DNA of 64,000 nt, taken from positions 1,381,001-1,445,000 of the forward strand of contig JANSYA010000001.1 in assembly GCA_024742665.1 (NCBI GenBank), in the 5' to 3' direction. The translations under genes and the position numbers were made by a program. This document shows positions 1 through 64,000 of this stretch, piece after piece. The notes under the pieces were generated by a model. The model made no database searches and was not told the DNA's origin. It saw only the letters and a program-made list of their open reading frames with translations. Position 1 is the first letter of the stretch. Every line of letters begins with the position of its first letter. The DNA comes from a bacterium. GTDB taxonomy: Bacteria > Spirochaetota > Leptospiria > Leptospirales > Leptonemataceae.

Positions 1-2
1 AT

Positions 3-275
3 TTAATCCCGGTCGTCTATCAGGCGACGCCGGGCAGTAACGCGTCCGCCGGTCGCGGAGAGGCGATCGCGGGCGCGCGAGTCTCGCTGAGTCTGTCGCG
101 CCGGGCCACGGTCAATCAGGATGTTTCAGCGGAGTGTTTGACCGACGAGCGGGGGCGCTGCCAGCTGCGTCTTTTCGTTCCCGGCGGCGGCTACTGGGAA
201 GGCCGGCTGAGAGCCGCCGATCCGGAAGGCGAAGCCCAGGTCGTATTGCGTCGCGTCTTTGACGTCGCGAAATAG
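3..275 (+). CDS. C-terminal end of an unknown protein (5' truncated by window edge)
   Basis: An open frame enters from the left edge and ends at TAG 273-275, giving 90 residues with no start visible. The visible part contains short beta-strand-like stretches (GARVSLSLSR, GRCQLRLFVPGG) and two cysteines, resembling the end of an Ig-like or carboxypeptidase-regulatory-like extracellular domain. No catalytic motif is visible and I cannot name the family. About 75 bases separate it from the histidine kinase downstream. Confidence 0.6.
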   Translation, partial: LIPVVYQATPGSNASAGRGEAIAGARVSLSLSRRATVNQDVSAECLTDERGRCQLRLFVPGGGYWEGRLRAADPEGEAQVVLRRVFDVAK

Positions 276-349
276 TCCCGGATTAGCCGCAGAATAACTC
301 TTGTAACACACGCGCGAGGCCGGGGAGTATCGCGCAAGAGCGTGTAAGC

Positions 350-2095
350 ATGTCCATGTCCATCCGGGTGATAGGAATCCTGGCGGTGAGCGCCATTGCC
401 GTGAACTTTACTCTGCACCTGCTGGTGCTGAGCGGGGACGCAGGTGTGTGGTTGGATCTGCTGTTTAGCGACGACCAGGCAGAACACTGGTCCCTGGAAG
501 GTATGCTGTTCGCGCGCAACCGCAGCGTCTTCGCGCTGGGCTTGATTCAACTGTCGGTCGATCTGGCCACGGGCGCTCTAACCCTGGGATTGCTCGCGCG
601 CTTCTGGATGGATCGCAAGCAGCTGGCCCGCGGCCTGGCCGGCAGCGAATCCCGCAATCGTTCGATTTTTGAAGCCGCCGTCGACGCGATCATCATCATC
701 GACAGTCGCGGCAAGATCGAAGCGGTGAATCCCGCCACGGAAACTCTCTTCGGTTATCGGGCGTCCGAAATGTTGAATCGCAACATTAGTATGCTTATGC
801 CGGATCCCTATCACTCGGAGCACGATCGCTATCTTCAAAATTATCTGCGCACGGGTCAGAAAAAAATCATCGGCGTCGGGCGCGAAGCCCTGGGGGTGCG
901 CAAAGACGGCTCCGAATTTCCGGCCTATCTTTCGGTGAGCGAAGTCTACGATCAGGGCGAGCGCTACTTCACGGGAATCCTGCACGACATCACAAACTTA
1001 AAAGAAGCCGAGCTGAAGCTCTCGGTCGAACGTAATTTTATTTCAGCCGTGCTGGAAACCGCCGGCGCCGCGGTCGTGGTGCTGGATCGTAACGGTCGCA
1101 TCGTCAATTTCAATCGCGAAAGCCAGGAGATCAGCGGTTATAGCTTCGATGAAGTCTACGGACGGGTGATCTGGGATTTTCTCGTACCCGAAGAAGACAT
1201 CGAGGCGACGCGCAAGCAATTCAACGCTTTGATGATGGGGCGCTTTCCGAATCATCACGAAAACGCCTGGCTCACGAAATCCGGTCGGGAGCGTTTGTTG
1301 CAGTGGTCCAATACGGCCTTAGAAGGCGAAGTCGTCGACGGTCGCGTGGAGTTCGTCGTGGGCATCGGCATTGATATCACCGACAAGCGTCGCTCGGAAA
1401 AGGATTTGAGCGTGCTCTCGCGCAAAATTATCGAGATTCAAGAGGACGAGCGCAATCGCATCGCGAGCGAAGTGCACGACGTGCTGGGGCAGAGTCTGAT
1501 CGCGCTTAAGTTTATGGTCGACGACGTCGTCTATCGCCTGCGGGAAGAAGATACGGAAGCCCGGGACAAGCTGGGCGAGATCAACGAATATATTAACGAA
1601 GCCGTACGCCAGGCGCGCAGTATTTCGCATAACCTGAGCCCGATCGCTCTGAAAAAAATCGGGCTTTCGCACGCCATTCGCGAGCTGGTCAATTCCTTCC
1701 AGGCCGGCACGAATTACAAAATCAAGTTGGACTTAGAAGCGATGGACGCCTTCTTTCGCTCGCGCTGGGAAATCAATATCTATCGTATTATTCAAGAGTC
1801 TCTGACGAATATCTTTAAGCACGCGGGCGCGACCGAAATCGAAATCCAGGCGCGCCAGATCGGTAATGCTCTGGTTTTGAAAGTGAAAGACAACGGCGTC
1901 GGCTTCGAACTGCAGGACCAGGTCCAGGCCGATCTGGAATTCGAGCAGGCGGAATCCGGAGGCAACGGCGAATTAGACGAGCGAGGCATCGGTCAGTTGA
2001 TCATGCAAGAGCGCGCCGCTCTTTTGGGCGGTCATTTGAAGATCCTCTCGAAGAAAAATCAGGGCACGGAGATCGTTCTTGAAATCCCGGAGTGA
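350..2095 (+). CDS. Membrane sensor histidine kinase with FixL-like haem-PAS domain
   Basis: This is a 581-residue sensor kinase. Two hydrophobic segments (about residues 5-27 and 62-85) are followed by a PAS domain (about 103-216), a second PAS domain (about 228-345), a HisKA_3 dimerisation helix with phospho-acceptor His376 in the ASEVHDVLGQ motif, and a HATPase domain with N-box (QESLTNIFKHA) and G-boxes. The first PAS closely follows rhizobial FixL. His158 in the SEHDRYLQNY helix matches the FixL proximal haem ligand. Ile173 and Arg178 in IIGVGR match the residues around bound oxygen. The equivalents of FixL Arg206 and His214 are Asn and Lys, so haem binding is likely but unproven. A NarL/FixJ-type regulator follows with a 17-base overlap, so the two form one two-component system. 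The N-terminal ATG lies shortly before the first membrane helix. Oxygen or another diatomic gas is the inferred signal. Confidence 0.9.
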   Translation: MSMSIRVIGILAVSAIAVNFTLHLLVLSGDAGVWLDLLFSDDQAEHWSLEGMLFARNRSVFALGLIQLSVDLATGALTLGLLARFWMDRKQLARGLAGSESRNRSIFEAAVDAIIIIDSRGKIEAVNPATETLFGYRASEMLNRNISMLMPDPYHSEHDRYLQNYLRTGQKKIIGVGREALGVRKDGSEFPAYLSVSEVYDQGERYFTGILHDITNLKEAELKLSVERNFISAVLETAGAAVVVLDRNGRIVNFNRESQEISGYSFDEVYGRVIWDFLVPEEDIEATRKQFNALMMGRFPNHHENAWLTKSGRERLLQWSNTALEGEVVDGRVEFVVGIGIDITDKRRSEKDLSVLSRKIIEIQEDERNRIASEVHDVLGQSLIALKFMVDDVVYRLREEDTEARDKLGEINEYINEAVRQARSISHNLSPIALKKIGLSHAIRELVNSFQAGTNYKIKLDLEAMDAFFRSRWEINIYRIIQESLTNIFKHAGATEIEIQARQIGNALVLKVKDNGVGFELQDQVQADLEFEQAESGGNGELDERGIGQLIMQERAALLGGHLKILSKKNQGTEIVLEIPE

Positions 2096-2744
2096 TAATT
2101 CGCCGTACAAGATTCTGCTCGCCGACGATCATATGGTGCTGCGCCTCGGGCTGCGCAATCTGCTGGGACGCGAAGATTCGATTCTGGTCGTCGGCGAAGC
2201 GGCGAACGGCGAAGAGCTGCTGGAATTGATCAAACACAAACCCTGCGACCTGGTGATCCTGGATCTATCGATGCCGGGCATGAATGGTATCCAGGTGCTG
2301 GAGAAACTGCGCGTCACGTACCCGGCCGTGCGGGTTTTGATTTTTACGATGCACAAAGAACACGAGTTCTTTCGCCATGCCGTGCGCAAAGGCGTCGACG
2401 GCTATGTGTTGAAAGACGATAATCTGGAGCTGATTCTGCAGGCGATCCAGGAGATTCGGGCCGGGCGCAAGTACTACTCGGCGGAGTTGACGGCCTTCGC
2501 GCTGACGGTCGAAGACGAAGCGGCGCTGCCGGAAAAATCGATCGCGCTCGAAGTGCTCACCCGACGCGAGCGCGAAATTCTGACCATGATCGCGAGCGGG
2601 GCGACCAGCAAAGAGATCGCCGATGATCTCGCCATCAGCCATCGCACGGTTCAGACGCACCGCTCGAATCTACTGGAGAAACTGGGTCTCAAGAACACGG
2701 CCGCCCTGGTGAAATTCGCCGTTTCTATGGGCCTGGTCGACTGA
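2079..2744 (+). CDS. NarL/FixJ-type LuxR-family response regulator
   Basis: This 221-residue protein has a receiver domain (residues about 10-125) with phospho-acceptor Asp62 in LVILDLSMPG, the acidic pair near residue 16, and a conserved Lys around residue 111 (GYVLKDD). A C-terminal LuxR-type helix-turn-helix follows (about 157-221; LTRREREIL and HRTVQTHRSNLLEKLG). It begins with TTG inside the end of the kinase gene, so the pair is translationally coupled. It is the evident output partner of the upstream FixL-like kinase and should bind DNA when phosphorylated. Its targets are unknown, but the FNR-type gene directly downstream is a natural candidate because FixLJ systems commonly control FNR/FixK regulators. 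Confidence 0.93.
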   Translation: MKSRSDNSPYKILLADDHMVLRLGLRNLLGREDSILVVGEAANGEELLELIKHKPCDLVILDLSMPGMNGIQVLEKLRVTYPAVRVLIFTMHKEHEFFRHAVRKGVDGYVLKDDNLELILQAIQEIRAGRKYYSAELTAFALTVEDEAALPEKSIALEVLTRREREILTMIASGATSKEIADDLAISHRTVQTHRSNLLEKLGLKNTAALVKFAVSMGLVD

Positions 2745-2821
2745 GCCTGCCGACCCGGCCCCGGCCAGGTCGCTCCGCTGCCCGTCCAGTCTACAGCTTC
2801 GCTCCCGCCTCTTCAGGCTCG

Positions 2822-2845
2822 CCTGGACTCCATGTCCAGGCTTTT
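2822..2845 (+). terminator. Hairpin terminator after the two-component operon
   Basis: A perfect 7-bp inverted repeat (CCTGGAC at 2822-2828, GTCCAGG at 2834-2840) with a 5-base loop is followed by CTTTT. It sits 77 bases after the regulator stop codon, as expected for an intrinsic terminator. Confidence 0.6.
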
Positions 2846-2847
2846 GG

Positions 2848-3087
2848 TTTGTGCCTGTGACACAAATTCTCCGATCTACGTACTTTCTCGTAGGGATTCT
2901 GCAATATACGCCGATTGGCCGATTGGCCCGCGCGTGCTCTAATGCAATCATGCCGGGGCCTCAGAGGCTCCGAAGATCGCGTTAGACTACGCAAGTTCAG
3001 ACTAAACCAAAAATATAAAGATCAAATAAAGACAAGTTACGACCGCCCTGGCGGTCACAAATCAATCCAGAACACCGAGGCCAAATC
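2848..3087 (+). promoter_or_regulatory. Probable control region of the FNR-type gene
   Basis: This stretch between the terminator and the FNR-type start contains two palindromes. TTTGTG at 2848-2853 pairs with CACAAA at 2861-2866 around a 7-base spacer, a layout resembling CRP/FNR-family operators. GACCGCC at 3041-3047 pairs with GGCGGTC at 3050-3056, about 30 bases before the ATG. A TATAAA at 3014-3019 could be a -10 box, but I see no convincing -35. Binding by the downstream regulator itself or by the two-component regulator is inference. Confidence 0.35.
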
Positions 3088-3852
3088 ATGTACCAGAATT
3101 CCCTGACCGGCGATTGCAATTCCTGTCACATTCGTTCGGAGTGTGCCTTTAAATATCTCCCGGGCGACACCATCGCGCGATTGAATGAGCACCGACGCAG
3201 CTGCACTTTCACCAGAGGCGAAACCATTTTCGGTCTCGGTGACGAAGCGACGCACTTCTATTGCGTGCGTTCCGGTCGTTTGCAAGTGTATCGTTCCAGC
3301 CCGTGTCGCGAACAGTCTTTTCAAATCGCGCGAGCCGGCGATTGGATGGGATACCGCGACGCTCTGGCGGGCGGAGTTTATCAGCACGGCGTGCGCTGTC
3401 TTTCGGAAGCGACGGTCTGTAAATTTCCGCGCAGCGTGCTCGACGAGTGCATGCAAGATTCGCCGGCCTTCTCTCGCGCCTTGATGAGCGAGCTGGCCGA
3501 CGGCTGGATTCAAAGCGAACATCAGAGTTATAATCTGGGCTCGCGCAAAATCATGGAGCGTCTGGCGGACTATCTCCTGAACTTGAACGAACAGAGCGGC
3601 GAAAAAAATCAAGAAAATCAGGAAGCTCAAGAATCCCACGAAGGCGCGCACGCTTCGGAGCCGGCGAACAATCCGCCGACCGTGGACTTCTACTTAACGC
3701 GGGAAATGCTCGCGACGCTGCTCGGAACGACGACCGAATCGGTCATTCGTACGCTCTCGGATTTCAAGGCTCGCGGTTGGATCGACCTGGATCGCAGCAA
3801 GGTCCGCCTTACGAACGAAAAAGAACTGGCGCGCCTCGTCGCCGAGTCCTGA
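3088..3852 (+). CDS. fnr: FNR-type oxygen-responsive transcription regulator
   Basis: This is a 254-residue Crp/Fnr-family regulator. The N-terminus carries Cys10, Cys13 and Cys19 with the CX2CX5C spacing of Escherichia coli FNR, and Cys111 in EATVCKF aligns with FNR Cys122, so all four ligands of an oxygen-labile 4Fe-4S cluster are present. An effector domain (about 40-140), a dimerisation helix and a C-terminal winged helix (about 200-254) follow. The recognition helix reads TTESVIRTL: Glu and Arg of the family motif are kept, but the position of FNR Ser212 is Ile, so the preferred site may differ from TTGAT-N4-ATCAA. A Gln/Glu/Asn-rich insertion (about 170-190) lies before the helix-turn-helix. 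It sits between an oxygen-sensor-like two-component system and a haemerythrin gene, fitting control of micro-oxic or anaerobic genes. Confidence 0.9.
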   Translation: MYQNSLTGDCNSCHIRSECAFKYLPGDTIARLNEHRRSCTFTRGETIFGLGDEATHFYCVRSGRLQVYRSSPCREQSFQIARAGDWMGYRDALAGGVYQHGVRCLSEATVCKFPRSVLDECMQDSPAFSRALMSELADGWIQSEHQSYNLGSRKIMERLADYLLNLNEQSGEKNQENQEAQESHEGAHASEPANNPPTVDFYLTREMLATLLGTTTESVIRTLSDFKARGWIDLDRSKVRLTNEKELARLVAES

Positions 3853-3939
3853 GACGATCAGGCCCTGGCGCGGGCGACATCGGGAAGGCTTATCGAAGGG
3901 CATGGGCGGGCATGCAGCGAACGATGGCGGCCCGCGCTC

Positions 3940-5178
3940 TCAGCGGCTTATTTTGAAGTGAATGATTTCGTTGTACAGTTCCAGATAACCCTGCCGTAGC
4001 TTGAGTTGTTTGCGCGCGGCGAGCTTGCGCACGAATTCGTTCACTTCCGCCGGTCGCCGGCGTAGAAAATAATAGATGCGCCGGTCTTCGCCGGCGATGT
4101 GCCCGACCAGCCACTGCTTGAGATCGCGGACGAGATTGTGCAGAGCCAGGGGTACTCCGGATTTGGCTTCCGCGATGCGATCTTCCACCGATTCGACGAA
4201 GCTTTCGTGTTGGCGAATATGTCCCGGCAGACCCGGGAAGTTAAATTCGCGCATGAGCGCTTCTTCGGTCGAGAAGTGTTCCGCCACGTAGTTTTGCACT
4301 TCGACGATTGCAGCCTGGAAATCTTTCGCTTCTGTATTGCCGTCGCTTTCGCCGTCGCCGTCTGCTTGCACCTGATCGCGCTGCGCCGCTTCGAGTTCGG
4401 CGATCAACTTGATCAACCACAGGTGCTGCATGTCGATGATTGGAATGCCCAGCTGCAAACGATAGGCGTGCCACAGTCCTGCGACCCGGCGAATGATATT
4501 CGTTTCGCTGGTGTGGAGAGTCTCGGCCTGCGGAGCGACCGCCGCCGGGCTGCCGCTGTGCTGCACGATCTGGTACAGACGTTCCTGTTCGAAGCGGATA
4601 TGAATCCCGAGTTCCCGCAGAATACTTTCGCATTCCCGGGCACCCGCATGGGCGTCGCCGGATCGTTTGCTCAGTTCGTCCGCGTAGGCCCGGTCCTCGC
4701 TGAGAATATGATGCAGCAGCCACTGCTTCAAACTCTGCAGCAGCTTCTGTCCCGCGGCCAGCAGTTCCGCCTCGTCGCGACCGGGCAGATTGCGCAGGCG
4801 CATGCGCAGCCCGGCCACAAATCGCATATGCTGGCGCTTGTGGGCGCTGAATCCGGGGTAGTGAATCTGGCGTAAAAAATTTTCTTCCAGATCGAAGTGT
4901 TCGATCGTATAGTCTATGAGCTCTTCGAGCAGGCGTCGGAAGGCCCGGTCGAATTCTTCGAGGCTGAGACGGCCAGGACGGCTCGCGGGGGATTCGCCCG
5001 GAGCTTCCTGTTCTTGCAGCAGGGTTTCCAGATCCAGGAGAATCGCCAGCAGCCACATGTGCTGCTTGTCGATGCCCGGCAGACCCAGCTCCAGGTCGTA
5101 GCGCTGCCAGGCGTTCTGAACGGCTGCTACGCGCTTTTCCGAGAGCAAGTAGGCGACTTCTGAATGGCTCAAACTCAT
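3940..5178 (-). CDS. Tandem two-domain bacteriohaemerythrin
   Basis: This 412-residue cytoplasmic protein has no signal peptide or membrane segment and contains two haemerythrin domains. Domain 1 (about 25-170) has the full di-iron ligand set: His40, His94, Glu98, His113, His117, His157 and Asp162. Domain 2 (about 238-370) has His252, His301, Glu305, His320, His324, His360 and Asp365. Both are therefore predicted to bind O2 reversibly or sense it. The linker and domain 2 loop are acidic and low-complexity. Most bacteriohaemerythrins have one domain of about 130 residues, so a tandem form is unusual. It is convergent with the FNR-type gene (88-base gap) and divergent from the lipoprotein gene. 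Oxygen buffering, delivery or sensing are all possible. Confidence 0.92.
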   Translation of the reverse strand: MSLSHSEVAYLLSEKRVAAVQNAWQRYDLELGLPGIDKQHMWLLAILLDLETLLQEQEAPGESPASRPGRLSLEEFDRAFRRLLEELIDYTIEHFDLEENFLRQIHYPGFSAHKRQHMRFVAGLRMRLRNLPGRDEAELLAAGQKLLQSLKQWLLHHILSEDRAYADELSKRSGDAHAGARECESILRELGIHIRFEQERLYQIVQHSGSPAAVAPQAETLHTSETNIIRRVAGLWHAYRLQLGIPIIDMQHLWLIKLIAELEAAQRDQVQADGDGESDGNTEAKDFQAAIVEVQNYVAEHFSTEEALMREFNFPGLPGHIRQHESFVESVEDRIAEAKSGVPLALHNLVRDLKQWLVGHIAGEDRRIYYFLRRRPAEVNEFVRKLAARKQLKLRQGYLELYNEIIHFKISR

Positions 5179-5389
5179 TGTTCTTGAAATAGTATTGAAA
5201 ATGCCGTTCGGCGCGGAGGAATATCGGCCGTCAGTCTGAGATTAATCATGGCCGCCGGGCCGGGTCGAAAATGCTTGTGCTATTTTTGTGAGCGCAGCGT
5301 TAATTGTTTCCGGAGAAAAGGCACCGGCCAGGTTTGCGCTGGCGTGTTTCGCGTCCGAGGATAAACTACTCCGCGTTCGTCCGTCGGTC

Positions 5390-8083
5390 ATGCAGCTTTT
5401 GAAACAAACGAAACAATATTACGCGCTCGTCTTCGCTCTGGCGGCCAGCCTGCTGGCGGGCACGCACTGCGCGAAGTACGCCGGCGAAAACGGCTTTCTG
5501 GGTTACCTGGCGATCGGGGGCTTCGGCAGTCGCTTCGTCGCTCCGGAGCTGTTGTCCTTCGGAATCGTGTCGCCTTCGGCGAGCGGCGCTCTGGCGGGCG
5601 ACGCCGTAAGCGTCACGCTGCCCGCCGGCAGCGCCGTCGGCGCGCTCATTCCGATCTTTCAGTACTCCGGGGCCCGAATTCTGGTCAACGGCGTCGAGCA
5701 GATCAGCGGCATATCGACAGTGGATTTTTCAGCGCCCGTCGTCTATACGGTCGTGGGTTCCGACGCGAGCACTCGATCCTACACCGTCACGGTGAGCGTG
5801 CTGCCCCAGGCGCCGACCGTGTCTTCGGCGGTTTCGCTGACTTCGACGACCGTGCGCATTGTATATTCCCTGGATATGAACGCGAGCCAGGCCGGCAATA
5901 CCGCGAACTACAAAATCATCGACGCGCCAGGCCCGGGAGCCTGCGCCGATAACACGAGCTTTACCGCCGCCGCGCAAACCGCGGACTTTACGATTACCGG
6001 AGTCAGCGGTTCGGGCACGGTGTACGACTTCACGCTTTCGACCGCGCAGACGACGAATAAAAATTACAGCGTTGTCGTGAATAAGTCCGCCGTGAGCGCG
6101 ACTTCGGGAACGGCCCTCGACTGTCCGAACTCGGCCGACTTCATCGGCAACGAACGAATCAAACTGGCTTCCGCCACCTGCGCGAGCACCACTCAGATTC
6201 TACTGCGATTTTCCAAGCCCGTGCGCTCCGGCGTCGACGGAGCGGGATCGGCGGAGTGTTCGAGTCTGGTCCAGTGCGCTATGCGGTATAGCCTTTCCGG
6301 CGCGACCGATCTTGGCGGAGTGACGAGCGCCGCGTTGACCAACGGCGTGCTGTGCGCCGGCGCGGCGACGGACACTTCGAGCGTTTGTTTGACTCACACG
6401 AATCTCCAGACCGGCGGCGTGTATGCGATCACTGGCGCGAACGGTCTGGACGGCGACGGCTTTAACAACGTCGGAAACTTTCCCGCCAATGACGCCATTC
6501 GCAACATCGCCGACACTGAGAGCTTAAACATCGCTCCCGGCGATCGCATAGTTTTCGAAGGCTGCGGTGCGGATCCCACCGACATCGGCGACGGCCCGCT
6601 GTCCGGAGATCCCTTCGCGGACGCCTCGGCCTTCGGCTACGTGCAGTCGTACGCGAATCGAATTTACGTTGGCCCCAATCAGCTGGGCAACGCCGCCGTG
6701 CGATTTTACCCCGACGGCTCCACGCCGCAGAATTTGACTTTTGCCATCGCCAAAGATACGACCGGCACGCGGACTCACGCGAATTTCGACGCGGGTCGCG
6801 ACGGCGGCATTCCTGTGCCGCCCTATGTAACCTTCGGGCACGCCGGCTGTTCGGGCAGCAACGCGAGCATCGCCATCGGCTGCGGGCCGGACAATGAAAA
6901 CGGCCGGGGCCTTTTAACCTCGGGAAATTTCGGCGGCACCGAATATCTTTTTGCGACGGCCGCTCGCACCGCCGGCAACAACGACTATCTGTATTATACT
7001 GCCGACACCGACAGCAACCTGAACTTCAACTACCTCGACGCTTCGGATCTTTTCGACACCTGCGGCGGCATTCCAATCATTGGCAACCGCGGCACCGAAG
7101 ACCTGCGCGTCTTTAACAACCGCCTCTACTGGAGTTTGCCGGGAGTGGGTACGGTGCGGCCGTACCTGATGGTGATCACGGCGCTCACGCCCGAAATTTC
7201 GTGCACGACCCACGGCGATATTTTGCAGTTTCACCAGATGACCGGCGTGGGGCGCGAAAGCGTCGCGGCTCCGAATCTGGCGGACCGGGTCGGGGGTGTG
7301 CTGCACGATTTTAATAATCGCCTGTACTATGCGAATTCCGGATCGATTACAAACAGCGGCGCCTGCAATATCAATACGGCTTACAGTGCGGGCGTCTGTG
7401 AACAGACCGGCGGCATCGTGCGATCGAATACGGCGACGCCCACGCGCTGTACCGGCGTGGATACCTGTGCGACCTGGGTCGACATCACGCCGAGTTCCAC
7501 GAAGTATCGCCAGTTTTTCAGCGATATCATCGGCAGCACCGGCAACCTCACGCCGGCCCAGCAGCCGATTCCAAATTTCGAAACTTACAACAGCAACGTA
7601 TATTTTATTCGCAACGCCTGCACGACCAGCCGCTGGGACCGGGCCTGCACCGGTCTGGCCTGCACGGACGATCAGGTCTGTCCGGCCGGCCAGGAAATTC
7701 CCCAGCTGTGGAAGTGTGTTCCCGGCGGAGACGGCCACTGCGACGCCGCGGACTGGAGTCTGGTCGCTGAAAACGGCGCGAGCGGCATTACGAATATGGG
7801 CGTCGCCGGAAATTCCAAAATTACTTTTCTCAAGCGCAACGGCAGCTATCTGTACGTCGGCTTCGACAATACGACTGGCGCGCAGATGTATCGCACGAAC
7901 GTGACGAACCCCGGCGCCGCTTCGGACTTCAGTTTGATCGGCACGGCCGGCTTCGGTTCTCCGGCGACCATCCAGCAGTTCTTCGACGGCGAATCGATTC
8001 TGCAGAGTGCGAGCAACTATCTATTTATCGCGGCCGGACTTGGCGGCACGCCGGTGAATGTTTATATCCAGGCGAACAACTGA
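5390..8083 (+). CDS. Large putative surface lipoprotein
   Basis: The frame is open from 5288, but the ATG at 5390 gives the best start: it yields MQLLKQTKQYY followed by a hydrophobic segment and LLAGTHC, a signal peptide ending in a possible lipobox. His at -1 is atypical for the usual G/A/S, although spirochaetal lipoboxes are relaxed. The protein would be 897 residues. After the signal comes an Ig-like/DUF5018-like module (about residues 35-130; ends with STRSYTVTV), a second domain with fibronectin-like or Ig-like strands, then a long Cys-, Asn- and Gly-rich region with several paired cysteines, resembling repeated beta-propeller or fibre modules. No enzymatic motif was seen. The likely place is the outer membrane or cell surface, and adhesion is a guess. 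Confidence 0.75.
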   Translation: MQLLKQTKQYYALVFALAASLLAGTHCAKYAGENGFLGYLAIGGFGSRFVAPELLSFGIVSPSASGALAGDAVSVTLPAGSAVGALIPIFQYSGARILVNGVEQISGISTVDFSAPVVYTVVGSDASTRSYTVTVSVLPQAPTVSSAVSLTSTTVRIVYSLDMNASQAGNTANYKIIDAPGPGACADNTSFTAAAQTADFTITGVSGSGTVYDFTLSTAQTTNKNYSVVVNKSAVSATSGTALDCPNSADFIGNERIKLASATCASTTQILLRFSKPVRSGVDGAGSAECSSLVQCAMRYSLSGATDLGGVTSAALTNGVLCAGAATDTSSVCLTHTNLQTGGVYAITGANGLDGDGFNNVGNFPANDAIRNIADTESLNIAPGDRIVFEGCGADPTDIGDGPLSGDPFADASAFGYVQSYANRIYVGPNQLGNAAVRFYPDGSTPQNLTFAIAKDTTGTRTHANFDAGRDGGIPVPPYVTFGHAGCSGSNASIAIGCGPDNENGRGLLTSGNFGGTEYLFATAARTAGNNDYLYYTADTDSNLNFNYLDASDLFDTCGGIPIIGNRGTEDLRVFNNRLYWSLPGVGTVRPYLMVITALTPEISCTTHGDILQFHQMTGVGRESVAAPNLADRVGGVLHDFNNRLYYANSGSITNSGACNINTAYSAGVCEQTGGIVRSNTATPTRCTGVDTCATWVDITPSSTKYRQFFSDIIGSTGNLTPAQQPIPNFETYNSNVYFIRNACTTSRWDRACTGLACTDDQVCPAGQEIPQLWKCVPGGDGHCDAADWSLVAENGASGITNMGVAGNSKITFLKRNGSYLYVGFDNTTGAQMYRTNVTNPGAASDFSLIGTAGFGSPATIQQFFDGESILQSASNYLFIAAGLGGTPVNVYIQANN

Positions 8084-8123
8084 GCGGGGCGATGCCTGGC
8101 GATTGCGCCGCGTAAAAGCGATA

Positions 8124-8579
8124 TTAGTGCAGGCGGAAGCTGCGGCCGTGCTCTTTCGCCCACGCTTCGTAGCGCGCCCGATTTTCCGGCAGCTCGCGTT
8201 TCTCCGGACCGGACCAGTCGTAAAAGGCCGCGAAGAATATGGCGAAGGGCGGTTTGATCGGCGAGGTGATGCCGCTTTCCATCGAAAGCTCGCCGGCGTT
8301 GCGGGCGTCGCTTTCGTTTTTCCAGAAGGCCATTTGCGCGGTGCCGCCGTCGCGTTCGAGGATTTCGGCGAAACCAAAGACTCCGCGTCGCAGATGAACG
8401 TGGCTCATACGCTCCGAATTCCGGGCCCGGCTGTGATAGATGGTCAGCCACTGCTCGCCGCTTTTGAGCGTCAGGTCGTCGCCGCGTAGTTCCATCGTAC
8501 CGAATTCGTTTCGTAGAATGATCGTGCCCTGGAATTCCAGCAGGGATTCGATTAATTGCAGATCCGAATCGAAACTCAT
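8124..8579 (-). CDS. Uncharacterised protein in the cobU-cbiB operon
   Basis: This is a 151-residue soluble protein with no signal peptide or membrane helix. It starts inside the stop of cbiB (4-base ATGA overlap at 8576-8579), so it is almost certainly co-translated with it. The N-terminal half looks like a beta-rich barrel (alternating strands, WLTIYHSRAR, HVHLRRGVFGFAEI). The C-terminus contains an aromatic-rich segment (FAIFFAAFYDW) and a basic tail. I do not recognise the family. Position suggests a role connected with cobalamin or corrinoid handling, for example binding or transfer, but nothing in the sequence proves it. Confidence 0.7.
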   Translation of the reverse strand: MSFDSDLQLIESLLEFQGTIILRNEFGTMELRGDDLTLKSGEQWLTIYHSRARNSERMSHVHLRRGVFGFAEILERDGGTAQMAFWKNESDARNAGELSMESGITSPIKPPFAIFFAAFYDWSGPEKRELPENRARYEAWAKEHGRSFRLH

Positions 8580-9622
8580 AGGGCCAGTATGACGCCGGCG
8601 AGTCCGATTGTAAACCAGAGAACCGTGAGAAACATCAAGCGCACGGCCCGCAGGATATGAGCGCGTTCGAGCGGCGCGCTCCTATCCTGCGGGCCGATCA
8701 GCGGCTTGACCACGGGCACGCCCGCATACAGATTCGTGCCGCCCAGTTGAATATTTAAAGCGCCGGCGAAGGCGGCCTCGCCCTGGCCCGCGTTGGGACT
8801 GGTATGCTTGAGCGCGTCGCGCCACCAAATGCGGGCGCTCTGCACGAAACTTTCGCGGGCTATCAGCGCCGCAAGTATGATCGCCGGCACCGTCAGACGC
8901 GCCGGCAGCAGATTCGCCAGGTCGTCCAATCGCGCGGGAACGCGCCCGAAGAATGTATAGCGCGCGTTGCGATAACCGAACATGGAATCCATGGTATTGA
9001 TCGCGCGATAGCCGACGGCTCCCATCGCCGCGCCGATCGCCGCGCCCGCGCCCGCGTCTTTCAGGCAGGCCGCGCCGATCAGCCCGCCGACGGCCGCGAA
9101 AAAGAGCGGCCCGCTCACGCCGTCGGAAATGCTTTCGGCCACGCATTCCACCGTGGCCCGCACCAATTCCGGCTCCGGTAAATCATGCGTGTCCCGGCCG
9201 ACAATCCAGCCCGCGCGTTCTCGCGCGAAGCTCAGGTCTTCGCGCACCAGAGCGCGATAGACGACCAGGGCGTGATCTTCCAGCGAGCGCACGGCGATCA
9301 TAAACGATACGATTAGCGCCGCGGCCAAATTTGGAACGATCGCGACGAACGCGACGTTAGAAACGAGCGCAACTTTCGGAACGAGGGCCGCCGCGTATAC
9401 GATCGCGCCCGCGGCAATTGCGCAGACCGCGACGGTCATCGCCGCCGTGGCAGCGCCGGCCGCGATCAGCGCAGCCGGTCCTTCGCCGGAGGCTTTGCGC
9501 AGTATTCGCGCGAAGAAGCCGGCTGCGTTTCCAATGCCAACGACCGGATGCCACCGTCGGGGATCGCCGAGCAGCAGATCGAAGATGACCGCCAGCACCA
9601 GAATGATTGCGAGATCGAGCAT
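8576..9622 (-). CDS. cbiB: Adenosylcobinamide-phosphate synthase
   Basis: CbiB/CobD-type integral membrane enzyme of 348 residues. It joins (R)-1-aminopropan-2-ol phosphate to adenosylcobyric acid. The family signatures are clear: N-terminal DLLLGDPRRWHPVVGIG, central NTMDSMFGYRN, and FGRVPARLDDLANLLPARLT. Four to five hydrophobic segments are visible. The ATG at 9622 is used here; a TTG at 9625 is the only nearby alternative. The frame upstream stays open and continuous with cobU, interrupted only by the cobU stop. CobD in the riboswitch operon supplies the aminopropanol phosphate, and CobU acts on the product. Confidence 0.95.
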   Translation of the reverse strand: MLDLAIILVLAVIFDLLLGDPRRWHPVVGIGNAAGFFARILRKASGEGPAALIAAGAATAAMTVAVCAIAAGAIVYAAALVPKVALVSNVAFVAIVPNLAAALIVSFMIAVRSLEDHALVVYRALVREDLSFARERAGWIVGRDTHDLPEPELVRATVECVAESISDGVSGPLFFAAVGGLIGAACLKDAGAGAAIGAAMGAVGYRAINTMDSMFGYRNARYTFFGRVPARLDDLANLLPARLTVPAIILAALIARESFVQSARIWWRDALKHTSPNAGQGEAAFAGALNIQLGGTNLYAGVPVVKPLIGPQDRSAPLERAHILRAVRLMFLTVLWFTIGLAGVILAL

Positions 9623-9661
9623 CAAGCAACAGGACCCGGCCGCCGTGCCATCCTGCCTGTC

Positions 9662-9736
9662 AAAATCATCCGAATCATCCGAATCATCCGAATCATCCGT
9701 GCCATCCTGCTAACCAAAACCATCCGAACCATCCTG
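9662..9736 (-). repeat. 9-bp tandem repeat joining cobU and cbiB
   Basis: Read on the minus strand, units of GGATGATTC repeat about four times (9665-9700), flanked on both sides by related GGATGGCAC and GGATGGTTC units. The array extends into the last codons of cobU, so the cobU stop (TAG, 9710-9712) lies inside it. In the cobU/cbiB frame the part after the stop reads QDGTDDSDDSDDSDD, an acidic linker-like sequence, and stays open into cbiB. Confidence 0.85.
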
Positions 9737-10336
9737 CGGCGATTTCAATACGACCGGAATGCCGCAGCAAACCAGGGTCGCAGCGTCCGCCAGGCCGGCC
9801 ACGGTCTGGTTGCAGCGCCCCAGCAGATCGCGGAAGCGGCGGGCCTCAGGATTTTCGGGAATGATCCCCGAGCCGACTTCATCGGTGACCAGCACCGTCT
9901 CGCCAGGCGTCGCACGACAAACGGCGATCAGGTCGCCCGCCAGGCGCGTCACATCTTCTTCTGTCAGAGCGGGGCGCTTCTGCTGCGCGGCGTGAAACAT
10001 GAGGTTGTTGATCCACAGCGAGAGGCTGTCGATCAGCAGCGTGCGATGGGGATCCGCAGCGCGCACGCGCTCGACCGCCTCGGCGATTTGAGTCTCCGCT
10101 TCGATGGTTTCCCAGCCCAGTCCGGCGCGTTCCGCCTGGTGGCGATCGACGCGGTCTCTCATCTCGGGATCGATCACAGGGCAGGTTGCAATGAACACGC
10201 CCCGGCCCCCCGTGGGCTGCGACTGCGTCCCGGCCAGCTGCAGGGCGTGGGCGCTCTTGCCGCTGCGGCTGCCGCCGGTAACGAGTGTGATCTGTGCCGT
10301 TGCTTTTCTGCTTTGCATGAGCGCCTGCCGGGCCAT
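9710..10336 (-). CDS. cobU: Adenosylcobinamide kinase / guanylyltransferase
   Basis: This 208-residue bifunctional enzyme (CobU/CobP) phosphorylates adenosylcobinamide and transfers GMP to give adenosylcobinamide-GDP, preparing the nucleotide loop. The P-loop GGSRSGKS lies near residues 21-28. The CobU-specific GWETIEAE, LLIDSLSLWINNL, VTDEVGSGIIP and FRDLLGRCNQ motifs are all present. The last residues before the stop (QDGSDGFG) belong to a repeat that continues past the stop into the cbiB frame. The gene reads away from the cobalamin riboswitch, so it has its own promoter in the 90 bases between, or lies outside riboswitch control. Confidence 0.95.
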   Translation of the reverse strand: MARQALMQSRKATAQITLVTGGSRSGKSAHALQLAGTQSQPTGGRGVFIATCPVIDPEMRDRVDRHQAERAGLGWETIEAETQIAEAVERVRAADPHRTLLIDSLSLWINNLMFHAAQQKRPALTEEDVTRLAGDLIAVCRATPGETVLVTDEVGSGIIPENPEARRFRDLLGRCNQTVAGLADAATLVCCGIPVVLKSPQDGSDGFG

Positions 10337-10424
10337 GCGCTTTCGGCCCGGGCATTCTCACAAGTACAAGTCGTTTCAGCAGCCGGGGATCGGCATGCTG
10401 TCGACTTTCTTCAATAGTACGTGC

Positions 10425-10560
10425 GGGATTGACGTTGACGCGGGTGTCGCGCCCGCCAGACTGCCGGGCCTGGGAGGAAGTCGGGTGTAAATCCCGCGCT
10501 GACCCGCAACTGTAAGCGTCGCCGAAACGCGCGCAAGCCAGATCTTCCCTGTGAATCAGA
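10425..10560 (+). ncRNA. Cobalamin (B12) riboswitch upstream of the cob operon
   Basis: The conserved core is easy to read: GGAAGTCGGGTGTAAATCCC, GCGCTGACCCGCAACTGTAA (about 10476-10515), followed by the B12 box AAGCCAGATCTTCCCTG (about 10534-10550). The 5' side contains the expected GACGCGGGTGTCGCGC paired region. Outer limits are approximate. It lies about 150 bases before the cobD-cobQ start and should repress the operon when adenosylcobalamin is plentiful. Whether the platform acts on transcription or translation was not resolved. Confidence 0.95.
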
Positions 10561-10711
10561 GCCTCGTGGAGCAGGCGATTCGCGATTCGCTGACCGGCGG
10601 CACCGTCCGAAGCAGCGACCATCCCGACCCTCTACGATTTCTGATTGATTCCGCCCCGTTCGGCGGTTCGTCGCTGGCCATTCAAGCGCAGCGGCGAGCG
10701 AACAGAATCGA

Positions 10712-13576
10712 ATGAAACTGGATATCGCGCATACAAAGGGGACGCGGCCCGATCCGGCCGGAGTCCTGGAAAATCCGGAGCACGCGGTGCACGGCGGCGA
10801 TCGTCAGGCTCTGGCCCGGCGTTTTGGCGTTCCGGCCGGCGACATCATCGACTTCAGCGCCAGTATCAATCCCCTCGGACCCCCGGAGTGGCTGCGCCGC
10901 GAAATCAGTCGCGTGCTCGCCGATGTCGCGCACTATCCCGAACCGCGCAGCGAATCTCTGTGCGAATTTCTGGCTAAGGCGTGGGGACTGCCGGTCGCAA
11001 GCGTCGCCGCGGGCAACGGCGCCAACGAATGGATTTACGCTCTGCCGCGACTGTCGCGCATCGAGCGCGTCGTGATTCCGGCGCCGGCCTACGTCGACTA
11101 CTCCCGCGCTGCCCGGGCCGCCGGCAAAACGGTCCTGAATATTCAGGACCGTCTTGCCAGCACGCCGGCCGCGCCGCTTGCCTCGGATATACTCCGCGAA
11201 GAATCGCCGCCGCGAAATTTAGCGGATGCGCTGCTGCCCGGGGATTTGATTTATCTGGGACATCCCGGCAATCCGACCGGCGAGCTTCTGGATCGTGCGC
11301 GGCTCGTGCAGCTGGTGCGTTCGCGTCCCGACGTGTTATTTGCAATCGACGAAGCCTTTCTTGAGTTTATCGACGACGCTCCCGTAAACGATGCGAAGTC
11401 TCTGTCGCTGCTCGGCGAAGTGAGCGCCGCGCAAAATCTCGTGGTCCTGCGATCGTTTACGAAGTTTTTCGCCGTGCCCGGATTGCGCCTGGGTTGCATC
11501 GCCGCCAGTCCGCAGCTCGTGCGCGAACTGAGCGATTTGATTCCGGACTGGTCCGTGAATTTTTTCGCGCAGTCGATCGCGCCGCGCCTGCTTGCGGATC
11601 ATGACTATGCTTGCGCGACGCGGTCCGCGGTCGCGAAATCCCGCGCGGTCTTAATCGAAGGTCTGCGTTCGAAGGCCGCGCTGCAAGATCGGCTCGAAGT
11701 GGTTTCCGGTCGGGCGAATTATTTATTGCTGCGCCTCCGGGATGCGGCGCCCATGTCTGCGCGCGAATTCGCGGAGCGCCTGCTCGCGCGTGATCGGATC
11801 GCCGTGCGCGCTTGCGATAATTTCGAGGGTCTCGGCGGCGCCGACACGCGGTATCTGCGCATCGCGGTTCGGACAGACGCCGAAAACGAAGTGCTGCTCC
11901 AGGCTTTCGCCGACGCCCTGCGCGGCGAAGATCGCGAAGCGGCCGCGCCGGAACTGAAGGCCGACGACGCAACGAAGGCAGGAGTCGCGAGTCGGGCTGC
12001 GAAAGCGCAGACGAAATTAAGAACGCCGTCGAAAACACCGGCTTTGATGCTGCAGGGCACGTCTTCGAATGCGGGCAAGAGCGTCATGACAGCGGCCTTT
12101 TGCCGGATCTTCTTACAGGACGGCCTGCGGGTCGCGCCCTTTAAGTCTCAGAACATGTCGCTGAATTCGTACGTAACGAGCGACGGTCGTGAAATCGCGC
12201 GGGCCCAGGCGGTGCAGGCGGCGGCCTGTCGCCTGGCGCCGGATATTCGCATGAGCCCGGTGCTGCTCAAGCCGGGTTCGGAGACCGGTTCCCAGGTACT
12301 GGTGAGCGGCCGCCCGGTCGGCCACATGTCGGCTCTGGAATATCAGACCTACAAGGCGACGGCTTTCGAAACCGTGCGCGAAAGCTACGATAGCCTCTGC
12401 GATGAATACGACGTGATCGTTCTGGAAGGGGCGGGCAGTCCCGGCGAAGTCAACTTAAAGCAAAACGACATCGTAAACATGCGCATGGCCGAGTACGCCG
12501 AAGCGGCGGTGCTGCTCGTCGGCGACATTGATCGCGGCGGCGTCTTCGCCGGCTTTGTCGGCACGCTGGAAGTGCTCGCGGAGTGGGAGCGCAAGCTGGT
12601 GATCGGCTATCTCGTGAATCGCTTTCGCGGCGACGCGCGTCTTTTGGGCGACGCCTTCGATTATATGCGCGAACACACGGGCCTGCCGATTCTGGGCGTT
12701 GTGCCGTACCTGCGCGGCCACGGTCTGCCGGAAGAGGATTCCGTAACCTTCAAAGAGGACCTGCACTCGAATTCAGAAAATCCGGCGGGCGCGGCTTCAG
12801 ACGGCGCGCAGATTCTGGAGATCGTATTTATTGATTTACCCTTCGTTTCGAATTTCACCGACGTGGACGCCCTGCGCATTGAACCCGACGTGCGCGTTCG
12901 GGTCCTGCCGGTCGGCGCGAGCCCCGACCAAATCGGCGCAGCCGACGCGATCGTTTTGCCCGGCACGAAAAACAGTCTCGCCGACCTGGACTATCTGAAG
13001 CGCCAGGGCCTGGCCGATCGCCTGGTCGATCTCGCGCAGCGGCCGGATGGGCCGGTGGTCGTTGGAATTTGCGGCGGCTATCAGATGCTCGGCCAATCGA
13101 TTCGCGATGCCGGGGGCGTTGAGTCGCATCGCAATGTGGGCGCGAGTGCCGGGGTGAGCGGCCTGGGACTTTTGCCTGTGAGCACTGAATTCGCGCCGGA
13201 GAAAACTCTGCGCCAGACGCGCCGTCGCCACCGGGAATCCGGTCTCGAAGTTTTCGGCTACGAAGTGCACCACGGCCAGACGACTGGATTCGCGCCGGGG
13301 GCCCGCGCGTTTTTTAGCGACGACTCGGAAGGTGCTTCGGGCGGGCTGGGCGTCGTTCGCGCCGACGGTCGGGTCTGGGGCACCTATCTGCACGGCGTAT
13401 TCGACGCCGATGAATTTCGCCGCTGGTTTCTGGATGGTCTGCGCGAACGCAAGGGCCTGAGGCCTTTCGGACGGGTGCAGGCGACCTTCGATCTGGAGCC
13501 GGCCTTCGAACGCGTGGCCGCCGCGGTGCGCGAAAACGTGGAGCTGGATACGATCTATGACAGGCTCGGCCTGTAG
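10712..13576 (+). CDS. cobD-cobQ: Fused threonine-phosphate decarboxylase and cobyric acid synthase
   Basis: This is a 954-residue fusion. Residues about 1-405 are a fold-type I PLP enzyme of the CobD/CobC type: HGGD at 27-30, [26 protein letters not shown], and PLP-Lys251 in [14 protein letters not shown]. It makes (R)-1-aminopropan-2-ol phosphate from threonine phosphate. After an Ala/Lys/Thr-rich linker (about 405-440), residues 441-954 form CobQ/CbiP: P-loop-like [30 protein letters not shown], then a glutamine amidotransferase domain with nucleophile Cys787 in [10 protein letters not shown] and a catalytic His in TYLHGVFD. It amidates cobyrinic diamide to cobyric acid. Joining these two steps yields cobyric acid and its attachment partner together. 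It is the first gene after the riboswitch. Confidence 0.95.
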
Positions 13577-13625
13577 GCGTCGCGAAGAACAATGGAACGA
13601 ATGATTAACATGGTAAGCATTATTT

Positions 13626-14153
13626 ATGAGCGCTGAAAAACGAGTGTTACTGTTCACCGGCGAAGGCAAAGGCAAGACCACGGCCGCCCTGGGCATGGCC
13701 CTGCGCGCCTGGGGTCATGGCATGCGGGTGGCCTGCGTATTTTTCGTGAAGTCGCGCCACGACGTGGGCGAGGTGCTGGCCATGCAAAAGCTCGACGGCT
13801 GGGATCATTTCGTCACCGGCCTGGGTTTTTTACCGGCGAAAGATCATCCTGACTTCATCAAACACGTCGAGGCGGCCCGGGCGGGTCTCGAAAAATCGCG
13901 CGAACTGGTTCGCAGCGGCGACTACGATATGATCGTGCTGGACGAAGTGTGCTGGGCCGCGCACCGCGGACTGCTGGATCCGGAAGCGATCGCCGAAGTC
14001 GTCGGCGAAATGCGCGCGGACTCTTCGCTGGTCTTGACCGGACGCTTCGCGGACGACCGCCTGCTTGCGCTCGCCGATACGGCCAGTTCTATGAAATTTC
14101 TAAAACACGGCTACGACGACGGCATCCCGGCCCAGGCGGGCATAGAAAAGTAA
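13626..14153 (+). CDS. cobO: Corrinoid adenosyltransferase
   Basis: CobO/CobA/BtuR family, 175 residues, matching the family length. It transfers the 5'-deoxyadenosyl group from ATP to Co(I) corrinoid. The P-loop TGEGKGKTTAALG covers residues 11-23, and the family motifs WGHGMRV, FVKSRHDVGE and YDMIVLDEVCWA are present. Its start lies 50 bases after the cobD-cobQ stop, and cbiA begins 16 bases after its end, in keeping with one operon. Confidence 0.95.
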   Translation: MSAEKRVLLFTGEGKGKTTAALGMALRAWGHGMRVACVFFVKSRHDVGEVLAMQKLDGWDHFVTGLGFLPAKDHPDFIKHVEAARAGLEKSRELVRSGDYDMIVLDEVCWAAHRGLLDPEAIAEVVGEMRADSSLVLTGRFADDRLLALADTASSMKFLKHGYDDGIPAQAGIEK

Positions 14154-14168
14154 AATAACGCAATCAGT

Positions 14169-15725
14169 ATGAGCGGCGCTTACAAAAATATTCCGGCTTT
14201 GATTGTCGCGGGCACCGGCAGCGGGGTCGGCAAAACTTCGATCGCCCTGGGGCTCGCCCGGGCGCTGCGCGAGCGCGGTCTTCGCGTGCAGCCCTTTAAG
14301 GTCGGCCCCGACTATCTGGACCCGACCTGGCTTACGGCGGCGGCGGGACGCACCTGCTATAATCTGGACGGCTGGATGACCGACCGGGAGTACGTGACCG
14401 CTTCGGTTTTCGAAAAACAGTGCCGCGACGCGGACATCGCGATCATCGAAGGCGTAATGGGTTTATTCGACGGCGCTTCGCCGGACGCCCTGACCGGCAG
14501 CACGGCGGAGATCGCGCTGTGGTTAGACGCGCCGGTGCTGCTGACCGTCGACGTGGGCGGCGCCGCGCGTTCCGCCGCTGCGATGGTCAAAGGCTTCGCC
14601 GACTTCGAAGCGGGCGTGCGGCTGGCGGGCGTCATCGCCAACCAGTGCGGCTCGGCCGGCCATGCGGAGATCGTCGCGCGGGCTCTCCAACATGCCGGGC
14701 TGCCGGCCTTGATTGGCTGGCTGGCGAAAAAATCGCTGCCGACTTTGCCCGGCCGGCATCTGGGACTGCATGCGGCGCACGACCGCGCGAATAGCGCGGA
14801 GCTTTTAACTGAGCTCGGACGTATCTGCGCGGAACAAATGGATATGGCCGGCCTGTTAAATATCGCGGGATTCGATGATCGTCGGCGCGCCGAAGCGACT
14901 GAAGCGACTGAAGCGACTGAAGGGCCTGAAGCGACGGAGGCGCACTCTGCGTCCGGGCGCGACGCCGGCGATAACGCCAGCACAGAAGCGGCTCCAACTT
15001 TCGAGACGACCGCGGCGAATCAGCGCGATGGAGTCCGCATCGCCGTGGCCCGGGACGCCGCCTTTTATTTTTATTACGCCGACAACCTGAGTCTGCTCGT
15101 CGATGCGGGCGCGGAGCTGATCGAGTTTTCGCCCCTTGGCGATCGTGAGCTGCCGGCGGGCGTGGACGCGGTCTATATCGGCGGGGGCTATCCCGAAGAA
15201 CACGCTCAGGAGCTGGCCGCGAACGCAGGGATGATCGGCGATCTGCGTCGCTTCGCCGCGCAGGGCGGCATGATCTACGGCGAGTGCGGGGGCCTGATGT
15301 ATCTTTCGAAGTCCTTGCAGACGGTCGGCGGCGAAGATTTTGAAATGCTCGGACTCTTACCTTTTGCCAGCCGAATGTTAGAGAAGCGAAAGATGCTCGG
15401 CTACGTCGAAACGACTTTCGTCGTCGACACGTGCTTCGGTCCGGCTGATACGCGGCTGCGCGGCCACGAGTTTCATTATTCGGAGCTTGTGCCCGACGAG
15501 CAGGCGGAAGCCGGAGTCGAGCGAGTATTCGTCCTGCGTGGGCGGCGGAATCAGGCGCCGCGCCCGGAAGGCTTTCGCAATCCGGCGGGCAATGTCCTGG
15601 CCAGTTACGCCCACCAGCACTTCGGCTCGCATCCGGAAGCGGCCCGAAATTTCGTGCGAGCGCTTCGAGAGCGCCGGCACGAAATTTCGAGCAGAGGGCC
15701 GGTCGCCAGCGAGGCACAGCTATGA
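14169..15725 (+). CDS. cbiA: Cobyrinic acid a,c-diamide synthase
   Basis: CbiA/CobB family, 518 residues. The N-terminal dethiobiotin-synthetase-like ATPase (about 1-235) has P-loop GTGSGVGKTS (15-24), PFKVGPDYLDP and EGVMGLFDG. The C-terminal glutamine amidotransferase (about 285-505) has nucleophile Cys in YGECGGLMYLS and His in GHEFHYSELV. It amidates side chains a and c of cobyrinate. The interdomain linker (about 238-280) contains a short EATEATEATE repeat encoded by 9-base units. The stop codon overlaps the next start (ATGA, 15722-15725), implying coupled translation with the LonB-like gene. Confidence 0.95.
   Translation: MSGAYKNIPALIVAGTGSGVGKTSIALGLARALRERGLRVQPFKVGPDYLDPTWLTAAAGRTCYNLDGWMTDREYVTASVFEKQCRDADIAIIEGVMGLFDGASPDALTGSTAEIALWLDAPVLLTVDVGGAARSAAAMVKGFADFEAGVRLAGVIANQCGSAGHAEIVARALQHAGLPALIGWLAKKSLPTLPGRHLGLHAAHDRANSAELLTELGRICAEQMDMAGLLNIAGFDDRRRAEATEATEATEGPEATEAHSASGRDAGDNASTEAAPTFETTAANQRDGVRIAVARDAAFYFYYADNLSLLVDAGAELIEFSPLGDRELPAGVDAVYIGGGYPEEHAQELAANAGMIGDLRRFAAQGGMIYGECGGLMYLSKSLQTVGGEDFEMLGLLPFASRMLEKRKMLGYVETTFVVDTCFGPADTRLRGHEFHYSELVPDEQAEAGVERVFVLRGRRNQAPRPEGFRNPAGNVLASYAHQHFGSHPEAARNFVRALRERRHEISSRGPVASEAQL
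14891..14942 (+). repeat. In-frame 9-bp repeat in the cbiA interdomain linker
   Basis: About five copies of GAAGCGACT (some degenerate) encode EATEATEATEGPEATEA between the ATPase and amidotransferase domains of CbiA. Because units are nine bases, copy-number changes keep the frame. Confidence 0.85.
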
Positions 15726-17062
15726 AAGCGACACTTTCTGAAACGGGTATGTCTCCCGACGAACTGCACGTATTAAACGCTCTGTTTGATGAGGGTGAGG
15801 GCCCGGACAGCCAGCAGGATACGAGCCGCGTGGAAATTCCGGAGCAGGTCATCGATCGCATTGTCGGTCAGGATCGCGCCGTCGAAATGGTGCGTCTGGC
15901 CGCGCGCCAGCGGCGATTTTTGTTGATCGTCGGCGAGCCGGGTACCGGCAAGAGCCTGCTCGGACGCGCGACGGCGGATCTGCTGGAGCTGGACCGGCCC
16001 GAACATCGCTTACAGGATCTGGTGGCCTTTGAAAATTCGACGAATCCGTCCCAGCCGGAAATTCGCGCCATGGCGACGGGCGAAGGCGCTGCGGCGGTTT
16101 TGAAGGCGCGGCAGCGCACGCGTCGCAGTCGGGCATCGGAAAGCTTTTTGTTTTATACGGCGGCCTTCGCGTCCGCTTTTCTGGGCGTCTTCTTTTTCTT
16201 GCGCGAAGATCGCGATTTCTGGTATCTGATCGTCGGTGGACTCGGGGCTCTGTTTTTCGCATATATGCGGCGGCGCGCGGCGAAGCGCGGAGACCGGCGC
16301 ACGCCGCGAATTCTGGTGGGCCATGCGGACGCCGGGCGAGCGCCCTTTGTCGACGCGACGGGCACCCGGGACGGCGCGCTTTTGGGCGACGTTCGCCACG
16401 ATCCGTATCAGTCAGGCGGTTCCGAAACTTCACCTCATCATCTATTAGAGGCCGGTGCCATTCATCGCGCGCATCGCGGCGTTTTGTACATCGATGAAAT
16501 CGCGACGATCAGCATGGAGTCGCAGCAGAGTCTGCTGACGGCGCTGCAACGCCGCGCGATGCCGATTCTCGGGCGCAGCCCAGGTTCGAGCGGAACCATG
16601 GTGCAGTCGAACGCCGCGCCCTGCGATTGTCTGTTGGTAGTGGCCGGCAACGTCGAGGACGTGCAGCATATTCACCCGGCTCTGCGTTCGCGCATTCGCG
16701 GGTACGGCTATGAGATCTATACGAAGTCGGTGATGCCCGTGAACCGCGAAAACGCGCGGGCACTGGTGCGCTTTGTCGCCCAGGAAGTTCGCAGCGACGG
16801 ACGGATTCCGCATTTTTCGAAAGCGGCGGTGGCCTGCGTGCTGGCGGAAGCGCGACGGCGCTCCGGTCGTGAACATCATTATACTTTGCGTCTGCGCGAA
16901 CTGGGCGGACTCGTGCGCGTCGCGGGCGATCTGGCCGTGCTGGAAGATCGCGAAGCGCGCCGAACGGAATCGCATCACGTGAAGCGCGCGCTGAGCCATG
17001 CGCTCAGTCTGGAAGAACAGATGGCCCGCGAACTGCGCACGCCGGGAACGGAGGAATCATGA
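15722..17062 (+). CDS. LonB-like membrane AAA+ ATPase lacking the protease domain
   Basis: This 446-residue protein matches the ATPase half of archaeal-type LonB: Walker A GEPGTGKS (71-78), two closely spaced membrane helices (about 141-160 and 166-181) between Walker A and B, LLGDVRHDPYQSGG, EAGAIHRAHRGVLYIDEI (Walker B 253-259), ALRSRIRGYGYE, and LRLRELGGLVRVAGD. Archaeal LonB continues with an S16 Ser-Lys protease domain. Here the protein stops after SLEEQMARELRTPG, and the stop overlaps the start of cbiX (17059-17062), so the protease is absent, not displaced. It also overlaps cbiA by 4 bases. Co-translation between a diamide synthase and the cobalt chelatase suggests a membrane-bound unfoldase, or an AAA+ motor for metal insertion by analogy with CobS/ChlI. 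Neither role is shown. Confidence 0.9.
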   Translation: MKATLSETGMSPDELHVLNALFDEGEGPDSQQDTSRVEIPEQVIDRIVGQDRAVEMVRLAARQRRFLLIVGEPGTGKSLLGRATADLLELDRPEHRLQDLVAFENSTNPSQPEIRAMATGEGAAAVLKARQRTRRSRASESFLFYTAAFASAFLGVFFFLREDRDFWYLIVGGLGALFFAYMRRRAAKRGDRRTPRILVGHADAGRAPFVDATGTRDGALLGDVRHDPYQSGGSETSPHHLLEAGAIHRAHRGVLYIDEIATISMESQQSLLTALQRRAMPILGRSPGSSGTMVQSNAAPCDCLLVVAGNVEDVQHIHPALRSRIRGYGYEIYTKSVMPVNRENARALVRFVAQEVRSDGRIPHFSKAAVACVLAEARRRSGREHHYTLRLRELGGLVRVAGDLAVLEDREARRTESHHVKRALSHALSLEEQMARELRTPGTEES

Positions 17063-18312
17063 ACGCACCTGTATCCGAAGATCATCTCAAGACCGCAGTG
17101 GTTCTGATCGGCCACGGCAGTCGTCGGGGCAAGGCCAACGTCGGCTTCGAAAAATACGTCGCGGCCTATCGCGCGGCGCATCCCGAGTATACGGTGAGCC
17201 ACGGCTACGTCGAACTGGCCGAACCCTTTATGGGCGACGCCATTCGCGACGCCGCGCGGGATCATGACCGCGTCGTCGCAATGCCGCTGCTTTTATTTCG
17301 CAGCGGTCATGCGAAAAACGATCTGCCGATGGTTCTGAATGAAATTCGAAGCGAGTTCCCGGAGCGCGAACTGCTCGCCGCCGATACCCTGGGCGTGCAT
17401 CCCGATCTTTGCGATCTGGTCTTTCGCCGGGCGAGCGAAACCGAGCTGATGCCCGCGGCGAAGACTTCAGTCGCCGCCGGCGATGACGACGATCGCTATA
17501 AAGCGGCGCTGGCGAATACGGCCGTGATCTTCGTCGGACGCGGTTCCAGCGATCCCGATGCGAACGGCGATTTTTATAAACAGATGCGAATCTTCGCCGA
17601 AGGCCGCGGCTTTGGCTGGGTGCTGCCGTGTTTTATCGGGATTACCGAGCCGAGCCTGGACCAGGCTTTGAATTTGATTTCGCGCACGAGACCGGAGCGC
17701 GTAATTCTCGCGCCGTACTTTCTCCAGCCAGGCGTGCTGATCGAACGCATTCGCGAGCAGGTGGAAAAATTTCGCAAAGAGTATCCGTGGGTGCAGGCTG
17801 CCGTCGCGGATCCCCTGGGAATGGACGATGCGATCTTAAACGTCGTGCACGAGCGCATTCGCCAGGCTCTGAGCGGTCAGAACGCGCTGCCCTGCGATAC
17901 CTGTAAATTTCGCGTGGCGATGCCCGACCAGGAAGAACACGTCGGCGGACTCAAGGCGCTGCTGTGGAGCGCGCGCCACAGTTTTACGCATAATCAGGCG
18001 ATGCCCCACGAACACGCGCACAAACCGATTCGAAAACACGTGCTGGTCTGCGGGAACGTCGACTGCGCCGCCAACGGCAGCATTCGAGCGCTGACGGCTT
18101 TGCGCAGCGGACTGAAACGCCGCGGTCTGCTCAAAGAGGTGCTCGTGACCCAGACTTCGTGTATGGGGCACTGCGGCGCGGGACCGAACGTTGTGGTCTA
18201 TCCTGACGGAATCTGGTACCGGGGCGTGGTCGAGGGCGATATCGAAGAGTTGATTGACGAGCACCTGGTGGGCGACCGACTGGTTGCACGACTGGTGGAT
18301 AATATTATGTGA
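17059..18312 (+). CDS. cbiX: Sirohydrochlorin cobaltochelatase CbiX fused to a 2Fe-2S ferredoxin
   Basis: This 417-residue protein has two CbiX halves and a C-terminal thioredoxin-like 2Fe-2S domain. The first half (about 10-130) has both metal-handling histidines of the family (LIGHGSRRGK and FRSGHAKNDLP). In the second half (about 148-280) the same positions read GRGSSDP and LQPGVLIER, so it has lost both and is likely structural. Residues about 335-410 carry four cysteines as C-x4-C (VCGNVDC) and C-x3-C (SCMGHC), the pattern of the ferredoxin family. It inserts Co2+ into sirohydrochlorin, the entry to the anaerobic route. The Fe-S domain may sense redox state or be structural. Confidence 0.93.
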   Translation: MNAPVSEDHLKTAVVLIGHGSRRGKANVGFEKYVAAYRAAHPEYTVSHGYVELAEPFMGDAIRDAARDHDRVVAMPLLLFRSGHAKNDLPMVLNEIRSEFPERELLAADTLGVHPDLCDLVFRRASETELMPAAKTSVAAGDDDDRYKAALANTAVIFVGRGSSDPDANGDFYKQMRIFAEGRGFGWVLPCFIGITEPSLDQALNLISRTRPERVILAPYFLQPGVLIERIREQVEKFRKEYPWVQAAVADPLGMDDAILNVVHERIRQALSGQNALPCDTCKFRVAMPDQEEHVGGLKALLWSARHSFTHNQAMPHEHAHKPIRKHVLVCGNVDCAANGSIRALTALRSGLKRRGLLKEVLVTQTSCMGHCGAGPNVVVYPDGIWYRGVVEGDIEELIDEHLVGDRLVARLVDNIM

Positions 18313-18384
18313 CGCGATCGCATGAGCTTTCGCGGGTGCATCCGCATTTATAGAAAGGGATACGAAGAGAAAAGGAAAATTATT

Positions 18385-18756
18385 ATGGCATGTCATGAAA
18401 TCGCCGCCCTGCGACTGGGTATGATGGAAGTGCTGGGCATCGACGACCCCGGCGAAAAACAACACGAGCTGGAAGAACTCGGAACGGCCGCGAACGAAGC
18501 GGGACCGCTGAAGTCTCTAATGGAAAGCGGGAATCTCGAACAGATGCTGCGTTTTTACAGCATTTCGCTTTCGGACCTACAGGAAAAGGTCGCGAAGACT
18601 CCGGCCGACGACGCGAAGCTGCCGTACTATAAAACGCTGCTGGTGCTTACGAAGAAAGTCGAACAGGATCTGCAGACCCAGCTGGACAATCTCAAGCGGC
18701 TCTACCAGGACCTGGACGAGATTCATCATTACGTACATGAAATCTATCCTGCTTGA
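18385..18756 (+). CDS. DUF3209-like small protein of the cob operon
   Basis: The frame is open from 18322, but the ATG at 18385 is preceded by AAAGGA at a suitable distance and gives MACHEIAALRLGMMEVLGIDD, the N-terminus I recall for DUF3209. The 123-residue product is mostly helical and acidic, with one Cys and one His at the N-terminus (CHE) and a helical C-terminus containing HHYVHE. From memory, homologues occur in cobalamin clusters of haloarchaea and some bacteria, and I know of no proven function. It lies between cbiX and the reductase-cbiD fusion and its stop is 4 bases before the next ATG. The CHE and HHYVH residues could bind metal, which would fit cobalt delivery. Confidence 0.8.
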   Translation: MACHEIAALRLGMMEVLGIDDPGEKQHELEELGTAANEAGPLKSLMESGNLEQMLRFYSISLSDLQEKVAKTPADDAKLPYYKTLLVLTKKVEQDLQTQLDNLKRLYQDLDEIHHYVHEIYPA

Positions 18757-18759
18757 TTG

Positions 18760-20697
18760 ATGGCCGTTCCGCGCAAAATAAAAATCGCTGCGGTCGAAGA
18801 CGTCCGCGATACGCGCATTCTTACGCTGCAATCCGAAGAGCCGATTGGCTTTCTGGGCGGGAAGTGGTTGATGATCAATTCCCACAAGCCCCTCGGCGAA
18901 GGCAAGTGGGCGAAGCGCGCCTACTCGATCTTCAGCGGCGACGGCGAGCAGTCGCAGTGTAAGATCGCCGTGAAACGAATTCCCGACGGACCCGCTTCGA
19001 ATTATTTGCACGACGAGGTCGGCGTGGGCGATGAGCTTGAATACAGCGGGCCCTACGGCAAACTCTTTCACATCTACGAAGACGACGCGCCGGGGGTGCT
19101 ACTCACTGCCGCCGTCGACACGGGCATCACCGCGATTCTGGGCGTCTTAAACAGCGAACGCGCGCGGCCCTTTTACGATCGCGTGCGCATCTTCTGGTTT
19201 TTGAGCGACGAAAGCTATTTTCTGGATCCCGACTACGTGCGCAAACATCTGCCGCCGGAGTTACGCGATCGCCTGAGCGTTCATACGATCGATGCGATCG
19301 GCGAAACGACGCGCATGGACCAGGCGCGCGAGATTCTGGAACGGGATCTCGCGGCGAACGAACGCCCGGATCTGGCGATGATCGCCGGTGACGGGCACGT
19401 CTTGTATTCGCTGCGAACGGCTTTATTATTAAACGGACTCGGCGAAGAACAGATTCGCAAAGATACTTTCTTTAACAGCACCGATAAGAAACCGCCGCCG
19501 AAGAATCAGGCGAATTTACGCACGGGCTATACGACCGGGGCGTGCTCCGCCGCCGCCGCCCGGGCCGCGACGCGCATGCTGCTTTCGGAAACGCCGGCCG
19601 ATCGGTTTCCCGATCGCATCGAATCCGTTTTGCCTAACGGCCAGTCGGTCGTCTTTCCGCTCAAACGACGCGAACGCGACGGCGACGCGGCGGTGTGCAG
19701 TATCATTAAAGACGGCGGCGACGATCCGGACTGCACGCATCTCGCGGAGCTGATCGCCCGGGTAGAGTTAAGCGATAGTCCCGGAGTTGAAATTCGCGGC
19801 GGCGTCGGCGTGGCCACGGTTACGCTGCCCGGTCTGGGTCTCGAAGTCGGACAGCCGTCGATTACGGGCATGCCGCGCAAGAATATCACCGAGATGGTGC
19901 AGGCGGAACTCGACGGGGCGGCGGCTGATGGCTCTGGCGCCGGCGTCGCGGGCGACTTTAAAAAGGCCGCGGGCGCGATCGTTACGATCGAAGTGCCCGA
20001 CGGCGAAGAGCGTGCGAAGCAGACGACGAACGAACGCCTGGGATTGATCGGCGGCATTTCGATTCTGGGAACGACCGGCATCGTAAAACCCTACAGCACC
20101 GGCGCCTTTCGCACGAGCGTCGTACAGGCGATCGACGTGGCGGCCCGTCGCGGCTTAAAAGAAGTGGTCCTGACGACCGGCGGCAAATCGGAAGAGTACG
20201 CCATGCGCGAAAATCCGCACCTCGGCACGGACGCCTTCGTGCAGGTCGGCGATTTTATCGGCACCGGCGTCAAACACGCCAAACGCCGGGGCATTCCTCG
20301 CACGACCATCTTCGGCATGATGGGCAAGCTTTCGAAGATGGCCGACGGCGTTACGCAAACCCACCAGGCGGGTTCGCAGGTGAATATGGAGATGCTCGCG
20401 GAGCTTGCGAAAAGCCTGGGCGCGGTCGACTCGGTCCTCGAAGAAATTCGCGCCGCGAAGACCGCGCGACGCGTGCTGGAGCTCGCGGTTGAACACGGCT
20501 GGCCGCAAATCGCCGGCCTGATCTGCGAGCGCGTCGCCCACGTGATGACGAATTATGCGAACGGCCGGGCGAAGACCGAGCTGACACAGCCGCCCGAAAG
20601 CATTGATGAAGAATTCGAGATCGTGTGCTGCATGACCGACTTTGACGGCGTCATGCTCGGGCAATATCCACTGGCGGAAAATGTGCGACCGGTCTGA
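18760..20697 (+). CDS. cbiD: Flavin/NAD(P)H reductase domain fused to CbiD (cobalt-precorrin-5B C1-methyltransferase)
   Basis: This is a 645-residue fusion (ATG 18760, with TTG 18757 as an alternative). Residues about 1-245 form a ferredoxin-NADP+ reductase-like module: FAD motif RAYSIFS, a beta-barrel ending in SGPYGKLF, a nucleotide motif AAVDTGITAILGV, and a C-terminal MIAGDGHVLYSLRTAL strand-helix. Residues about 250-645 are CbiD: LRTGYTTGACSAAAARA, GVGVATVTLPGLGL, GIVKPYSTGAFR, TTGGKSEEYA. CbiD methylates C1 of cobalt-precorrin-5B to give cobalt-precorrin-6A, and the next step is reduction of that product by CbiJ/CobK. No CbiJ is visible in this window, so the fused reductase is a strong candidate for that reaction. 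Confidence 0.93.
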   Translation: MAVPRKIKIAAVEDVRDTRILTLQSEEPIGFLGGKWLMINSHKPLGEGKWAKRAYSIFSGDGEQSQCKIAVKRIPDGPASNYLHDEVGVGDELEYSGPYGKLFHIYEDDAPGVLLTAAVDTGITAILGVLNSERARPFYDRVRIFWFLSDESYFLDPDYVRKHLPPELRDRLSVHTIDAIGETTRMDQAREILERDLAANERPDLAMIAGDGHVLYSLRTALLLNGLGEEQIRKDTFFNSTDKKPPPKNQANLRTGYTTGACSAAAARAATRMLLSETPADRFPDRIESVLPNGQSVVFPLKRRERDGDAAVCSIIKDGGDDPDCTHLAELIARVELSDSPGVEIRGGVGVATVTLPGLGLEVGQPSITGMPRKNITEMVQAELDGAAADGSGAGVAGDFKKAAGAIVTIEVPDGEERAKQTTNERLGLIGGISILGTTGIVKPYSTGAFRTSVVQAIDVAARRGLKEVVLTTGGKSEEYAMRENPHLGTDAFVQVGDFIGTGVKHAKRRGIPRTTIFGMMGKLSKMADGVTQTHQAGSQVNMEMLAELAKSLGAVDSVLEEIRAAKTARRVLELAVEHGWPQIAGLICERVAHVMTNYANGRAKTELTQPPESIDEEFEIVCCMTDFDGVMLGQYPLAENVRPV

Positions 20698-20818
20698 GGG
20701 GCGATCGCTATCCGGGAAACAAAGCGAAACAAAGCCGAAACGAATTCTAAGCAGACGAACGCGACACGAAAACGAAACAAGTATACCAATAAAACATACC
20801 AAAAATACCCGAAAAATA

Positions 20819-21484
20819 ATGAGCAACAACGAACCAAACGATATGCGTCAGATGACCGCCCTCGGTCGCCAAATTGAAACCGGCAGCTTCGCCGTGATCG
20901 ATCGGGAAGTCGGCGAACATAATTTTCCCGAAGATCAATGGCAGGTCGTGCGACGGGTGATTCATTCGACCGCCGATTTCGAATTTAAGACTCTGATGGC
21001 CTTTCACGAAAACGCGATTTCCGCGGGAGTCGCCGCATTGCGTTCCGGCTGTCCGCTGCTGGTCGACGTAAAGATGATTTCGGTCGGCTTAAACGCGGAT
21101 CGCCTGGGAGCGTACGGCTGTGAAGTGCATACCTATATTTCCGACGACGATGTAATCGCCACGGCGAAACAGAAAAATTCTACGCGGGCCATTGAGTCCG
21201 TGCGCAAAGCCCATCGTCTTGGAAAACTGGCCGGTTCGATTGTCGCGGTGGGCAATGCGCCGACCGCTCTGTTGGAAGTCTGTCGCTATATCAAAGAAGA
21301 GAACGTGCGGCCGGCCTTGATCGTCGGCGTGCCGGTCGGTTTTATCAGCGCGGCCGAATCGAAAGAAGCTGTGATGGAACTGGACGTTCCGTATATCGTC
21401 GCGCGCGGTCGCAAAGGCGGCAGCGCCATCGCCGTTTCCATTATTCACGCGTTGCTCATGCTTTCGGTCGAGACCGCGTCCTGA
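20819..21484 (+). CDS. cbiC: Cobalt-precorrin-8 methylmutase
   Basis: CbiC/CobH family, 221 residues from the ATG at 20819. The longer open frame (from 20642) overlaps cbiD and its extra residues look non-coding. Family features include HSTADFEFKTLM with the catalytic His, LVDVKMISVGLN, SIVAVGNAPTALLEV, and GVPVGFISAAESKEA. It moves the C11 methyl to C12, giving cobyrinate. The 120 bases before it are unusually A-rich and lack a clear Shine-Dalgarno sequence, in contrast with the tightly packed neighbours. Confidence 0.94.
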   Translation: MSNNEPNDMRQMTALGRQIETGSFAVIDREVGEHNFPEDQWQVVRRVIHSTADFEFKTLMAFHENAISAGVAALRSGCPLLVDVKMISVGLNADRLGAYGCEVHTYISDDDVIATAKQKNSTRAIESVRKAHRLGKLAGSIVAVGNAPTALLEVCRYIKEENVRPALIVGVPVGFISAAESKEAVMELDVPYIVARGRKGGSAIAVSIIHALLMLSVETAS

Positions 21485-21488
21485 ATTT

Positions 21489-22766
21489 ATGAGCGTTCAC
21501 GAAATACAAATCGAAAGCGCCCCCGTAACTTTGATCGGCGTGGGCGACGACGGCTGCGCGAGTCTTTCGAGTCGCGCGGTGCACGCCGTGAGTCGCGCTC
21601 AGGTGCTCGCCGGCGGCGAACGCCTGCTGGAATTCTTTCCCCAGTTTGAAGGCCAGCGCATCGTTCTCAAGACAGGCCTGAAACAGGCGATGGCGGAAAT
21701 CGCGGGGCTGGCCGACGAAAACAACGTCTGTGTGCTCGCTTCCGGGGATCCGCTGTTCTTCGGCATCGGCAATCTCTTGATTCAAAGCGTCGGCGAAGGA
21801 CGCGTGCATGTGATTCCGCATCCCGGTTCGATGCAACTGGCTTTCGCCCGGGCGGGCTTAAAGTGGGACGACGCGGCCTGGATTTCCCTGCACGGTCGCG
21901 CGCGCGCGGGTCTCGTCACAAAACTCAAGCGCCTGGCGAAGGCCGCGATATTTACCGACGCGAAGAATTCGCCGCGGGCGATTGCGGAGTATCTGCTTGA
22001 GTACGGCGAAAGCGAGTGGCGCGCCTTCGTCGGCGAACATCTCGGCGGTCCCGGGGAACGCGTGCGTCGCTTTGATGATTTGAATACGCTGGCGGCCTGC
22101 GAAGACGTGGCCGAGTTGAACGTATTGATCTTGCAGCGCAGCGACGCCGAATGGCGGCCGGCGCCGACCCTCGTGAATTTAAGCGAAGACCTGTACGCGA
22201 AACGCGTTCCGAAAAAAGGCCTGATCACGAAGAAAGAAGTCCGCCTGCTTTCGATCGCCGCGCTAAATCTACGCGCGGACAGCGTGATCTGGGACGTCGG
22301 GGCCGCTTCCGGTTCGATTGCCATCGAGTGCGCTTTACTTGCGGTGAACGGCCGCGCCTTCGCCATCGAGGTCGAGACGGAAAGCCTGGAATATTGTCGC
22401 GAGAACTTAAAGAATCTGGCGGTGGACAACGTAAGGGTGATCGAGGGCCGCGCTCCGGAAATCCTCGCAAATATAGACGCGGCGGACGATCCGGACGCCG
22501 TCTTTATCGGCGGCAGCAAAGGCAGCCTGCGCGAAATCATCGAGGTGTGTTACGGGCGCCTGAAGCCCGGCGGGCGACTCGTCGTGAACGCGATCACCTT
22601 CGAAAATATTCAAGAGGCCTACGGGACGGCGAAAGATTTGGAACTGGACTGCGAAATCACGCAGGTGCAAATTTCCCGGGCTGTGCCGATCGCGCGTTTT
22701 CATCGTTATGATGCGCAAAATCCTATTCATATTTTTACGATCAAAAAAGGCGAAGGCGACGAATAG
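21489..22766 (+). CDS. cbiET: Fused cobalt-precorrin-7 C5- and C15-methyltransferase/decarboxylase
   Basis: A 425-residue CbiE-CbiT fusion (CobL type). Residues about 12-215 are a tetrapyrrole methylase (LIGVGDDGCASL, VLASGDPLFFGIG, IPHPGSMQLAFA). Residues about 235-420 are CbiT (KKGLITKKEVRLLSIAAL, WDVGAASGSIAIECA, FIGGSKGSLREI). Together they methylate C5 and C15 and decarboxylate the C12 acetate. The gene begins 4 bases after the cbiC stop. Confidence 0.95.
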   Translation: MSVHEIQIESAPVTLIGVGDDGCASLSSRAVHAVSRAQVLAGGERLLEFFPQFEGQRIVLKTGLKQAMAEIAGLADENNVCVLASGDPLFFGIGNLLIQSVGEGRVHVIPHPGSMQLAFARAGLKWDDAAWISLHGRARAGLVTKLKRLAKAAIFTDAKNSPRAIAEYLLEYGESEWRAFVGEHLGGPGERVRRFDDLNTLAACEDVAELNVLILQRSDAEWRPAPTLVNLSEDLYAKRVPKKGLITKKEVRLLSIAALNLRADSVIWDVGAASGSIAIECALLAVNGRAFAIEVETESLEYCRENLKNLAVDNVRVIEGRAPEILANIDAADDPDAVFIGGSKGSLREIIEVCYGRLKPGGRLVVNAITFENIQEAYGTAKDLELDCEITQVQISRAVPIARFHRYDAQNPIHIFTIKKGEGDE

Positions 22767-22849
22767 CAATCGTCGCAGGCGAAGGGTCGCGCGCGATCAA
22801 AGGCCGCGCCGCATCAGAAAATACTGCGAAATATTATGAGGCAATATAG

Positions 22850-23644
22850 ATGAACTACGGAAAACTATACGGCGTGGGCGTCGGCACCGGCTCGCCGGAT
22901 TTGATGACGGTGCGGGCGGTGAACGTTTTGCAGTCGGTCGACGTGATCGCGATTCCAAACAGCTCGAAGCATACGAAGTCCGTCGCCTGGCGCATTGCCG
23001 GCAGCGCCGTCGGCCCCGTCGAAGGGCAGGAGCGTCTGGATCTTTTGTTTCCGATGACCAAAGACCCGGCCATTACCGTGCCAGCCTGGAACGAAGCCTT
23101 TAATCAAATCGGCGAACGACTCAAGGCCGGCAAGAGCGTCGCCTTTATCACCGAAGGCGATCCGCTGTTTTACAGCACCTATATTTATTTGCACAAAGCC
23201 GCGCCCGAACGCTGGCCTGGAATCGAAACGGAAATCGTGCCGGCGGTTTCGAGCTTTACGGCGGTGCCTTCGGTCATCGGCGCGCCCATCGCCGACGGTC
23301 AGGAGCGCGTCGCGGTGGTGCCGGCGAGCTATGGACTCGACGAGCTGCCGGCGATTCTCAAGCTATTCGACACTGTGCTCTTAATGAAAGTTTCCAGCGT
23401 CATGCCGCGCCTTGTCGAAATTCTCGAAGCGGAAGGCATGCTGGATAAATCCGTTTATGTAAGCAAGGCGACCATGCCGCTGCAGATGATCGAAGCGGAT
23501 TTGAAAAAGATCGCGAACGATAAGTGCGACTACTTTAGCATGGTGATGGTCAGCAAAGGCGAACGCAACGGAATCCTGGCGGGACGTTTCGCGGATACGG
23601 CCGCGGCGGACGCCGGTAATAATGCGAACGGACAGGCGGTATGA
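22850..23644 (+). CDS. cbiL: Cobalt-factor II / precorrin-2 C20-methyltransferase
   Basis: CbiL/CobI family, 264 residues. The tetrapyrrole methylase motifs are clear: YGVGVGTGSPDLMTVRAV at the N-terminus, ITEGDPLFYSTY, VPAVSSFTAVPS, and LMKVSSVMPRL. It performs the first ring methylation after cobalt insertion. GAGG lies a few bases upstream of the ATG. Its stop overlaps the cbiG start (ATGA, 23641-23644). Confidence 0.95.
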   Translation: MNYGKLYGVGVGTGSPDLMTVRAVNVLQSVDVIAIPNSSKHTKSVAWRIAGSAVGPVEGQERLDLLFPMTKDPAITVPAWNEAFNQIGERLKAGKSVAFITEGDPLFYSTYIYLHKAAPERWPGIETEIVPAVSSFTAVPSVIGAPIADGQERVAVVPASYGLDELPAILKLFDTVLLMKVSSVMPRLVEILEAEGMLDKSVYVSKATMPLQMIEADLKKIANDKCDYFSMVMVSKGERNGILAGRFADTAAADAGNNANGQAV

Positions 23645-24810
23645 GTTCCAGCGCCGATTCAAAAACGAATGTGTCCGGCGATCTCGCGCGCAAGCCGCGC
23701 AAAGACTATGCGATCTACGTGATTACGAAGCATGGCCTGGAAATCGCGGCGAAGATTCGCGAAGCGTTGCCCGAAGCAGATATGTACGTTTCGCCGAAGC
23801 AGATCGCGAACGCGCCGGCCGATGCGCGCGAGCTGTCGCTGCCGATGGGGCCGACCCTGCGCGCGACTTTCGATGAGTACAACTGTCATATTCATATCAT
23901 CAGCGTCGGCGCGGTCGTGCGCATGATCAAAGATCTGATGGTGAATAAAAAGACCGATCCGGCCATCGTCTGCGTCGACGACGCTTCGCGCTTCGCGATC
24001 TGCGTGCTTTCGGGACACGTCGGTCGCGGCAATTTTTTTACGGATCGGATTGCGACTGCGATAAATGCGACGCCGGTGATTACGACCGCCTCGGACGCGC
24101 GCGGAACCTTAACGGTCGATATTCTCGGCCGCGATCTGGGCTGGGTGCTCGACGATATGGATCGCAACGTGACCCGGGGCTGCGCCGCTGTTGTAAACGA
24201 AACCCGCGTGGCCCTCGTGCAGGAAAGCGGCGAAGCGGAGTTCTGGCCCCTCGACAAAGCGCTGCCTCCGGGCGTGGAATATTATACGAAGCTCGACGAC
24301 GTGAATCCGGCGGACTTCGAAATCCTGTTGATTGTGAGCGACCGCGACGTCGCCGCGTCGCATCCCGCGCACTTTGAAAATTCGGTGCTCTTTCGCGCGA
24401 AGAGTCTCGTACTTGGCCTCGGCTGCGATCGCGATACGCCTTTTGAAATTATCGAGCGGGGCGTGCTCCATCACCTGAATGCGGTCGGTCTTTCGGTGAA
24501 GTCGATTAAGTCGATCGCTTCGATCGATAAAAAGGCCGACGAGCCGGGACTGATCGCGCTTTCCGAAAAGTACGACTGGCCTTTTACGGTATATCCCGCG
24601 GAAGAACTCGACGTCGTGCCGGGAATTGAAAATCCTTCGGAAGTCGTCAAAAAATATGTGGGCACTCGCGCCGTCGCCGAACCGGCCTGCCTGCTCGCGG
24701 CGGGCGCCGAGAAGCTACTCGTCGCGAAGCAGGCTTATAAAGAAGATCACGATAAACATAATATGACCCTGGCGGTGGCGCGAATTCCTTTCGCGCCGCG
24801 CAAAGTCTGA
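23641..24810 (+). CDS. cbiG: Cobalt-precorrin-5A hydrolase
   Basis: CbiG family, 389 residues. The N-terminal domain has VITKHGLEIAAKI, ISVGAVVRMI and CVLSGHVGRGN; the C-terminal domain has LVLGLGCDRDTPFEII and a terminal tetrapyrrole-associated segment. It opens the delta-lactone of cobalt-precorrin-5A with loss of acetaldehyde, a step specific to the anaerobic pathway. About 45 bases separate it from cbiH. Confidence 0.95.
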   Translation: MSSSADSKTNVSGDLARKPRKDYAIYVITKHGLEIAAKIREALPEADMYVSPKQIANAPADARELSLPMGPTLRATFDEYNCHIHIISVGAVVRMIKDLMVNKKTDPAIVCVDDASRFAICVLSGHVGRGNFFTDRIATAINATPVITTASDARGTLTVDILGRDLGWVLDDMDRNVTRGCAAVVNETRVALVQESGEAEFWPLDKALPPGVEYYTKLDDVNPADFEILLIVSDRDVAASHPAHFENSVLFRAKSLVLGLGCDRDTPFEIIERGVLHHLNAVGLSVKSIKSIASIDKKADEPGLIALSEKYDWPFTVYPAEELDVVPGIENPSEVVKKYVGTRAVAEPACLLAAGAEKLLVAKQAYKEDHDKHNMTLAVARIPFAPRKV

Positions 24811-24855
24811 CGCGAAAGCGTTGATTGCTTAAAACTAAAATCGACGAACGAATTT

Positions 24856-25758
24856 ATGAATGCAAACGAATCAAGTACTACGAAGAACGCAGGCGAATCA
24901 AACGGGAATGCAGAACAGGCGAAAGGCGTGCTCTCCGTCGTTGGTATCGGGCCCGGCAACGACGAACATATTACGCCGAAGGCGCTGCAGGCGATTACCG
25001 AAGCCGAGCTGATCGTGGGTTATTCGACCTATATCAAGCTGGTGAAACATTTGATCGCGGGCAAAGAAATCGTCAAGACCGGCATGACCGAAGAGATCGG
25101 TCGCGCACGGGCGGCGGTCGAAGCGGCCCGGGACGGCAAGCGCGTCGCGATCATTTCCTCCGGCGACGCGGGCGTCTACGGCATGTGCGGCCTGGTCTTT
25201 CAGGTGCTCGAAGAGATCGGCTGGACGCGCGAACAAAGCCCGGAGCTGCGAATCATCCCGGGCATTACAGCGCTCAACGCCTGTGCGTCCCTGGTCGGCG
25301 CGCCCCTCGGTCACGACTTCTGCGGCATTTCGCTTTCGGATCTGCTGACGCCCTGGCCGTCGATTCGCAAGAAGATCGACGCGGCGGCCTCGGCGGACTT
25401 CGTGATCGGCCTTTATAATCCGGCGAGCGGTCGGCGTACGCGTCAGATCGTTGAGGCCCAGGAGATCATTCGCAGTCATCGCCCCGGCACGACGCCCGTC
25501 GCTCTGGTCAAAAGCGGCTACCGTCGCCGCCAGACCATCGTGCACAGCGACTTAGACAATTTTCTGGATTTCGAAATCGGCATGCTGACCACCGTGTTGG
25601 TCGGCTCGACGCAAACCTTTATGTTCGAAGACTATATGGTCACCCCTCGCGGCTATACGAATAAATATTCGATGAGCGACGGCGCGACGATTGAAGGGCA
25701 GACTCCCGCGCGCAGCCTGGTGCTGGACGACGAAGGGCGTCCGATCGGCGCGCAATAA
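24856..25758 (+). CDS. cbiH: Cobalt-precorrin-3 C17-methyltransferase (ring contraction)
   Basis: CbiH/CobJ family, 300 residues with a Ser/Asn-rich N-terminal tail of about 22 residues. Tetrapyrrole methylase signatures: VVGIGPGNDEHITPKAL, GYSTYIKLV, ISSGDAGVYGMCG, IPGITALNACAS, and YNPASGRRTRQI. It methylates C17 and contracts the ring to the corrin skeleton. Confidence 0.95.
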   Translation: MNANESSTTKNAGESNGNAEQAKGVLSVVGIGPGNDEHITPKALQAITEAELIVGYSTYIKLVKHLIAGKEIVKTGMTEEIGRARAAVEAARDGKRVAIISSGDAGVYGMCGLVFQVLEEIGWTREQSPELRIIPGITALNACASLVGAPLGHDFCGISLSDLLTPWPSIRKKIDAAASADFVIGLYNPASGRRTRQIVEAQEIIRSHRPGTTPVALVKSGYRRRQTIVHSDLDNFLDFEIGMLTTVLVGSTQTFMFEDYMVTPRGYTNKYSMSDGATIEGQTPARSLVLDDEGRPIGAQ

Positions 25759-25791
25759 TTTTCAGGACAGGCGGGGCGGCGGAATTCAGAC

Positions 25792-26202
25792 ATGGCAAAG
25801 ACTGGCAGAATCGCGGGCGGATTGATCGCGCAAAGCGGCGAAGACTATTATCTGGTGGGGGAGTTGAAGATTCCCTGCGATTGGGCGGCGGCGGGCTTCG
25901 AAGATCCCGGCGAAATCAAGGCCTTAGAACGACACTATCTCAAGTTAACGCCGCTGGCGGACGCGCGTCCCGAAATCTCCGAGCCCTATCTGGAAATCGA
26001 TCTGGAAGGCGAAAAGCTCGCTCAGCTGCTGTACCGGCGACTGGTGATTCATCGCAACGCGTCGGTCTCAGAGCGCCTGTGGGATTTGATCTTCGACGCT
26101 GAAGAAAACGAAGGGCAAACGGTCGTGAACGCCGACTGGCTGGCCCGCATGCCGGAAGAAATCTGGGAGATTGTGCGCGACGAAGTGCTGCAATGCCTCT
26201 GA
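25792..26202 (+). CDS. Uncharacterised 136-residue protein between cbiH and cbiF
   Basis: This is a small acidic soluble protein. The N-terminal half looks beta-rich (AGGLIAQSGEDYYLVGELKIPCDW) and the C-terminal half helical (KLAQLLYRRLV, ERLWDLIFDAEENEG, EEIWEIVRDEVLQCL). Two cysteines are present, one near residue 29 and one at the penultimate position. There is no signal peptide, membrane helix or cofactor motif that I recognise. Spacing to both neighbours is short (33 and 57 bases) and codon use matches the operon, so it is probably a real operon gene with a cobalamin-linked role not assigned here. Confidence 0.75.
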   Translation: MAKTGRIAGGLIAQSGEDYYLVGELKIPCDWAAAGFEDPGEIKALERHYLKLTPLADARPEISEPYLEIDLEGEKLAQLLYRRLVIHRNASVSERLWDLIFDAEENEGQTVVNADWLARMPEEIWEIVRDEVLQCL

Positions 26203-26259
26203 TTTCCGTAGCTATGATAGCGTCGGTTTTATAACTAAATTAACATCAGGAATATTCAT

Positions 26260-27033
26260 ATGAAAGTTTATATCATCGGAGCGGGTCCCGGCGACCCCGA
26301 ATTGATCACCAAAAAAGGAGCGCGTCTGATTTCAGAATGTCCGATCGTCCTGTATACGGGATCCCTGGTGCCGGTGGAAGTCTTAAACACCGCCGCTCCC
26401 GACGCGAAGGTGCTCGATTCAGCCGGCATGACTCTCGACGACATCGTCGACATCTTTTTGGAAGCTCAGAAAAACGACCAGGACGTGGCGCGCGTGCACA
26501 CCGGCGATCCCGCGATCTACGGTTCGACCGCCGAACAAATGCGCCGCCTGCGCGAACACGGCATTGAATACGAAATCGTGCCGGGGGTTTCGAGCTTCGC
26601 GGCGTCTGCTGCGGCGCTCGGCAAAGAGCTGACCTTACCCGAGCTTTCGCAGACGATTATCGTCACACGTATGGAAGGCCGCACGCCCATGCCCGAGGGC
26701 GAAAAGCTCGCCGATCTCGCGCGGCACCAGTCGACGATGGTTTTGTTTTTGAGTATTACGCTCGTGAAGCAGGTCGTGCGGGAACTCGCGCCGGTCTACG
26801 GCGAAGACTGCCCCGTGGCGATCGTATATAAAGCGAGCATGCCCGAGCAGCGCATCATCGAAGGCACGCTGGCCGACATAGAGGAGAAGTGGAAGGCCGC
26901 GGGAATCAAATCCCAGTCGATCATCATCGTCGGTCGCGTTTTGACTTCCGAAGATTTCGCCGACTCGCGTTTATACGCGGCCGACTTTCATCATAAGTTT
27001 CGGCCGGCCGCGCCGCGCACGCCGAACCAGTAG
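26260..27033 (+). CDS. cbiF: Cobalt-precorrin-4 C11-methyltransferase
   Basis: CbiF/CobM family, 257 residues. Motifs: VYIIGAGPGDPELITKKGA, YTGSLVPVEVL, VHTGDPAIYGSTAEQM, VPGVSSFAASAAALG, and VVYKASMPEQRII. It methylates C11 after ring contraction. It is the last gene of the riboswitch operon. Its 3' end overlaps the convergent gene on the minus strand by 43 bases. Confidence 0.95.
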   Translation: MKVYIIGAGPGDPELITKKGARLISECPIVLYTGSLVPVEVLNTAAPDAKVLDSAGMTLDDIVDIFLEAQKNDQDVARVHTGDPAIYGSTAEQMRRLREHGIEYEIVPGVSSFAASAAALGKELTLPELSQTIIVTRMEGRTPMPEGEKLADLARHQSTMVLFLSITLVKQVVRELAPVYGEDCPVAIVYKASMPEQRIIEGTLADIEEKWKAAGIKSQSIIIVGRVLTSEDFADSRLYAADFHHKFRPAAPRTPNQ

Positions 27034-27677
27034 CCGGCGACCATTCCCAGAGCGACGACGCTCAAAAGTAAAAACAACGAACGAAAAATCGAGCCGGCCG
27101 GCGGCGAAAGTCCTTCGACCGCGACGACGAACTGCGCGTCCAGAGCTTCGCCTCCGCTCCGCTCGCGAGCGAGAATCCGCACGCGATGCTGGGCGCCGTC
27201 GAAAAATTGCTGGCCCCATACCCAGGAACCGTCGGTCGCGCCGCTGTTCGTTTCGAAGACGAGCTTATCGTCTTCGATGTGATCAAAACTCAGCTGAAAT
27301 TGCGCTCCTCGCACCGGCCGCCCGCCGCGTTCCAGGCGCAGGACCAAATAGGCGATGTCGCCGACCGTCGCGTTTAAATCTTCGTTTTGCGCATGCTGGC
27401 GCGCGTAATCGAGAGCAAGTTCGTGCAGGGCGTCGGTCGAGTCTTCGGCGCCAGCGGATGCTTCTAAAGCCGCGACCGGCACGAGCTTCGCCGTGAGCTT
27501 TAAGCCGGCGTGGCGATTCGCGGTGTAGTCGGCGGTCTCTTCGGACGAAGGCTGAGGATCGTGGGCCTGGAGCGCGAGCGGCGCAATCAGCACGGCCGAA
27601 GCGAGTGCGCTTGCCAGACTGATGCGTGCAAAGGCCCGGGAGCGCAGGCGCAGGCGAAAGATGCGATCGAGGTTCAT
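26991..27677 (-). CDS. Exported membrane-anchored protein of the cbtB locus (228 residues)
   Basis: The N-terminal signal peptide (about residues 14-38, cleavage probably before HDPQPSS) would leave a mature protein starting at His. An extracytoplasmic domain of about 150 residues contains a beta-sandwich-like segment with AYLVLRLERGGRPVRGAQFQL. A single C-terminal membrane helix (about 200-220) follows. The arrangement of signal, beta-domain and C-terminal anchor resembles NikL/NikK-type accessory proteins of nickel and cobalt uptake systems and also FixH-like proteins. I cannot assign a family firmly. It overlaps the preceding gene by 4 bases (27674-27677), so the two are co-translated downstream of cbtB. 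Confidence 0.75.
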   Translation of the reverse strand: MNLDRIFRLRLRSRAFARISLASALASAVLIAPLALQAHDPQPSSEETADYTANRHAGLKLTAKLVPVAALEASAGAEDSTDALHELALDYARQHAQNEDLNATVGDIAYLVLRLERGGRPVRGAQFQLSFDHIEDDKLVFETNSGATDGSWVWGQQFFDGAQHRVRILARERSGGEALDAQFVVAVEGLSPPAGSIFRSLFLLLSVVALGMVAGYWFGVRGAAGRNL

Positions 27678-28276
27678 GAGTTTGCTCCGCTATTGGATTG
27701 GGCCGCCTGGTCGGCGACGGCGCTCCGTCCGAATACGATGCCGGCCAGTCCGCCGAATACGAAGAGCACGCCCATGAGTAGGAAGAGGTTGAACACTTCG
27801 CCCGGATTTTCCCTGAGGCTGAAAGCGAACTCCTGGCGTATAGGCGCAATCGATGGATCCAGAGGCGTGGCGACGACTCGCAGCCGATATTCGCCGCGAA
27901 TCGGAAAGAGATAGCGCAGCGCATGTTCGCCGCTTGCGTCGGTCGCCGCTTCAGCGCGCATCAGCCGGGTGCCTTCCACGATTGGAAAGTCCGTCGACAC
28001 CAGCATATTCCGGGGCGGCGCGTCCAGTTCTACTTGCAGTCGCGCTGGAATCGGATCGCCGGTCGCCGTGCGTACGCGCAGGACTAACTGTGCGACATCT
28101 ACGTCGGGTCCGATGCGGTCGGCGGCGGGCTTCAGTTCATACTGAATACTTGCGCCCGAGTCAGAGAAGAGAGCGCCCGGCGCGGAGCAGAGCAACGCGA
28201 CGAGGCATACCGCACGCGAAAGCCTTCGCACGCTGCGGTTTAACAACGAGTGACTGGTCCTGAGTTCTGATTGCAT
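27674..28276 (-). CDS. Exported membrane-anchored protein of the cbtB locus (200 residues)
   Basis: It has the same layout as its downstream neighbour: a signal peptide (about residues 18-39), an Ig-like or FixH-like beta-domain (AQLVLRVRTATGDPIPARLQ; GEHALRYLFPIRGEYRLRVVA) and one C-terminal membrane helix (about 164-186). It starts 4 bases after the cbtB stop. The pair could be the extracytoplasmic part of a cobalt transporter controlled by the upstream cobalamin riboswitch. No catalytic residues were seen. Confidence 0.75.
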   Translation of the reverse strand: MQSELRTSHSLLNRSVRRLSRAVCLVALLCSAPGALFSDSGASIQYELKPAADRIGPDVDVAQLVLRVRTATGDPIPARLQVELDAPPRNMLVSTDFPIVEGTRLMRAEAATDASGEHALRYLFPIRGEYRLRVVATPLDPSIAPIRQEFAFSLRENPGEVFNLFLLMGVLFVFGGLAGIVFGRSAVADQAAQSNSGANS

Positions 28277-28280
28277 AGTA

Positions 28281-28484
28281 TTAGTGGCAGGGAATCATCA
28301 TTAAGCCGTGGCGCATTTCATGAAAATAATCATGAACCGGCGGATAGGTCGTAAACAAGACCGCGTACAAAACAATGCCGGTGATCGTTAGCAGAATCGC
28401 GGCCTTGCTGAGCACGGTCAGATTCAAAGTGTGTAGCAGGCGCACGTGTTTTTTCGCCTGATTGTATGCTTGATGTTGTGTCAT
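28281..28484 (-). CDS. cbtB: CbtB-type cobalt transporter subunit
   Basis: A 67-residue protein with one membrane helix (about 23-46) and a histidine-rich C-terminus (VHDYFHEMRHGLMMIPCH) characteristic of the proposed cobalt transporter subunit CbtB. A Shine-Dalgarno GGAG precedes the ATG. CbtB is usually paired with the multi-helix CbtA, and no CbtA is seen nearby. It is the first gene downstream of the minus-strand cobalamin riboswitch. The histidines and terminal Cys probably bind Co2+. Confidence 0.88.
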   Translation of the reverse strand: MTQHQAYNQAKKHVRLLHTLNLTVLSKAAILLTITGIVLYAVLFTTYPPVHDYFHEMRHGLMMIPCH

Positions 28485-28794
28485 AGTCTTGCTCCTGAAT
28501 AAATTTCAATGGAATAGCCGAAGAATCGCCAGGGCGTTCGTGCGGGAGCCAATGGCGCGATACTTCTGGCGGGCTCGATCGGCATACACGTCTTCGCCGC
28601 GGTCGATAGCGTTCGCAGCGAAAGCCGGCGCGGCGATCAGCCGGCGCAGCGCGACTGTGGCCGGAGCATGGACGCTGCTTCGTGGTCGGGGAAATCTGCT
28701 TCGAATCATAGGGCTCTGGAGTTTGCGGGCAGTTGTCAGTGTGCCGCAGGGAGCCCTCGCGAATTTGTGCGGGGTACGATTTCGGCCCATTCCA
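28485..28794 (-). other. Long leader between the second riboswitch and cbtB
   Basis: About 300 bases separate the riboswitch core from cbtB. An open frame of 94 codons exists here on the minus strand (28506-28790), but it is Arg-rich, has no recognisable domain and looks like chance. No tRNA or clear terminator was seen. The riboswitch expression platform probably lies at the upstream end. Confidence 0.4.
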
Positions 28795-28935
28795 CGGGGC
28801 GGATCGTAAGGGAGATCTGGCTCAGGTCGCTTGCTCCGAAACGAGGAGGGCGGCCATTACAGTTGCGGGTCAGCGCGGGAATTTCACCCGACTTCATCCC
28901 TGAAGCATCGCCAGTGTCGAAGCTCCCGGCCCGGC
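28795..28935 (-). ncRNA. Second cobalamin (B12) riboswitch, upstream of cbtB
   Basis: Read on the minus strand, the core GAAGTCGGGTGAAATTCCC, GCGCTGACCCGCAACTGTAA (28895 to 28856) is almost identical to the first riboswitch, and the B12 box GAGCCAGATCTCCCTTA lies at 28823-28807. Limits are approximate. It begins directly after the ankyrin gene on the same strand and points towards cbtB, which ties this transport-like cluster to cobalamin status. Confidence 0.95.
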
Positions 28936-28936
28936 G

Positions 28937-29284
28937 TCAAGGATTTGGCCGGCGAGCCGCTTCAAGCTCCGCCCGGATTTGTTCGTAGCCGTATTCGCGC
29001 GCGAAGTCCAGGGCGCCGTCGTCGACCCGCGCGCCGCTCTCCAGCAGCAGCGCGACCATTTCCAGATGGCCCTTGAAGGTCGCCACGTGCAGCGGGGTCC
29101 AACCGCCCTTGCCGACGGCGTGCAGATCCGCGCCTCCCGCCAGCAAGCGCCGGGCGGCGTCGAGATCACCGCTGTTGGCGGCTGAGTGGAGAGCGGAGTT
29201 GCGGGGCATGGCGATCGAGTCTGAAATAGCGTCTTGCGCGCTTTCTTCCATCATAGAGACGGCCTGCGCCAGGGCCAGCGGCAA
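28937..29284 (-). CDS. Small ankyrin-repeat protein
   Basis: A 115-residue protein with about three ankyrin repeats: SALHSAANSGDLDAARRLLAGGADL, then GWTPLHVATFKGHLEMVALLLESGA, then a short third repeat (ALDFAREYGYEQIRAELE). Start may be at 29284 or at an internal ATG about 25 codons later, where the first repeat begins. No signal peptide. It would mediate protein-protein contacts; the partner is unknown. Its stop lies just before the second cobalamin riboswitch. Confidence 0.8.
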   Translation of the reverse strand: MPLALAQAVSMMEESAQDAISDSIAMPRNSALHSAANSGDLDAARRLLAGGADLHAVGKGGWTPLHVATFKGHLEMVALLLESGARVDDGALDFAREYGYEQIRAELEAARRPNP

Positions 29285-29563
29285 TTCCTATCGGGAGGCA
29301 ATGAGATTGGCTTCCGGCAGGCCAAAATCATCGATATGGGGTCGAAATCGAACAAAAAACGGGCGCATGTCCGACTTTCGATGGGTTTGGAAGCCGCATC
29401 CGGGCAAAAACGGACCGAAACGGCAATCTTCCGGGCTGCCAGGCTCGTCTAAAGCTGCAGGCGGATGCGCCGATGATGCAGTAGAGCGCTGGATACCAAA
29501 AACAAGGTACTTGACGCTTTTCGGGGAATCGGGAATCCGTCTAAAGATACGGGTGTTGCGATC

Positions 29564-29944
29564 ATGTTTATTTCCCTTTGCAAATCGAAGATTCACCGGG
29601 CGACCGTTACGGAAGCCGAGCTGCACTACCAGGGCAGTCTGACCGTCGATGAAGATCTGCTGGACGCGGCCGGCCTGCGAGCCTACGAGCAGGTCTGCAT
29701 TGTGAATATCAACAACGGTTCGCGCCTGGAAACCTATCTGATCAAAGGCGAGCGCGGCAGCGGCGTGATCTGTCTGAACGGCGCCGCGGCCCGTCTGGGA
29801 CAAAAGGGCGATCTGATCATCATCATCGCCTACGGCTTTTACAATCCGGCGGACGTGCCCGCCGACTTCGAGCCCACCGTCGTACACGTCGACGGGGCGA
29901 ATCGCATCTCCTCCGTCACCCGCGGCGAAATCGTCGGTGTCTGA
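29564..29944 (+). CDS. panD: Aspartate 1-decarboxylase
   Basis: PanD, 126 residues, matching the family length. It makes beta-alanine for pantothenate and coenzyme A. The self-processing site [10 protein letters not shown] (Gly-Ser at about 24-25), which generates the pyruvoyl group, is intact, as are [35 protein letters not shown] and DLIIIIAYG. The approximately 280 bases before it hold no gene that I can support. A strong terminator follows. Confidence 0.96.
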
Positions 29945-30022
29945 CGCGTCGAGCCGGCGACGGATCCGCCTGAGACGACGATCCCGATCCGGGTCGCTGT
30001 ACTTTTTTCGACCGCTTTTATG

Positions 30023-30049
30023 AATCCGGGCGACCGTCCGGATTTTTTC
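30023..30049 (+). terminator. Intrinsic terminator downstream of panD
   Basis: AATCCGG (30023-30029) pairs with CCGGATT (30038-30044) around an 8-base loop and runs directly into a T-rich stretch (30043-30048). Confidence 0.85.
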
Positions 30050-30126
30050 GTTTAAGCTCCCTGCATCGATCGCCGTCGTTTGTTTGCGGCCGCGGTCGCA
30101 CATTGCTTGTTCACGGAGAGATTCGA

Positions 30127-30591
30127 ATGTTTCAAAAAATCACGGGACTGTATGCGGGCGCGACCGCTCTGATTCTGAGCCTGTCGGCGGGGGCCATGTG
30201 GGCCGAGGCCGTCGTGCTGGTCGACTTCTGGCGGAGCATGGAACCCGCCGCCTTTGTGGAGTGGTATCGCGCATACAACCCAATGCTGGTCGCCTTTTAT
30301 AAACCGCTGCAGATCACTGCGACCGTCATGGCGCTGGCTTTGCCGATTGTGATCCGCCTGGAAAGCGGACGCTGGTCGCCGGCCGCGCTTACGACGGCGG
30401 TGCTTGGCGTCGCGATCATCGCGCTCTTCTTCATTTACTTCAAGGCGGCGAACGCGGAATTTCTGAGCGCCGACCCGGAACTCGCCGCGCGCATACCGGC
30501 GCTGCTGGAAAGCTGGAGCGCCTGGCAGTGGCTGCGGACTGGCACAGGCGTCGCCTCCGGTATCGCGGGCATTGCCGCCCTGCGCAGATAA
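30127..30591 (+). CDS. Small integral membrane protein (DUF1772-like)
   Basis: From the ATG at 30127 the product is 154 residues with four hydrophobic segments (about 8-30, 53-75, 83-102, 130-150). The segment FWRSMEPAAFVEWYRAYNP between the first two resembles DUF1772 (anthrone-oxygenase-like) proteins. No secretion signal beyond the first helix. The function is unknown. It stands alone between the panD terminator and the convergent 640-residue membrane protein gene. Confidence 0.7.
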   Translation: MFQKITGLYAGATALILSLSAGAMWAEAVVLVDFWRSMEPAAFVEWYRAYNPMLVAFYKPLQITATVMALALPIVIRLESGRWSPAALTTAVLGVAIIALFFIYFKAANAEFLSADPELAARIPALLESWSAWQWLRTGTGVASGIAGIAALRR

Positions 30592-30611
30592 AGTCGCCCG
30601 GCCCCGCTCAA

Positions 30612-32534
30612 TCAGAGATACAGCTTGCGATCGGCGTCGGCCGGCGCGGGGATCGTCAGGACTTCGCCCGCTGCCGGGAATTCGATGTAGCGATACTCGT
30701 CTTCGTGAAAGGCGATGAAGGCGATTTCGGAAAGGGGCGCATCAAAGCGCATGCGAATTCGCGAAGGCCAGCCCTCCGAATCCATCGTCAGCACGCGCAC
30801 GGTCGCGAAATTTTTTTTGATTACCGGCTGACCGATTTGAATGTGGCGATTCGCGCGGCGAAAGACGCGCGCGCCGCTGCGGCCGGGATATTTCGTTTCG
30901 ATTTCGATCGTGCGTGCGTCGATGCGTTTTACTTTCGTTGCGGACATGTTGTTGGCCGCCATCACGAAGTTGTCCGCATCGAGCTCGCCGAAGTGCGCTC
31001 CGTACAAATGACGAAACTGCAGCCCCAGGCAAATGCCCGGCGCGTTCAAGAGGACCAGTTTGCGATCGGCGGGGGTGTTCGGGGGAGTGGCCGCCTGCAG
31101 ATCGGTGATTTTCTCCCGGGCGAAGGCGCCGTAGTCGGCGAAGAACTGCGTCGTGCCCGGCACGTTCAAGGCCGAGAGAAACAGGTGACCGATTAAAAGC
31201 GCCCACCAGAACCAGCCGCGTCGCTCTAAAAGAAAGCGGGCAATCAATGGATAGGCGCCGATGCCCGCCATCATCAGCAGGCGGTCGGCGGGCGCCGCCA
31301 TCGACGCCGGGATCAGCGCGAGCATGGCGCCGCCGAAGAGCAGCGCGCCGGTGCGGTCGCGAAAGGGCCGCAAATAATACAGATTCAATGCGATGACGAC
31401 CAGACCGGCCGGCACCAGGAACCACCAGACGATGCCCGGAATCGCTTCGCGCAGGCCGTAGAAGCCCGCGCTGATCGGGCCGAGCAGCGCTCCCATCAGA
31501 ATCGGCCAGCTCTGAACGAACTGCGCGAGAAAGGCCAGCGGTTCGCGCAGGGGATTTAAATACAGCCCGCTCTCGAAGGTCCCGAATCCGCCCGCGCTGT
31601 ACAGCGCCAGATAGACGAGGGCGATGATTCCGTACGGCAGCAGCGGCAATGCCCGGCGCAGAGTCTCGCCGAAGCTCGCGCGGGGGATCAGCGATTCGCC
31701 GGCCGCCGCGGACTTCCCGGATTGAAGACCCGGCGCAAAAAAGACGCGCAGGCCGGCGTAGGCCAGGATGCCCAGGGCCGCTTCGCCGCCGCTCAGGGCG
31801 CAGATAAAAAACAGCGGCCCGATCCACCAGGGGCTTTCGCCCTGCAGATACGCTTCGAAGTATCGCAGAGACCAGACGGCGAAACCGACGGCGATCAAAA
31901 GCGAACGGTGCGCTACCCAGGCGACGGGCAGGGCGTGGGCGTCGTTCACGGCGAAGAGCAGCAGCGCGAGAAAGGCGATTTTTTCGGGAGTCGCACCGGT
32001 CTGCGCCTGCGCGTCGGAAGACGAGTCGCCGCCTGAATTCGCCGCCGGACGCCGGGCCGCGTCGTGCGAATTCCAGAAGCGCAGTGCCCGGCGATAAAAT
32101 CCCGCCAGGCCCCATAACAAGAAGCCGTACCAGAGCAACGAATGCAGGTGTCGCAGGGGCAGCGAAAGCAGGTGATAGTCCAGCCATAGACTGAAGGCCG
32201 CGGCCGGCCGCAAAAATCGCATCGAAAAGTCCGGCGCGCTCCACCAGGGCAGGTTGCGGTAACGTTTGCCGTTTTCGTCTTTGCGTTCGCCGAAGTTAAA
32301 CGAATTCAACAGCATGTCGATCGAAAGCGTGCTGTCGCGGCGAAAGGCCGTCGCGAAATGATAGTCGTCCATGACCTGGCCCATCGCGAAGGCCGGGGCG
32401 TACAGGACCGCCAGCAGCAGCGGAATCTGCCACCAGCGCCGCCAATCGCTCCGGCGCTGAAGCCAGGCGAACACTCGCCTGGATTGAGCGGCCGTGGTTT
32501 CGGCGTCGGCATGCTGTTCCGGAGAAGGAGTCAT
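30612..32534 (-). CDS. Large polytopic membrane protein, glycosyltransferase-like
   Basis: This 640-residue protein has at least ten hydrophobic segments between residues about 38 and 465 and a soluble C-terminal domain (about 480-640). The first extracytoplasmic loop carries a VMDDYHFATAFRRDS acidic motif, reminiscent of the Asp motifs of GT-C type lipid-linked glycosyltransferases, and HLHSLLWYGFLLWGLAGFYRR follows. I cannot assign a family with confidence. The C-terminal domain is beta-rich. It is not in an obvious operon. Confidence 0.7.
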   Translation of the reverse strand: MTPSPEQHADAETTAAQSRRVFAWLQRRSDWRRWWQIPLLLAVLYAPAFAMGQVMDDYHFATAFRRDSTLSIDMLLNSFNFGERKDENGKRYRNLPWWSAPDFSMRFLRPAAAFSLWLDYHLLSLPLRHLHSLLWYGFLLWGLAGFYRRALRFWNSHDAARRPAANSGGDSSSDAQAQTGATPEKIAFLALLLFAVNDAHALPVAWVAHRSLLIAVGFAVWSLRYFEAYLQGESPWWIGPLFFICALSGGEAALGILAYAGLRVFFAPGLQSGKSAAAGESLIPRASFGETLRRALPLLPYGIIALVYLALYSAGGFGTFESGLYLNPLREPLAFLAQFVQSWPILMGALLGPISAGFYGLREAIPGIVWWFLVPAGLVVIALNLYYLRPFRDRTGALLFGGAMLALIPASMAAPADRLLMMAGIGAYPLIARFLLERRGWFWWALLIGHLFLSALNVPGTTQFFADYGAFAREKITDLQAATPPNTPADRKLVLLNAPGICLGLQFRHLYGAHFGELDADNFVMAANNMSATKVKRIDARTIEIETKYPGRSGARVFRRANRHIQIGQPVIKKNFATVRVLTMDSEGWPSRIRMRFDAPLSEIAFIAFHEDEYRYIEFPAAGEVLTIPAPADADRKLYL

Positions 32535-32746
32535 ATGCGATCCACTGCGACGAAGCGCGAATGGCGCGCAATTGTTTTACGCGCCATTCAGGTGCGCCAG
32601 AACCCGGGTGCCGGTCGGTGCGTCTTCGAGTTGCGAAAGGCGTGCCTCTGTGTTTGGACCGCTCCGGCGAATTCGCTCGCTGACTTTCGCGCGCTCTTAT
32701 AAGTGTCGCAGCGAAATCGAATTCGGAATTTCAGGAGGCTGCCTTT

Positions 32747-33943
32747 ATGCAGAAAATTACGATCGAAACTATATTTAAGAACCCGGCGGAGATCACACAG
32801 GATATCGCGGCGCATATCCAAACGAAACATCGAATGCTCGTCCTGTGCTTGATCATACTGCTCTGCGGCGGCGGTTACGGCTTTACGATGGGAATCGCTC
32901 ACTCCTGGCAGCAGGCGATTTCGTCGGCGCTGAAAGTGCCGCTGCTATTTATGTTAACTCTCGGCGTTTGCATTCCGACGTTGCATTTCATCGGGCTCTT
33001 TTTGGGATCGCGGGTTTCTTTTTCCCAGTCCGCGACGGTATTGCTCCTGGGCATAGCCGTGAGTTCGGTATTGCTGCTGGGATTCGCCACGATCGCGTTC
33101 TTCTTCTGGATCACGGGTTCCCAGTACAGGTTCCTGTTGTTAATGCACGTGCTTTTTTTTGGCATTGCGGGTCTTGCGGGATTGATTTCGATTCTGCGCA
33201 ATTTTCGGCGACTGAGCGCCGATGCTGATACCGGACCGCGGACCAGGTTCAATCTTCTACAGGTATGGATGTTCCTGTACATGTTCGTCGGCACGCAGAT
33301 GGCCTATACGCTGTCGCCTTTTTTGGGCCGGGAGCCCGAGTTCTATATCTTTCACAAAGAGGGCGGAAACTTTTATACTTACGTGGCGCAAACCATCGGC
33401 CAGAATTTCGACGGCCGTATGAAACCCGATCGGGCTCGCGATATTTTGAGCGATCCGTCCACGGCGGTCCTGCACATGCTAAAAGAAAAAGACTACGCCC
33501 GGCTGGCGGCCGTGATTTCTCCGCAGGGCCTGCACTTTCTACGCAACGGCGTCGCTTATACTCGCTTCGATCATGAAGTCGATCCCGGCTTTTCGCGGAC
33601 GGATTTGCTTGATGCCGCAAAAAGAAAAACTCCGAAACGGAATGTGGTTTTACGCACGGGAGCTCTGCCCCCCGAGCCGAGCGACAGAGTGAGCATCGAC
33701 GAACTGTTGGACCGTCATATTTTCGACGTCGACTTCAGCAGCGTAGCGGGCAAGGGGCGTTATAATAAATTTTCGCGCGGTCTGGAACACAAACAATCTC
33801 TGTATAAACAGTTCCCGGAGTGCGATTTCGCAGAGTTCGTAGTGCCGGGAGACGCAGGCCGCTGGGATGTTCTGCGTCTGGTATTCAAAACCGGGGCCGC
33901 CGGTCCGCGCCTATTGGCCGTCATTCGCGATCGTTCGGACTGA
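32747..33943 (+). CDS. Membrane protein with Yip1-like N-terminus and unknown C-terminal domain
   Basis: This 398-residue protein has an optimal AGGAGG upstream of its ATG. Five to six membrane helices cover residues about 27-190. The sequence FKNPAEITQDIAAHIQ at the N-terminus and the helix arrangement resemble Yip1-family-like bacterial proteins. The C-terminal soluble part (about 200-398) has alpha/beta character with DRARDILSDPSTAVLHML and an apparent NTF2- or SCP-like fold, but no catalytic motif that I can defend. Monocistronic. Confidence 0.7.
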   Translation: MQKITIETIFKNPAEITQDIAAHIQTKHRMLVLCLIILLCGGGYGFTMGIAHSWQQAISSALKVPLLFMLTLGVCIPTLHFIGLFLGSRVSFSQSATVLLLGIAVSSVLLLGFATIAFFFWITGSQYRFLLLMHVLFFGIAGLAGLISILRNFRRLSADADTGPRTRFNLLQVWMFLYMFVGTQMAYTLSPFLGREPEFYIFHKEGGNFYTYVAQTIGQNFDGRMKPDRARDILSDPSTAVLHMLKEKDYARLAAVISPQGLHFLRNGVAYTRFDHEVDPGFSRTDLLDAAKRKTPKRNVVLRTGALPPEPSDRVSIDELLDRHIFDVDFSSVAGKGRYNKFSRGLEHKQSLYKQFPECDFAEFVVPGDAGRWDVLRLVFKTGAAGPRLLAVIRDRSD

Positions 33944-33983
33944 GTGCCATCGCAGAAGCATGGGAGTAAGCAACGAAGGAGTT

Positions 33984-35009
33984 TCAGATCTTGCCCGGGT
34001 CTTGATCCGGGACCCGGCGCGTCGCGAGTAAAATATTGCTCAATAGAATCAGCGCGGCTCCAAGCCAGGGCCACAGAGCCGCGCTTTCGCCTAAAAATAA
34101 AAAGCCGGCGATTAGGGCGATCGGGATGCGCGAAGCGGAGATGACGCTGCCCGATGAGGCGTCGAGATAGCGATAGGAAATCGAAAGCGACCACTGGCCG
34201 AGAATGCCGCAGCCGGCGGAGGCGAAGACGAACAGCAGCTCGCGAGACCAGTGTCGCGCGAAGGTCGCTCCCGCTTCCAATTCTATCTCAGCCCGGGTCG
34301 GCGTATAAAAAACTTCGCTCAGTCGTTCGACCAGCCAGGCGATCTCGGACAAATTAAACGGCAACAGCGCGATCGCGCCCAGGCCGAACATCCAGCATAA
34401 TATTTCGACCGGACTGGCGACGCGGGCGGCGCCGCGCAGGCTCACGATCGCGAAGCCGGCGGCGACCCCCGAAGCGATGCCCCAGGCGTCCGCGGCCGAA
34501 GGCATTCCGAGGCCGTCGTTCCACTCGAAAATATTCAGCAGCATGCCGGCGACTGCCAGAGCGACCAGCGCGACTGTCCGCCGGTCCGGCGCTTCGCCGA
34601 GCATTGGGCCTGCCAGCAGCGCGACGAAAGCGGGGTAGGTCATATTCAAGACGTTGGCTTTGCCCGTCGCGCCGGCCGCCACGGATTGATAAAAGCAGAC
34701 CAGGGCCAGCAGATTGAAGACCCCGCGCAGAATTAAAAATCGCACCGCTCCGGGCCCGCGCTCAGCCAGGTTGCGCCGTTCGAGCGCAAACCAGGTTCCG
34801 AAAATCGCGAAGCCCAGCACGTAGCGGGTGAAGGCGTAAAAAGTCGGCGGCAGTTCGCCGCCCTGTCCACCGAGGTGCAAAAAGACCGTCGCCAGATAGA
34901 AGGCCCAGGCGCTGGCGAAATTCAGGAGCTGGCCCGGACGCCGGCCGGCGGCGCTCGATTCGGCGGCGTGGTGTGGATTGCGATTGGTGGCAGGCGGGGG
35001 GGGATTCAT
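33984..35009 (-). CDS. EamA/DMT-family transporter
   Basis: 341 residues with ten hydrophobic segments arranged as two EamA repeats (about 28-160 and 170-330). The repeats include FYAFTRYVLGFAIFG, NVLNMTYPAFVALLAG and SGSVISASRIPIALIAGFLFLGE. Members export or exchange small metabolites, so the substrate cannot be told. It is convergent with the upstream membrane-protein gene and divergent from lpxA. Confidence 0.9.
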   Translation of the reverse strand: MNPPPPATNRNPHHAAESSAAGRRPGQLLNFASAWAFYLATVFLHLGGQGGELPPTFYAFTRYVLGFAIFGTWFALERRNLAERGPGAVRFLILRGVFNLLALVCFYQSVAAGATGKANVLNMTYPAFVALLAGPMLGEAPDRRTVALVALAVAGMLLNIFEWNDGLGMPSAADAWGIASGVAAGFAIVSLRGAARVASPVEILCWMFGLGAIALLPFNLSEIAWLVERLSEVFYTPTRAEIELEAGATFARHWSRELLFVFASAGCGILGQWSLSISYRYLDASSGSVISASRIPIALIAGFLFLGESAALWPWLGAALILLSNILLATRRVPDQDPGKI

Positions 35010-35184
35010 ACGATCTGCTCCGCTTGCGGCGGCGCGAAGGGCTCTCAGGCCATACTGGAGGCGCGGGCGGTTGGGCCCAGAATATTCTCACGTCGGACAG
35101 TGTGCGTCCCGGGCCGGATCGTGGTTTCTGTTTTTCGCGCATGCTTGAAATATGGCCGAAAAGAGCGAATTTATAGAGGCAACT

Positions 35185-35985
35185 ATGAGCAGCAAGATTC
35201 ATCCCACGGCTATCATCGACGAAGGCGCGAAGATCGGAGACAACTGCGAAATCGGTCCGTACGTGGTGATCGATAAAGGCGCGGTCATCGGAAACGAAAA
35301 CAAATTCGGCCCTGGCGCCTACGTAATGGGATCGGTCACGATGGGCGATCGCAACAATGTATTGCACGGCGCATCGATCGGCGGCGGTCCGCAGGATATC
35401 AATTTCAAAGATCCCGACACGGTGCTGATCATCGGCAGCGACAATCACATCGGCGAGCACGCCACGCTGCACCGCGGTTCCACGAATCGAAAAACCATCA
35501 TCGGCAATCATAACTATTTGATGGGCAACGTTCACGTCGGTCATGACTGCGTCCTGGGCGATAACATCGTAATGGCGAACGACTCGAAGCTCGGCGGCTT
35601 CGTTACCGTGCAGGACCGCGTGATTCTCTCGGCGGCGGCCGGAGTGCACCAGCACGTGCGCATCGGCGAGATGACCATCGTCGGCGCGATCTTACGCGTA
35701 ACGCAGGATATTCTACCGTTTGCGATGGTCGGCAGCAATGACGGGCTGAACGGTCTGAATCGCATCGGTCTCAAGCGAGCCGGCTGCCCGGCGGACAGCG
35801 TCAAGATTTTGAAAGAAGCCTACCAGCGATTTTGCGCGAAACGCGAACCGCTCGGCGCCTTTCAGGAATGGCTGGGAGTGCAAAACGACGAGTACGTTTT
35901 GAAGTGGAAGGAATTCGTAACGCCGAAGTCGCATCGCGGCTACGCCCGTCACGGCGGTCCCCGCGAAAAGGCCGCGAAAGATTGA
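35185..35985 (+). CDS. lpxA: UDP-N-acetylglucosamine acyltransferase (LpxA)
   Basis: LpxA, 266 residues from the ATG at 35185, which has GAGG at good spacing; an upstream ATG at 35152 would add 11 residues. It catalyses the first acylation of lipid A synthesis. Hexapeptide repeats form a left-handed beta-helix (SKIHPTAIIDEGAKIGDNC through LGGFVTV). The catalytic His lies in GNVHVGHDC. The C-terminal helical domain starts around residue 190 (NRIGLKRAG). It shows the organism makes lipopolysaccharide. The gene is not with lpxD or fabZ here, which is uncommon. Confidence 0.95.
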   Translation: MSSKIHPTAIIDEGAKIGDNCEIGPYVVIDKGAVIGNENKFGPGAYVMGSVTMGDRNNVLHGASIGGGPQDINFKDPDTVLIIGSDNHIGEHATLHRGSTNRKTIIGNHNYLMGNVHVGHDCVLGDNIVMANDSKLGGFVTVQDRVILSAAAGVHQHVRIGEMTIVGAILRVTQDILPFAMVGSNDGLNGLNRIGLKRAGCPADSVKILKEAYQRFCAKREPLGAFQEWLGVQNDEYVLKWKEFVTPKSHRGYARHGGPREKAAKD

Positions 35986-36245
35986 GGCAGGCCGCCGAAG
36001 GCCTGATCGCGCGCCTTCGCTGCTATTGATTGGTGATCGTACGCCGGCCTGAATCCGTCCGATTCGCCGGCTTTCGCTCGAATTTCTCCGCTGGGCGGCC
36101 TTTTAAGGCCCCTTACAGGCTCTCCGGGCCCTTGACGGCCGCGCAAAAACGTGCTAATATTTGCGTCAGGAGTCTTACTATCGCCACTATATCATCATTG
36201 CCTTCCTCTCACAGCACCGCCGTCGCCGGAGCGGACGCCGAACCG

Positions 36246-36737
36246 ATGCAGATCGATTCAGACTATACCCGCGAGAATCCAGGCCTGGTTCCGGAGCTCG
36301 CCCGCGTTCTGGCCAATACGCACATCCTGAAGCTGCGCACTCACGCCTTTCGCCGGACCCTGCCTGAGTACTGCCGGGTTCCTATCGGTCGGATCTTCGA
36401 AGCCGACGAAAAAAAGCTCAAAGCCGGGGTCGCGGCGATTGCGAAGCAATTCGAACGTCTCGGTCTGCAGGCTCCGGCCTCGCGCCGAAAATTTTTAGAA
36501 GCCTACGGTGAAATCACGGGCCTGGCGGATCTGGACGCGGGAGTGCGAGCCGTCTGCGTGGATGCGATGATCGCGCAGTTGCAGGAAGACTATCGACGGG
36601 CTTCGCTGCGGATTCAGCAGTGCCTGCGCGAGTGCCACCGCATCAGCGATGTAGAACTGGAAGGCGTGCTGCTGGAGCGCCTGAAGCAGCACGTCGAAGC
36701 CCTCCGCGGCATCGAAAAGATTCTGCCGGAAGAATAA
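36246..36737 (+). CDS. Dps/ferritin-like protein with apparently lost iron ligands
   Basis: From the ATG at 36246 the product is 163 residues. The frame is open much further upstream and a TTG at 36198 or another start near an AGGAG at 36168 cannot be excluded. The four-helix pattern follows Dps: ELARVLANTHILKLRTHAF in helix A, AIAKQFERLGLQAP, MIAQLQEDYRRASLRIQ, and LEGVLLERLKQHVEALRGIEKIL. By eye the inter-subunit ferroxidase ligands of Dps are replaced: the HW of helix A reads RR, the next His is Arg, and the Asp and Glu of helix B read Ala and Lys. It may bind DNA or another partner without oxidising iron. The DNA before the ATG (about 36000-36245) holds no gene that I can support. Confidence 0.7.
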   Translation: MQIDSDYTRENPGLVPELARVLANTHILKLRTHAFRRTLPEYCRVPIGRIFEADEKKLKAGVAAIAKQFERLGLQAPASRRKFLEAYGEITGLADLDAGVRAVCVDAMIAQLQEDYRRASLRIQQCLRECHRISDVELEGVLLERLKQHVEALRGIEKILPEE

Positions 36738-36754
36738 GCGCCGCGCCCGCGGTC

Positions 36755-38584
36755 CTATTTGCGAAATCGAAAATAAGCCACGCGTTCATTCAGACGGCGC
36801 GCGTCTTCCGATAGCTCTTTCGCCATCGCCGCGTTGCGGTCGGTGACTTCCGTAACGGACTGGGTGCTGCTCGATATTTTGGTGACCGATTCCAGAAACT
36901 CCCGGTTGCTGTTGGTCTGTTCCCGGGCCGCGCTGGCGATATCCTGCGCCAGATTCGCGGAAGCCTGAATCAACTGGCGCACTTCGTCGCTCAAGCCCAC
37001 CTGCTGCGAAGTATTGCGACCGGTGCTCTGAATTTTTTCGAGCGTCTCTTCGACGTTGGCGTTGATCGCCGTAAAGGCTTCGAGGGTGTTTTCGATGTAC
37101 AGGCGGCCGCCGTCGACCTGCCGCGAAGATTCGTCCACCAGCGCGATAATTCGCCGGGAGTTTTGCTGGGTCTTCGCCGCGAGCTTGGAAATTTCGTCGG
37201 CGACGACCGCGAAACCGCGACCGAATTCGCCGGCCCGCGCCGATTCGATCGCCGCGTTCAAAGCCAGCATCGATACCTGTTCGGCGATGTCGTTAATGAC
37301 GGCGACGGCGTCCTGGATTTCATTCGAGCTCTCGACGATCTTTTGCATTTGCGCCGCGGTATCTTCTAAGATGCGATTGCCGTTGTTGGCCGCGCTCTGG
37401 GTTTCGTCGGCCGTGCGCGCCGATGTTTCGGTTTCTTGAAAGATTTTCGCGCCGAGCTGGCTCAGGCGTTCCATCGCCTGGTGCGCCGATTCGGACTGCT
37501 TCGCCTGGGAGCCGGCATGCGATGCGATCTTATCGGCGGAGGCGCCCATCTCTTCTAAGGCCGCCGAGATCTCTTCGATCGACGCGGATTGCTCTTGAGT
37601 ATCGGAGCGTACGCGGCCGCTGTTCGACTGCATCTCTTCGGCGAACTGCGCCAGGTTCTGCGCGTTTTCATGTATGCCCTGCATGGTTTCGCTCAGGCGC
37701 CGGACGATTTGATTCATGCTCACGGACATTTCGCCGAGTTCGTCGGCGCCGATCATCGGCACGATCGTCGTCAGATCGCCGTCGGCGAGATTGCGCACGG
37801 CCTGGTACGTATGCTGCAAACCCTTGCGCAGGCTGGCAGTCGCGGCGCTCGCGCTGTAGGCGAAGCTATAGCACAGAACCGCGAACACCCCGCAGAGGTG
37901 CAGCGGCAAATAAGGATTCAATTCATGACCGGTCACGGCGAGCTGCAGCAGCCAGCCCATCATTACAACGGGGACCGCCGCGGCGACGATGACTGTAATA
38001 AAAACCCGCGGAAACATTCCCGCCAGGCGATAGCGATTGCGAGGCAAATCGAAGGCGGCCATTCGAATGTCTTCGAGAATTGGGATCAGGGTATTTTCGG
38101 TCGTAAAATAAACTACGACTCCGCTGATCGGCGCGGCGTAGGCCAGGGTGATCAAGAGCGTATTGATTTCGCGTTCATTGATCCCGGCGAAAGCGCTTTG
38201 TACAAGATAAGCCGAAAGCACGCCGACGCACCAGCGCAACATGACGAGCACGCCTTCAATGATTGGATAGCGGAGCAGCGCTCGCTTCACTTGCAGCATG
38301 GGCGCGGCCAGGCGCAGGCTGCCGGTTTCGCTGAGGACAGCGTCCGGGTCGGTCCGGTCGATCTGGCGCAACAGCGGTCGCAGCCAGATCAAGCGCGCGG
38401 CGATGCTGACCAACAAAGTTACGATGACGCCGGTGCCGGCGCCGAGGATCAGATACAGCCCGCGCTCGAAGCTATAGTTTCCCGCAACCAGAGCGAAGTA
38501 GGTCGCCGGGGCGACTACCAGCGCGTAGTTTGCGTATTCGGCGCGCAGGCTCAGCCGGGTGATCATGGCACGGGGAGAAGGCAT
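36755..38584 (-). CDS. Methyl-accepting chemotaxis protein
   Basis: 609 residues. The N-terminal half (about 15-255) has six or more hydrophobic segments and no large periplasmic domain, so it may sense within the membrane. A HAMP-like segment (about 262-310, RNLADGDLTTIVPMIGADELGEM) follows, then the signalling helices with the conserved tip DIAEQVSMLALNAAIESARAG and EFGRGFAVVADEISKLA. It would pass its signal to CheA/CheW encoded elsewhere. A Dps-like gene converges on it 18 bases away. The 260 bases upstream are shared with betB. Confidence 0.95.
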   Translation of the reverse strand: MPSPRAMITRLSLRAEYANYALVVAPATYFALVAGNYSFERGLYLILGAGTGVIVTLLVSIAARLIWLRPLLRQIDRTDPDAVLSETGSLRLAAPMLQVKRALLRYPIIEGVLVMLRWCVGVLSAYLVQSAFAGINEREINTLLITLAYAAPISGVVVYFTTENTLIPILEDIRMAAFDLPRNRYRLAGMFPRVFITVIVAAAVPVVMMGWLLQLAVTGHELNPYLPLHLCGVFAVLCYSFAYSASAATASLRKGLQHTYQAVRNLADGDLTTIVPMIGADELGEMSVSMNQIVRRLSETMQGIHENAQNLAQFAEEMQSNSGRVRSDTQEQSASIEEISAALEEMGASADKIASHAGSQAKQSESAHQAMERLSQLGAKIFQETETSARTADETQSAANNGNRILEDTAAQMQKIVESSNEIQDAVAVINDIAEQVSMLALNAAIESARAGEFGRGFAVVADEISKLAAKTQQNSRRIIALVDESSRQVDGGRLYIENTLEAFTAINANVEETLEKIQSTGRNTSQQVGLSDEVRQLIQASANLAQDIASAAREQTNSNREFLESVTKISSSTQSVTEVTDRNAAMAKELSEDARRLNERVAYFRFRK

Positions 38585-38764
38585 ACTGTTGATAGTGATA
38601 CTTTGATCAGGCTAATTCTGCGGCAAGCATAAGTTAAGCTCAACTGGTCTTAATTCTCGCGGAACTTCGCTGCATTTCGGCCGGGCCGCTCCCGGAAGCG
38701 CGGTCTGGAACCGGCAGTGAGATACTAAGGCGGAATTTCGTCTCCGGATCGGGCGCGGACCGAG

Positions 38765-38822
38765 CATGCTCGTGAAAATTCGGCAATGCTCGCGGGAATT
38801 CGGAAAAAATTCGGCTTTGCCG
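38765..38822 (+). repeat. Short direct repeats upstream of betB
   Basis: ATGCTCGTGAAAATTCGGCA and ATGCTCGCGGGAATTCGGAA lie at 38766 and 38786 (20-base period), followed by a third AATTCGG. The repeats sit about 40-80 bases before betB and could be regulator-binding sites (for instance a BetI-like repressor), which is inference. Confidence 0.45.
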
Positions 38823-38849
38823 GTTCGGAGCTGTTAGAGAGCATTGCCC

Positions 38850-40334
38850 GTGTCCTCCCCCCAACAGCAGTATATCCACGGCCGCACGCTCGCCGCGGCA
38901 GACCCATCTCGCAGCTTCGAAAATTTCAATCCCGCCACGGGCGAGATTTTAGGCCAGGTGGAGATTTCCGCCGCCGCCGACGTGGACCGGGCCGTAGAAT
39001 CCGCCCGGGAGGGATTCGCGGTCTGGTCGGCTATGAGCGGCGCCGATCGCGGCCGAATTTTGCTTAAAGCCGTGGCGATTTTGCGCGAGCGCAACGACGA
39101 GCTGGCGCGATTGGAAGTGCTCGATACGGGCAAGCCGATCGCCGAGGCCCTGGCCGTCGACGTGGCTTCGGGCGCGGACTGCATCGAATACTTCGCCGGG
39201 CTCGCTGCGAGTTTGCACGGTCACCACTACGATCTGCCCGGCGCCTTCGCCTATACCAGGCGCGAGCCGCTGGGTATTTGCGCCGGCATCGGCGCCTGGA
39301 ATTATCCGCTGCAAATCGCGTGCTGGAAATCGGGGCCGGCGCTCGCCTGCGGCAATGCGATGATTTATAAGGCTTCGGAGCTGACGCCGATGTCGGCGAT
39401 CAAACTCGCCGAAATTTATACCGAAGCGGGAGTTCCTCCGGGCGTCTTCAACGTCGTGCAGGGGGCGGCGGAAACCGGGCAGTTGCTCAGCCGCCATCCG
39501 CAGATCGCGAAAGTTTCGTTTACCGGCGAAGTCGGCACCGGCAAGCGCGTGATGGCCGACGCGGCTCTTTCAAATTTGAAAGAAGTGACGATGGAACTCG
39601 GCGGCAAGTCGCCGTTGATCATTTTCTCCGACGCGAATTTAGACAGCGCGGTCAACGCGGCGCTGCTCGCGAATTTTTATACCCAGGGCGAAATCTGTAC
39701 GAACGGCACGCGAGTCTTCGTGCAGGATGAAATTCGTCCGGCTTTTATCGAGCGTCTGGTCGCGCGAACGAAAGAACTGCGCGTCGGCGATCCGATGGAT
39801 CCCGGGACGCAGATCGGTTCGTTGATCAACCGCGATCACCAGAAAAAGGTTCTGGGTTTTATCGAGGCGGGCCGGGCGGCCGGCGCGCGCGTTCTGTGCG
39901 GCGGCGGCGTGCCGGTCGACGAAGGCGGCGCTCCGCGATTTCCCGACGGATGTTTCGTTGAACCGACGATCTTCGACGGCTGCACCGACGATATGTCGAT
40001 CGTGCGCGAAGAGATTTTCGGTCCGGTGCTCTCGATCCTGGGATTCCCCGAAGGACCGGCCGGCGAAGAGGAGGCCGTACGTCGCGCGAACGATACGCCC
40101 TACGGTCTTGCAGCGGGCGTATACACTCGCGATATAAATCGAGCGCATCGCGTTGTCGCGCGCTTGCAGGCCGGCACGTGCTGGATCAATACGTACAATA
40201 TCACGCCGATTGAAATGCCGATCGGCGGATACAAAGAGTCGGGCCTGGGACGCGAAAACAGTCCGGCCGCTCTCGATCATTATACGCAGCTCAAGAGCGT
40301 CTATGTGGATCTGGGCGACGGGCCGGAATTTTGA
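38850..40334 (+). CDS. betB: Betaine-aldehyde dehydrogenase
   Basis: BetB, 494 residues. The GTG at 38850 is best spaced from the upstream GAGAG; TTG 38844 is an alternative. It oxidises betaine aldehyde to the osmoprotectant glycine betaine using NAD+. Aldehyde-dehydrogenase features: [28 protein letters not shown], catalytic Glu in MELGGKSP, and nucleophile Cys in [12 protein letters not shown], the BADH-specific variant. C-terminal [15 protein letters not shown] is intact. Next gene is a BCCT-like transporter, suggesting osmoadaptation; no choline dehydrogenase is seen here. Confidence 0.93.
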
Positions 40335-40445
40335 AATTTTCGGGCGCCGGCCTCCGGACCCGGACCCTGGACTCAGGAGCTTAATGGACGCGCGCAACGA
40401 TGCTCGATTTCGCGCCCGCGGCGATATTATAACAGGAAGGTTTGA

Positions 40446-41642
40446 ATGGAGTTGATATTAAGTTTCGGCGTGCTGCTGGCTTTCGTGCTGATTATCTTTT
40501 GCACGATCAAGTGGTGGAATTTGCGCTGCATCGGCGTGACGCCCGTGCCCCTGTTTACATTTATCGCGATTTTATTTACTTCCGGCCTCGACGTGGGCTT
40601 GATCATGTTTCCCCTGACGGAGTTCGGCGGCTACGCCGAAGAACCCGCCTACGCTTTCACCAATCCCCTGGCGATCGAATTCGGATTCTGGGGATTCTTG
40701 ATCTGGGCCTTTTATTTTCTCACGGCTTTCTATTTTTGCATTATCGAACCCCGGGTGCGCTTTTTCGAAAACCCGATCGTTAAGATCATCAATAATATTG
40801 TGATCGTCGGCACCTGCGCCTTTACGGCCAGCCTGTTCCTGGTTTATCTGCCGGGATATATCCCCGAGATCGGCGACGGCGAATCGGTCGTCCTGACTTT
40901 TTACGTGATCGTCTTCGCGGTGATTCTCGCCGCGGCCTATTCGAGCACCGACATAAAGTACGTGCGCATATTGAGCATCGGTTCGACGGCTTCGTTTCTG
41001 TTCTTAATCGTCGGCCTCTGGATCTACGGCGGAATCGGCCCGGGGGAATTCGCCGCGACGATCGCCAATCTCGGCGGCTATTTCGCCAACCTGCACAAAT
41101 TCGTTTTGCCTCTGACGGATTACCACGCCTTCTATTTATTCTGGTGGTTCGCCTGGTCGATTATGATCGGGCAGTTTACCTCGCGATTCGTGGGCGGACT
41201 GAAGACTCAGCATCTGTTGTTGGCCCTCTTGATTATCCCTTCGATTCCGCTGGCGGTCTGGTTTTCCGTTCTGTATTATTACCACCTGAACGCGGTGCCG
41301 ACAGCCGGCCTGGTGAATCTGGCGATGATTCTCGTGGGCGTAACTTTCGTAATCAATTCCCTCGACAGTCTGATTCGTCTGTATACGGACAATCTGGGAC
41401 TTACGACGGAGCGCCTGGGTAAGATCGCGTACGTCGCCGGCAACGTGGCGGTGCTTTTTATTTTGACGCTGCTCTTTCAGAGTCAGTGGCTTAAGATCCA
41501 GTGGATCGGCGCGATCGTGGTCGGTATCTATTTCGCCTGTTTGATCTATATCGCCGTCTATAAACGCAAAGAAGTCATGGCGATCGATTCATCGCCTGAA
41601 GGCCGCGAACTCGACTTCGAAAAGATCGACTCGATGCACTAA
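40446..41642 (+). CDS. BCCT-like transporter (short form)
   Basis: 398 residues with ten or so membrane helices. The segment WWFAWSIMIGQFTSRFVGG resembles the betaine/choline/carnitine transporter signature (WWxxWSPFVGxFIARISRG), and GLDVGLIMFPLTEFGGY is like the G-x-G region of helix 3. Typical BCCT carriers are over 480 residues, so this form is short, and the substrate Trp box is only partly kept. It directly follows betB (about 110 bases), which fits betaine or choline uptake. The family call is from motif resemblance only. Confidence 0.65.
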   Translation: MELILSFGVLLAFVLIIFCTIKWWNLRCIGVTPVPLFTFIAILFTSGLDVGLIMFPLTEFGGYAEEPAYAFTNPLAIEFGFWGFLIWAFYFLTAFYFCIIEPRVRFFENPIVKIINNIVIVGTCAFTASLFLVYLPGYIPEIGDGESVVLTFYVIVFAVILAAAYSSTDIKYVRILSIGSTASFLFLIVGLWIYGGIGPGEFAATIANLGGYFANLHKFVLPLTDYHAFYLFWWFAWSIMIGQFTSRFVGGLKTQHLLLALLIIPSIPLAVWFSVLYYYHLNAVPTAGLVNLAMILVGVTFVINSLDSLIRLYTDNLGLTTERLGKIAYVAGNVAVLFILTLLFQSQWLKIQWIGAIVVGIYFACLIYIAVYKRKEVMAIDSSPEGRELDFEKIDSMH

Positions 41643-41709
41643 CGAAACGAAAGGATTCGCGGTTCGTTCGCATTGCCGCGATCCGCGGCGGCGGCGGGAA
41701 CGACTCTGT

Positions 41710-42168
41710 ATGAAAAGAACTATCTCTTCTTCTATGACTTTTATCTATAAGATTCCGTTCCCGATCATATGGATCGGCGGTTTCGCTACTGGGACCTTCG
41801 GGATGATATACACCGGAGGATTCAACGAGCCCGCGCCCGGGTTCTTATTCGCCACGATCAGCGGAACGGCTTTTTTGTACTGGGGCTGCATGCGATTGAA
41901 AGTGGTGCAGCTGGATGGCGAGAGGCTGTACATTTCCAACTATTTGAAACGCGTCGAAGTCGACCCGGCCGATATTGAAAAAATCACCGAGTGCGTTCTC
42001 ATGAATACGAATCCAGTCTGGATCCACTTTAAGGCTCCCACGGAATTTGGTTCGAAGATTATGTTTATGCCAAAAACACGATGGTTTAGCTTTTTCTCAT
42101 CGCACCCGATTGTGGCGGAATTGCGGGAAATCGCGAAAGCCCGCGGCGCCTTTCCCTCCGGAACTTAA
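41710..42168 (+). CDS. Membrane protein with PH-like domain
   Basis: 152 residues with two closely spaced membrane helices (about 11-28 and 44-60), then a C-terminal domain with alternating strands (VVQLDGERLYISNYLKRVEV, DIEKITECVL, WIHFKAPTEFG) typical of small bacterial PH-like domains. Function unknown. Its stop codon overlaps the stop of the convergent copper-protein gene at 42165-42168. Confidence 0.7.
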   Translation: MKRTISSSMTFIYKIPFPIIWIGGFATGTFGMIYTGGFNEPAPGFLFATISGTAFLYWGCMRLKVVQLDGERLYISNYLKRVEVDPADIEKITECVLMNTNPVWIHFKAPTEFGSKIMFMPKTRWFSFFSSHPIVAELREIAKARGAFPSGT

Positions 42169-42611
42169 GCCGCTTTCATCGCGTCGAGGCAGCGTTCGCA
42201 GGCGTCGGCGCATGATTTACAAATCGCGTGGTGCTTCGCGTGCTTCAGGCACTCTTCGCGGCAGTCCGCGCAAATCTTTTTGCAAACCGGCAAATAGCTC
42301 TTGAGATATTCCGAATTCGCCGCGGCGAACGAAGACAGGGCCGTGCAGGCCGTGATCATGTCGCGCACGGAGTGGGCGCAATCGGTCATGGTCTTATCGC
42401 CCTTCGCGAGCTGGTCGATGCAGTGGCTCAGGCATTCTTTGCCGATACTCGCGGTGTCGCCCGCGATACCCGCCAGTCCGCTGCCGGAGTGTTCGTGAGG
42501 TCCGCCGTGGCCGTGCTCGTGTTCATTTTCCGGTTCGGAGCACAGCGGCCCGACCATCAAGACGGCGGCGCCGACTCCCATGCGTTCGATGAGTTCTTTT
42601 CTGCTTAACAT
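42165..42611 (-). CDS. Four-helix copper-storage-like protein (Csp/DUF326)
   Basis: The open frame is longer, but the ATG at 42611 has GGAGG 5 bases upstream. It gives 148 residues starting MLSRKELIERMGVGAAVLM, a signal-like stretch, then GPLC, a possible lipobox, and a His/Glu/Gly-rich segment (ENEHEHGHGGPHEH). The rest is a helical bundle with about 13 cysteines in CxxxC and CxxC spacings (VCKKICADCREEC and ICKSCADACERC), the hallmark of Csp copper-storage proteins, which hold many Cu(I) ions. The signal suggests an exported Csp1-like form. It is convergent with the PH-like gene. No copper exporter is nearby. Confidence 0.88.
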   Translation of the reverse strand: MLSRKELIERMGVGAAVLMVGPLCSEPENEHEHGHGGPHEHSGSGLAGIAGDTASIGKECLSHCIDQLAKGDKTMTDCAHSVRDMITACTALSSFAAANSEYLKSYLPVCKKICADCREECLKHAKHHAICKSCADACERCLDAMKAA

Positions 42612-42846
42612 GACGGCCTCCGGGTTGCCAGATAGTTCTGGCCGTCGCGGGCGATCTGTCGAGCGAAAAACATGGCGCGAGATATAGGCCTCTGACGCGA
42701 TCCCCCGTACATTCTTTGCGACTTCGACGACACCCGTCGCGGATCTTATCGCTCGCTTGAAAAAGATCTTGTCCCGAAGCCCCGGGCTGGCAGACCGGAC
42801 GGAGGCAGGCCAGGCGATCGCCTTGCGGTCGTTTACGGATACGAAC

Positions 42847-43803
42847 ATGTCGGCAATTATAACCGTTAAGAATCTCAATAAAACCTACGCTTCCGGACAC
42901 CAGGCGCTCAAGAGCATCGATCTGGATATCCGAGACGGCGAAATCTTCGCCTTGCTCGGCCCGAACGGCGCGGGCAAGACCACGCTGATCAGCGTGATCT
43001 GCGGCATTGTAAACGCTACGAGCGGCGAAATCAAAGCCGGCGAATTCGATGTCTTCGCGGATTATCGCGAAGCGCGCAAGATGATCGGCCTGGTTCCTCA
43101 GGAACTTTCGACCGACGCTTTTGAAAGCGTGTGGGCCACGGTGAATTTCAGTCGCGGGCTGTTCGGCAAACCGCGCGACCCGGCCTTCGTCGAAAAACTG
43201 CTGCGAGATCTATCCCTGTGGGATAAAAAAGATACGAAAATTATGGCGCTGTCCGGCGGTATGAAGCGCCGAGTGATGATCGCGAAGGCGCTTTCGCACG
43301 AGCCGAAGATCCTTTTTTTAGACGAGCCGACCGCTGGCGTCGACGTGGAGCTGCGTCGCGATATGTGGGAGATGGTGCGCGGCCTGCGGGAAAGCGGCGT
43401 TACGATTATTCTGACGACGCACTATATCGAAGAAGCCGAAGAGATGGCCGATCGAATCGGAGTGATTCGCAAAGGCGAAATCATTCTGGTCGAAGATAAA
43501 GACGCGCTGATGCGCAAGCTCGGTAAAAAGCAGCTGACCCTGCATTTGCAAAATCCGCTCGAAAAGCTGCCCTCCGAACTGGCGGATCTGCCTCTGGAAC
43601 TGGCCGGGGAAGGCGAGCGCCTGGTCTTTACGTTTGACGTGCAGAGCGAAGAGACCGGCATCGCCGATTTGCTGCGCCGGCTAAACCAGCATGGAATCGA
43701 CTTTAAGGACCTGCACTCGAATGAAAGCTCCCTCGAAGATATTTTCGTCAGTCTGGTCAGCGAGACGCCTGAGGCGTCCGAGAGCCCGGAGGAGAACGCA
43801 TGA
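42847..43803 (+). CDS. ABC-2 type transporter ATPase
   Basis: 318 residues from the ATG at 42847. The longer open frame (from 42757) overlaps the divergent upstream region and is unlikely. It carries Walker [10 protein letters not shown], the Q-loop [14 protein letters not shown], signature [15 protein letters not shown], Walker [18 protein letters not shown] and an H-loop [11 protein letters not shown]. The family resembles NodI/YadG/DrrA exporters of lipids, polysaccharides or drugs. A C-terminal extension (about 225-318) is acidic and ends in [13 protein letters not shown]. The stop overlaps the permease start by 4 bases. Confidence 0.93.
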
Positions 43804-44561
43804 ATTTTTACGCCGTTCGCGCCATCTATAAATTCGAAATGGCCCGCATGGGGCGCACCCTGATGCAGAGCATCGCCGCTCCGGCTATTTCAACGGTTTT
43901 GTATTTCGTCGTTTTCGGTTCCGCGATCGGTTCGCGCATGGGAGACATCGACGGCGTCAGCTACGGCGCTTTTATTATTCCAGGCCTGATTATGCTTTCG
44001 CTCTTAAACGAAAGCATTTCCAACGCTTCGTTTGGCATTTATATGCCGCAGTTTACCGGCACGATTTACGAGCTGCTTTCCGCGCCGGTATCGTACGTCG
44101 AAGTCATACTCGGCTACGTGGGCGCGGCGGCGAGTAAGTCGATTATCCTGGGCTTGATCATTCTGGCGACGGCGCGCCTGTTCGTGCCTTTCGAAGTGGA
44201 GCACCCCGTGTGGATGTTCGCTTTCCTGGTTTTGACGTCGGTAACTTTCAGTCTGTTCGGATTCGCGATCGGCATTTGGGCCGACGGCTTCGAGCGACTG
44301 CAGGTCGTGCCGCTTTTGATTATCACGCCGCTGACGTTTCTCGGCGGCAGCTTCTACTCGATTCATATGCTACCGCCTTTCTGGCAGCAGGTTTCGTTGT
44401 TCAATCCGGTCGTTTATTTGATCAGCATCTTTCGCTGGAGTTTCTACGGCGTGGCGGATGTGGATCTCTACCTGAGCCTGGGAATGATTCTGAGCTTTCT
44501 CTTCGTCTGCCTGGTTTTTGTCTGGTGGGTTTTTAAGACCGGCTATCGACTGAAGTCCTGA
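43800..44561 (+). CDS. ABC-2 type transporter permease
   Basis: 253 residues with six membrane helices, of the YadH/NodJ type ([39 protein letters not shown] is the conserved middle part). The gene overlaps the ATPase gene by 4 bases, so they form a two-gene exporter. The cargo is unknown. A strong inverted repeat follows. Confidence 0.93.
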
Positions 44562-44631
44562 AGAATAAGATCGTATGCGCGGCCCGGGGAAATTCGCGGC
44601 CGGCGGCTCAAGCGCTCTTGCGTTCCGCCTC

Positions 44632-44697
44632 CGCACCCGGCGCCGCCGCGCCGTGATCGTTTTGCTATCACAGGTGCGGCGGCGCGGAGCCGGGCGC
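44632..44697. terminator. Long GC-rich inverted repeat between convergent genes
   Basis: CGCACCCGGCGCCGCCGCGCC plus GTGAT (44632-44657) pairs imperfectly with ATCACAGGTGCGGCGGCGCGG and GCCGGGCG (44667-44697) around a 9-base loop. It lies between the ABC permease and the convergent oxidoreductase gene and could terminate both. Confidence 0.6.
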
Positions 44698-44702
44698 TCG
44701 AT

Positions 44703-45545
44703 CTATACGTGGGCGACAATGGCCGCGCGATCGGCGGCGGGCAGCGGCGGCATTTCGCGATCGGTCCAGGTCCAGTCGCCGATTACGTTGCGAATCGGAC
44801 CGTCACCTGCATCTTGCGGGTCGCCCTGCAGAATGGCCAGAGCCTGCCGGCGCAGATCGTCGCGCGTGGTCAGACGATGCGGACGGTCCTGAAAGCGCGG
44901 CGCGAACTCTTCGCGTTCAACGGAGTGGGCATAGTGAAAAAAGTATTCCTGGAATTTCATGCCGCTTTCTTTCCAGCGCCGCACGAGATCCAGCAGATTG
45001 CCGTCCTCGGTCGATTTCACGGCGCGCTGGATCATCAGGCTGATGCCGCGGGTTGACTTACTCACGAAGGTTCCGGAGCGAATCACACGGTAGCGATCGG
45101 GATGATCGAGGGCCAGCTTTTCAACGGCGTACTTGGCCGCGCCCATCGCGCCGTAGGCGATAGAAATATGCGGCAGCCAGTAAAACGAAGAGTAGGCGAC
45201 GGTGGTCTTGACGTTCAGGGTTTCGGTCAAACGAACGAGCGGATGAAATGAAAAGTCCAGCGCCTTGCCGATATCCGAACCGCCGGATTCGCTGATGGGA
45301 AAGCCGACCGGCCCGAAGGCCGGCGTATAAAACATCACGTCGATGTCTTCGCTGACGGCCGCCGTGATTTTTTCGACCGCTTCGTCTCCGGCCAGGTCGA
45401 CCTGGAAAATCGTGCGGTCCGCGCCTGGAATTTCGTTTTCGCGGGAAGTCGTCGCTATGATATATGCGTTCGGATTGTGTTCGCGCAGGGCGGCCAGGGC
45501 GCTCTGGCCCGCTTCGCTGCTTGCGCCGATTACTAAATAGTTCAT
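44703..45545 (-). CDS. NAD(P)-dependent Rossmann-fold oxidoreductase (SDR-like)
   Basis: 280 residues. The N-terminus MNYLVIGASSEAGQSALAAL is a dinucleotide-binding glycine motif (GASSEAG). A Tyr and Lys pair is suggested by SIAYGAMGAAKYAVEKLALD (Y-x3-K type spacing with AKYAVEK), as in short-chain dehydrogenases. The substrate is unknown. The gene is divergent from an AraC-type regulator gene 290 bases away, which probably controls it. Confidence 0.8.
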   Translation of the reverse strand: MNYLVIGASSEAGQSALAALREHNPNAYIIATTSRENEIPGADRTIFQVDLAGDEAVEKITAAVSEDIDVMFYTPAFGPVGFPISESGGSDIGKALDFSFHPLVRLTETLNVKTTVAYSSFYWLPHISIAYGAMGAAKYAVEKLALDHPDRYRVIRSGTFVSKSTRGISLMIQRAVKSTEDGNLLDLVRRWKESGMKFQEYFFHYAHSVEREEFAPRFQDRPHRLTTRDDLRRQALAILQGDPQDAGDGPIRNVIGDWTWTDREMPPLPAADRAAIVAHV

Positions 45546-45835
45546 GATAATTTTGTTTATCCTCGCAGGAAGACTGATACAGATTTTGTATTCGCGCTTG
45601 TAGGAAACGGTTATCGCCTCGCGAAAAACGCGCGAAGAGCGAAAAAAACGATGACGCTATGTCAGTTCGCCTTCTCAGGCGGATAAACAGCGTTTGTTTG
45701 GCGCGAAAGCGAATCTAACGCGGTTTTATAGCTTCGCTCTCGCGAAGTTAACGCAGTTCGAAAATGCGCGCAGGAGATATTTTCCGCTTGTGTCGGCTTT
45801 CGCGCGGCGAATGCTTTCCCTGCTTCGGTTTAATT

Positions 45836-46687
45836 ATGGGTTTGGCTTCGCCGAAAAACTATCTGTATTTCTGGGACACCTATACGCTGTACGCGACAGT
45901 GCAGCCGGCCGGAGAAATGCATACGCAGACGACCGCCTCGATCACGCTTTCTCTCGACGGAGCCTTTTCGCTCGAAGCGCGGGGCGATGAAAGCGCGCGG
46001 GAATTTCGAGCCGTCTTCGTGCCGCCGGGCGTCGAGCATCGCGTGACGACTCCCGGCGTGCGACGCGTCGTGATTCAACTGGAACCGGGCAGTCCGTTTT
46101 ATTATTCCCTGGGCGATCTTTTGGAATCGGATCGAGTTCGCCCGCTTGAGATAACCGAACTCCACGTAAATTATACGGAGCTGTGCGAAGCTCTCGCTCC
46201 GGCCTTTCGCGGGCGCGTCGCCTGCGAAGCGGCGCATGCTATGTTCTTTCAAATTTTGCGCGCGGTAGCGGGCGCGGCGGCGGTGGCGGCTTCGGAGCGG
46301 CTGGCCCGGGGCGGTCTGCGGGACGAACGCATCGCGCGTGTGCTCGACGATCTGCGCAATATGGAGGAGCTGCCGGCCGGTCTGAGCGCGGCGGAGCTCG
46401 CGGCCTCGGTGGATCTTTCGACCGAACGCTTTCGCCGTCTCTTTAAGTCGGAGATGGGTCTAACCGTGCGGCGTTATTTGCTATGGCTGCGAATTCGTCG
46501 GGCCGGAGCGGCGGTTACTACGGGCGTGAGTCTGACCGAAGCGGCCCACGCTGTGGGTTTTTACGACTCGGCGCACCTGAGCCGGAGCTGCAAAGAATTC
46601 CTGGGCTTTCCGCCCTCGTTTCTGACCGGCCAGGCGGTCGAAATGGTGAACTGCGCGGCCGGTCCGGGCGCCGCGGGACTCGCTTGA
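45836..46687 (+). CDS. AraC-family transcription regulator
   Basis: 283 residues from the ATG at 45836; the open frame extends upstream but its extra residues are Cys/Arg-rich and unlike the family. The N-terminal cupin-like sensor (about 10-110) has PPGVEHRV. The C-terminal double helix-turn-helix (about 185-270) has LAASVDLSTERFRRLFKSEMGLTVRRYLLWLRIRRA and the second helix-turn-helix VSLTEAAHAVGFYDSAHLSRSCKEFLG. It is divergent from the oxidoreductase gene and likely regulates it in response to a small ligand. Confidence 0.88.
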   Translation: MGLASPKNYLYFWDTYTLYATVQPAGEMHTQTTASITLSLDGAFSLEARGDESAREFRAVFVPPGVEHRVTTPGVRRVVIQLEPGSPFYYSLGDLLESDRVRPLEITELHVNYTELCEALAPAFRGRVACEAAHAMFFQILRAVAGAAAVAASERLARGGLRDERIARVLDDLRNMEELPAGLSAAELAASVDLSTERFRRLFKSEMGLTVRRYLLWLRIRRAGAAVTTGVSLTEAAHAVGFYDSAHLSRSCKEFLGFPPSFLTGQAVEMVNCAAGPGAAGLA

Positions 46688-46771
46688 CCGGCAGGCCGTC
46701 GGCGCCGATGATGAAATAGTCGGACTGACTGCGCCGGTCCGGACCGCAGTCAGCCAATCAATATCGTCGCC

Positions 46772-47209
46772 ATGAGTTCTGAATCAAAATCCGAATCGAA
46801 GCCGCGTCCGGTGCCCCTGTCGCTGTTGGAGCCGGGTCTGGAATGGCAGGCCGTGCGCGCCGGCGGCCCTGGCGGCCAGAACGTAAACAAGGTTTCGACC
46901 GCCGTTCATTTACGCTTTCGCATCGCCGATTCCCGTCTGCCGGAGTCGGTCCAGACGGCGTTGCTTGAGATGCAGGACAATCGCAGAACCGACGATGGCG
47001 TGCTGATCATCAAAGCCGCACGCTTTCGCAGCCAGGAAAAAAATCGTAGCGACGCGCTGGAACGCCTGCAGGCGATCATCGCCGAAGTTCGCAAACCCCG
47101 CAAGGCGCGCAGGCCCACGCGTCCTTCGCGCGCCGCCAAACGTAAACGCGTCGATGCCAAAAAACAACGCGGCCAGATTAAGAGTATGCGCGGCCGCGTC
47201 GACGGCTGA
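46772..47209 (+). CDS. arfB: Peptidyl-tRNA hydrolase ArfB (ribosome rescue)
   Basis: 145 residues, YaeJ/ArfB type. The catalytic GGQ motif is in VRAGGPGGQNVNKV (about residues 29-42). A class I release-factor domain is followed by a basic C-terminal tail (RKPRKARRPTRPSRAAKRKR) that enters the mRNA channel of stalled ribosomes. It releases nascent chains from ribosomes stalled without a stop codon. Confidence 0.93.
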   Translation: MSSESKSESKPRPVPLSLLEPGLEWQAVRAGGPGGQNVNKVSTAVHLRFRIADSRLPESVQTALLEMQDNRRTDDGVLIIKAARFRSQEKNRSDALERLQAIIAEVRKPRKARRPTRPSRAAKRKRVDAKKQRGQIKSMRGRVDG

Positions 47210-47400
47210 ATTCGAACGCTGGCCTTGATTGATTTCGCTCTGTTCGCGATTCGCGGAGTGTATCTATATGCAGGGTTTGGGCCTCTCCCGTTGCATATAT
47301 TGCAAAATACTTATAAATTTCGCAAATATGCGCGAAAGTGATCTTTAGGTCCGGACTTTCGGGTTGCCGACGGGGCGCTTCGAGCTACAAGTCTGTGGCT

Positions 47401-50400
47401 ATGGCCGCCGATTATTCACGCGATGGATTCCGACCGGAGCATAAATACTCCGGCGTGCGAATGCAGCAGGGACGGGGAATTACCGACGCCGATTGGAATG
47501 AGCAGGTCGACGTCGCCGACGAAAAATTACGCTCCAGTGTTCATGACGCGATCGGCCTGTACGGAGCGCCGGCGGAGGGCGGCGGATTCAAAGTTTCGCC
47601 CGCCACGGGAGGCGCCGAACTCTCGCTTTCGCCGGGTCGTTTTTATGTCGGCGGTACTTTCGTACAAAATGATACTGAGCATAACTTAAGCGAGCAGAGC
47701 GATTTGCCGGGCTACGCCGCGCCAGACGTGGACGGAGTCTATCTGGCTTATCTGGAAGTCGGCGAACGTACGATCAGCTATCTGGAAGACGGGAAGCTGC
47801 GTGAACCGGCTCTGGGCGGTCCCGATACCAGCGTGCGGACCCGGCCGACGGCGCAGGTTCGCTTGCTCTCGATCACGGAAGCGCCGGAAATTCTCGACGC
47901 CGACAGCACGCCCCAGGCCTATCTGGATCTATTGAATGCAGCGCCGGGTCGCCTGAAGGCCTTCGCGAATTCCGATTCGGGTGCGAATCCCGATCCGGGG
48001 GCGGATCTATGCAGCGCCCAGCTGCTCGGCGGCTATCGCCTGCCGGACAATCGGCTCTATCGCATAGAAATTCACGCGGCGGGAGCGGGGCACGGCGGCG
48101 GGGCCACGTACAAATGGTCGCGAGACAACGGCAGCGTTCGCGCGGAGTGGCTCGACGGTAGCGGGGCGGAGCTGCGCTTTCGCGCGATCGGCCAGGATTC
48201 CGAGCGCAGCTTCGCGCCCGGCCAGTGGATCGAGCTGCTAGACGAAGGCCGCGAACTGCGCCGGGAGCCGGGAACTCTGGCGCGTATCGCGGCCGTCGAA
48301 CAGGACGTGATTCTCATCGATGCGTCGACGGCGGACGGCACCTTCGATCCCGTAAATTTCGCCGAAGGCCGGCGCTTGATTCGCCGCTGGGATATGCGCG
48401 ATCCCGGAGGCGCCGCGCAGGTCGCGGCCGGTAAGCTTGAGATCGAGGGCGGTTTGCAAATCGAATTCGCCTCCGACGGAAATTATCGCACGGGGGACGC
48501 CTGGCTGATTCCGGCGCGTTCGGTGACTCGCGGCATTCTCTGGCCCTGCGACGAGACGGGATCGCTCTTTCAAACTCCGCATCGTCATCGCCCGGCCGAT
48601 CGGCGTTTCGCGCGGCTGGCCTTTCTCCGACGCGACGCCGGCGTATGGAGCGAAATCGCGGACGCTCGCGTGCGCTTCGCGTCGCTGGCGGGCATCGCGA
48701 AATCTGAAAACCAGGTTGAGAACAAAGTCAACCGCTTCGGCGATACGATGACCGGCACGCTGAATATCGAAGCCGATCTGAACGTTGATCTGGACGCGAA
48801 TTTCGGCCAGAGCGTCAGCATCGATCAAAACTTAACGGTGAAGGGCGATTTCACAATCGAAGGCGATTTGATCGCGCGCGATACGCAGCACCAGCCGGGC
48901 GACGTGCTGCTCGGAGACCAGGACGAAGACACGACGATTCTACACGGCGCGCTGCGTTCGCTGCATTCAAGCGGCGCTCTCGAAATCGACGACGCCGTAC
49001 ATATCGGCGAAGACGCCGCAATCGACGGCGCACTAAATCTCGGCGGCGATGCGGACCTGAACGGCGGCCTGCACGTCGTCGGCGATACGGGGCTGGGCCT
49101 CGAAAATCCAGAGTATCGTCTGGATGTGGACGGCACGGTGCGCGCTACGAATTTCATCGGCGACGGATCGCTTTTGACGAACGTGGGCCAGGAGCGCCGC
49201 AGCTACTACGGACTCTTGCCCGAATATTTATATCCCACGAACGACGCGGCCTTGCACGGCCAGAGCGATGCTTTCGGTCGCACGCTCTTTTATACGACGG
49301 TGCGCGACCGCGAGCGTTTGCTTTCGCCGCGCACCGGAATGTTCTTCGGCGGCGAACGCATTCTCTTAGATGACGTGGTGCCGGCCGATTCTTCGGGGGC
49401 GAGTTCGCGCGCGGCTATCGCCGACGGCGGACCGGCCGCACCGGGACGGACAGCGGCCTATGAGAAAGGACCGACCCCGGAGCAGCGGGTCTATCGCCTC
49501 GACGGCCGCGACGATATTCGCATCGTAACCGACGCACGGGAGGTTCGCATTAACGACTCGAACGACTATCGTCCGGTGATTACCGCGGGCGGCTACGTCG
49601 AGTTCACGGGCTATATGAGCGGCCTGCGCATTCTGGCTTTCTCCGCGAAGAATATTGGAACCGTACGCGTTGAATGGTTCGGGGCGGGAGGAGCGCATTC
49701 CGAAGAGCGATTCGATGGCACGAGTCGTCTGAATCATTCGCCGAACTGGAACCGCTTCGACGACGCCGCGACGCTGCTACCGCATTTATTCGAAGCGCCG
49801 GGCGGCCCGGACCTGTATACGCTGCGAATTTTTTCCGGAGATCGCTTAAATCTGTACGGAATCGAAAGCGTGTGCCATCGAGCGGACGGGCGCATCGACG
49901 TGCCGGAGCAGGCCGCCTTAATCAACGGCGAACGCATTTCGATTCCGGCGCAGGATCACGAGTACCTGCCGGATCCATTCTTAACGGACGGTTACGCTCT
50001 GAGCGAAGAGGTCTCGGGATATTACGACGAAGGCCTCGACGCCTGGCCGATGTATCTGGAGATTTCCGTTGCGGTTTCGGATCACCAGGCGCCGGCCGTG
50101 TACGCTCCGCCATTAAATGTGCACGATCATGTATTAAACACCGCCACGGGCGTCGTCTATCGCGTGTGCTATTTAAAAAACCTGGTGGCGGGGGAGCACC
50201 AGGCGGTCAGCAACGATAAGATCGTCTGGGAGGAAGTTTGCACGATCGATCGCAGCGTTGCCGACATCAGCGTCCGCACCGACTTGAACGATCATGAAAT
50301 CTTATATTCCGTCGCCGACTCGCGCGTTTATCGCGTGCTCAGCACGACCGACGGCAGCTTCGCGAATTCGCAGTTTCATCATCGCCGTCCGTACAACGGG

Positions 50401-53241
50401 GGCCGCGTCACCTGGAATATTCATCCGACCGCGCGAAACCCGGATGGTACGGCCGTCGTCAGCAGCGCCACTGTCTGGATGCCGCCGGTCGCACGGGCTA
50501 TGCTCAACGAGGCGGAGTTTCTGACACTTGGCGCACGTGGAGTGCGCCATTTCACGGAAGGCGGTGTGGATTATCTTATCGTCGGCTTCCATTATAGCGG
50601 CTCCAGTCATAATGTTCAGAGCCGGGTCTTTCGCCGGGCCGGCGTTCGCTGGCAAGAACACCAGAGCCTGTCGGCCTTGGGTGTAATCGGCGTCGATACG
50701 ACTGTGATCGGTGGAACACGCTACGCCTTTCTCGCATCGTATCACAACGGCTCAAACTACAACACGACGTCGAAGCTGTACCGCTGGAACGGTACGGAGC
50801 TCGAAGAAGTCCAGGATATTGCGACGAACGGCCCGCAAGACGGTCGCTTTTTCGCAGTGGACGGCACGCACTATCTTGCGATTACGCATCACATCGGCAA
50901 CGCAGTCGTGATCCACGAATGGGACGGGAGCCAGTTCCAGCACTACCAGACTTTCGGCGCCTCGCGTCCGATTGGAATTGACTTTCATGAAAGCGGCGGC
51001 ACGGGCTATCTCTTCGTGGCGGAACATCACAACGGCAGCACGCACAATATCAATTCGCGAATCTATCGTCACGACGGCAGCCAGTTCGTGCAGCACCAGA
51101 CGATCCCGACCAACGGCGTGCACAACGTCGAAGCCTTTACAATCGGCGGCGACGATTTCTTTTTCGTGCCGAACCATTATAACGGTTCGACCTTCGTCCA
51201 GGATTCGCATTTGTATCGTTGGGACGGCGCGAATTTCGTTTTGTACCAGAGAATACCAACCGTCGGGCCTATCAGCGCGCGACATCTGGAAATTGACGGC
51301 CGGGACTTCCTGGCGGTTATGAGCGCAAACAACGGCTCGACCCAGATTCTGGAGTCGACTCTTTTCGAATGGGACGGGCAGCAGTTTCGCGAATACCAGA
51401 AATTCTACGGCGAGTATGTTCACAATGTCGAAATGTTTCACGGCGCTGACGGCGAAAGCTATCTGGCATTCACGAGTTACCGGAGCCTGCACGGCGCTTA
51501 TGATTCAGGCACGAAGGTGATGCGCTGGAACGGGGAGCGTTTCGTCGTTGACGGCGAATATCTCGCCCACGACGAACGCGGCAGCGGCGGTCAGTCGCGG
51601 CCGGTCTTCGCGGCGCTCGCACCTGACTTCGCATTGCTCGAAAAAGCCGCCGATCTTCCGATCTGGGAATTCGGTAACGGCGATCGCAATGGCGCGACCC
51701 AGTTCGGCTTCGATACTCTGACGGTGAACGCGGCCAGCAATCGTGCATATACATTTCCCGACGGCGGCACGAATCTGGTCGGGCGGCGCGTCGGCCAGTC
51801 GAGCTTTCGCGGCGATCATATTGAACCGCGACCCGACGCAACCGTACGCGTCACCGATCAGGCCGGTGGTTTGCGTTTTAGCTTTCCCGGCTGCGGTCTG
51901 CGAATGAATGTTCGGCGCGACGGGTCTCTGCGCGTTCCGGGCGGCCACAATTTTTCCACAAACGTTCCGGTCGTCGCGGATCTGCCGTACGGCGCCCACG
52001 TCTGGGAAATCGATTACGATCCGACCGATCGCGAAAGTATCGTGCGCATCGACGGCGTCGAGGTCGCACGGGGCGGCATCAGTCATAACATCGAATCATT
52101 TGAAGTTTACCAGCCGCGCCGCGCCGTTTTGCCGGACGGCTGGATCAACTTCGGAGACTATCTGTTGCCGGCGGAGATCGTGCAGGCAACCGAACCGGGG
52201 GTCGGGGCGATTGCCCGGGGCGTGCGACGCGTGCATGCGCTGCACGACGTCTATTATACCGAAGAGACGGCAACGAGCGGCGGCCAGGGGGCCGAGTGGG
52301 CCCTGGTGGGCACCCCGCAGATCGACGACGTGGGCGGGCTGGTCGTGCAAAGCGGCAACGCGGAGAAAATTGTGCGCTATCGTCTGCCCTTCTTCGGCAC
52401 CGGCGCGATTCTGCGCTTTCGCGACGACACCGACGCCCAGGACTTTCAGATTCGCCTGAATGGCTCCAGCAATCTGCTGGCGTACGCGACGGCCGCCGCG
52501 ACCGGTTCGCTGAACGCCGCGACGGGCATGTATACCGCCAGCCGCTCCGGCGAATTGGCGAGCAGCGTTTCGATTCTGGCATTGCCGCGCGGCGAACACA
52601 TGCTGGAAGTCGAGGCTACGGTGACCGCCGGGCGCTATCTGTTCTTGAGCGCGATCGACCTGGTCGAGCCACTGCATCGCGCGAATCACTTTCGCCGGCA
52701 CGAATCGCCGCTGCTATATGAATTGATCGGCGGCGGCGCGGGCATCGACCGTCGCGATCTGCGCCTCTTCGACGAAAGCGCGCATGCAATCGCCGACTAC
52801 GGCGATCTGCGCGGTCGCAGCCGGGTGCGTCGCCCGCGGGTGTGGGCGAATCTGGGCAAAGACGACAACTCTTTTCCCGGGGCCCAGGGTGCCTTTCGCA
52901 TGAATATGGTGCGGGGTCGGGGGTCTTCGGGCATCGGAGAATTCGGAACGCGGGGCGTTGTTTATGGACCCGGCCAGGGCAAGTTTTATATTCTGGAAGA
53001 TGGAACTTACGAAATAGCTTTGAATTATCTGGCGAACGGGAATTCCTCCATATACATTCTGGTGAACAACAAAGTCCTGATGTACACCTATTCGCATTCG
53101 TCGGGAACGACCACTGACTCGAGTAAGTCGATTCAAGCGGCGCTGCGCCGGGGCGATACCATCGAAACCCGGGTGCATTTTAGCAGCGGCTTTGCCAACG
53201 GCGATGTCCACAACCAGCTGTCGCTGCGCAAGCTGGAATAA
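47401..53241 (+). CDS. Giant fibre-like protein with seven EPTP repeats and C1q/TNF-like tip
   Basis: 1946 residues from the ATG at 47401. The N-terminus (MAADYSRDGFRPEHKYSGVR, MQQGRGITDADWNEQ) matches the DUF6519-like module I know from contractile-injection and phage-tail-like systems. A shaft follows (about 430-610) of short repeats with DTMTGTLNIEADLNV and YRLDVDGTVRATNFIGDGSL, typical of trimeric tail fibres. Residues about 1037-1390 are seven EPTP/EAR repeats of about 50 residues (such as GTHYLAITHHIG and FVPNHYNGST), enough for one seven-bladed propeller, known as a protein- or ligand-binding module. Beta-sandwich parts and a C-terminal C1q/TNF-like domain (about 1815-1946) complete it. 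No signal peptide. No phage structural gene is nearby. Binding a surface or host is inferred. Confidence 0.85.
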   Translation: MAADYSRDGFRPEHKYSGVRMQQGRGITDADWNEQVDVADEKLRSSVHDAIGLYGAPAEGGGFKVSPATGGAELSLSPGRFYVGGTFVQNDTEHNLSEQSDLPGYAAPDVDGVYLAYLEVGERTISYLEDGKLREPALGGPDTSVRTRPTAQVRLLSITEAPEILDADSTPQAYLDLLNAAPGRLKAFANSDSGANPDPGADLCSAQLLGGYRLPDNRLYRIEIHAAGAGHGGGATYKWSRDNGSVRAEWLDGSGAELRFRAIGQDSERSFAPGQWIELLDEGRELRREPGTLARIAAVEQDVILIDASTADGTFDPVNFAEGRRLIRRWDMRDPGGAAQVAAGKLEIEGGLQIEFASDGNYRTGDAWLIPARSVTRGILWPCDETGSLFQTPHRHRPADRRFARLAFLRRDAGVWSEIADARVRFASLAGIAKSENQVENKVNRFGDTMTGTLNIEADLNVDLDANFGQSVSIDQNLTVKGDFTIEGDLIARDTQHQPGDVLLGDQDEDTTILHGALRSLHSSGALEIDDAVHIGEDAAIDGALNLGGDADLNGGLHVVGDTGLGLENPEYRLDVDGTVRATNFIGDGSLLTNVGQERRSYYGLLPEYLYPTNDAALHGQSDAFGRTLFYTTVRDRERLLSPRTGMFFGGERILLDDVVPADSSGASSRAAIADGGPAAPGRTAAYEKGPTPEQRVYRLDGRDDIRIVTDAREVRINDSNDYRPVITAGGYVEFTGYMSGLRILAFSAKNIGTVRVEWFGAGGAHSEERFDGTSRLNHSPNWNRFDDAATLLPHLFEAPGGPDLYTLRIFSGDRLNLYGIESVCHRADGRIDVPEQAALINGERISIPAQDHEYLPDPFLTDGYALSEEVSGYYDEGLDAWPMYLEISVAVSDHQAPAVYAPPLNVHDHVLNTATGVVYRVCYLKNLVAGEHQAVSNDKIVWEEVCTIDRSVADISVRTDLNDHEILYSVADSRVYRVLSTTDGSFANSQFHHRRPYNGGRVTWNIHPTARNPDGTAVVSSATVWMPPVARAMLNEAEFLTLGARGVRHFTEGGVDYLIVGFHYSGSSHNVQSRVFRRAGVRWQEHQSLSALGVIGVDTTVIGGTRYAFLASYHNGSNYNTTSKLYRWNGTELEEVQDIATNGPQDGRFFAVDGTHYLAITHHIGNAVVIHEWDGSQFQHYQTFGASRPIGIDFHESGGTGYLFVAEHHNGSTHNINSRIYRHDGSQFVQHQTIPTNGVHNVEAFTIGGDDFFFVPNHYNGSTFVQDSHLYRWDGANFVLYQRIPTVGPISARHLEIDGRDFLAVMSANNGSTQILESTLFEWDGQQFREYQKFYGEYVHNVEMFHGADGESYLAFTSYRSLHGAYDSGTKVMRWNGERFVVDGEYLAHDERGSGGQSRPVFAALAPDFALLEKAADLPIWEFGNGDRNGATQFGFDTLTVNAASNRAYTFPDGGTNLVGRRVGQSSFRGDHIEPRPDATVRVTDQAGGLRFSFPGCGLRMNVRRDGSLRVPGGHNFSTNVPVVADLPYGAHVWEIDYDPTDRESIVRIDGVEVARGGISHNIESFEVYQPRRAVLPDGWINFGDYLLPAEIVQATEPGVGAIARGVRRVHALHDVYYTEETATSGGQGAEWALVGTPQIDDVGGLVVQSGNAEKIVRYRLPFFGTGAILRFRDDTDAQDFQIRLNGSSNLLAYATAAATGSLNAATGMYTASRSGELASSVSILALPRGEHMLEVEATVTAGRYLFLSAIDLVEPLHRANHFRRHESPLLYELIGGGAGIDRRDLRLFDESAHAIADYGDLRGRSRVRRPRVWANLGKDDNSFPGAQGAFRMNMVRGRGSSGIGEFGTRGVVYGPGQGKFYILEDGTYEIALNYLANGNSSIYILVNNKVLMYTYSHSSGTTTDSSKSIQAALRRGDTIETRVHFSSGFANGDVHNQLSLRKLE

Positions 53242-53318
53242 ACGCAGCGCAATTTGACCGACCTCTGTCAGTTGCTTATTCATCATGAGAGATCAATCTA
53301 CAGTTCCGGAGCGCCCAT

Positions 53319-53933
53319 ATGTTTGCCGCGATTCAAAACGAAAAGATCATCTACTGCCAGTCGAATGAACTCCTGTGCGAAGCCTATGCGCGTGGTTTTC
53401 AGAGCATCGACGAGCTACGCGAATGGGAAGCCGGGCTGCCGCAGGACAATCGCGGTTGTCCCGTGCTGCCGGAGGCGCCCTTTCGCATTCAGCGACTCGA
53501 AGGCGCTCTGTTAGAAGAGTATCAGGCTCTCGAACGGGAAGGCTATCGCGCCGGCGAGATTCGATTTGTGGATGTTCCGCCGGCGACTCCGGACTCAGAA
53601 GATTCTGAAGAAATCGCGGACGAATTCGAGGCCTCCGATACCGGGCGTGATTCTAATACCGCGCCGGGCGCGCTCTCCGATAGCGGCGCACCCCATCGCC
53701 GGCTCGTGCCTGACGAAACCGCTCTCGAACGGCGCCGCTTGCGTCAGGTCTGGGACGGCGTTCGCGTCCGCCGTAACGAACTCCTGGACCAGAGCGATAA
53801 ATACATGATGCCCGACTACCCGATCGACGACGTGACCCGCGAAGCGTGGCGCGGCTATCGCGAGGCTCTGCGAAATCTTACACAGAACGCAAAAGATCCA
53901 GCGACCGTCGAGTGGCCTCGTCCGCCGTCATGA
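53319..53933 (+). CDS. Tail-fibre-assembly-like chaperone
   Basis: 204 residues, following the fibre gene after 77 bases, with GGAG well placed before the ATG. The central part is acidic and low-complexity (about 85-125). The C-terminal 60 residues (RRNELLDQSDKYMMPDYPI; TREAWRGYREALRNL; VEWPRPPS) fit the conserved end of phage tail-fibre or tail-assembly chaperones (pattern RNxLLxxSD ... WxxYRxxLRxL ... WPxPP). Presumably it folds or attaches the preceding fibre protein. Confidence 0.8.
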   Translation: MFAAIQNEKIIYCQSNELLCEAYARGFQSIDELREWEAGLPQDNRGCPVLPEAPFRIQRLEGALLEEYQALEREGYRAGEIRFVDVPPATPDSEDSEEIADEFEASDTGRDSNTAPGALSDSGAPHRRLVPDETALERRRLRQVWDGVRVRRNELLDQSDKYMMPDYPIDDVTREAWRGYREALRNLTQNAKDPATVEWPRPPS

Positions 53934-53956
53934 TTGACTGTCACAGCGTCGCGTTC

Positions 53957-54556
53957 TTACGATAAAATAAAAGCGATCGCCGCGCGTTTGTCGATGGCCT
54001 TGCCTTCGCGCATGGCCGGAGCGGCCAGCCCCAGCAGAAAGCTCCGCAAGAGATCGTTTAAGAGCCCCAGCCGTCGCCGACGATCCCGCAGGCGATGTCG
54101 CCGGGCGGCCTCTTTTAAGAATCGAAAATAGTCGGCGCCGGAAGTCGCGGCGAAGTCGCGCTGGATATCCGGCGGCGCCGAAAACACCAGGCGAAAGGTC
54201 AAATACAGGTGCGCCGGTTCGCGGCGATGAAAGGCGTTGATTGCGTCGAAGATCGACTGGATTTCCGTCCGCGCGCTCTGGTCGGCGAGCAATCCCCGTT
54301 CGATTGCAGCCAGCAGACGTTCGTGGCTCTCGAATAGAATCGTGCGAAACAGCTTCTCTTTGTTCTGGAAGTGGTGATAGATCGCAGGCTGCCGGAAACC
54401 GCAGGCGTCGCAGATCTGACGCATCGAAGTGCCGTAGTAGCCGCCCCGGGCGAAGGCGCTGCGGGCCCCGCGCAAAATCTTGCGCCGACTGGCTGCCGAG
54501 GACTTCCATTCGCCGCGGGCCGGGGCGGCGCGTTTCGTTTCTTGTTCGGCGCTCAT
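53957..54556 (-). CDS. TetR-family transcription regulator
   Basis: 199 residues from the ATG at 54556 (an upstream TTG at 54592 would add 12). The N-terminal helix-turn-helix (about 22-66) has ILRGARSAFARGGYYGTSMRQI and ACGFRQPAIYHHFQNKEKLF. The rest is a helical ligand domain. The gene is divergent from the thioesterase gene, so it probably represses that lipid-related pair in response to an acyl compound. Confidence 0.9.
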   Translation of the reverse strand: MSAEQETKRAAPARGEWKSSAASRRKILRGARSAFARGGYYGTSMRQICDACGFRQPAIYHHFQNKEKLFRTILFESHERLLAAIERGLLADQSARTEIQSIFDAINAFHRREPAHLYLTFRLVFSAPPDIQRDFAATSGADYFRFLKEAARRHRLRDRRRRLGLLNDLLRSFLLGLAAPAMREGKAIDKRAAIAFILS

Positions 54557-54654
54557 GCGGTCCAGAATAAGATCACGCCGCGAATCGCGCAATATTATTG
54601 TATCGATCGTTATAGAAATACTTGACGAGGGCCACGAACGCGGTGCTATAACGA
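54557..54654. promoter_or_regulatory. Intergenic control region with inverted repeat between tetR-like and thioesterase genes
   Basis: GTTATAG (54609-54615) is repeated in inverted form as CTATAAC (54646-54652). The short spacing to both genes suggests operator half-sites for the TetR regulator. TTGACG at 54622 with TATAAC at 54647 resembles a promoter, but its start point would lie after the annotated ATG. Confidence 0.4.
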
Positions 54655-55164
54655 ATGATACAGAACGTTGGCCATGTTTTAGAAGACTCCGGCGGCGGGC
54701 TGCCCGGGGCGATTCTCGCGTCGGAGTCCGATCCGCGGCGGGTCGAGGCGGCTCTGAACGAATCCGCGCCCTTTCGACACTTCGGCGTCCGGGCCCGCCT
54801 GAATCCGGGCGGGGCGCCGACGGCGACCCTGGAGCTGCCGCGCATTCTGCCGCATCACCGGGGCGGAACCACGATCACTTCCGTAAACGGCGGCGTGATC
54901 GCCATGATCTGCGACATCGCTGTCGGGCTGACGATTGTCGGTCCGGGTTTGCCCGTACTCACCGGGTCGGGAGTCGGCCGTTTGAATATTCGCATGCGCC
55001 GACCCGTCGAAGGCGACTCTCTGCACGCCCGGGCATTTATCGAACGGATCCGGCGGAATCTTATCTATTCCCGGGTCGAGGTTTACGATGCAGAAGACAG
55101 GCTCTGCGTGGACGCGACCGGCACGGTCTATCGGAGTCGCGACACGGCCGCGGCAATGGGTTAA
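54655..55164 (+). CDS. PaaI-type hotdog thioesterase
   Basis: 169 residues with the hotdog-fold pattern HHRGGTTITSVNGGVIAMICDIAVGLT (catalytic Asn/Gly region and a central helix) followed by RLNIRMRRPVEGDSLHARA and a final strand. The family hydrolyses acyl-CoA thioesters. The start could be downstream, because a candidate promoter overlaps the ATG. It neighbours an acyltransferase gene, so both may handle acyl groups. Confidence 0.82.
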   Translation: MIQNVGHVLEDSGGGLPGAILASESDPRRVEAALNESAPFRHFGVRARLNPGGAPTATLELPRILPHHRGGTTITSVNGGVIAMICDIAVGLTIVGPGLPVLTGSGVGRLNIRMRRPVEGDSLHARAFIERIRRNLIYSRVEVYDAEDRLCVDATGTVYRSRDTAAAMG

Positions 55165-55214
55165 GCTGGATTTTTCCGGTTGCGAAGCCTCCGCGCTGCT
55201 TCAATCTGCGTACG

Positions 55215-55886
55215 ATGTTGGAGAAATCAGGTCATCCCGGGCAGAATATATTTTTTTCGAATATATTTAACATAATCGGCGGCCTGGTGTACGCGCTGTT
55301 TTATAAAGTGCGGGTCGAAAGCGACCGGGCGATTCCCACGACGGGTCCCGTTTTGATTTTATCCAAGCACTGGACTCTGGCGGACGTGGCTCTCGGCAAG
55401 ATCGCCGTTAAAAAAGACTCCGGCCGGCATCTGTGGTGCGTGATGAAAGACTCGCTCGCGAAGCCGCCCTTCGGCTGGTTTTTGTTACGCCAGGGCGGCA
55501 TTCCCGTGAATCGTAAGAATCCGGAGAAGAGCAAGCACGATCTTTTGCTGGCTCGCAGTGTCTTAAACGAACAGCACGCGCTGTGTATCTTTCCGGAACA
55601 GACCATCGTGCCCGGCAAGATGGGCCGCGGTCGTTTACCTGGCTTTCGATTTATTACCTCAAAGCCCGAGCGACCGATCGCCGTGCTCTGCATCGGCTTT
55701 CATTATACGAAGCGGCGCTTTCGTCGCACGCTTGTAGAGATTAAAATCGGATCGCCGCGCGAGTTTGGCGCCGGGGAAGATCCGGTGCTCTTTTTGCATG
55801 AACGCATGCAGGAGATCGCGCGTCTATCTGGATTGGAATACACGCATCCTCCCGCGAAAGCGATCTCCGAAACTGCGGATACCTGA
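55215..55886 (+). CDS. PlsC-like 1-acylglycerol-phosphate acyltransferase family
   Basis: 223 residues from the ATG at 55215 (the larger open frame from 54480 overlaps the thioesterase and is not coding). The HX4D motif (SKHWTLADVAL) holds the catalytic His and Asp. The GGIPVNR and FPEQTIVPG blocks match motifs II and III of glycerolipid acyltransferases. One hydrophobic N-terminal segment anchors it. It transfers an acyl group to a lipid or lysophospholipid. Which one is unknown. Confidence 0.88.
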   Translation: MLEKSGHPGQNIFFSNIFNIIGGLVYALFYKVRVESDRAIPTTGPVLILSKHWTLADVALGKIAVKKDSGRHLWCVMKDSLAKPPFGWFLLRQGGIPVNRKNPEKSKHDLLLARSVLNEQHALCIFPEQTIVPGKMGRGRLPGFRFITSKPERPIAVLCIGFHYTKRRFRRTLVEIKIGSPREFGAGEDPVLFLHERMQEIARLSGLEYTHPPAKAISETADT

Positions 55887-55919
55887 TCGCCGTACTTACC
55901 GGCACGGCCGGCGGACTAT

Positions 55920-58900
55920 ATGAAAGAACCCACGAACGCGGAACTGGCCTTCCGATTGAAACAACTGGAAGACCGCCTGCGATCGGCGCGCGTCGACGTT
56001 GACCGAATCCAGAGCGAAGTCAACGATCTACGCGAAGTCCTGGCCGGGCGCAACGCCGCGGCCTCGACGCAGCCCGCGAATCAAGCCGCGCCTCCGAAAA
56101 TCTCTGACAAAAGCTCTGAAAAAGTTGCGTCACAGGGTTCGCAAACAGTCTCCGGAAAACGAATCGAGCAGAGTCCCGTGAAGAGCGCCGCGGCGTCGGC
56201 GGAATCCGCGCAGAGCAAGCAGCGCAGCGTGGCCGGCAGCACTGCTGCAGTGCCCGACGCGCGACCCGCGCAGCCGTCGCTGTTATCCCAGGCGATCGCC
56301 GCGATCAAGTCGCGCATCGGCGGCATCCCCCTCGAAGAATTCGTCGGATTGAATCTGCTGAATAAGATCGGCGTGCTGATGCTGGTGGTCGGCGGCGGTT
56401 TTTTTCTGCGTATCGCCTATCAGTGGGTCGGGCCGGAGCTGAAGCTGGCCGGTTTGACTTTGCTTGCGTCCGCGGCCTTGCTCGGCGGCGAATATTTCTT
56501 TCGAAAACGCGGCGACAATTTTCGCATGTTCGGCCTGGGGCTTGCGGCCGGCGGATCGGTGCTGCTATTTTTTAACGCCTTCGCGGCCTATCACGTCGAA
56601 GCCACGCGGGTGATTCCGCCGGAGCGATCGCTCTTTGCGTACTTCCTGCTTTTGATCGTCGCGGCGGGTATCGTCGCCAACAGCCTGCGCTACGACAGCG
56701 AAGCCTTCACCGGCTTCGCGTACTTCCTGGCTTTTATTTCGATTTCGATCAACGAAAGCGAAGCGAGCGTCGAACGCTTTACCGGCCACTTCGCGTTGAT
56801 CGCTCTGGCGATTCTGGCGGCGAGTTTGATTCTCGTGCTGAGTTTGCGGCGCTGGAAATTTTTGGGTGTGCTGGGATTGCTGGGAACCTACGCGAATTTT
56901 TTCTGGTACGCGACGGCCTTGCCGCGGACGCTCGAAGGTTTCGTCTGGCGCGGAGAAGCCCTGACCGAGCTGCAGAATTTCATCGATCATAGCGGAACCG
57001 GACCGGACTATTTTCTGTTCGCCTTTTTGTATCTGGCCATCTATTTTTTCGTCTTTGCGGTTTCGGTTTTCAGTATGCCGGCCGATGACGCGGTTTCGCG
57101 GCGGGTCGGCGTCTGGCTGAACGTGGCGAACGTGCTCTGCTTCTATTTTCTGGTCGCCTATATTCGGCCGCCTTCCACGGCCTGGGGGTCTTTTGCGATT
57201 ACCGGCGGCCTGGGCCTGGCCGTGCTTTTGATCGGCGTGTTAGGCCGCATCTTCGGCCGCGAACATCTCTGGACTTCGAGCGTGTTATTGGGCGTGGGTC
57301 TGCTCGCGCTGGCGATTCCCTTTCGCTTCAGCGAGTACGGACTGGCCTTCGGCTGGTTGGTGCAGGCGACCGTATTGATTGCGCTGGGCTACAGTCTGCG
57401 CGAAGGCTTGTTTCGCTACGCGGGCTACTTTGTGCTGCTCCTGAACTTCGGAGCCTTTCTTGATTTGCCGGCGGGGGATTTGTTTTACGGCTACGGTCCG
57501 GAAGTATTGATCGATAGCGAAGGCGATGCGGCCGGGCAGGGACTGCCGGAAGCAGGCGCGCCTCTGTGGGCCTTTGATTGGAACCGCGGACTGCTGTACG
57601 TTTTTATGATCCTGTGCTTCTTCGGCCTGCAAATTTTCGCGGCGCTTGTGGCGCGCTTTCCATCGACTGCGACCGACGCGAAGCCAGGCGCCGCCGCGCT
57701 CCCGGTAGATCGCGTCAGCGTGCCGCCGGCTTCGATCGACCGGATCGCCTGGCACGTGCTGGGCGCGGCGGGCGGCATCGTCGCCTTTTTGCTTGCGCAC
57801 TATTCGTTGCTTGTCGGGCAGCAGGCGCTCCTGCTGGTGCCTTTCGCATTGCTTTTGATCGTCGCGCATCGCTTACTGCGCATCGCGCCCTTCTTGTTGT
57901 ATGCGGTTGTCTTGTTATGGGCAGCGCTCTTCAGCGCCGGCGCCCTGGTCGTGGTCAACGAAGGGCCGGGCGAAGTCCTGTTTCAGCGCCTGAGTTTGAT
58001 CTTATTATTCGCGGGCGGCGCGCTGTGCTTCTTTTACCAGCGGCGTTTCGCGCCGGACGCGTTCGCATCTGACGGGGTTTCGGCCGGCGAAAGCCCTGGC
58101 GAAGCGAGCGATTCGCCGCTCGATACCGGCGTCTGGCGCGTGCCCGGTCGCGTGTCGGGACGACTGCTTGCGGGACTCGCGCTCTGGCTGCCTGCGATCG
58201 TGCTGCCGGCCTTCGCGGGCCACCATATCGATGCGCGCATTACGATTCTGGGAGCGGTGCTCGGCGCTTCCGCTCTCGGCGCGATCTACTGGCGCTATCG
58301 CCAGGGATTGCTTGCGCTGTACACGCTGGCTTCGTTTTCGATTTTATTCGTACTGGGATTGTATTTCGCGCAGCTTTTCGATACCGACGATTTTCAAGAT
58401 CTCTTTTTATATAATAGCGCCTGGCTGATGATCGCGACGCTATGCGGAGCGATCGCGCTGCATGTGTACAAAGCGGCTCGCATCGATTCCACGTCCACGC
58501 TGCGCTCTTCCGGCTTCGCCTTCGCGGCTTTGCTGTCGGTCGGAGCGCTGATCGCCCTGGGCTGGATTCAGATTTCAGTTGCGGCGGTATATGCGCCCGC
58601 GTCGATTGCGGCGTACGCGCTGCTGATGGCGGGCGTTCTGAACTGGCGCCGGGAATTGAGCGGCCGCTGGCTTTCGGCGGCGCTCTCCGGGCTGGCTTTT
58701 CTGATCGGACCGCTGCACTGGGTGTTGTTGCGGGGCAGCGGCAAGGACCTGGAGGGCACGGCGCTTGATCCGGTGAATGCGGTCGTTTCTTTCGGAGTGA
58801 TCGCGGGGCTGCCGCTGCTCGCTGCGGGGATCGCGTTCTTTAATCATCCCGCGCGTCGCGTTCGAGACTTCAGCGCGCTTTTGACGCTCGGCTTTCTACT

Positions 58901-59573
58901 GGCGGCGATTCATTTGCTCGTGCCGCAGATCTATCGCCCGTCGGGCTACGCGCTGATGACTCTATTGATCTATTATTTGCTGGGCAAACTGAAGGCGGAT
59001 TCCGAACAGTCGACGGCGTCAGGGAGTCAGCCTCAGGAGTGGCAGCAGCTCTATCGCATCGCACCGCTTGCTTTTCTATTTACGATGCTCAGCTTCGCCG
59101 CGCTGTTGCTGCATTCAGCAGGCGTGGCGCGCGTAGACGACGCTTCGTCGCCGCTGATTTTGCGCGCGATCATGGGCGTCGTGCCGCTGGTCTTTCTAAC
59201 TTTCAGTTTAACTTTGCACGGCGATCTATACGGCGGCGAAGAGCTGACGCCCTTTCAGCGGGCTGGTTATCCGGCTCTGCTGCTGGCGCTCGTTTTGCTT
59301 TCGATGTCTTTGTTTGATATCGGCTGGTGGAGTCTCGCCTGGGCCGCGCTGGGCGTCGCCGCCCTGGTCGTGGGCATATTAAAAAATTGGAAGTTGCTGC
59401 GCTACGGCGGCTTCGCGTTGATTCTATTGGCGTTGCTCAAACTTTCGCTGTGGGACGTACGCGAACTGGAAAGCACCGCCCGGGTGATCGTGTTGGTTTG
59501 CGTCGGCGTCAGTCTGGTCGTCGCGAGCTATTTTTACGCGCGCTTTAAGGATCTACTGTTTCCGAAGGAGTAG
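55920..59573 (+). CDS. DUF2339 giant membrane protein
   Basis: 1217 residues. The N-terminal 60 residues form a coiled coil (ELAFRLKQLEDRLRSARVDVDRI). A Ser/Ala/Gln-rich linker (about 50-135) follows, then the DUF2339 core begins with EEFVGLNLLNKIGVLMLVVGGGFFLRIAYQW and about 25-30 hydrophobic segments run to the end. The family is widespread with no agreed function; some members are suspected lipid or polysaccharide flippase-like proteins. The gene begins 33 bases after the acyltransferase, so it may belong to the same unit. Confidence 0.93.
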   Translation: MKEPTNAELAFRLKQLEDRLRSARVDVDRIQSEVNDLREVLAGRNAAASTQPANQAAPPKISDKSSEKVASQGSQTVSGKRIEQSPVKSAAASAESAQSKQRSVAGSTAAVPDARPAQPSLLSQAIAAIKSRIGGIPLEEFVGLNLLNKIGVLMLVVGGGFFLRIAYQWVGPELKLAGLTLLASAALLGGEYFFRKRGDNFRMFGLGLAAGGSVLLFFNAFAAYHVEATRVIPPERSLFAYFLLLIVAAGIVANSLRYDSEAFTGFAYFLAFISISINESEASVERFTGHFALIALAILAASLILVLSLRRWKFLGVLGLLGTYANFFWYATALPRTLEGFVWRGEALTELQNFIDHSGTGPDYFLFAFLYLAIYFFVFAVSVFSMPADDAVSRRVGVWLNVANVLCFYFLVAYIRPPSTAWGSFAITGGLGLAVLLIGVLGRIFGREHLWTSSVLLGVGLLALAIPFRFSEYGLAFGWLVQATVLIALGYSLREGLFRYAGYFVLLLNFGAFLDLPAGDLFYGYGPEVLIDSEGDAAGQGLPEAGAPLWAFDWNRGLLYVFMILCFFGLQIFAALVARFPSTATDAKPGAAALPVDRVSVPPASIDRIAWHVLGAAGGIVAFLLAHYSLLVGQQALLLVPFALLLIVAHRLLRIAPFLLYAVVLLWAALFSAGALVVVNEGPGEVLFQRLSLILLFAGGALCFFYQRRFAPDAFASDGVSAGESPGEASDSPLDTGVWRVPGRVSGRLLAGLALWLPAIVLPAFAGHHIDARITILGAVLGASALGAIYWRYRQGLLALYTLASFSILFVLGLYFAQLFDTDDFQDLFLYNSAWLMIATLCGAIALHVYKAARIDSTSTLRSSGFAFAALLSVGALIALGWIQISVAAVYAPASIAAYALLMAGVLNWRRELSGRWLSAALSGLAFLIGPLHWVLLRGSGKDLEGTALDPVNAVVSFGVIAGLPLLAAGIAFFNHPARRVRDFSALLTLGFLLAAIHLLVPQIYRPSGYALMTLLIYYLLGKLKADSEQSTASGSQPQEWQQLYRIAPLAFLFTMLSFAALLLHSAGVARVDDASSPLILRAIMGVVPLVFLTFSLTLHGDLYGGEELTPFQRAGYPALLLALVLLSMSLFDIGWWSLAWAALGVAALVVGILKNWKLLRYGGFALILLALLKLSLWDVRELESTARVIVLVCVGVSLVVASYFYARFKDLLFPKE

Positions 59574-59607
59574 CCGCGGGGCTGTTAGCGACGACGGGTC
59601 ACGCCGG

Positions 59608-59643
59608 CCTCAGCGCGCGCCCATCCGTGGACGAGCGCTGAGG
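59608..59643. terminator. Stem-loop between convergent genes
   Basis: CCTCAGCGC (59608-59616) pairs perfectly with GCGCTGAGG (59635-59643) around an 18-base loop, between the DUF2339 gene and the convergent ATPase gene. It has no T-run, so termination is uncertain. Confidence 0.5.
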
Positions 59644-59720
59644 CGCTTCGCCTTCCATGGCTCCGCTGCGACGTTACCCGCCGCCGCGAACAACCTGTAC
59701 TGAGAGGGCGGGTGAGAGTC

Positions 59721-60431
59721 TCAATCCAGAGCGTGGGCCGCGGTTTCCATGCCTTCTCTGGAGCGGCGGCTGACATAATCTTCGCCGAAGGGGATTTCGA
59801 CGCGGGCAATCGTACTGTCCGGCTTCGTATAGATGCGAAAGAGGTTCGGGTCGAGCCCTTCGCCTTTCATCAGGATCATAATCAGCGCGATGCCCAGGCC
59901 GGCGCCTTCCGTATTATCCATATTGTCCATATAGAATTCGGCGATGTCGCTGTAGCCCATGGACTTCTTGAATTTTTCGCGCATGCGGCTTTCTTCGATT
60001 TCCGCGATCGGCGTATTGTTGATGACTTCGATACACAGTCCGCTTTCGTCATAGGTTAAATGAATCTTGACGTAGATGCCGCGTTCGAGAGCGACCCGGC
60101 CCCAGTGTTCGTTCATCTCGTCCGAGAATTCGCCGCGAAAGGCCGCGACGCCCGCTTCGTAGCGGCTCGTATCTTCCAGATCGTAGCCGTGCTCTTCGAA
60201 GAATAGCCGCTTGTGATTCGCTTTGACCCCGTTGATGGTCAGCTCTTTGGTGATCGTATACACCATGTCCAGCAAATCGCCCCGTCCGAAGCGCTCCAGC
60301 AGCAGGTGCAGCGTATGCTGGAGGTATTTTTCGACTTTTTGATCGATTCGGCTGGACTGGAGCGCCAGCTCGCTGGCGTTATTCACCTGGAATTTGATGC
60401 TCTGTTCCAGCTCAAAGAAGCTCTTTCCCAT
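59721..60431 (-). CDS. Histidine-kinase-like ATPase without phospho-acceptor domain
   Basis: 236 residues from the ATG at 60431 (MGKSFFELEQ). It has the GHKL ATPase boxes: an N-box-like TITKELTINGVKANHK, a conserved VINNTPI and a G-box NTEGAGLGIALIMILMKG. There is no HisKA helix, receiver, or membrane segment, so it is not a canonical sensor kinase. Such proteins can act like anti-sigma kinases (SpoIIAB/RsbW type) or as partners of other signalling proteins. It is divergent from the GAF/HD-GYP gene with 164 bases between, so a functional link is possible. Confidence 0.8.
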   Translation of the reverse strand: MGKSFFELEQSIKFQVNNASELALQSSRIDQKVEKYLQHTLHLLLERFGRGDLLDMVYTITKELTINGVKANHKRLFFEEHGYDLEDTSRYEAGVAAFRGEFSDEMNEHWGRVALERGIYVKIHLTYDESGLCIEVINNTPIAEIEESRMREKFKKSMGYSDIAEFYMDNMDNTEGAGLGIALIMILMKGEGLDPNLFRIYTKPDSTIARVEIPFGEDYVSRRSREGMETAAHALD

Positions 60432-60595
60432 TTCAATCCCTGCACCCGTTCTGAGCTTTTCAGCTCTTTTCGGACCCACACGCTACATTCGCGCGTTTTT
60501 ATCTTGTGTATTCCTTATCATCGGCAAGATTTTGCTAAAATCTAAGGCTGCGGCAGTCGCCGTTCGCTTGCCAGCCCTTTTTATTCTAATATAGT

Positions 60596-62596
60596 ATGCT
60601 CGCCGAACCGCCGATTCGATCCAATTTACGCGAAGTCTGTCTGGTTGAGCCGGCCCTGCGCGACCGCCTGGCCCCGCCGGCCGGCGAGCGCTCGGTTTTC
60701 GACCTGGACGAACTGGTCCGGGGCGCCACTGAAATCCAGGCGGATATGGTGCTCGGCGTGGTCGTAACGACCGTCGAGTATCTGACGGCCCGGATCGATC
60801 AGCTCTGGAACTGGGTGCGGGAGCATCCCGAATTCGATCTGCAGTTTATTATTTTCTCAGACCAGGCCCAGGCGGCCGCCGCCTTTTCGCCGCTGCCCGC
60901 CGAATACATTCACCTGGTGCTGCCCAAAAACTTCGAGAGCCAGCACCGGGCCCTCGGGGATATTTTCAACAACGCCTTTCATAATTTACGCCTGCGTCAC
61001 GAAAAGCTGCAGCTGCAGTCGCGCCTGGCTTTGAGTTCTCAGGAGCTCCAGCGCATTACCGAAGTCGGGCAGGCGATGTCGACCGAACGCGATTTCGACG
61101 TGCTGATCGAATTGATTCTGCGCTACGCCCGCGAGATGGTCGCCGCCGACAGCGGTTCGATCTACGTGATCGAGCGGGGCAAGGGCGGCAAGCCGGCGAC
61201 GCATCTGCGTTTCAAGAAGTCCGCTTTGAATTTATCGGCGGGGGAGTTCCTGCTGCCCATCGACGCCAACTCGATCGCCGGCTATGTCGCGATGACCGGT
61301 CTGCCGCTCTTGATCGAAGACTGCCACGCCCTGACCGGCGAAGAAGACTATAGCTTCAACTTCGAATTCGATAAGGCTCATAATTATTATACCAAATCGA
61401 TGATGGTGATTCCGATGAAGAATCACAAAGACGAAGTCATCGGCGTAATCCAGCTGATCAATCGCAAACGCCATTTTTCTCATAAGCTTTCAGTCCGGGA
61501 AATGGAAGGCGAAGCCGTAATTCCATTTTCCGATCGCTGCGTGGAGCTGACCCTGGCGCTGTCCGGGCAGGCGGCCGTCGCCATTCAGAACAGTCTGCTG
61601 ATCCAGGACATCAACAACCTCTTCGAAGGTTTCGTCACCGCTTCAGTCACCGCGATCGAACAGCGTGATCCGACCACCTCCGGTCACAGCTTTCGCGTGG
61701 CGGAGTTTACGACGGGTCTCGCGAAAGCGGTCGATCGGCTGAACTCCGGCGTCTTCGCGAACGATCGCTTTAACATCGAACAGATTCGCGAACTACGCTA
61801 TGCCTCGCTGCTGCACGATTTCGGCAAGGTCGGCGTGCGCGAAGAAGTGCTGGTCAAAGCCAAGAAATTATATCCCTTTGAATTGGACGCGATCGAAGGG
61901 CGCTTCAAGCTGATCTTTCAGCTGGCGGAAAAGCACTATCTTAACAAGAAGATAAAATATCTCAAGAACAACGGTCGCAAAGGTTTCGACGAATACGAAA
62001 GCTATCTCGATCGGGAGATGGCCGAGAAGCTCGCTGAAATCCAGGAGATGCTGGACGTCATTCGTAATTCGAATGAACCCACGGTCGTCGAAGCGGGGAA
62101 CTTCGCGCGCCTCGAAGAAATCACGCGTAAGAAAGCCAGGCTGCCTGGCGGCGAACTGATTCCTTTTTTACGCGAAAACGAATTGCTCAGCCTTTCGATT
62201 CGCAGAGGCAATCTGGATCAAAAGGAACGCATGGAGATCGAGTCCCACGTTTCGCATACCTATCGCTTCCTGATTCAAATTCCCTGGACCGGCGACCTGG
62301 CCCGCGTGCCGGACATCGCCCACGGCCACCACGAAAAACTGGACGGTTCCGGCTATCCCATGGGCCTGCGCGGCGACGAGATCGCCCTGCAAACTCGCAT
62401 GATGACCATCGCCGATATCTTCGACGCGCTCACCGCGCCGGATCGGCCGTATAAAAAGTCGCTGCCCATGGAGCGCGCGCTCGACATCCTCAAACTCGAA
62501 GCGAACGAAAAACGGCTGGATACGCAGCTGCTCGACGTCTTTATCGAGTCCGGCGTCTTTCGGATTATCGAAGACCAGCCCCCCTTCGAAGAATAA
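60596..62596 (+). CDS. GAF and HD-GYP domain protein (c-di-GMP phosphodiesterase type)
   Basis: 666 residues. An N-terminal region of unknown fold (about 1-140) precedes a GAF domain (about 155-330; GSIYVIERG, NSIAGYVAMTGLPLLIED, IQLINRKRHF). The HD-GYP domain (about 345-655) contains HSFRVAEFT, SLLHDFGKVGVREEVLVKAKKLY, and the GYP part HGHHEKLDGSGYPMGLRGDEI with IADIFDALTAPDRPYK. A large helical insertion of about 120 residues (about 440-560) separates the HD and GYP parts, unusual for the family. It likely degrades cyclic-di-GMP or reads a second messenger in response to a GAF ligand. Confidence 0.93.
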   Translation: MLAEPPIRSNLREVCLVEPALRDRLAPPAGERSVFDLDELVRGATEIQADMVLGVVVTTVEYLTARIDQLWNWVREHPEFDLQFIIFSDQAQAAAAFSPLPAEYIHLVLPKNFESQHRALGDIFNNAFHNLRLRHEKLQLQSRLALSSQELQRITEVGQAMSTERDFDVLIELILRYAREMVAADSGSIYVIERGKGGKPATHLRFKKSALNLSAGEFLLPIDANSIAGYVAMTGLPLLIEDCHALTGEEDYSFNFEFDKAHNYYTKSMMVIPMKNHKDEVIGVIQLINRKRHFSHKLSVREMEGEAVIPFSDRCVELTLALSGQAAVAIQNSLLIQDINNLFEGFVTASVTAIEQRDPTTSGHSFRVAEFTTGLAKAVDRLNSGVFANDRFNIEQIRELRYASLLHDFGKVGVREEVLVKAKKLYPFELDAIEGRFKLIFQLAEKHYLNKKIKYLKNNGRKGFDEYESYLDREMAEKLAEIQEMLDVIRNSNEPTVVEAGNFARLEEITRKKARLPGGELIPFLRENELLSLSIRRGNLDQKERMEIESHVSHTYRFLIQIPWTGDLARVPDIAHGHHEKLDGSGYPMGLRGDEIALQTRMMTIADIFDALTAPDRPYKKSLPMERALDILKLEANEKRLDTQLLDVFIESGVFRIIEDQPPFEE

Positions 62597-62675
62597 AATC
62601 GCTTCGGCGATCTTAATATGCAGGGCGCGGCTCTCATGATGCGCGTCGTGGATTGGGGTGACCGCAGGACTCGCT

Positions 62676-64000
62676 TCAGGCAGGCCGGCGCCGATTGCGC
62701 AGGAAGTCGAGGCCAGGGCGAAGGACGAGTACGAAGATCGGAATCAACAGCCACCAGTGGCCGATGCGCATATAGAGCGTCGTATATTCGCTCTGCACCG
62801 GCGCGTCCCATAGCAACACCCCGCGCTCAGTCGACGAGCGCGGCGCGCTGTTCGCATTTATCGGCGCGGCCAGACTTCCCGTCAGATCGACGAAGCCGCT
62901 CGCGCCCGTATTGTTTGCGCGCAGCAGGGCGCGCCGGGTTTCGATGCTGCGCAGGCGCGCCAGTTCAAAGTGCTGGTGAGTTTCGATTGTATCGCCGTAC
63001 CAGCCGTCCTGGGTGAGATTGACGAGCAGTCCCGCCGCGCTCGAGTCGCGCCGCCCGAGAAATTCTCGCACGTAGTCGGAGAATATAATTTCGTAGCAGA
63101 TCGTCGGCAGGATCAGCACCGCCGATTTAGAGTCGGCTGAATTGCGAGCATGCGCCGCGCTTGCGCCCGGGCTATCGCCGGAATCTCTGCCAGAAATTCT
63201 GTCGGAATTTTCCCCTGCATCGCCGGCAAAAGGAATGCGCAGCGGACGATTCGTTTTCGGATCGCCGGGATGAAAGCGTGAATTTTGCAAAAAGGCGGGC
63301 AGCAGCTGCGCGACCCCGAGGCTGTGCCAGAGGTGGAGGCCGGGCGCGTACTCGCCGAAGGGCAGGAGGCGTTCTTTGTGATACTCTCCCGCGCGTGCGC
63401 CGCCCAGGTATAAAGCGGCCGAGTTGTACGCTCGCGCGCGAATGCGTCCGGCGTCTTGCGATTCATGCACGCGAAAATTCGTTTCGTTGAGCAGCAGCGC
63501 GGGAGCCGGCCGCGATGCGGGCGTTGTGATCGACTGCGCCAGCGCGCGATAGTCTTGATTGTAAACGCGATAGCGCCGGTTTAAGTAGTGATCATCGGTC
63601 GTATAGTACGGCACGGCCGATTCCGGCAGCGCGATCAAATCGATCGGGCGATCTGCGGTCTGTCCGGCGACCTCGTGCGCTGTAGCAATCAGGGCGGGAA
63701 TCGTGTCGCGCAGGAGGGCGCTCGCCGCGGCCTCCACGTTTGGATCCCGTCGGCCTTCGTCGGTCGTCTTTTCTAACGGCGCGTTCGGCTGAACCATCGC
63801 GACGCGCACAGTCGGGGCGTCGGCCTGAAACGATCGCCATTGATAATGCCGTAGCGCACCGAGAGACAGCAGGAGCGTCGCCGCGGCCGCGGCAAGCCAA
63901 TAACGGCGCCAGCGAAACAGGCCGCGCTGAAAGGCGGACGCTGCCGAGAAGGCTTCATGACTGAGGGCGAATAAAACGAAGCTTAAACCGGCCGGCCCGA
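62676..64000 (-). CDS. lnt: Apolipoprotein N-acyltransferase (5' truncated by window edge)
   Basis: The frame continues past position 64000, so the start is outside the window. The visible 441 residues include a membrane helix (about YWLAAAATLLLSLGAL) then the nitrilase domain. Its catalytic triad is intact: Glu in LIALPESAVPYY, Lys in YHKERLLPFGEY, and Cys in LPTICYEIIF. A C-terminal membrane helix (WWLLIPIFVLVLRPGL) follows. Lnt adds the third acyl chain to lipoproteins, consistent with the lipoproteins of the window. Confidence 0.93.
   Translation of the reverse strand, partial: GPAGLSFVLFALSHEAFSAASAFQRGLFRWRRYWLAAAAATLLLSLGALRHYQWRSFQADAPTVRVAMVQPNAPLEKTTDEGRRDPNVEAAASALLRDTIPALIATAHEVAGQTADRPIDLIALPESAVPYYTTDDHYLNRRYRVYNQDYRALAQSITTPASRPAPALLLNETNFRVHESQDAGRIRARAYNSAALYLGGARAGEYHKERLLPFGEYAPGLHLWHSLGVAQLLPAFLQNSRFHPGDPKTNRPLRIPFAGDAGENSDRISGRDSGDSPGASAAHARNSADSKSAVLILPTICYEIIFSDYVREFLGRRDSSAAGLLVNLTQDGWYGDTIETHQHFELARLRSIETRRALLRANNTGASGFVDLTGSLAAPINANSAPRSSTERGVLLWDAPVQSEYTTLYMRIGHWWLLIPIFVLVLRPGLDFLRNRRRPA

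Follow-up and report, generated by a model that had tools for sequence, protein, structure and literature searches.

Cobalt transporters are often recognised by their control through B12 riboswitches (PMC7689651, PMC3766115), and the combination of an AdoCbl riboswitch with a location outside B12 operons is a standard route to such assignments (PMC7689651). In Leptospira licerasiae, a riboswitch and the cbtB/cbtA pair are found directly upstream of the adjacent cob operon (PMC3493377, PMC4758666). CbtB has long been annotated as a 'probable cobalt transporter subunit', with no worked-out mechanism in the literature searched. Further along the pathway, chelatases of the CbiX type work without ATP (PMC7689651). 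Here we describe a LonB-type AAA+ ATPase, hereafter LonBx, encoded in a cob operon within a 64,000-nucleotide stretch of Leptonemataceae DNA (the window, to which coordinates refer unless a locus is named). LonBx probably serves as the ATPase subunit in a B12-controlled module for cobalt acquisition. The proposed module has four parts: a CbtB-like protein, two proteins named A and B, and a protease-dead LonB. The literature searched contains no description of this module, nor any account that links a LonB-type ATPase to the supply of cobalt or cobalamin.

The LonBx gene and its relatives

LonBx is a 446-residue protein encoded from an ATG start at 15722-17062 (+). Its residues 33-436 align to positions 6-400 of TIGR00764, the LonB model of 608 positions (E 4e-127, 425 bits), and among PDB entries it matches the LonB construct 4zpx best (E 6.5e-111). 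The sequence-only reading had described an intact ATPase half combined with a missing S16 protease domain, and both observations are confirmed. Motif reading identifies Walker A (GEPGTGKS, residues 71-78; 15932-15955, +), Walker B (GVLYIDE, residues 253-259; 16478-16498, +), an arginine-finger region HPALRSR from residue 318 and a sensor-2 LRELGG from residue 391. Two membrane helices are predicted between Walker A and Walker B by a Kyte-Doolittle scan (residues 142-160 and 164-182; 16145-16267, +). Profile search of LonBx returned no match to Lon_C (PF05362) or an S16 domain, and it is because this protease part is missing that the score falls below the TIGR00764 cut-off of 516.6. LonBx is the only LonB copy in its genome, which also encodes a separate full Lon on contig C18 (S16 match, 272 bits).

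The gene shares four bases, ATGA, with each of its neighbors and is translationally coupled to both: it overlaps cbiA at the stop codon of the latter (15722-15725) and cbiX at its start codon (17059-17062). The sequence-only reading had also reported these four-base overlaps. The upstream neighbor is cbiA/cobB (14169-15725, +; NF002204, 485 bits), and the downstream neighbor encodes a fusion of the CbiX chelatase (PF01903, E 2e-46) with a 2Fe-2S ferredoxin-like domain (fdxn_Clost, E 1.5e-16) at 17059-18312 (+). A cobalamin riboswitch lies 5' of this operon (10430-10585, +; RF00174, 36.8 bits, above gathering). A protein of about 410 residues is encoded before CbiX in similar cob operons of two Leptospiraceae MAGs (L003, L005) and one Lentisphaerales MAG (L004). 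The recurrence of the same protease-less gene at this position argues that LonBx is not a product of chance.

The operon contains several further unusual genes. A 954-residue fusion of a CobC/CobD-like aminotransferase with CobQ, the cobyric acid synthase (10712-13576, +), is also found in L003, L004, L133 and L136. Within CbiA, a short repeat encoding TEATEATEGPEATE (about 14875-14983, +) forms a linker expansion, and none is present in the CbiA of L003 or L004. DUF3209 is located between the CbiX-ferredoxin fusion and a fusion of CbiD to an FAD-binding reductase domain (18757-20697, +); together, these two fusions suggest that redox chemistry is coupled to early cobalt insertion. Finally, a 136-residue ORF without a Pfam family (25792-26202, +) is encoded between cbiH and cbiF, a position kept in L003, L004, L005 and L136, and represents an undescribed cob-operon protein.

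The scan for LonBx relatives took in one genome per species, with capped genome searches, and the top 80 among 180 related loci were used. Archaeal relatives carry about 180-290 residues beyond the ATPase where the contig allows, corresponding to the protease. Two further MAGs, L043 (labelled Proteobacteria) and L046 (Oligoflexaceae), encode short forms at sites apart from the query-set cob genes. In Paenibacillales, a LonBx homologue was found in 7 of 350 genomes. These proteins are longer (about 774-1016 residues) and carry a HEAT-like part at the N-terminus and an S16-like part at the C-terminus. In seven Paenibacillales relatives, the serine of the archaeal GDSAS motif is replaced, mostly by F, Y or I. 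In Paenibacillus sp. Soil522 (L010, 9506-12556), a 1016-residue fusion combines the HEAT-like part, the LonB ATPase, a dead S16-like domain and a BluB-like nitroreductase domain. A vWA-type partner within this fusion was considered and rejected, its C-terminus consisting of the dead S16-like and BluB-like domains.

Taken together, the short and serine-less forms indicate that all complete members have lost either the protease or its activity and keep the ATPase motifs. Among LonBx relatives the AAA+ core motifs are invariant or near-invariant, and two such hydrophobic helices occur in every family member scanned (Kyte-Doolittle). Automatic annotation can miss this loss: the LonB-like protein of L128 (6688-9012) lacks the catalytic serine and still scores 532 bits against TIGR00764, above the cut-off, and would therefore be called a protease. 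Some 'ATP-dependent protease LonB' entries are thus not proteases. No LonBx relatives were found in viral contigs. In a maximum-likelihood tree built from 39 ATPase domains, which is read without a root and has some long branches, the 13 module members are split from 26 archaeal LonBs with support of 100/99, a topology consistent with one origin of the module-type LonB.

Partner genes and riboswitch control

The partners of LonBx were found from the neighbors of copies unlinked to cob genes. In relatives from five phyla, these partners are CbtB, A and B. All four parts are present in the window, where CbtB-A-B (28484-26991, -) is encoded on the opposite strand, immediately beyond the cob operon, so that LonBx and CbtB-A-B belong to separate transcription units ~10 kb apart. 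The sequence-only reading had not included this constant set (26991-28484).

The CbtB-like protein (28281-28484, -) has 67 residues, one membrane helix and a C-terminal HDYFHEMRHGLMMIPCH motif. It scores just above the cut-off of the Pfam CbtB family PF09489 (28.0 bits, cut-off 27) and well below that of NCBIfam TIGR02459 (18.4 bits, cut-off 64.4). PF09489 is above its cut-off in 8/8 module CbtBs tested. Across the family, these proteins are 63-100 residues long and have a single membrane helix; their C-terminal motif, HD..H..RH.....PCH, is conserved in 13 loci.

Protein A (200 residues; 27674-28276, -) is predicted to comprise a signal/anchor helix at the N-terminus, an Ig-like beta sandwich and, at the C-terminus, a membrane helix (AlphaFold2, mean pLDDT 83). 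Protein B (228 residues; 26991-27677, -) shows the same layout (mean pLDDT 75) and overlaps A by four bases. Neither has a Pfam or NCBIfam family above cut-off, and fold search of A and B returned generic Ig-like domains only, with weak matches, among them the copper-binding PmoD and CrdA, that are not decisive. Both families are present in all complete module loci, and they are fused in L043 and L046.

The module genes are adjacent in L003, L004, L005, L010, L043, L046 and L127-L132. Leptospiraceae, Lentisphaerales and two other Gram-negatives (L043, L046) have them in the order CbtB-A-B-LonBx, and Paenibacillales in the order A-B-CbtB-LonBx. In L003-L005 the complete CbtB-A-B-LonBx set stands before cbiX. 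In genome G009 (L133), CbtB directly precedes a LonBx that is cut by the contig end, with no A or B seen at the locus. A CobW/COG0523-like GTPase, recognised by eye and possibly a metal chaperone, is encoded near the module of G777 (L130, 12477-13481).

Riboswitches accompany these genes in most settings. In the window, CbtB-A-B is preceded by a cobalamin riboswitch of its own (28793-28941, -; RF00174). It has a recognisable core and scores 26.5 bits, with E 9.7e-5 when 701 bases are searched, which is below the gathering threshold (31.5). In L004, L010, L043, L127, L128, L129, L131 and L132, Rfam places a cobalamin riboswitch 19-222 nt 5' of the first gene of the module. Among these, L128, L129, L131 and L132 are riboswitch-headed modules with no query-set cob gene in the 16-17 kb examined (for L131, among the matches listed). 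The riboswitch of L003 lies 5' of the cob operon. For L130, Rfam found no riboswitch, and a stretch resembling the B12-box core (GCGCAAATG...CCGCCACTGTAATGG) can be made out by eye 5' of the A gene. The gene row of the L046 module begins with a TonB receptor, and 5' of it lies an AdoCbl riboswitch that scores slightly under the gathering threshold. This receptor (L046, 3071-5206) is encoded directly before CbtB, the A-B fusion and LonBx, and is a candidate outer-membrane receptor for cobalt or corrinoids; it has no close solved relative and gives weak BtuB and siderophore-receptor scores.

This distribution bears on the function that the sequence-only reading had proposed for LonBx, namely help with cobalt insertion or protein remodelling by analogy with CobS and ChlI; LonBx would then be a motor or remodelling factor for CbiX or another cob enzyme. 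The ATGA overlaps that link LonBx to cbiA and cbiX, and the same pre-cbiX position in L003, L004 and L005, are consistent with such a role. However, genome G004, of the same family, keeps the order cobC-cobQ, btuR, cbiA, cbiX-ferredoxin, DUF3209 and FAD-cbiD with nothing between cbiA and cbiX, and CbiX therefore does not need LonBx. In five Paenibacillales bearers the ATPase is encoded away from any cob gene, yet beside CbtB, A and B, and CbiX-type enzymes work without ATP (PMC7689651). The chelatase AAA+ models match LonBx weakly (TIGR02442, 24 bits vs 779; TIGR02031, 20 vs 500), and the module contains no gene for a vWA partner or a large CobN/ChlH subunit. A chelatase motor is thus a very unlikely role for LonBx.

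Co-occurrence with B12 synthesis and a proposed cobalt-acquisition module

The broader claim of the sequence-only reading, an undescribed component tied to cobalamin synthesis, is borne out by co-occurrence. It had named the presence of the ATPase in genomes without cob genes as the observation that would speak against this tie; CbiD is instead present in 14/14 module-bearing genomes (four from the window's order, seven Paenibacillales and three others). Within the window's order (30 genomes), CbiD occurs in 6 genomes and the ATPase in 4, all of them CbiD carriers (Fisher p 5e-4), and in Paenibacillales CbiD occurs in 141/350 genomes and in 7/7 bearers (Fisher p 0.0016), p-values that are optimistic because the genomes are related and several are MAGs.

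Two known cobalt transport components were sought in these genomes. CbtA (PF09490) was found in 0/8 module genomes tested, that of the window included. In L. licerasiae, as published (PMC3493377, PMC4758666), cbtB/cbtA occupy the spot where L003-L005 have CbtB-A-B-LonBx, which suggests that A, B and LonBx replace CbtA at an equivalent locus position. The CbiM S-component (PF01891) is absent from the window's genome and present in 2/14 bearers (G013, G777). Within Paenibacillales, it occurs in 1/7 bearers vs 12/24 CbiD-positive controls (p = 0.10); mutual exclusion of the module and CbiM was accordingly rejected as a trend that is not significant. The cob-positive relatives G003 and G004 have neither the ATPase nor CbiM, and other cobalt routes therefore exist.

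The preferred reading of these data is the four-part module introduced above. Co2+ is the likely substrate, judging from CbtB, the riboswitches and the linkage to cob genes, and gene order points to a complex that LonBx would form with CbtB, A and B. In this complex, the beta-sandwich domains of A and B, outside the membrane, may capture or hand over Co2+, and CbtB may carry the ion through its conserved His/Cys motif. A LonBx hexamer, anchored by 12 helices, would spend ATP to gate or push the CbtB/A/B complex, with A, B and LonBx taking the place of the polytopic CbtA. Cobalt would then be passed on to CbiX, and plentiful B12 would shut the module off through the riboswitches.

The main rival on substrate is corrinoid uptake, in which the AAA+ ring would energise an unusual importer of B12 or its precursors rather than of cobalt ions. 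Corrinoid uptake is also placed under B12 riboswitches (PMC3766115), and the gene row of L046 is headed by the TonB receptor with weak BtuB similarity. Against this, the CbtB family has a predicted role in cobalt transport, the module has no BtuF/BtuC-like part, and it is confined here to corrin-making genomes, as the universal presence of CbiD among bearers indicates. We consider corrinoid import unlikely.

The main rival on mechanism departs from import altogether. None of the module subunits shows a multi-helix permease fold like that of known importers, which argues against cobalt import and is consistent with an envelope device for metal storage, sensing or metallochaperone activity, in which LonBx would remodel A/B/CbtB or extract damaged membrane proteins. 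The weak resemblance of A and B to Ig-like domains, including those of copper-binding PmoD and CrdA, points in the same direction, as does the normal role of AAA+ LonB as a protein unfoldase. However, B12-repressed control and co-occurrence with cob genes favor cobalt supply, and the loss of the protease means that LonBx itself would not degrade what it extracts. Such a device is rather unlikely as the function of the module. Cobalt acquisition remains the preferred reading, and a bolder form of it is a doubtful but real possibility: a protease-dead membrane LonB ring might drive a new class of metal importer, neither ABC, ECF, P-type nor secondary permease, with CbtB as a one-helix carrier and two Ig-like membrane proteins.

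Comparison with known systems

The module can be placed against four described systems. It offers CbtB putative ATP-driven partners within a small, testable gene set, and for the Lon family it would represent a second life as a non-proteolytic membrane motor.

LonBx resembles the archaeal membrane LonB (TIGR00764; 4zpx, 3k1j): identity in the AAA+ core is about 43-51%, and the ATPase motifs are all shared, as is a pair of membrane helices at the same position. Unlike archaeal LonB, LonBx has no S16 domain, or, in Paenibacillales, an S16-like domain without the serine, and the module LonBs belong to a B12-controlled module and form a separate tree group.

The CobNST and BchHDI class I chelatases likewise tie an AAA+ ATPase to a tetrapyrrole metal pathway. 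In contrast to these enzymes, the module has no vWA or CobN partner, its AAA+ protein is of the membrane-bound LonB type, and CbiX is ATP-independent. The ECF-type transporters CbiMNQO and NikMNQO share with the module a B12-linked metal import, small membrane subunits and the use of ATP, import by the module being a proposal. Unlike them, the module has neither an ABC ATPase nor an S-component, and 12/14 bearers have no CbiM.

The predicted cobalt transporter CbtAB (PMC2667541) and the module both have a CbtB-like subunit with the HD..H..RH...PCH motif, a B12 riboswitch and a place before the cob operon. Whereas CbtAB pairs CbtB with CbtA, the module has no CbtA in the 8/8 genomes tested and carries A, B and the LonB ATPase instead. 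The module would thus be a variant of the CbtB kind, and a new class if the ATPase really drives import.
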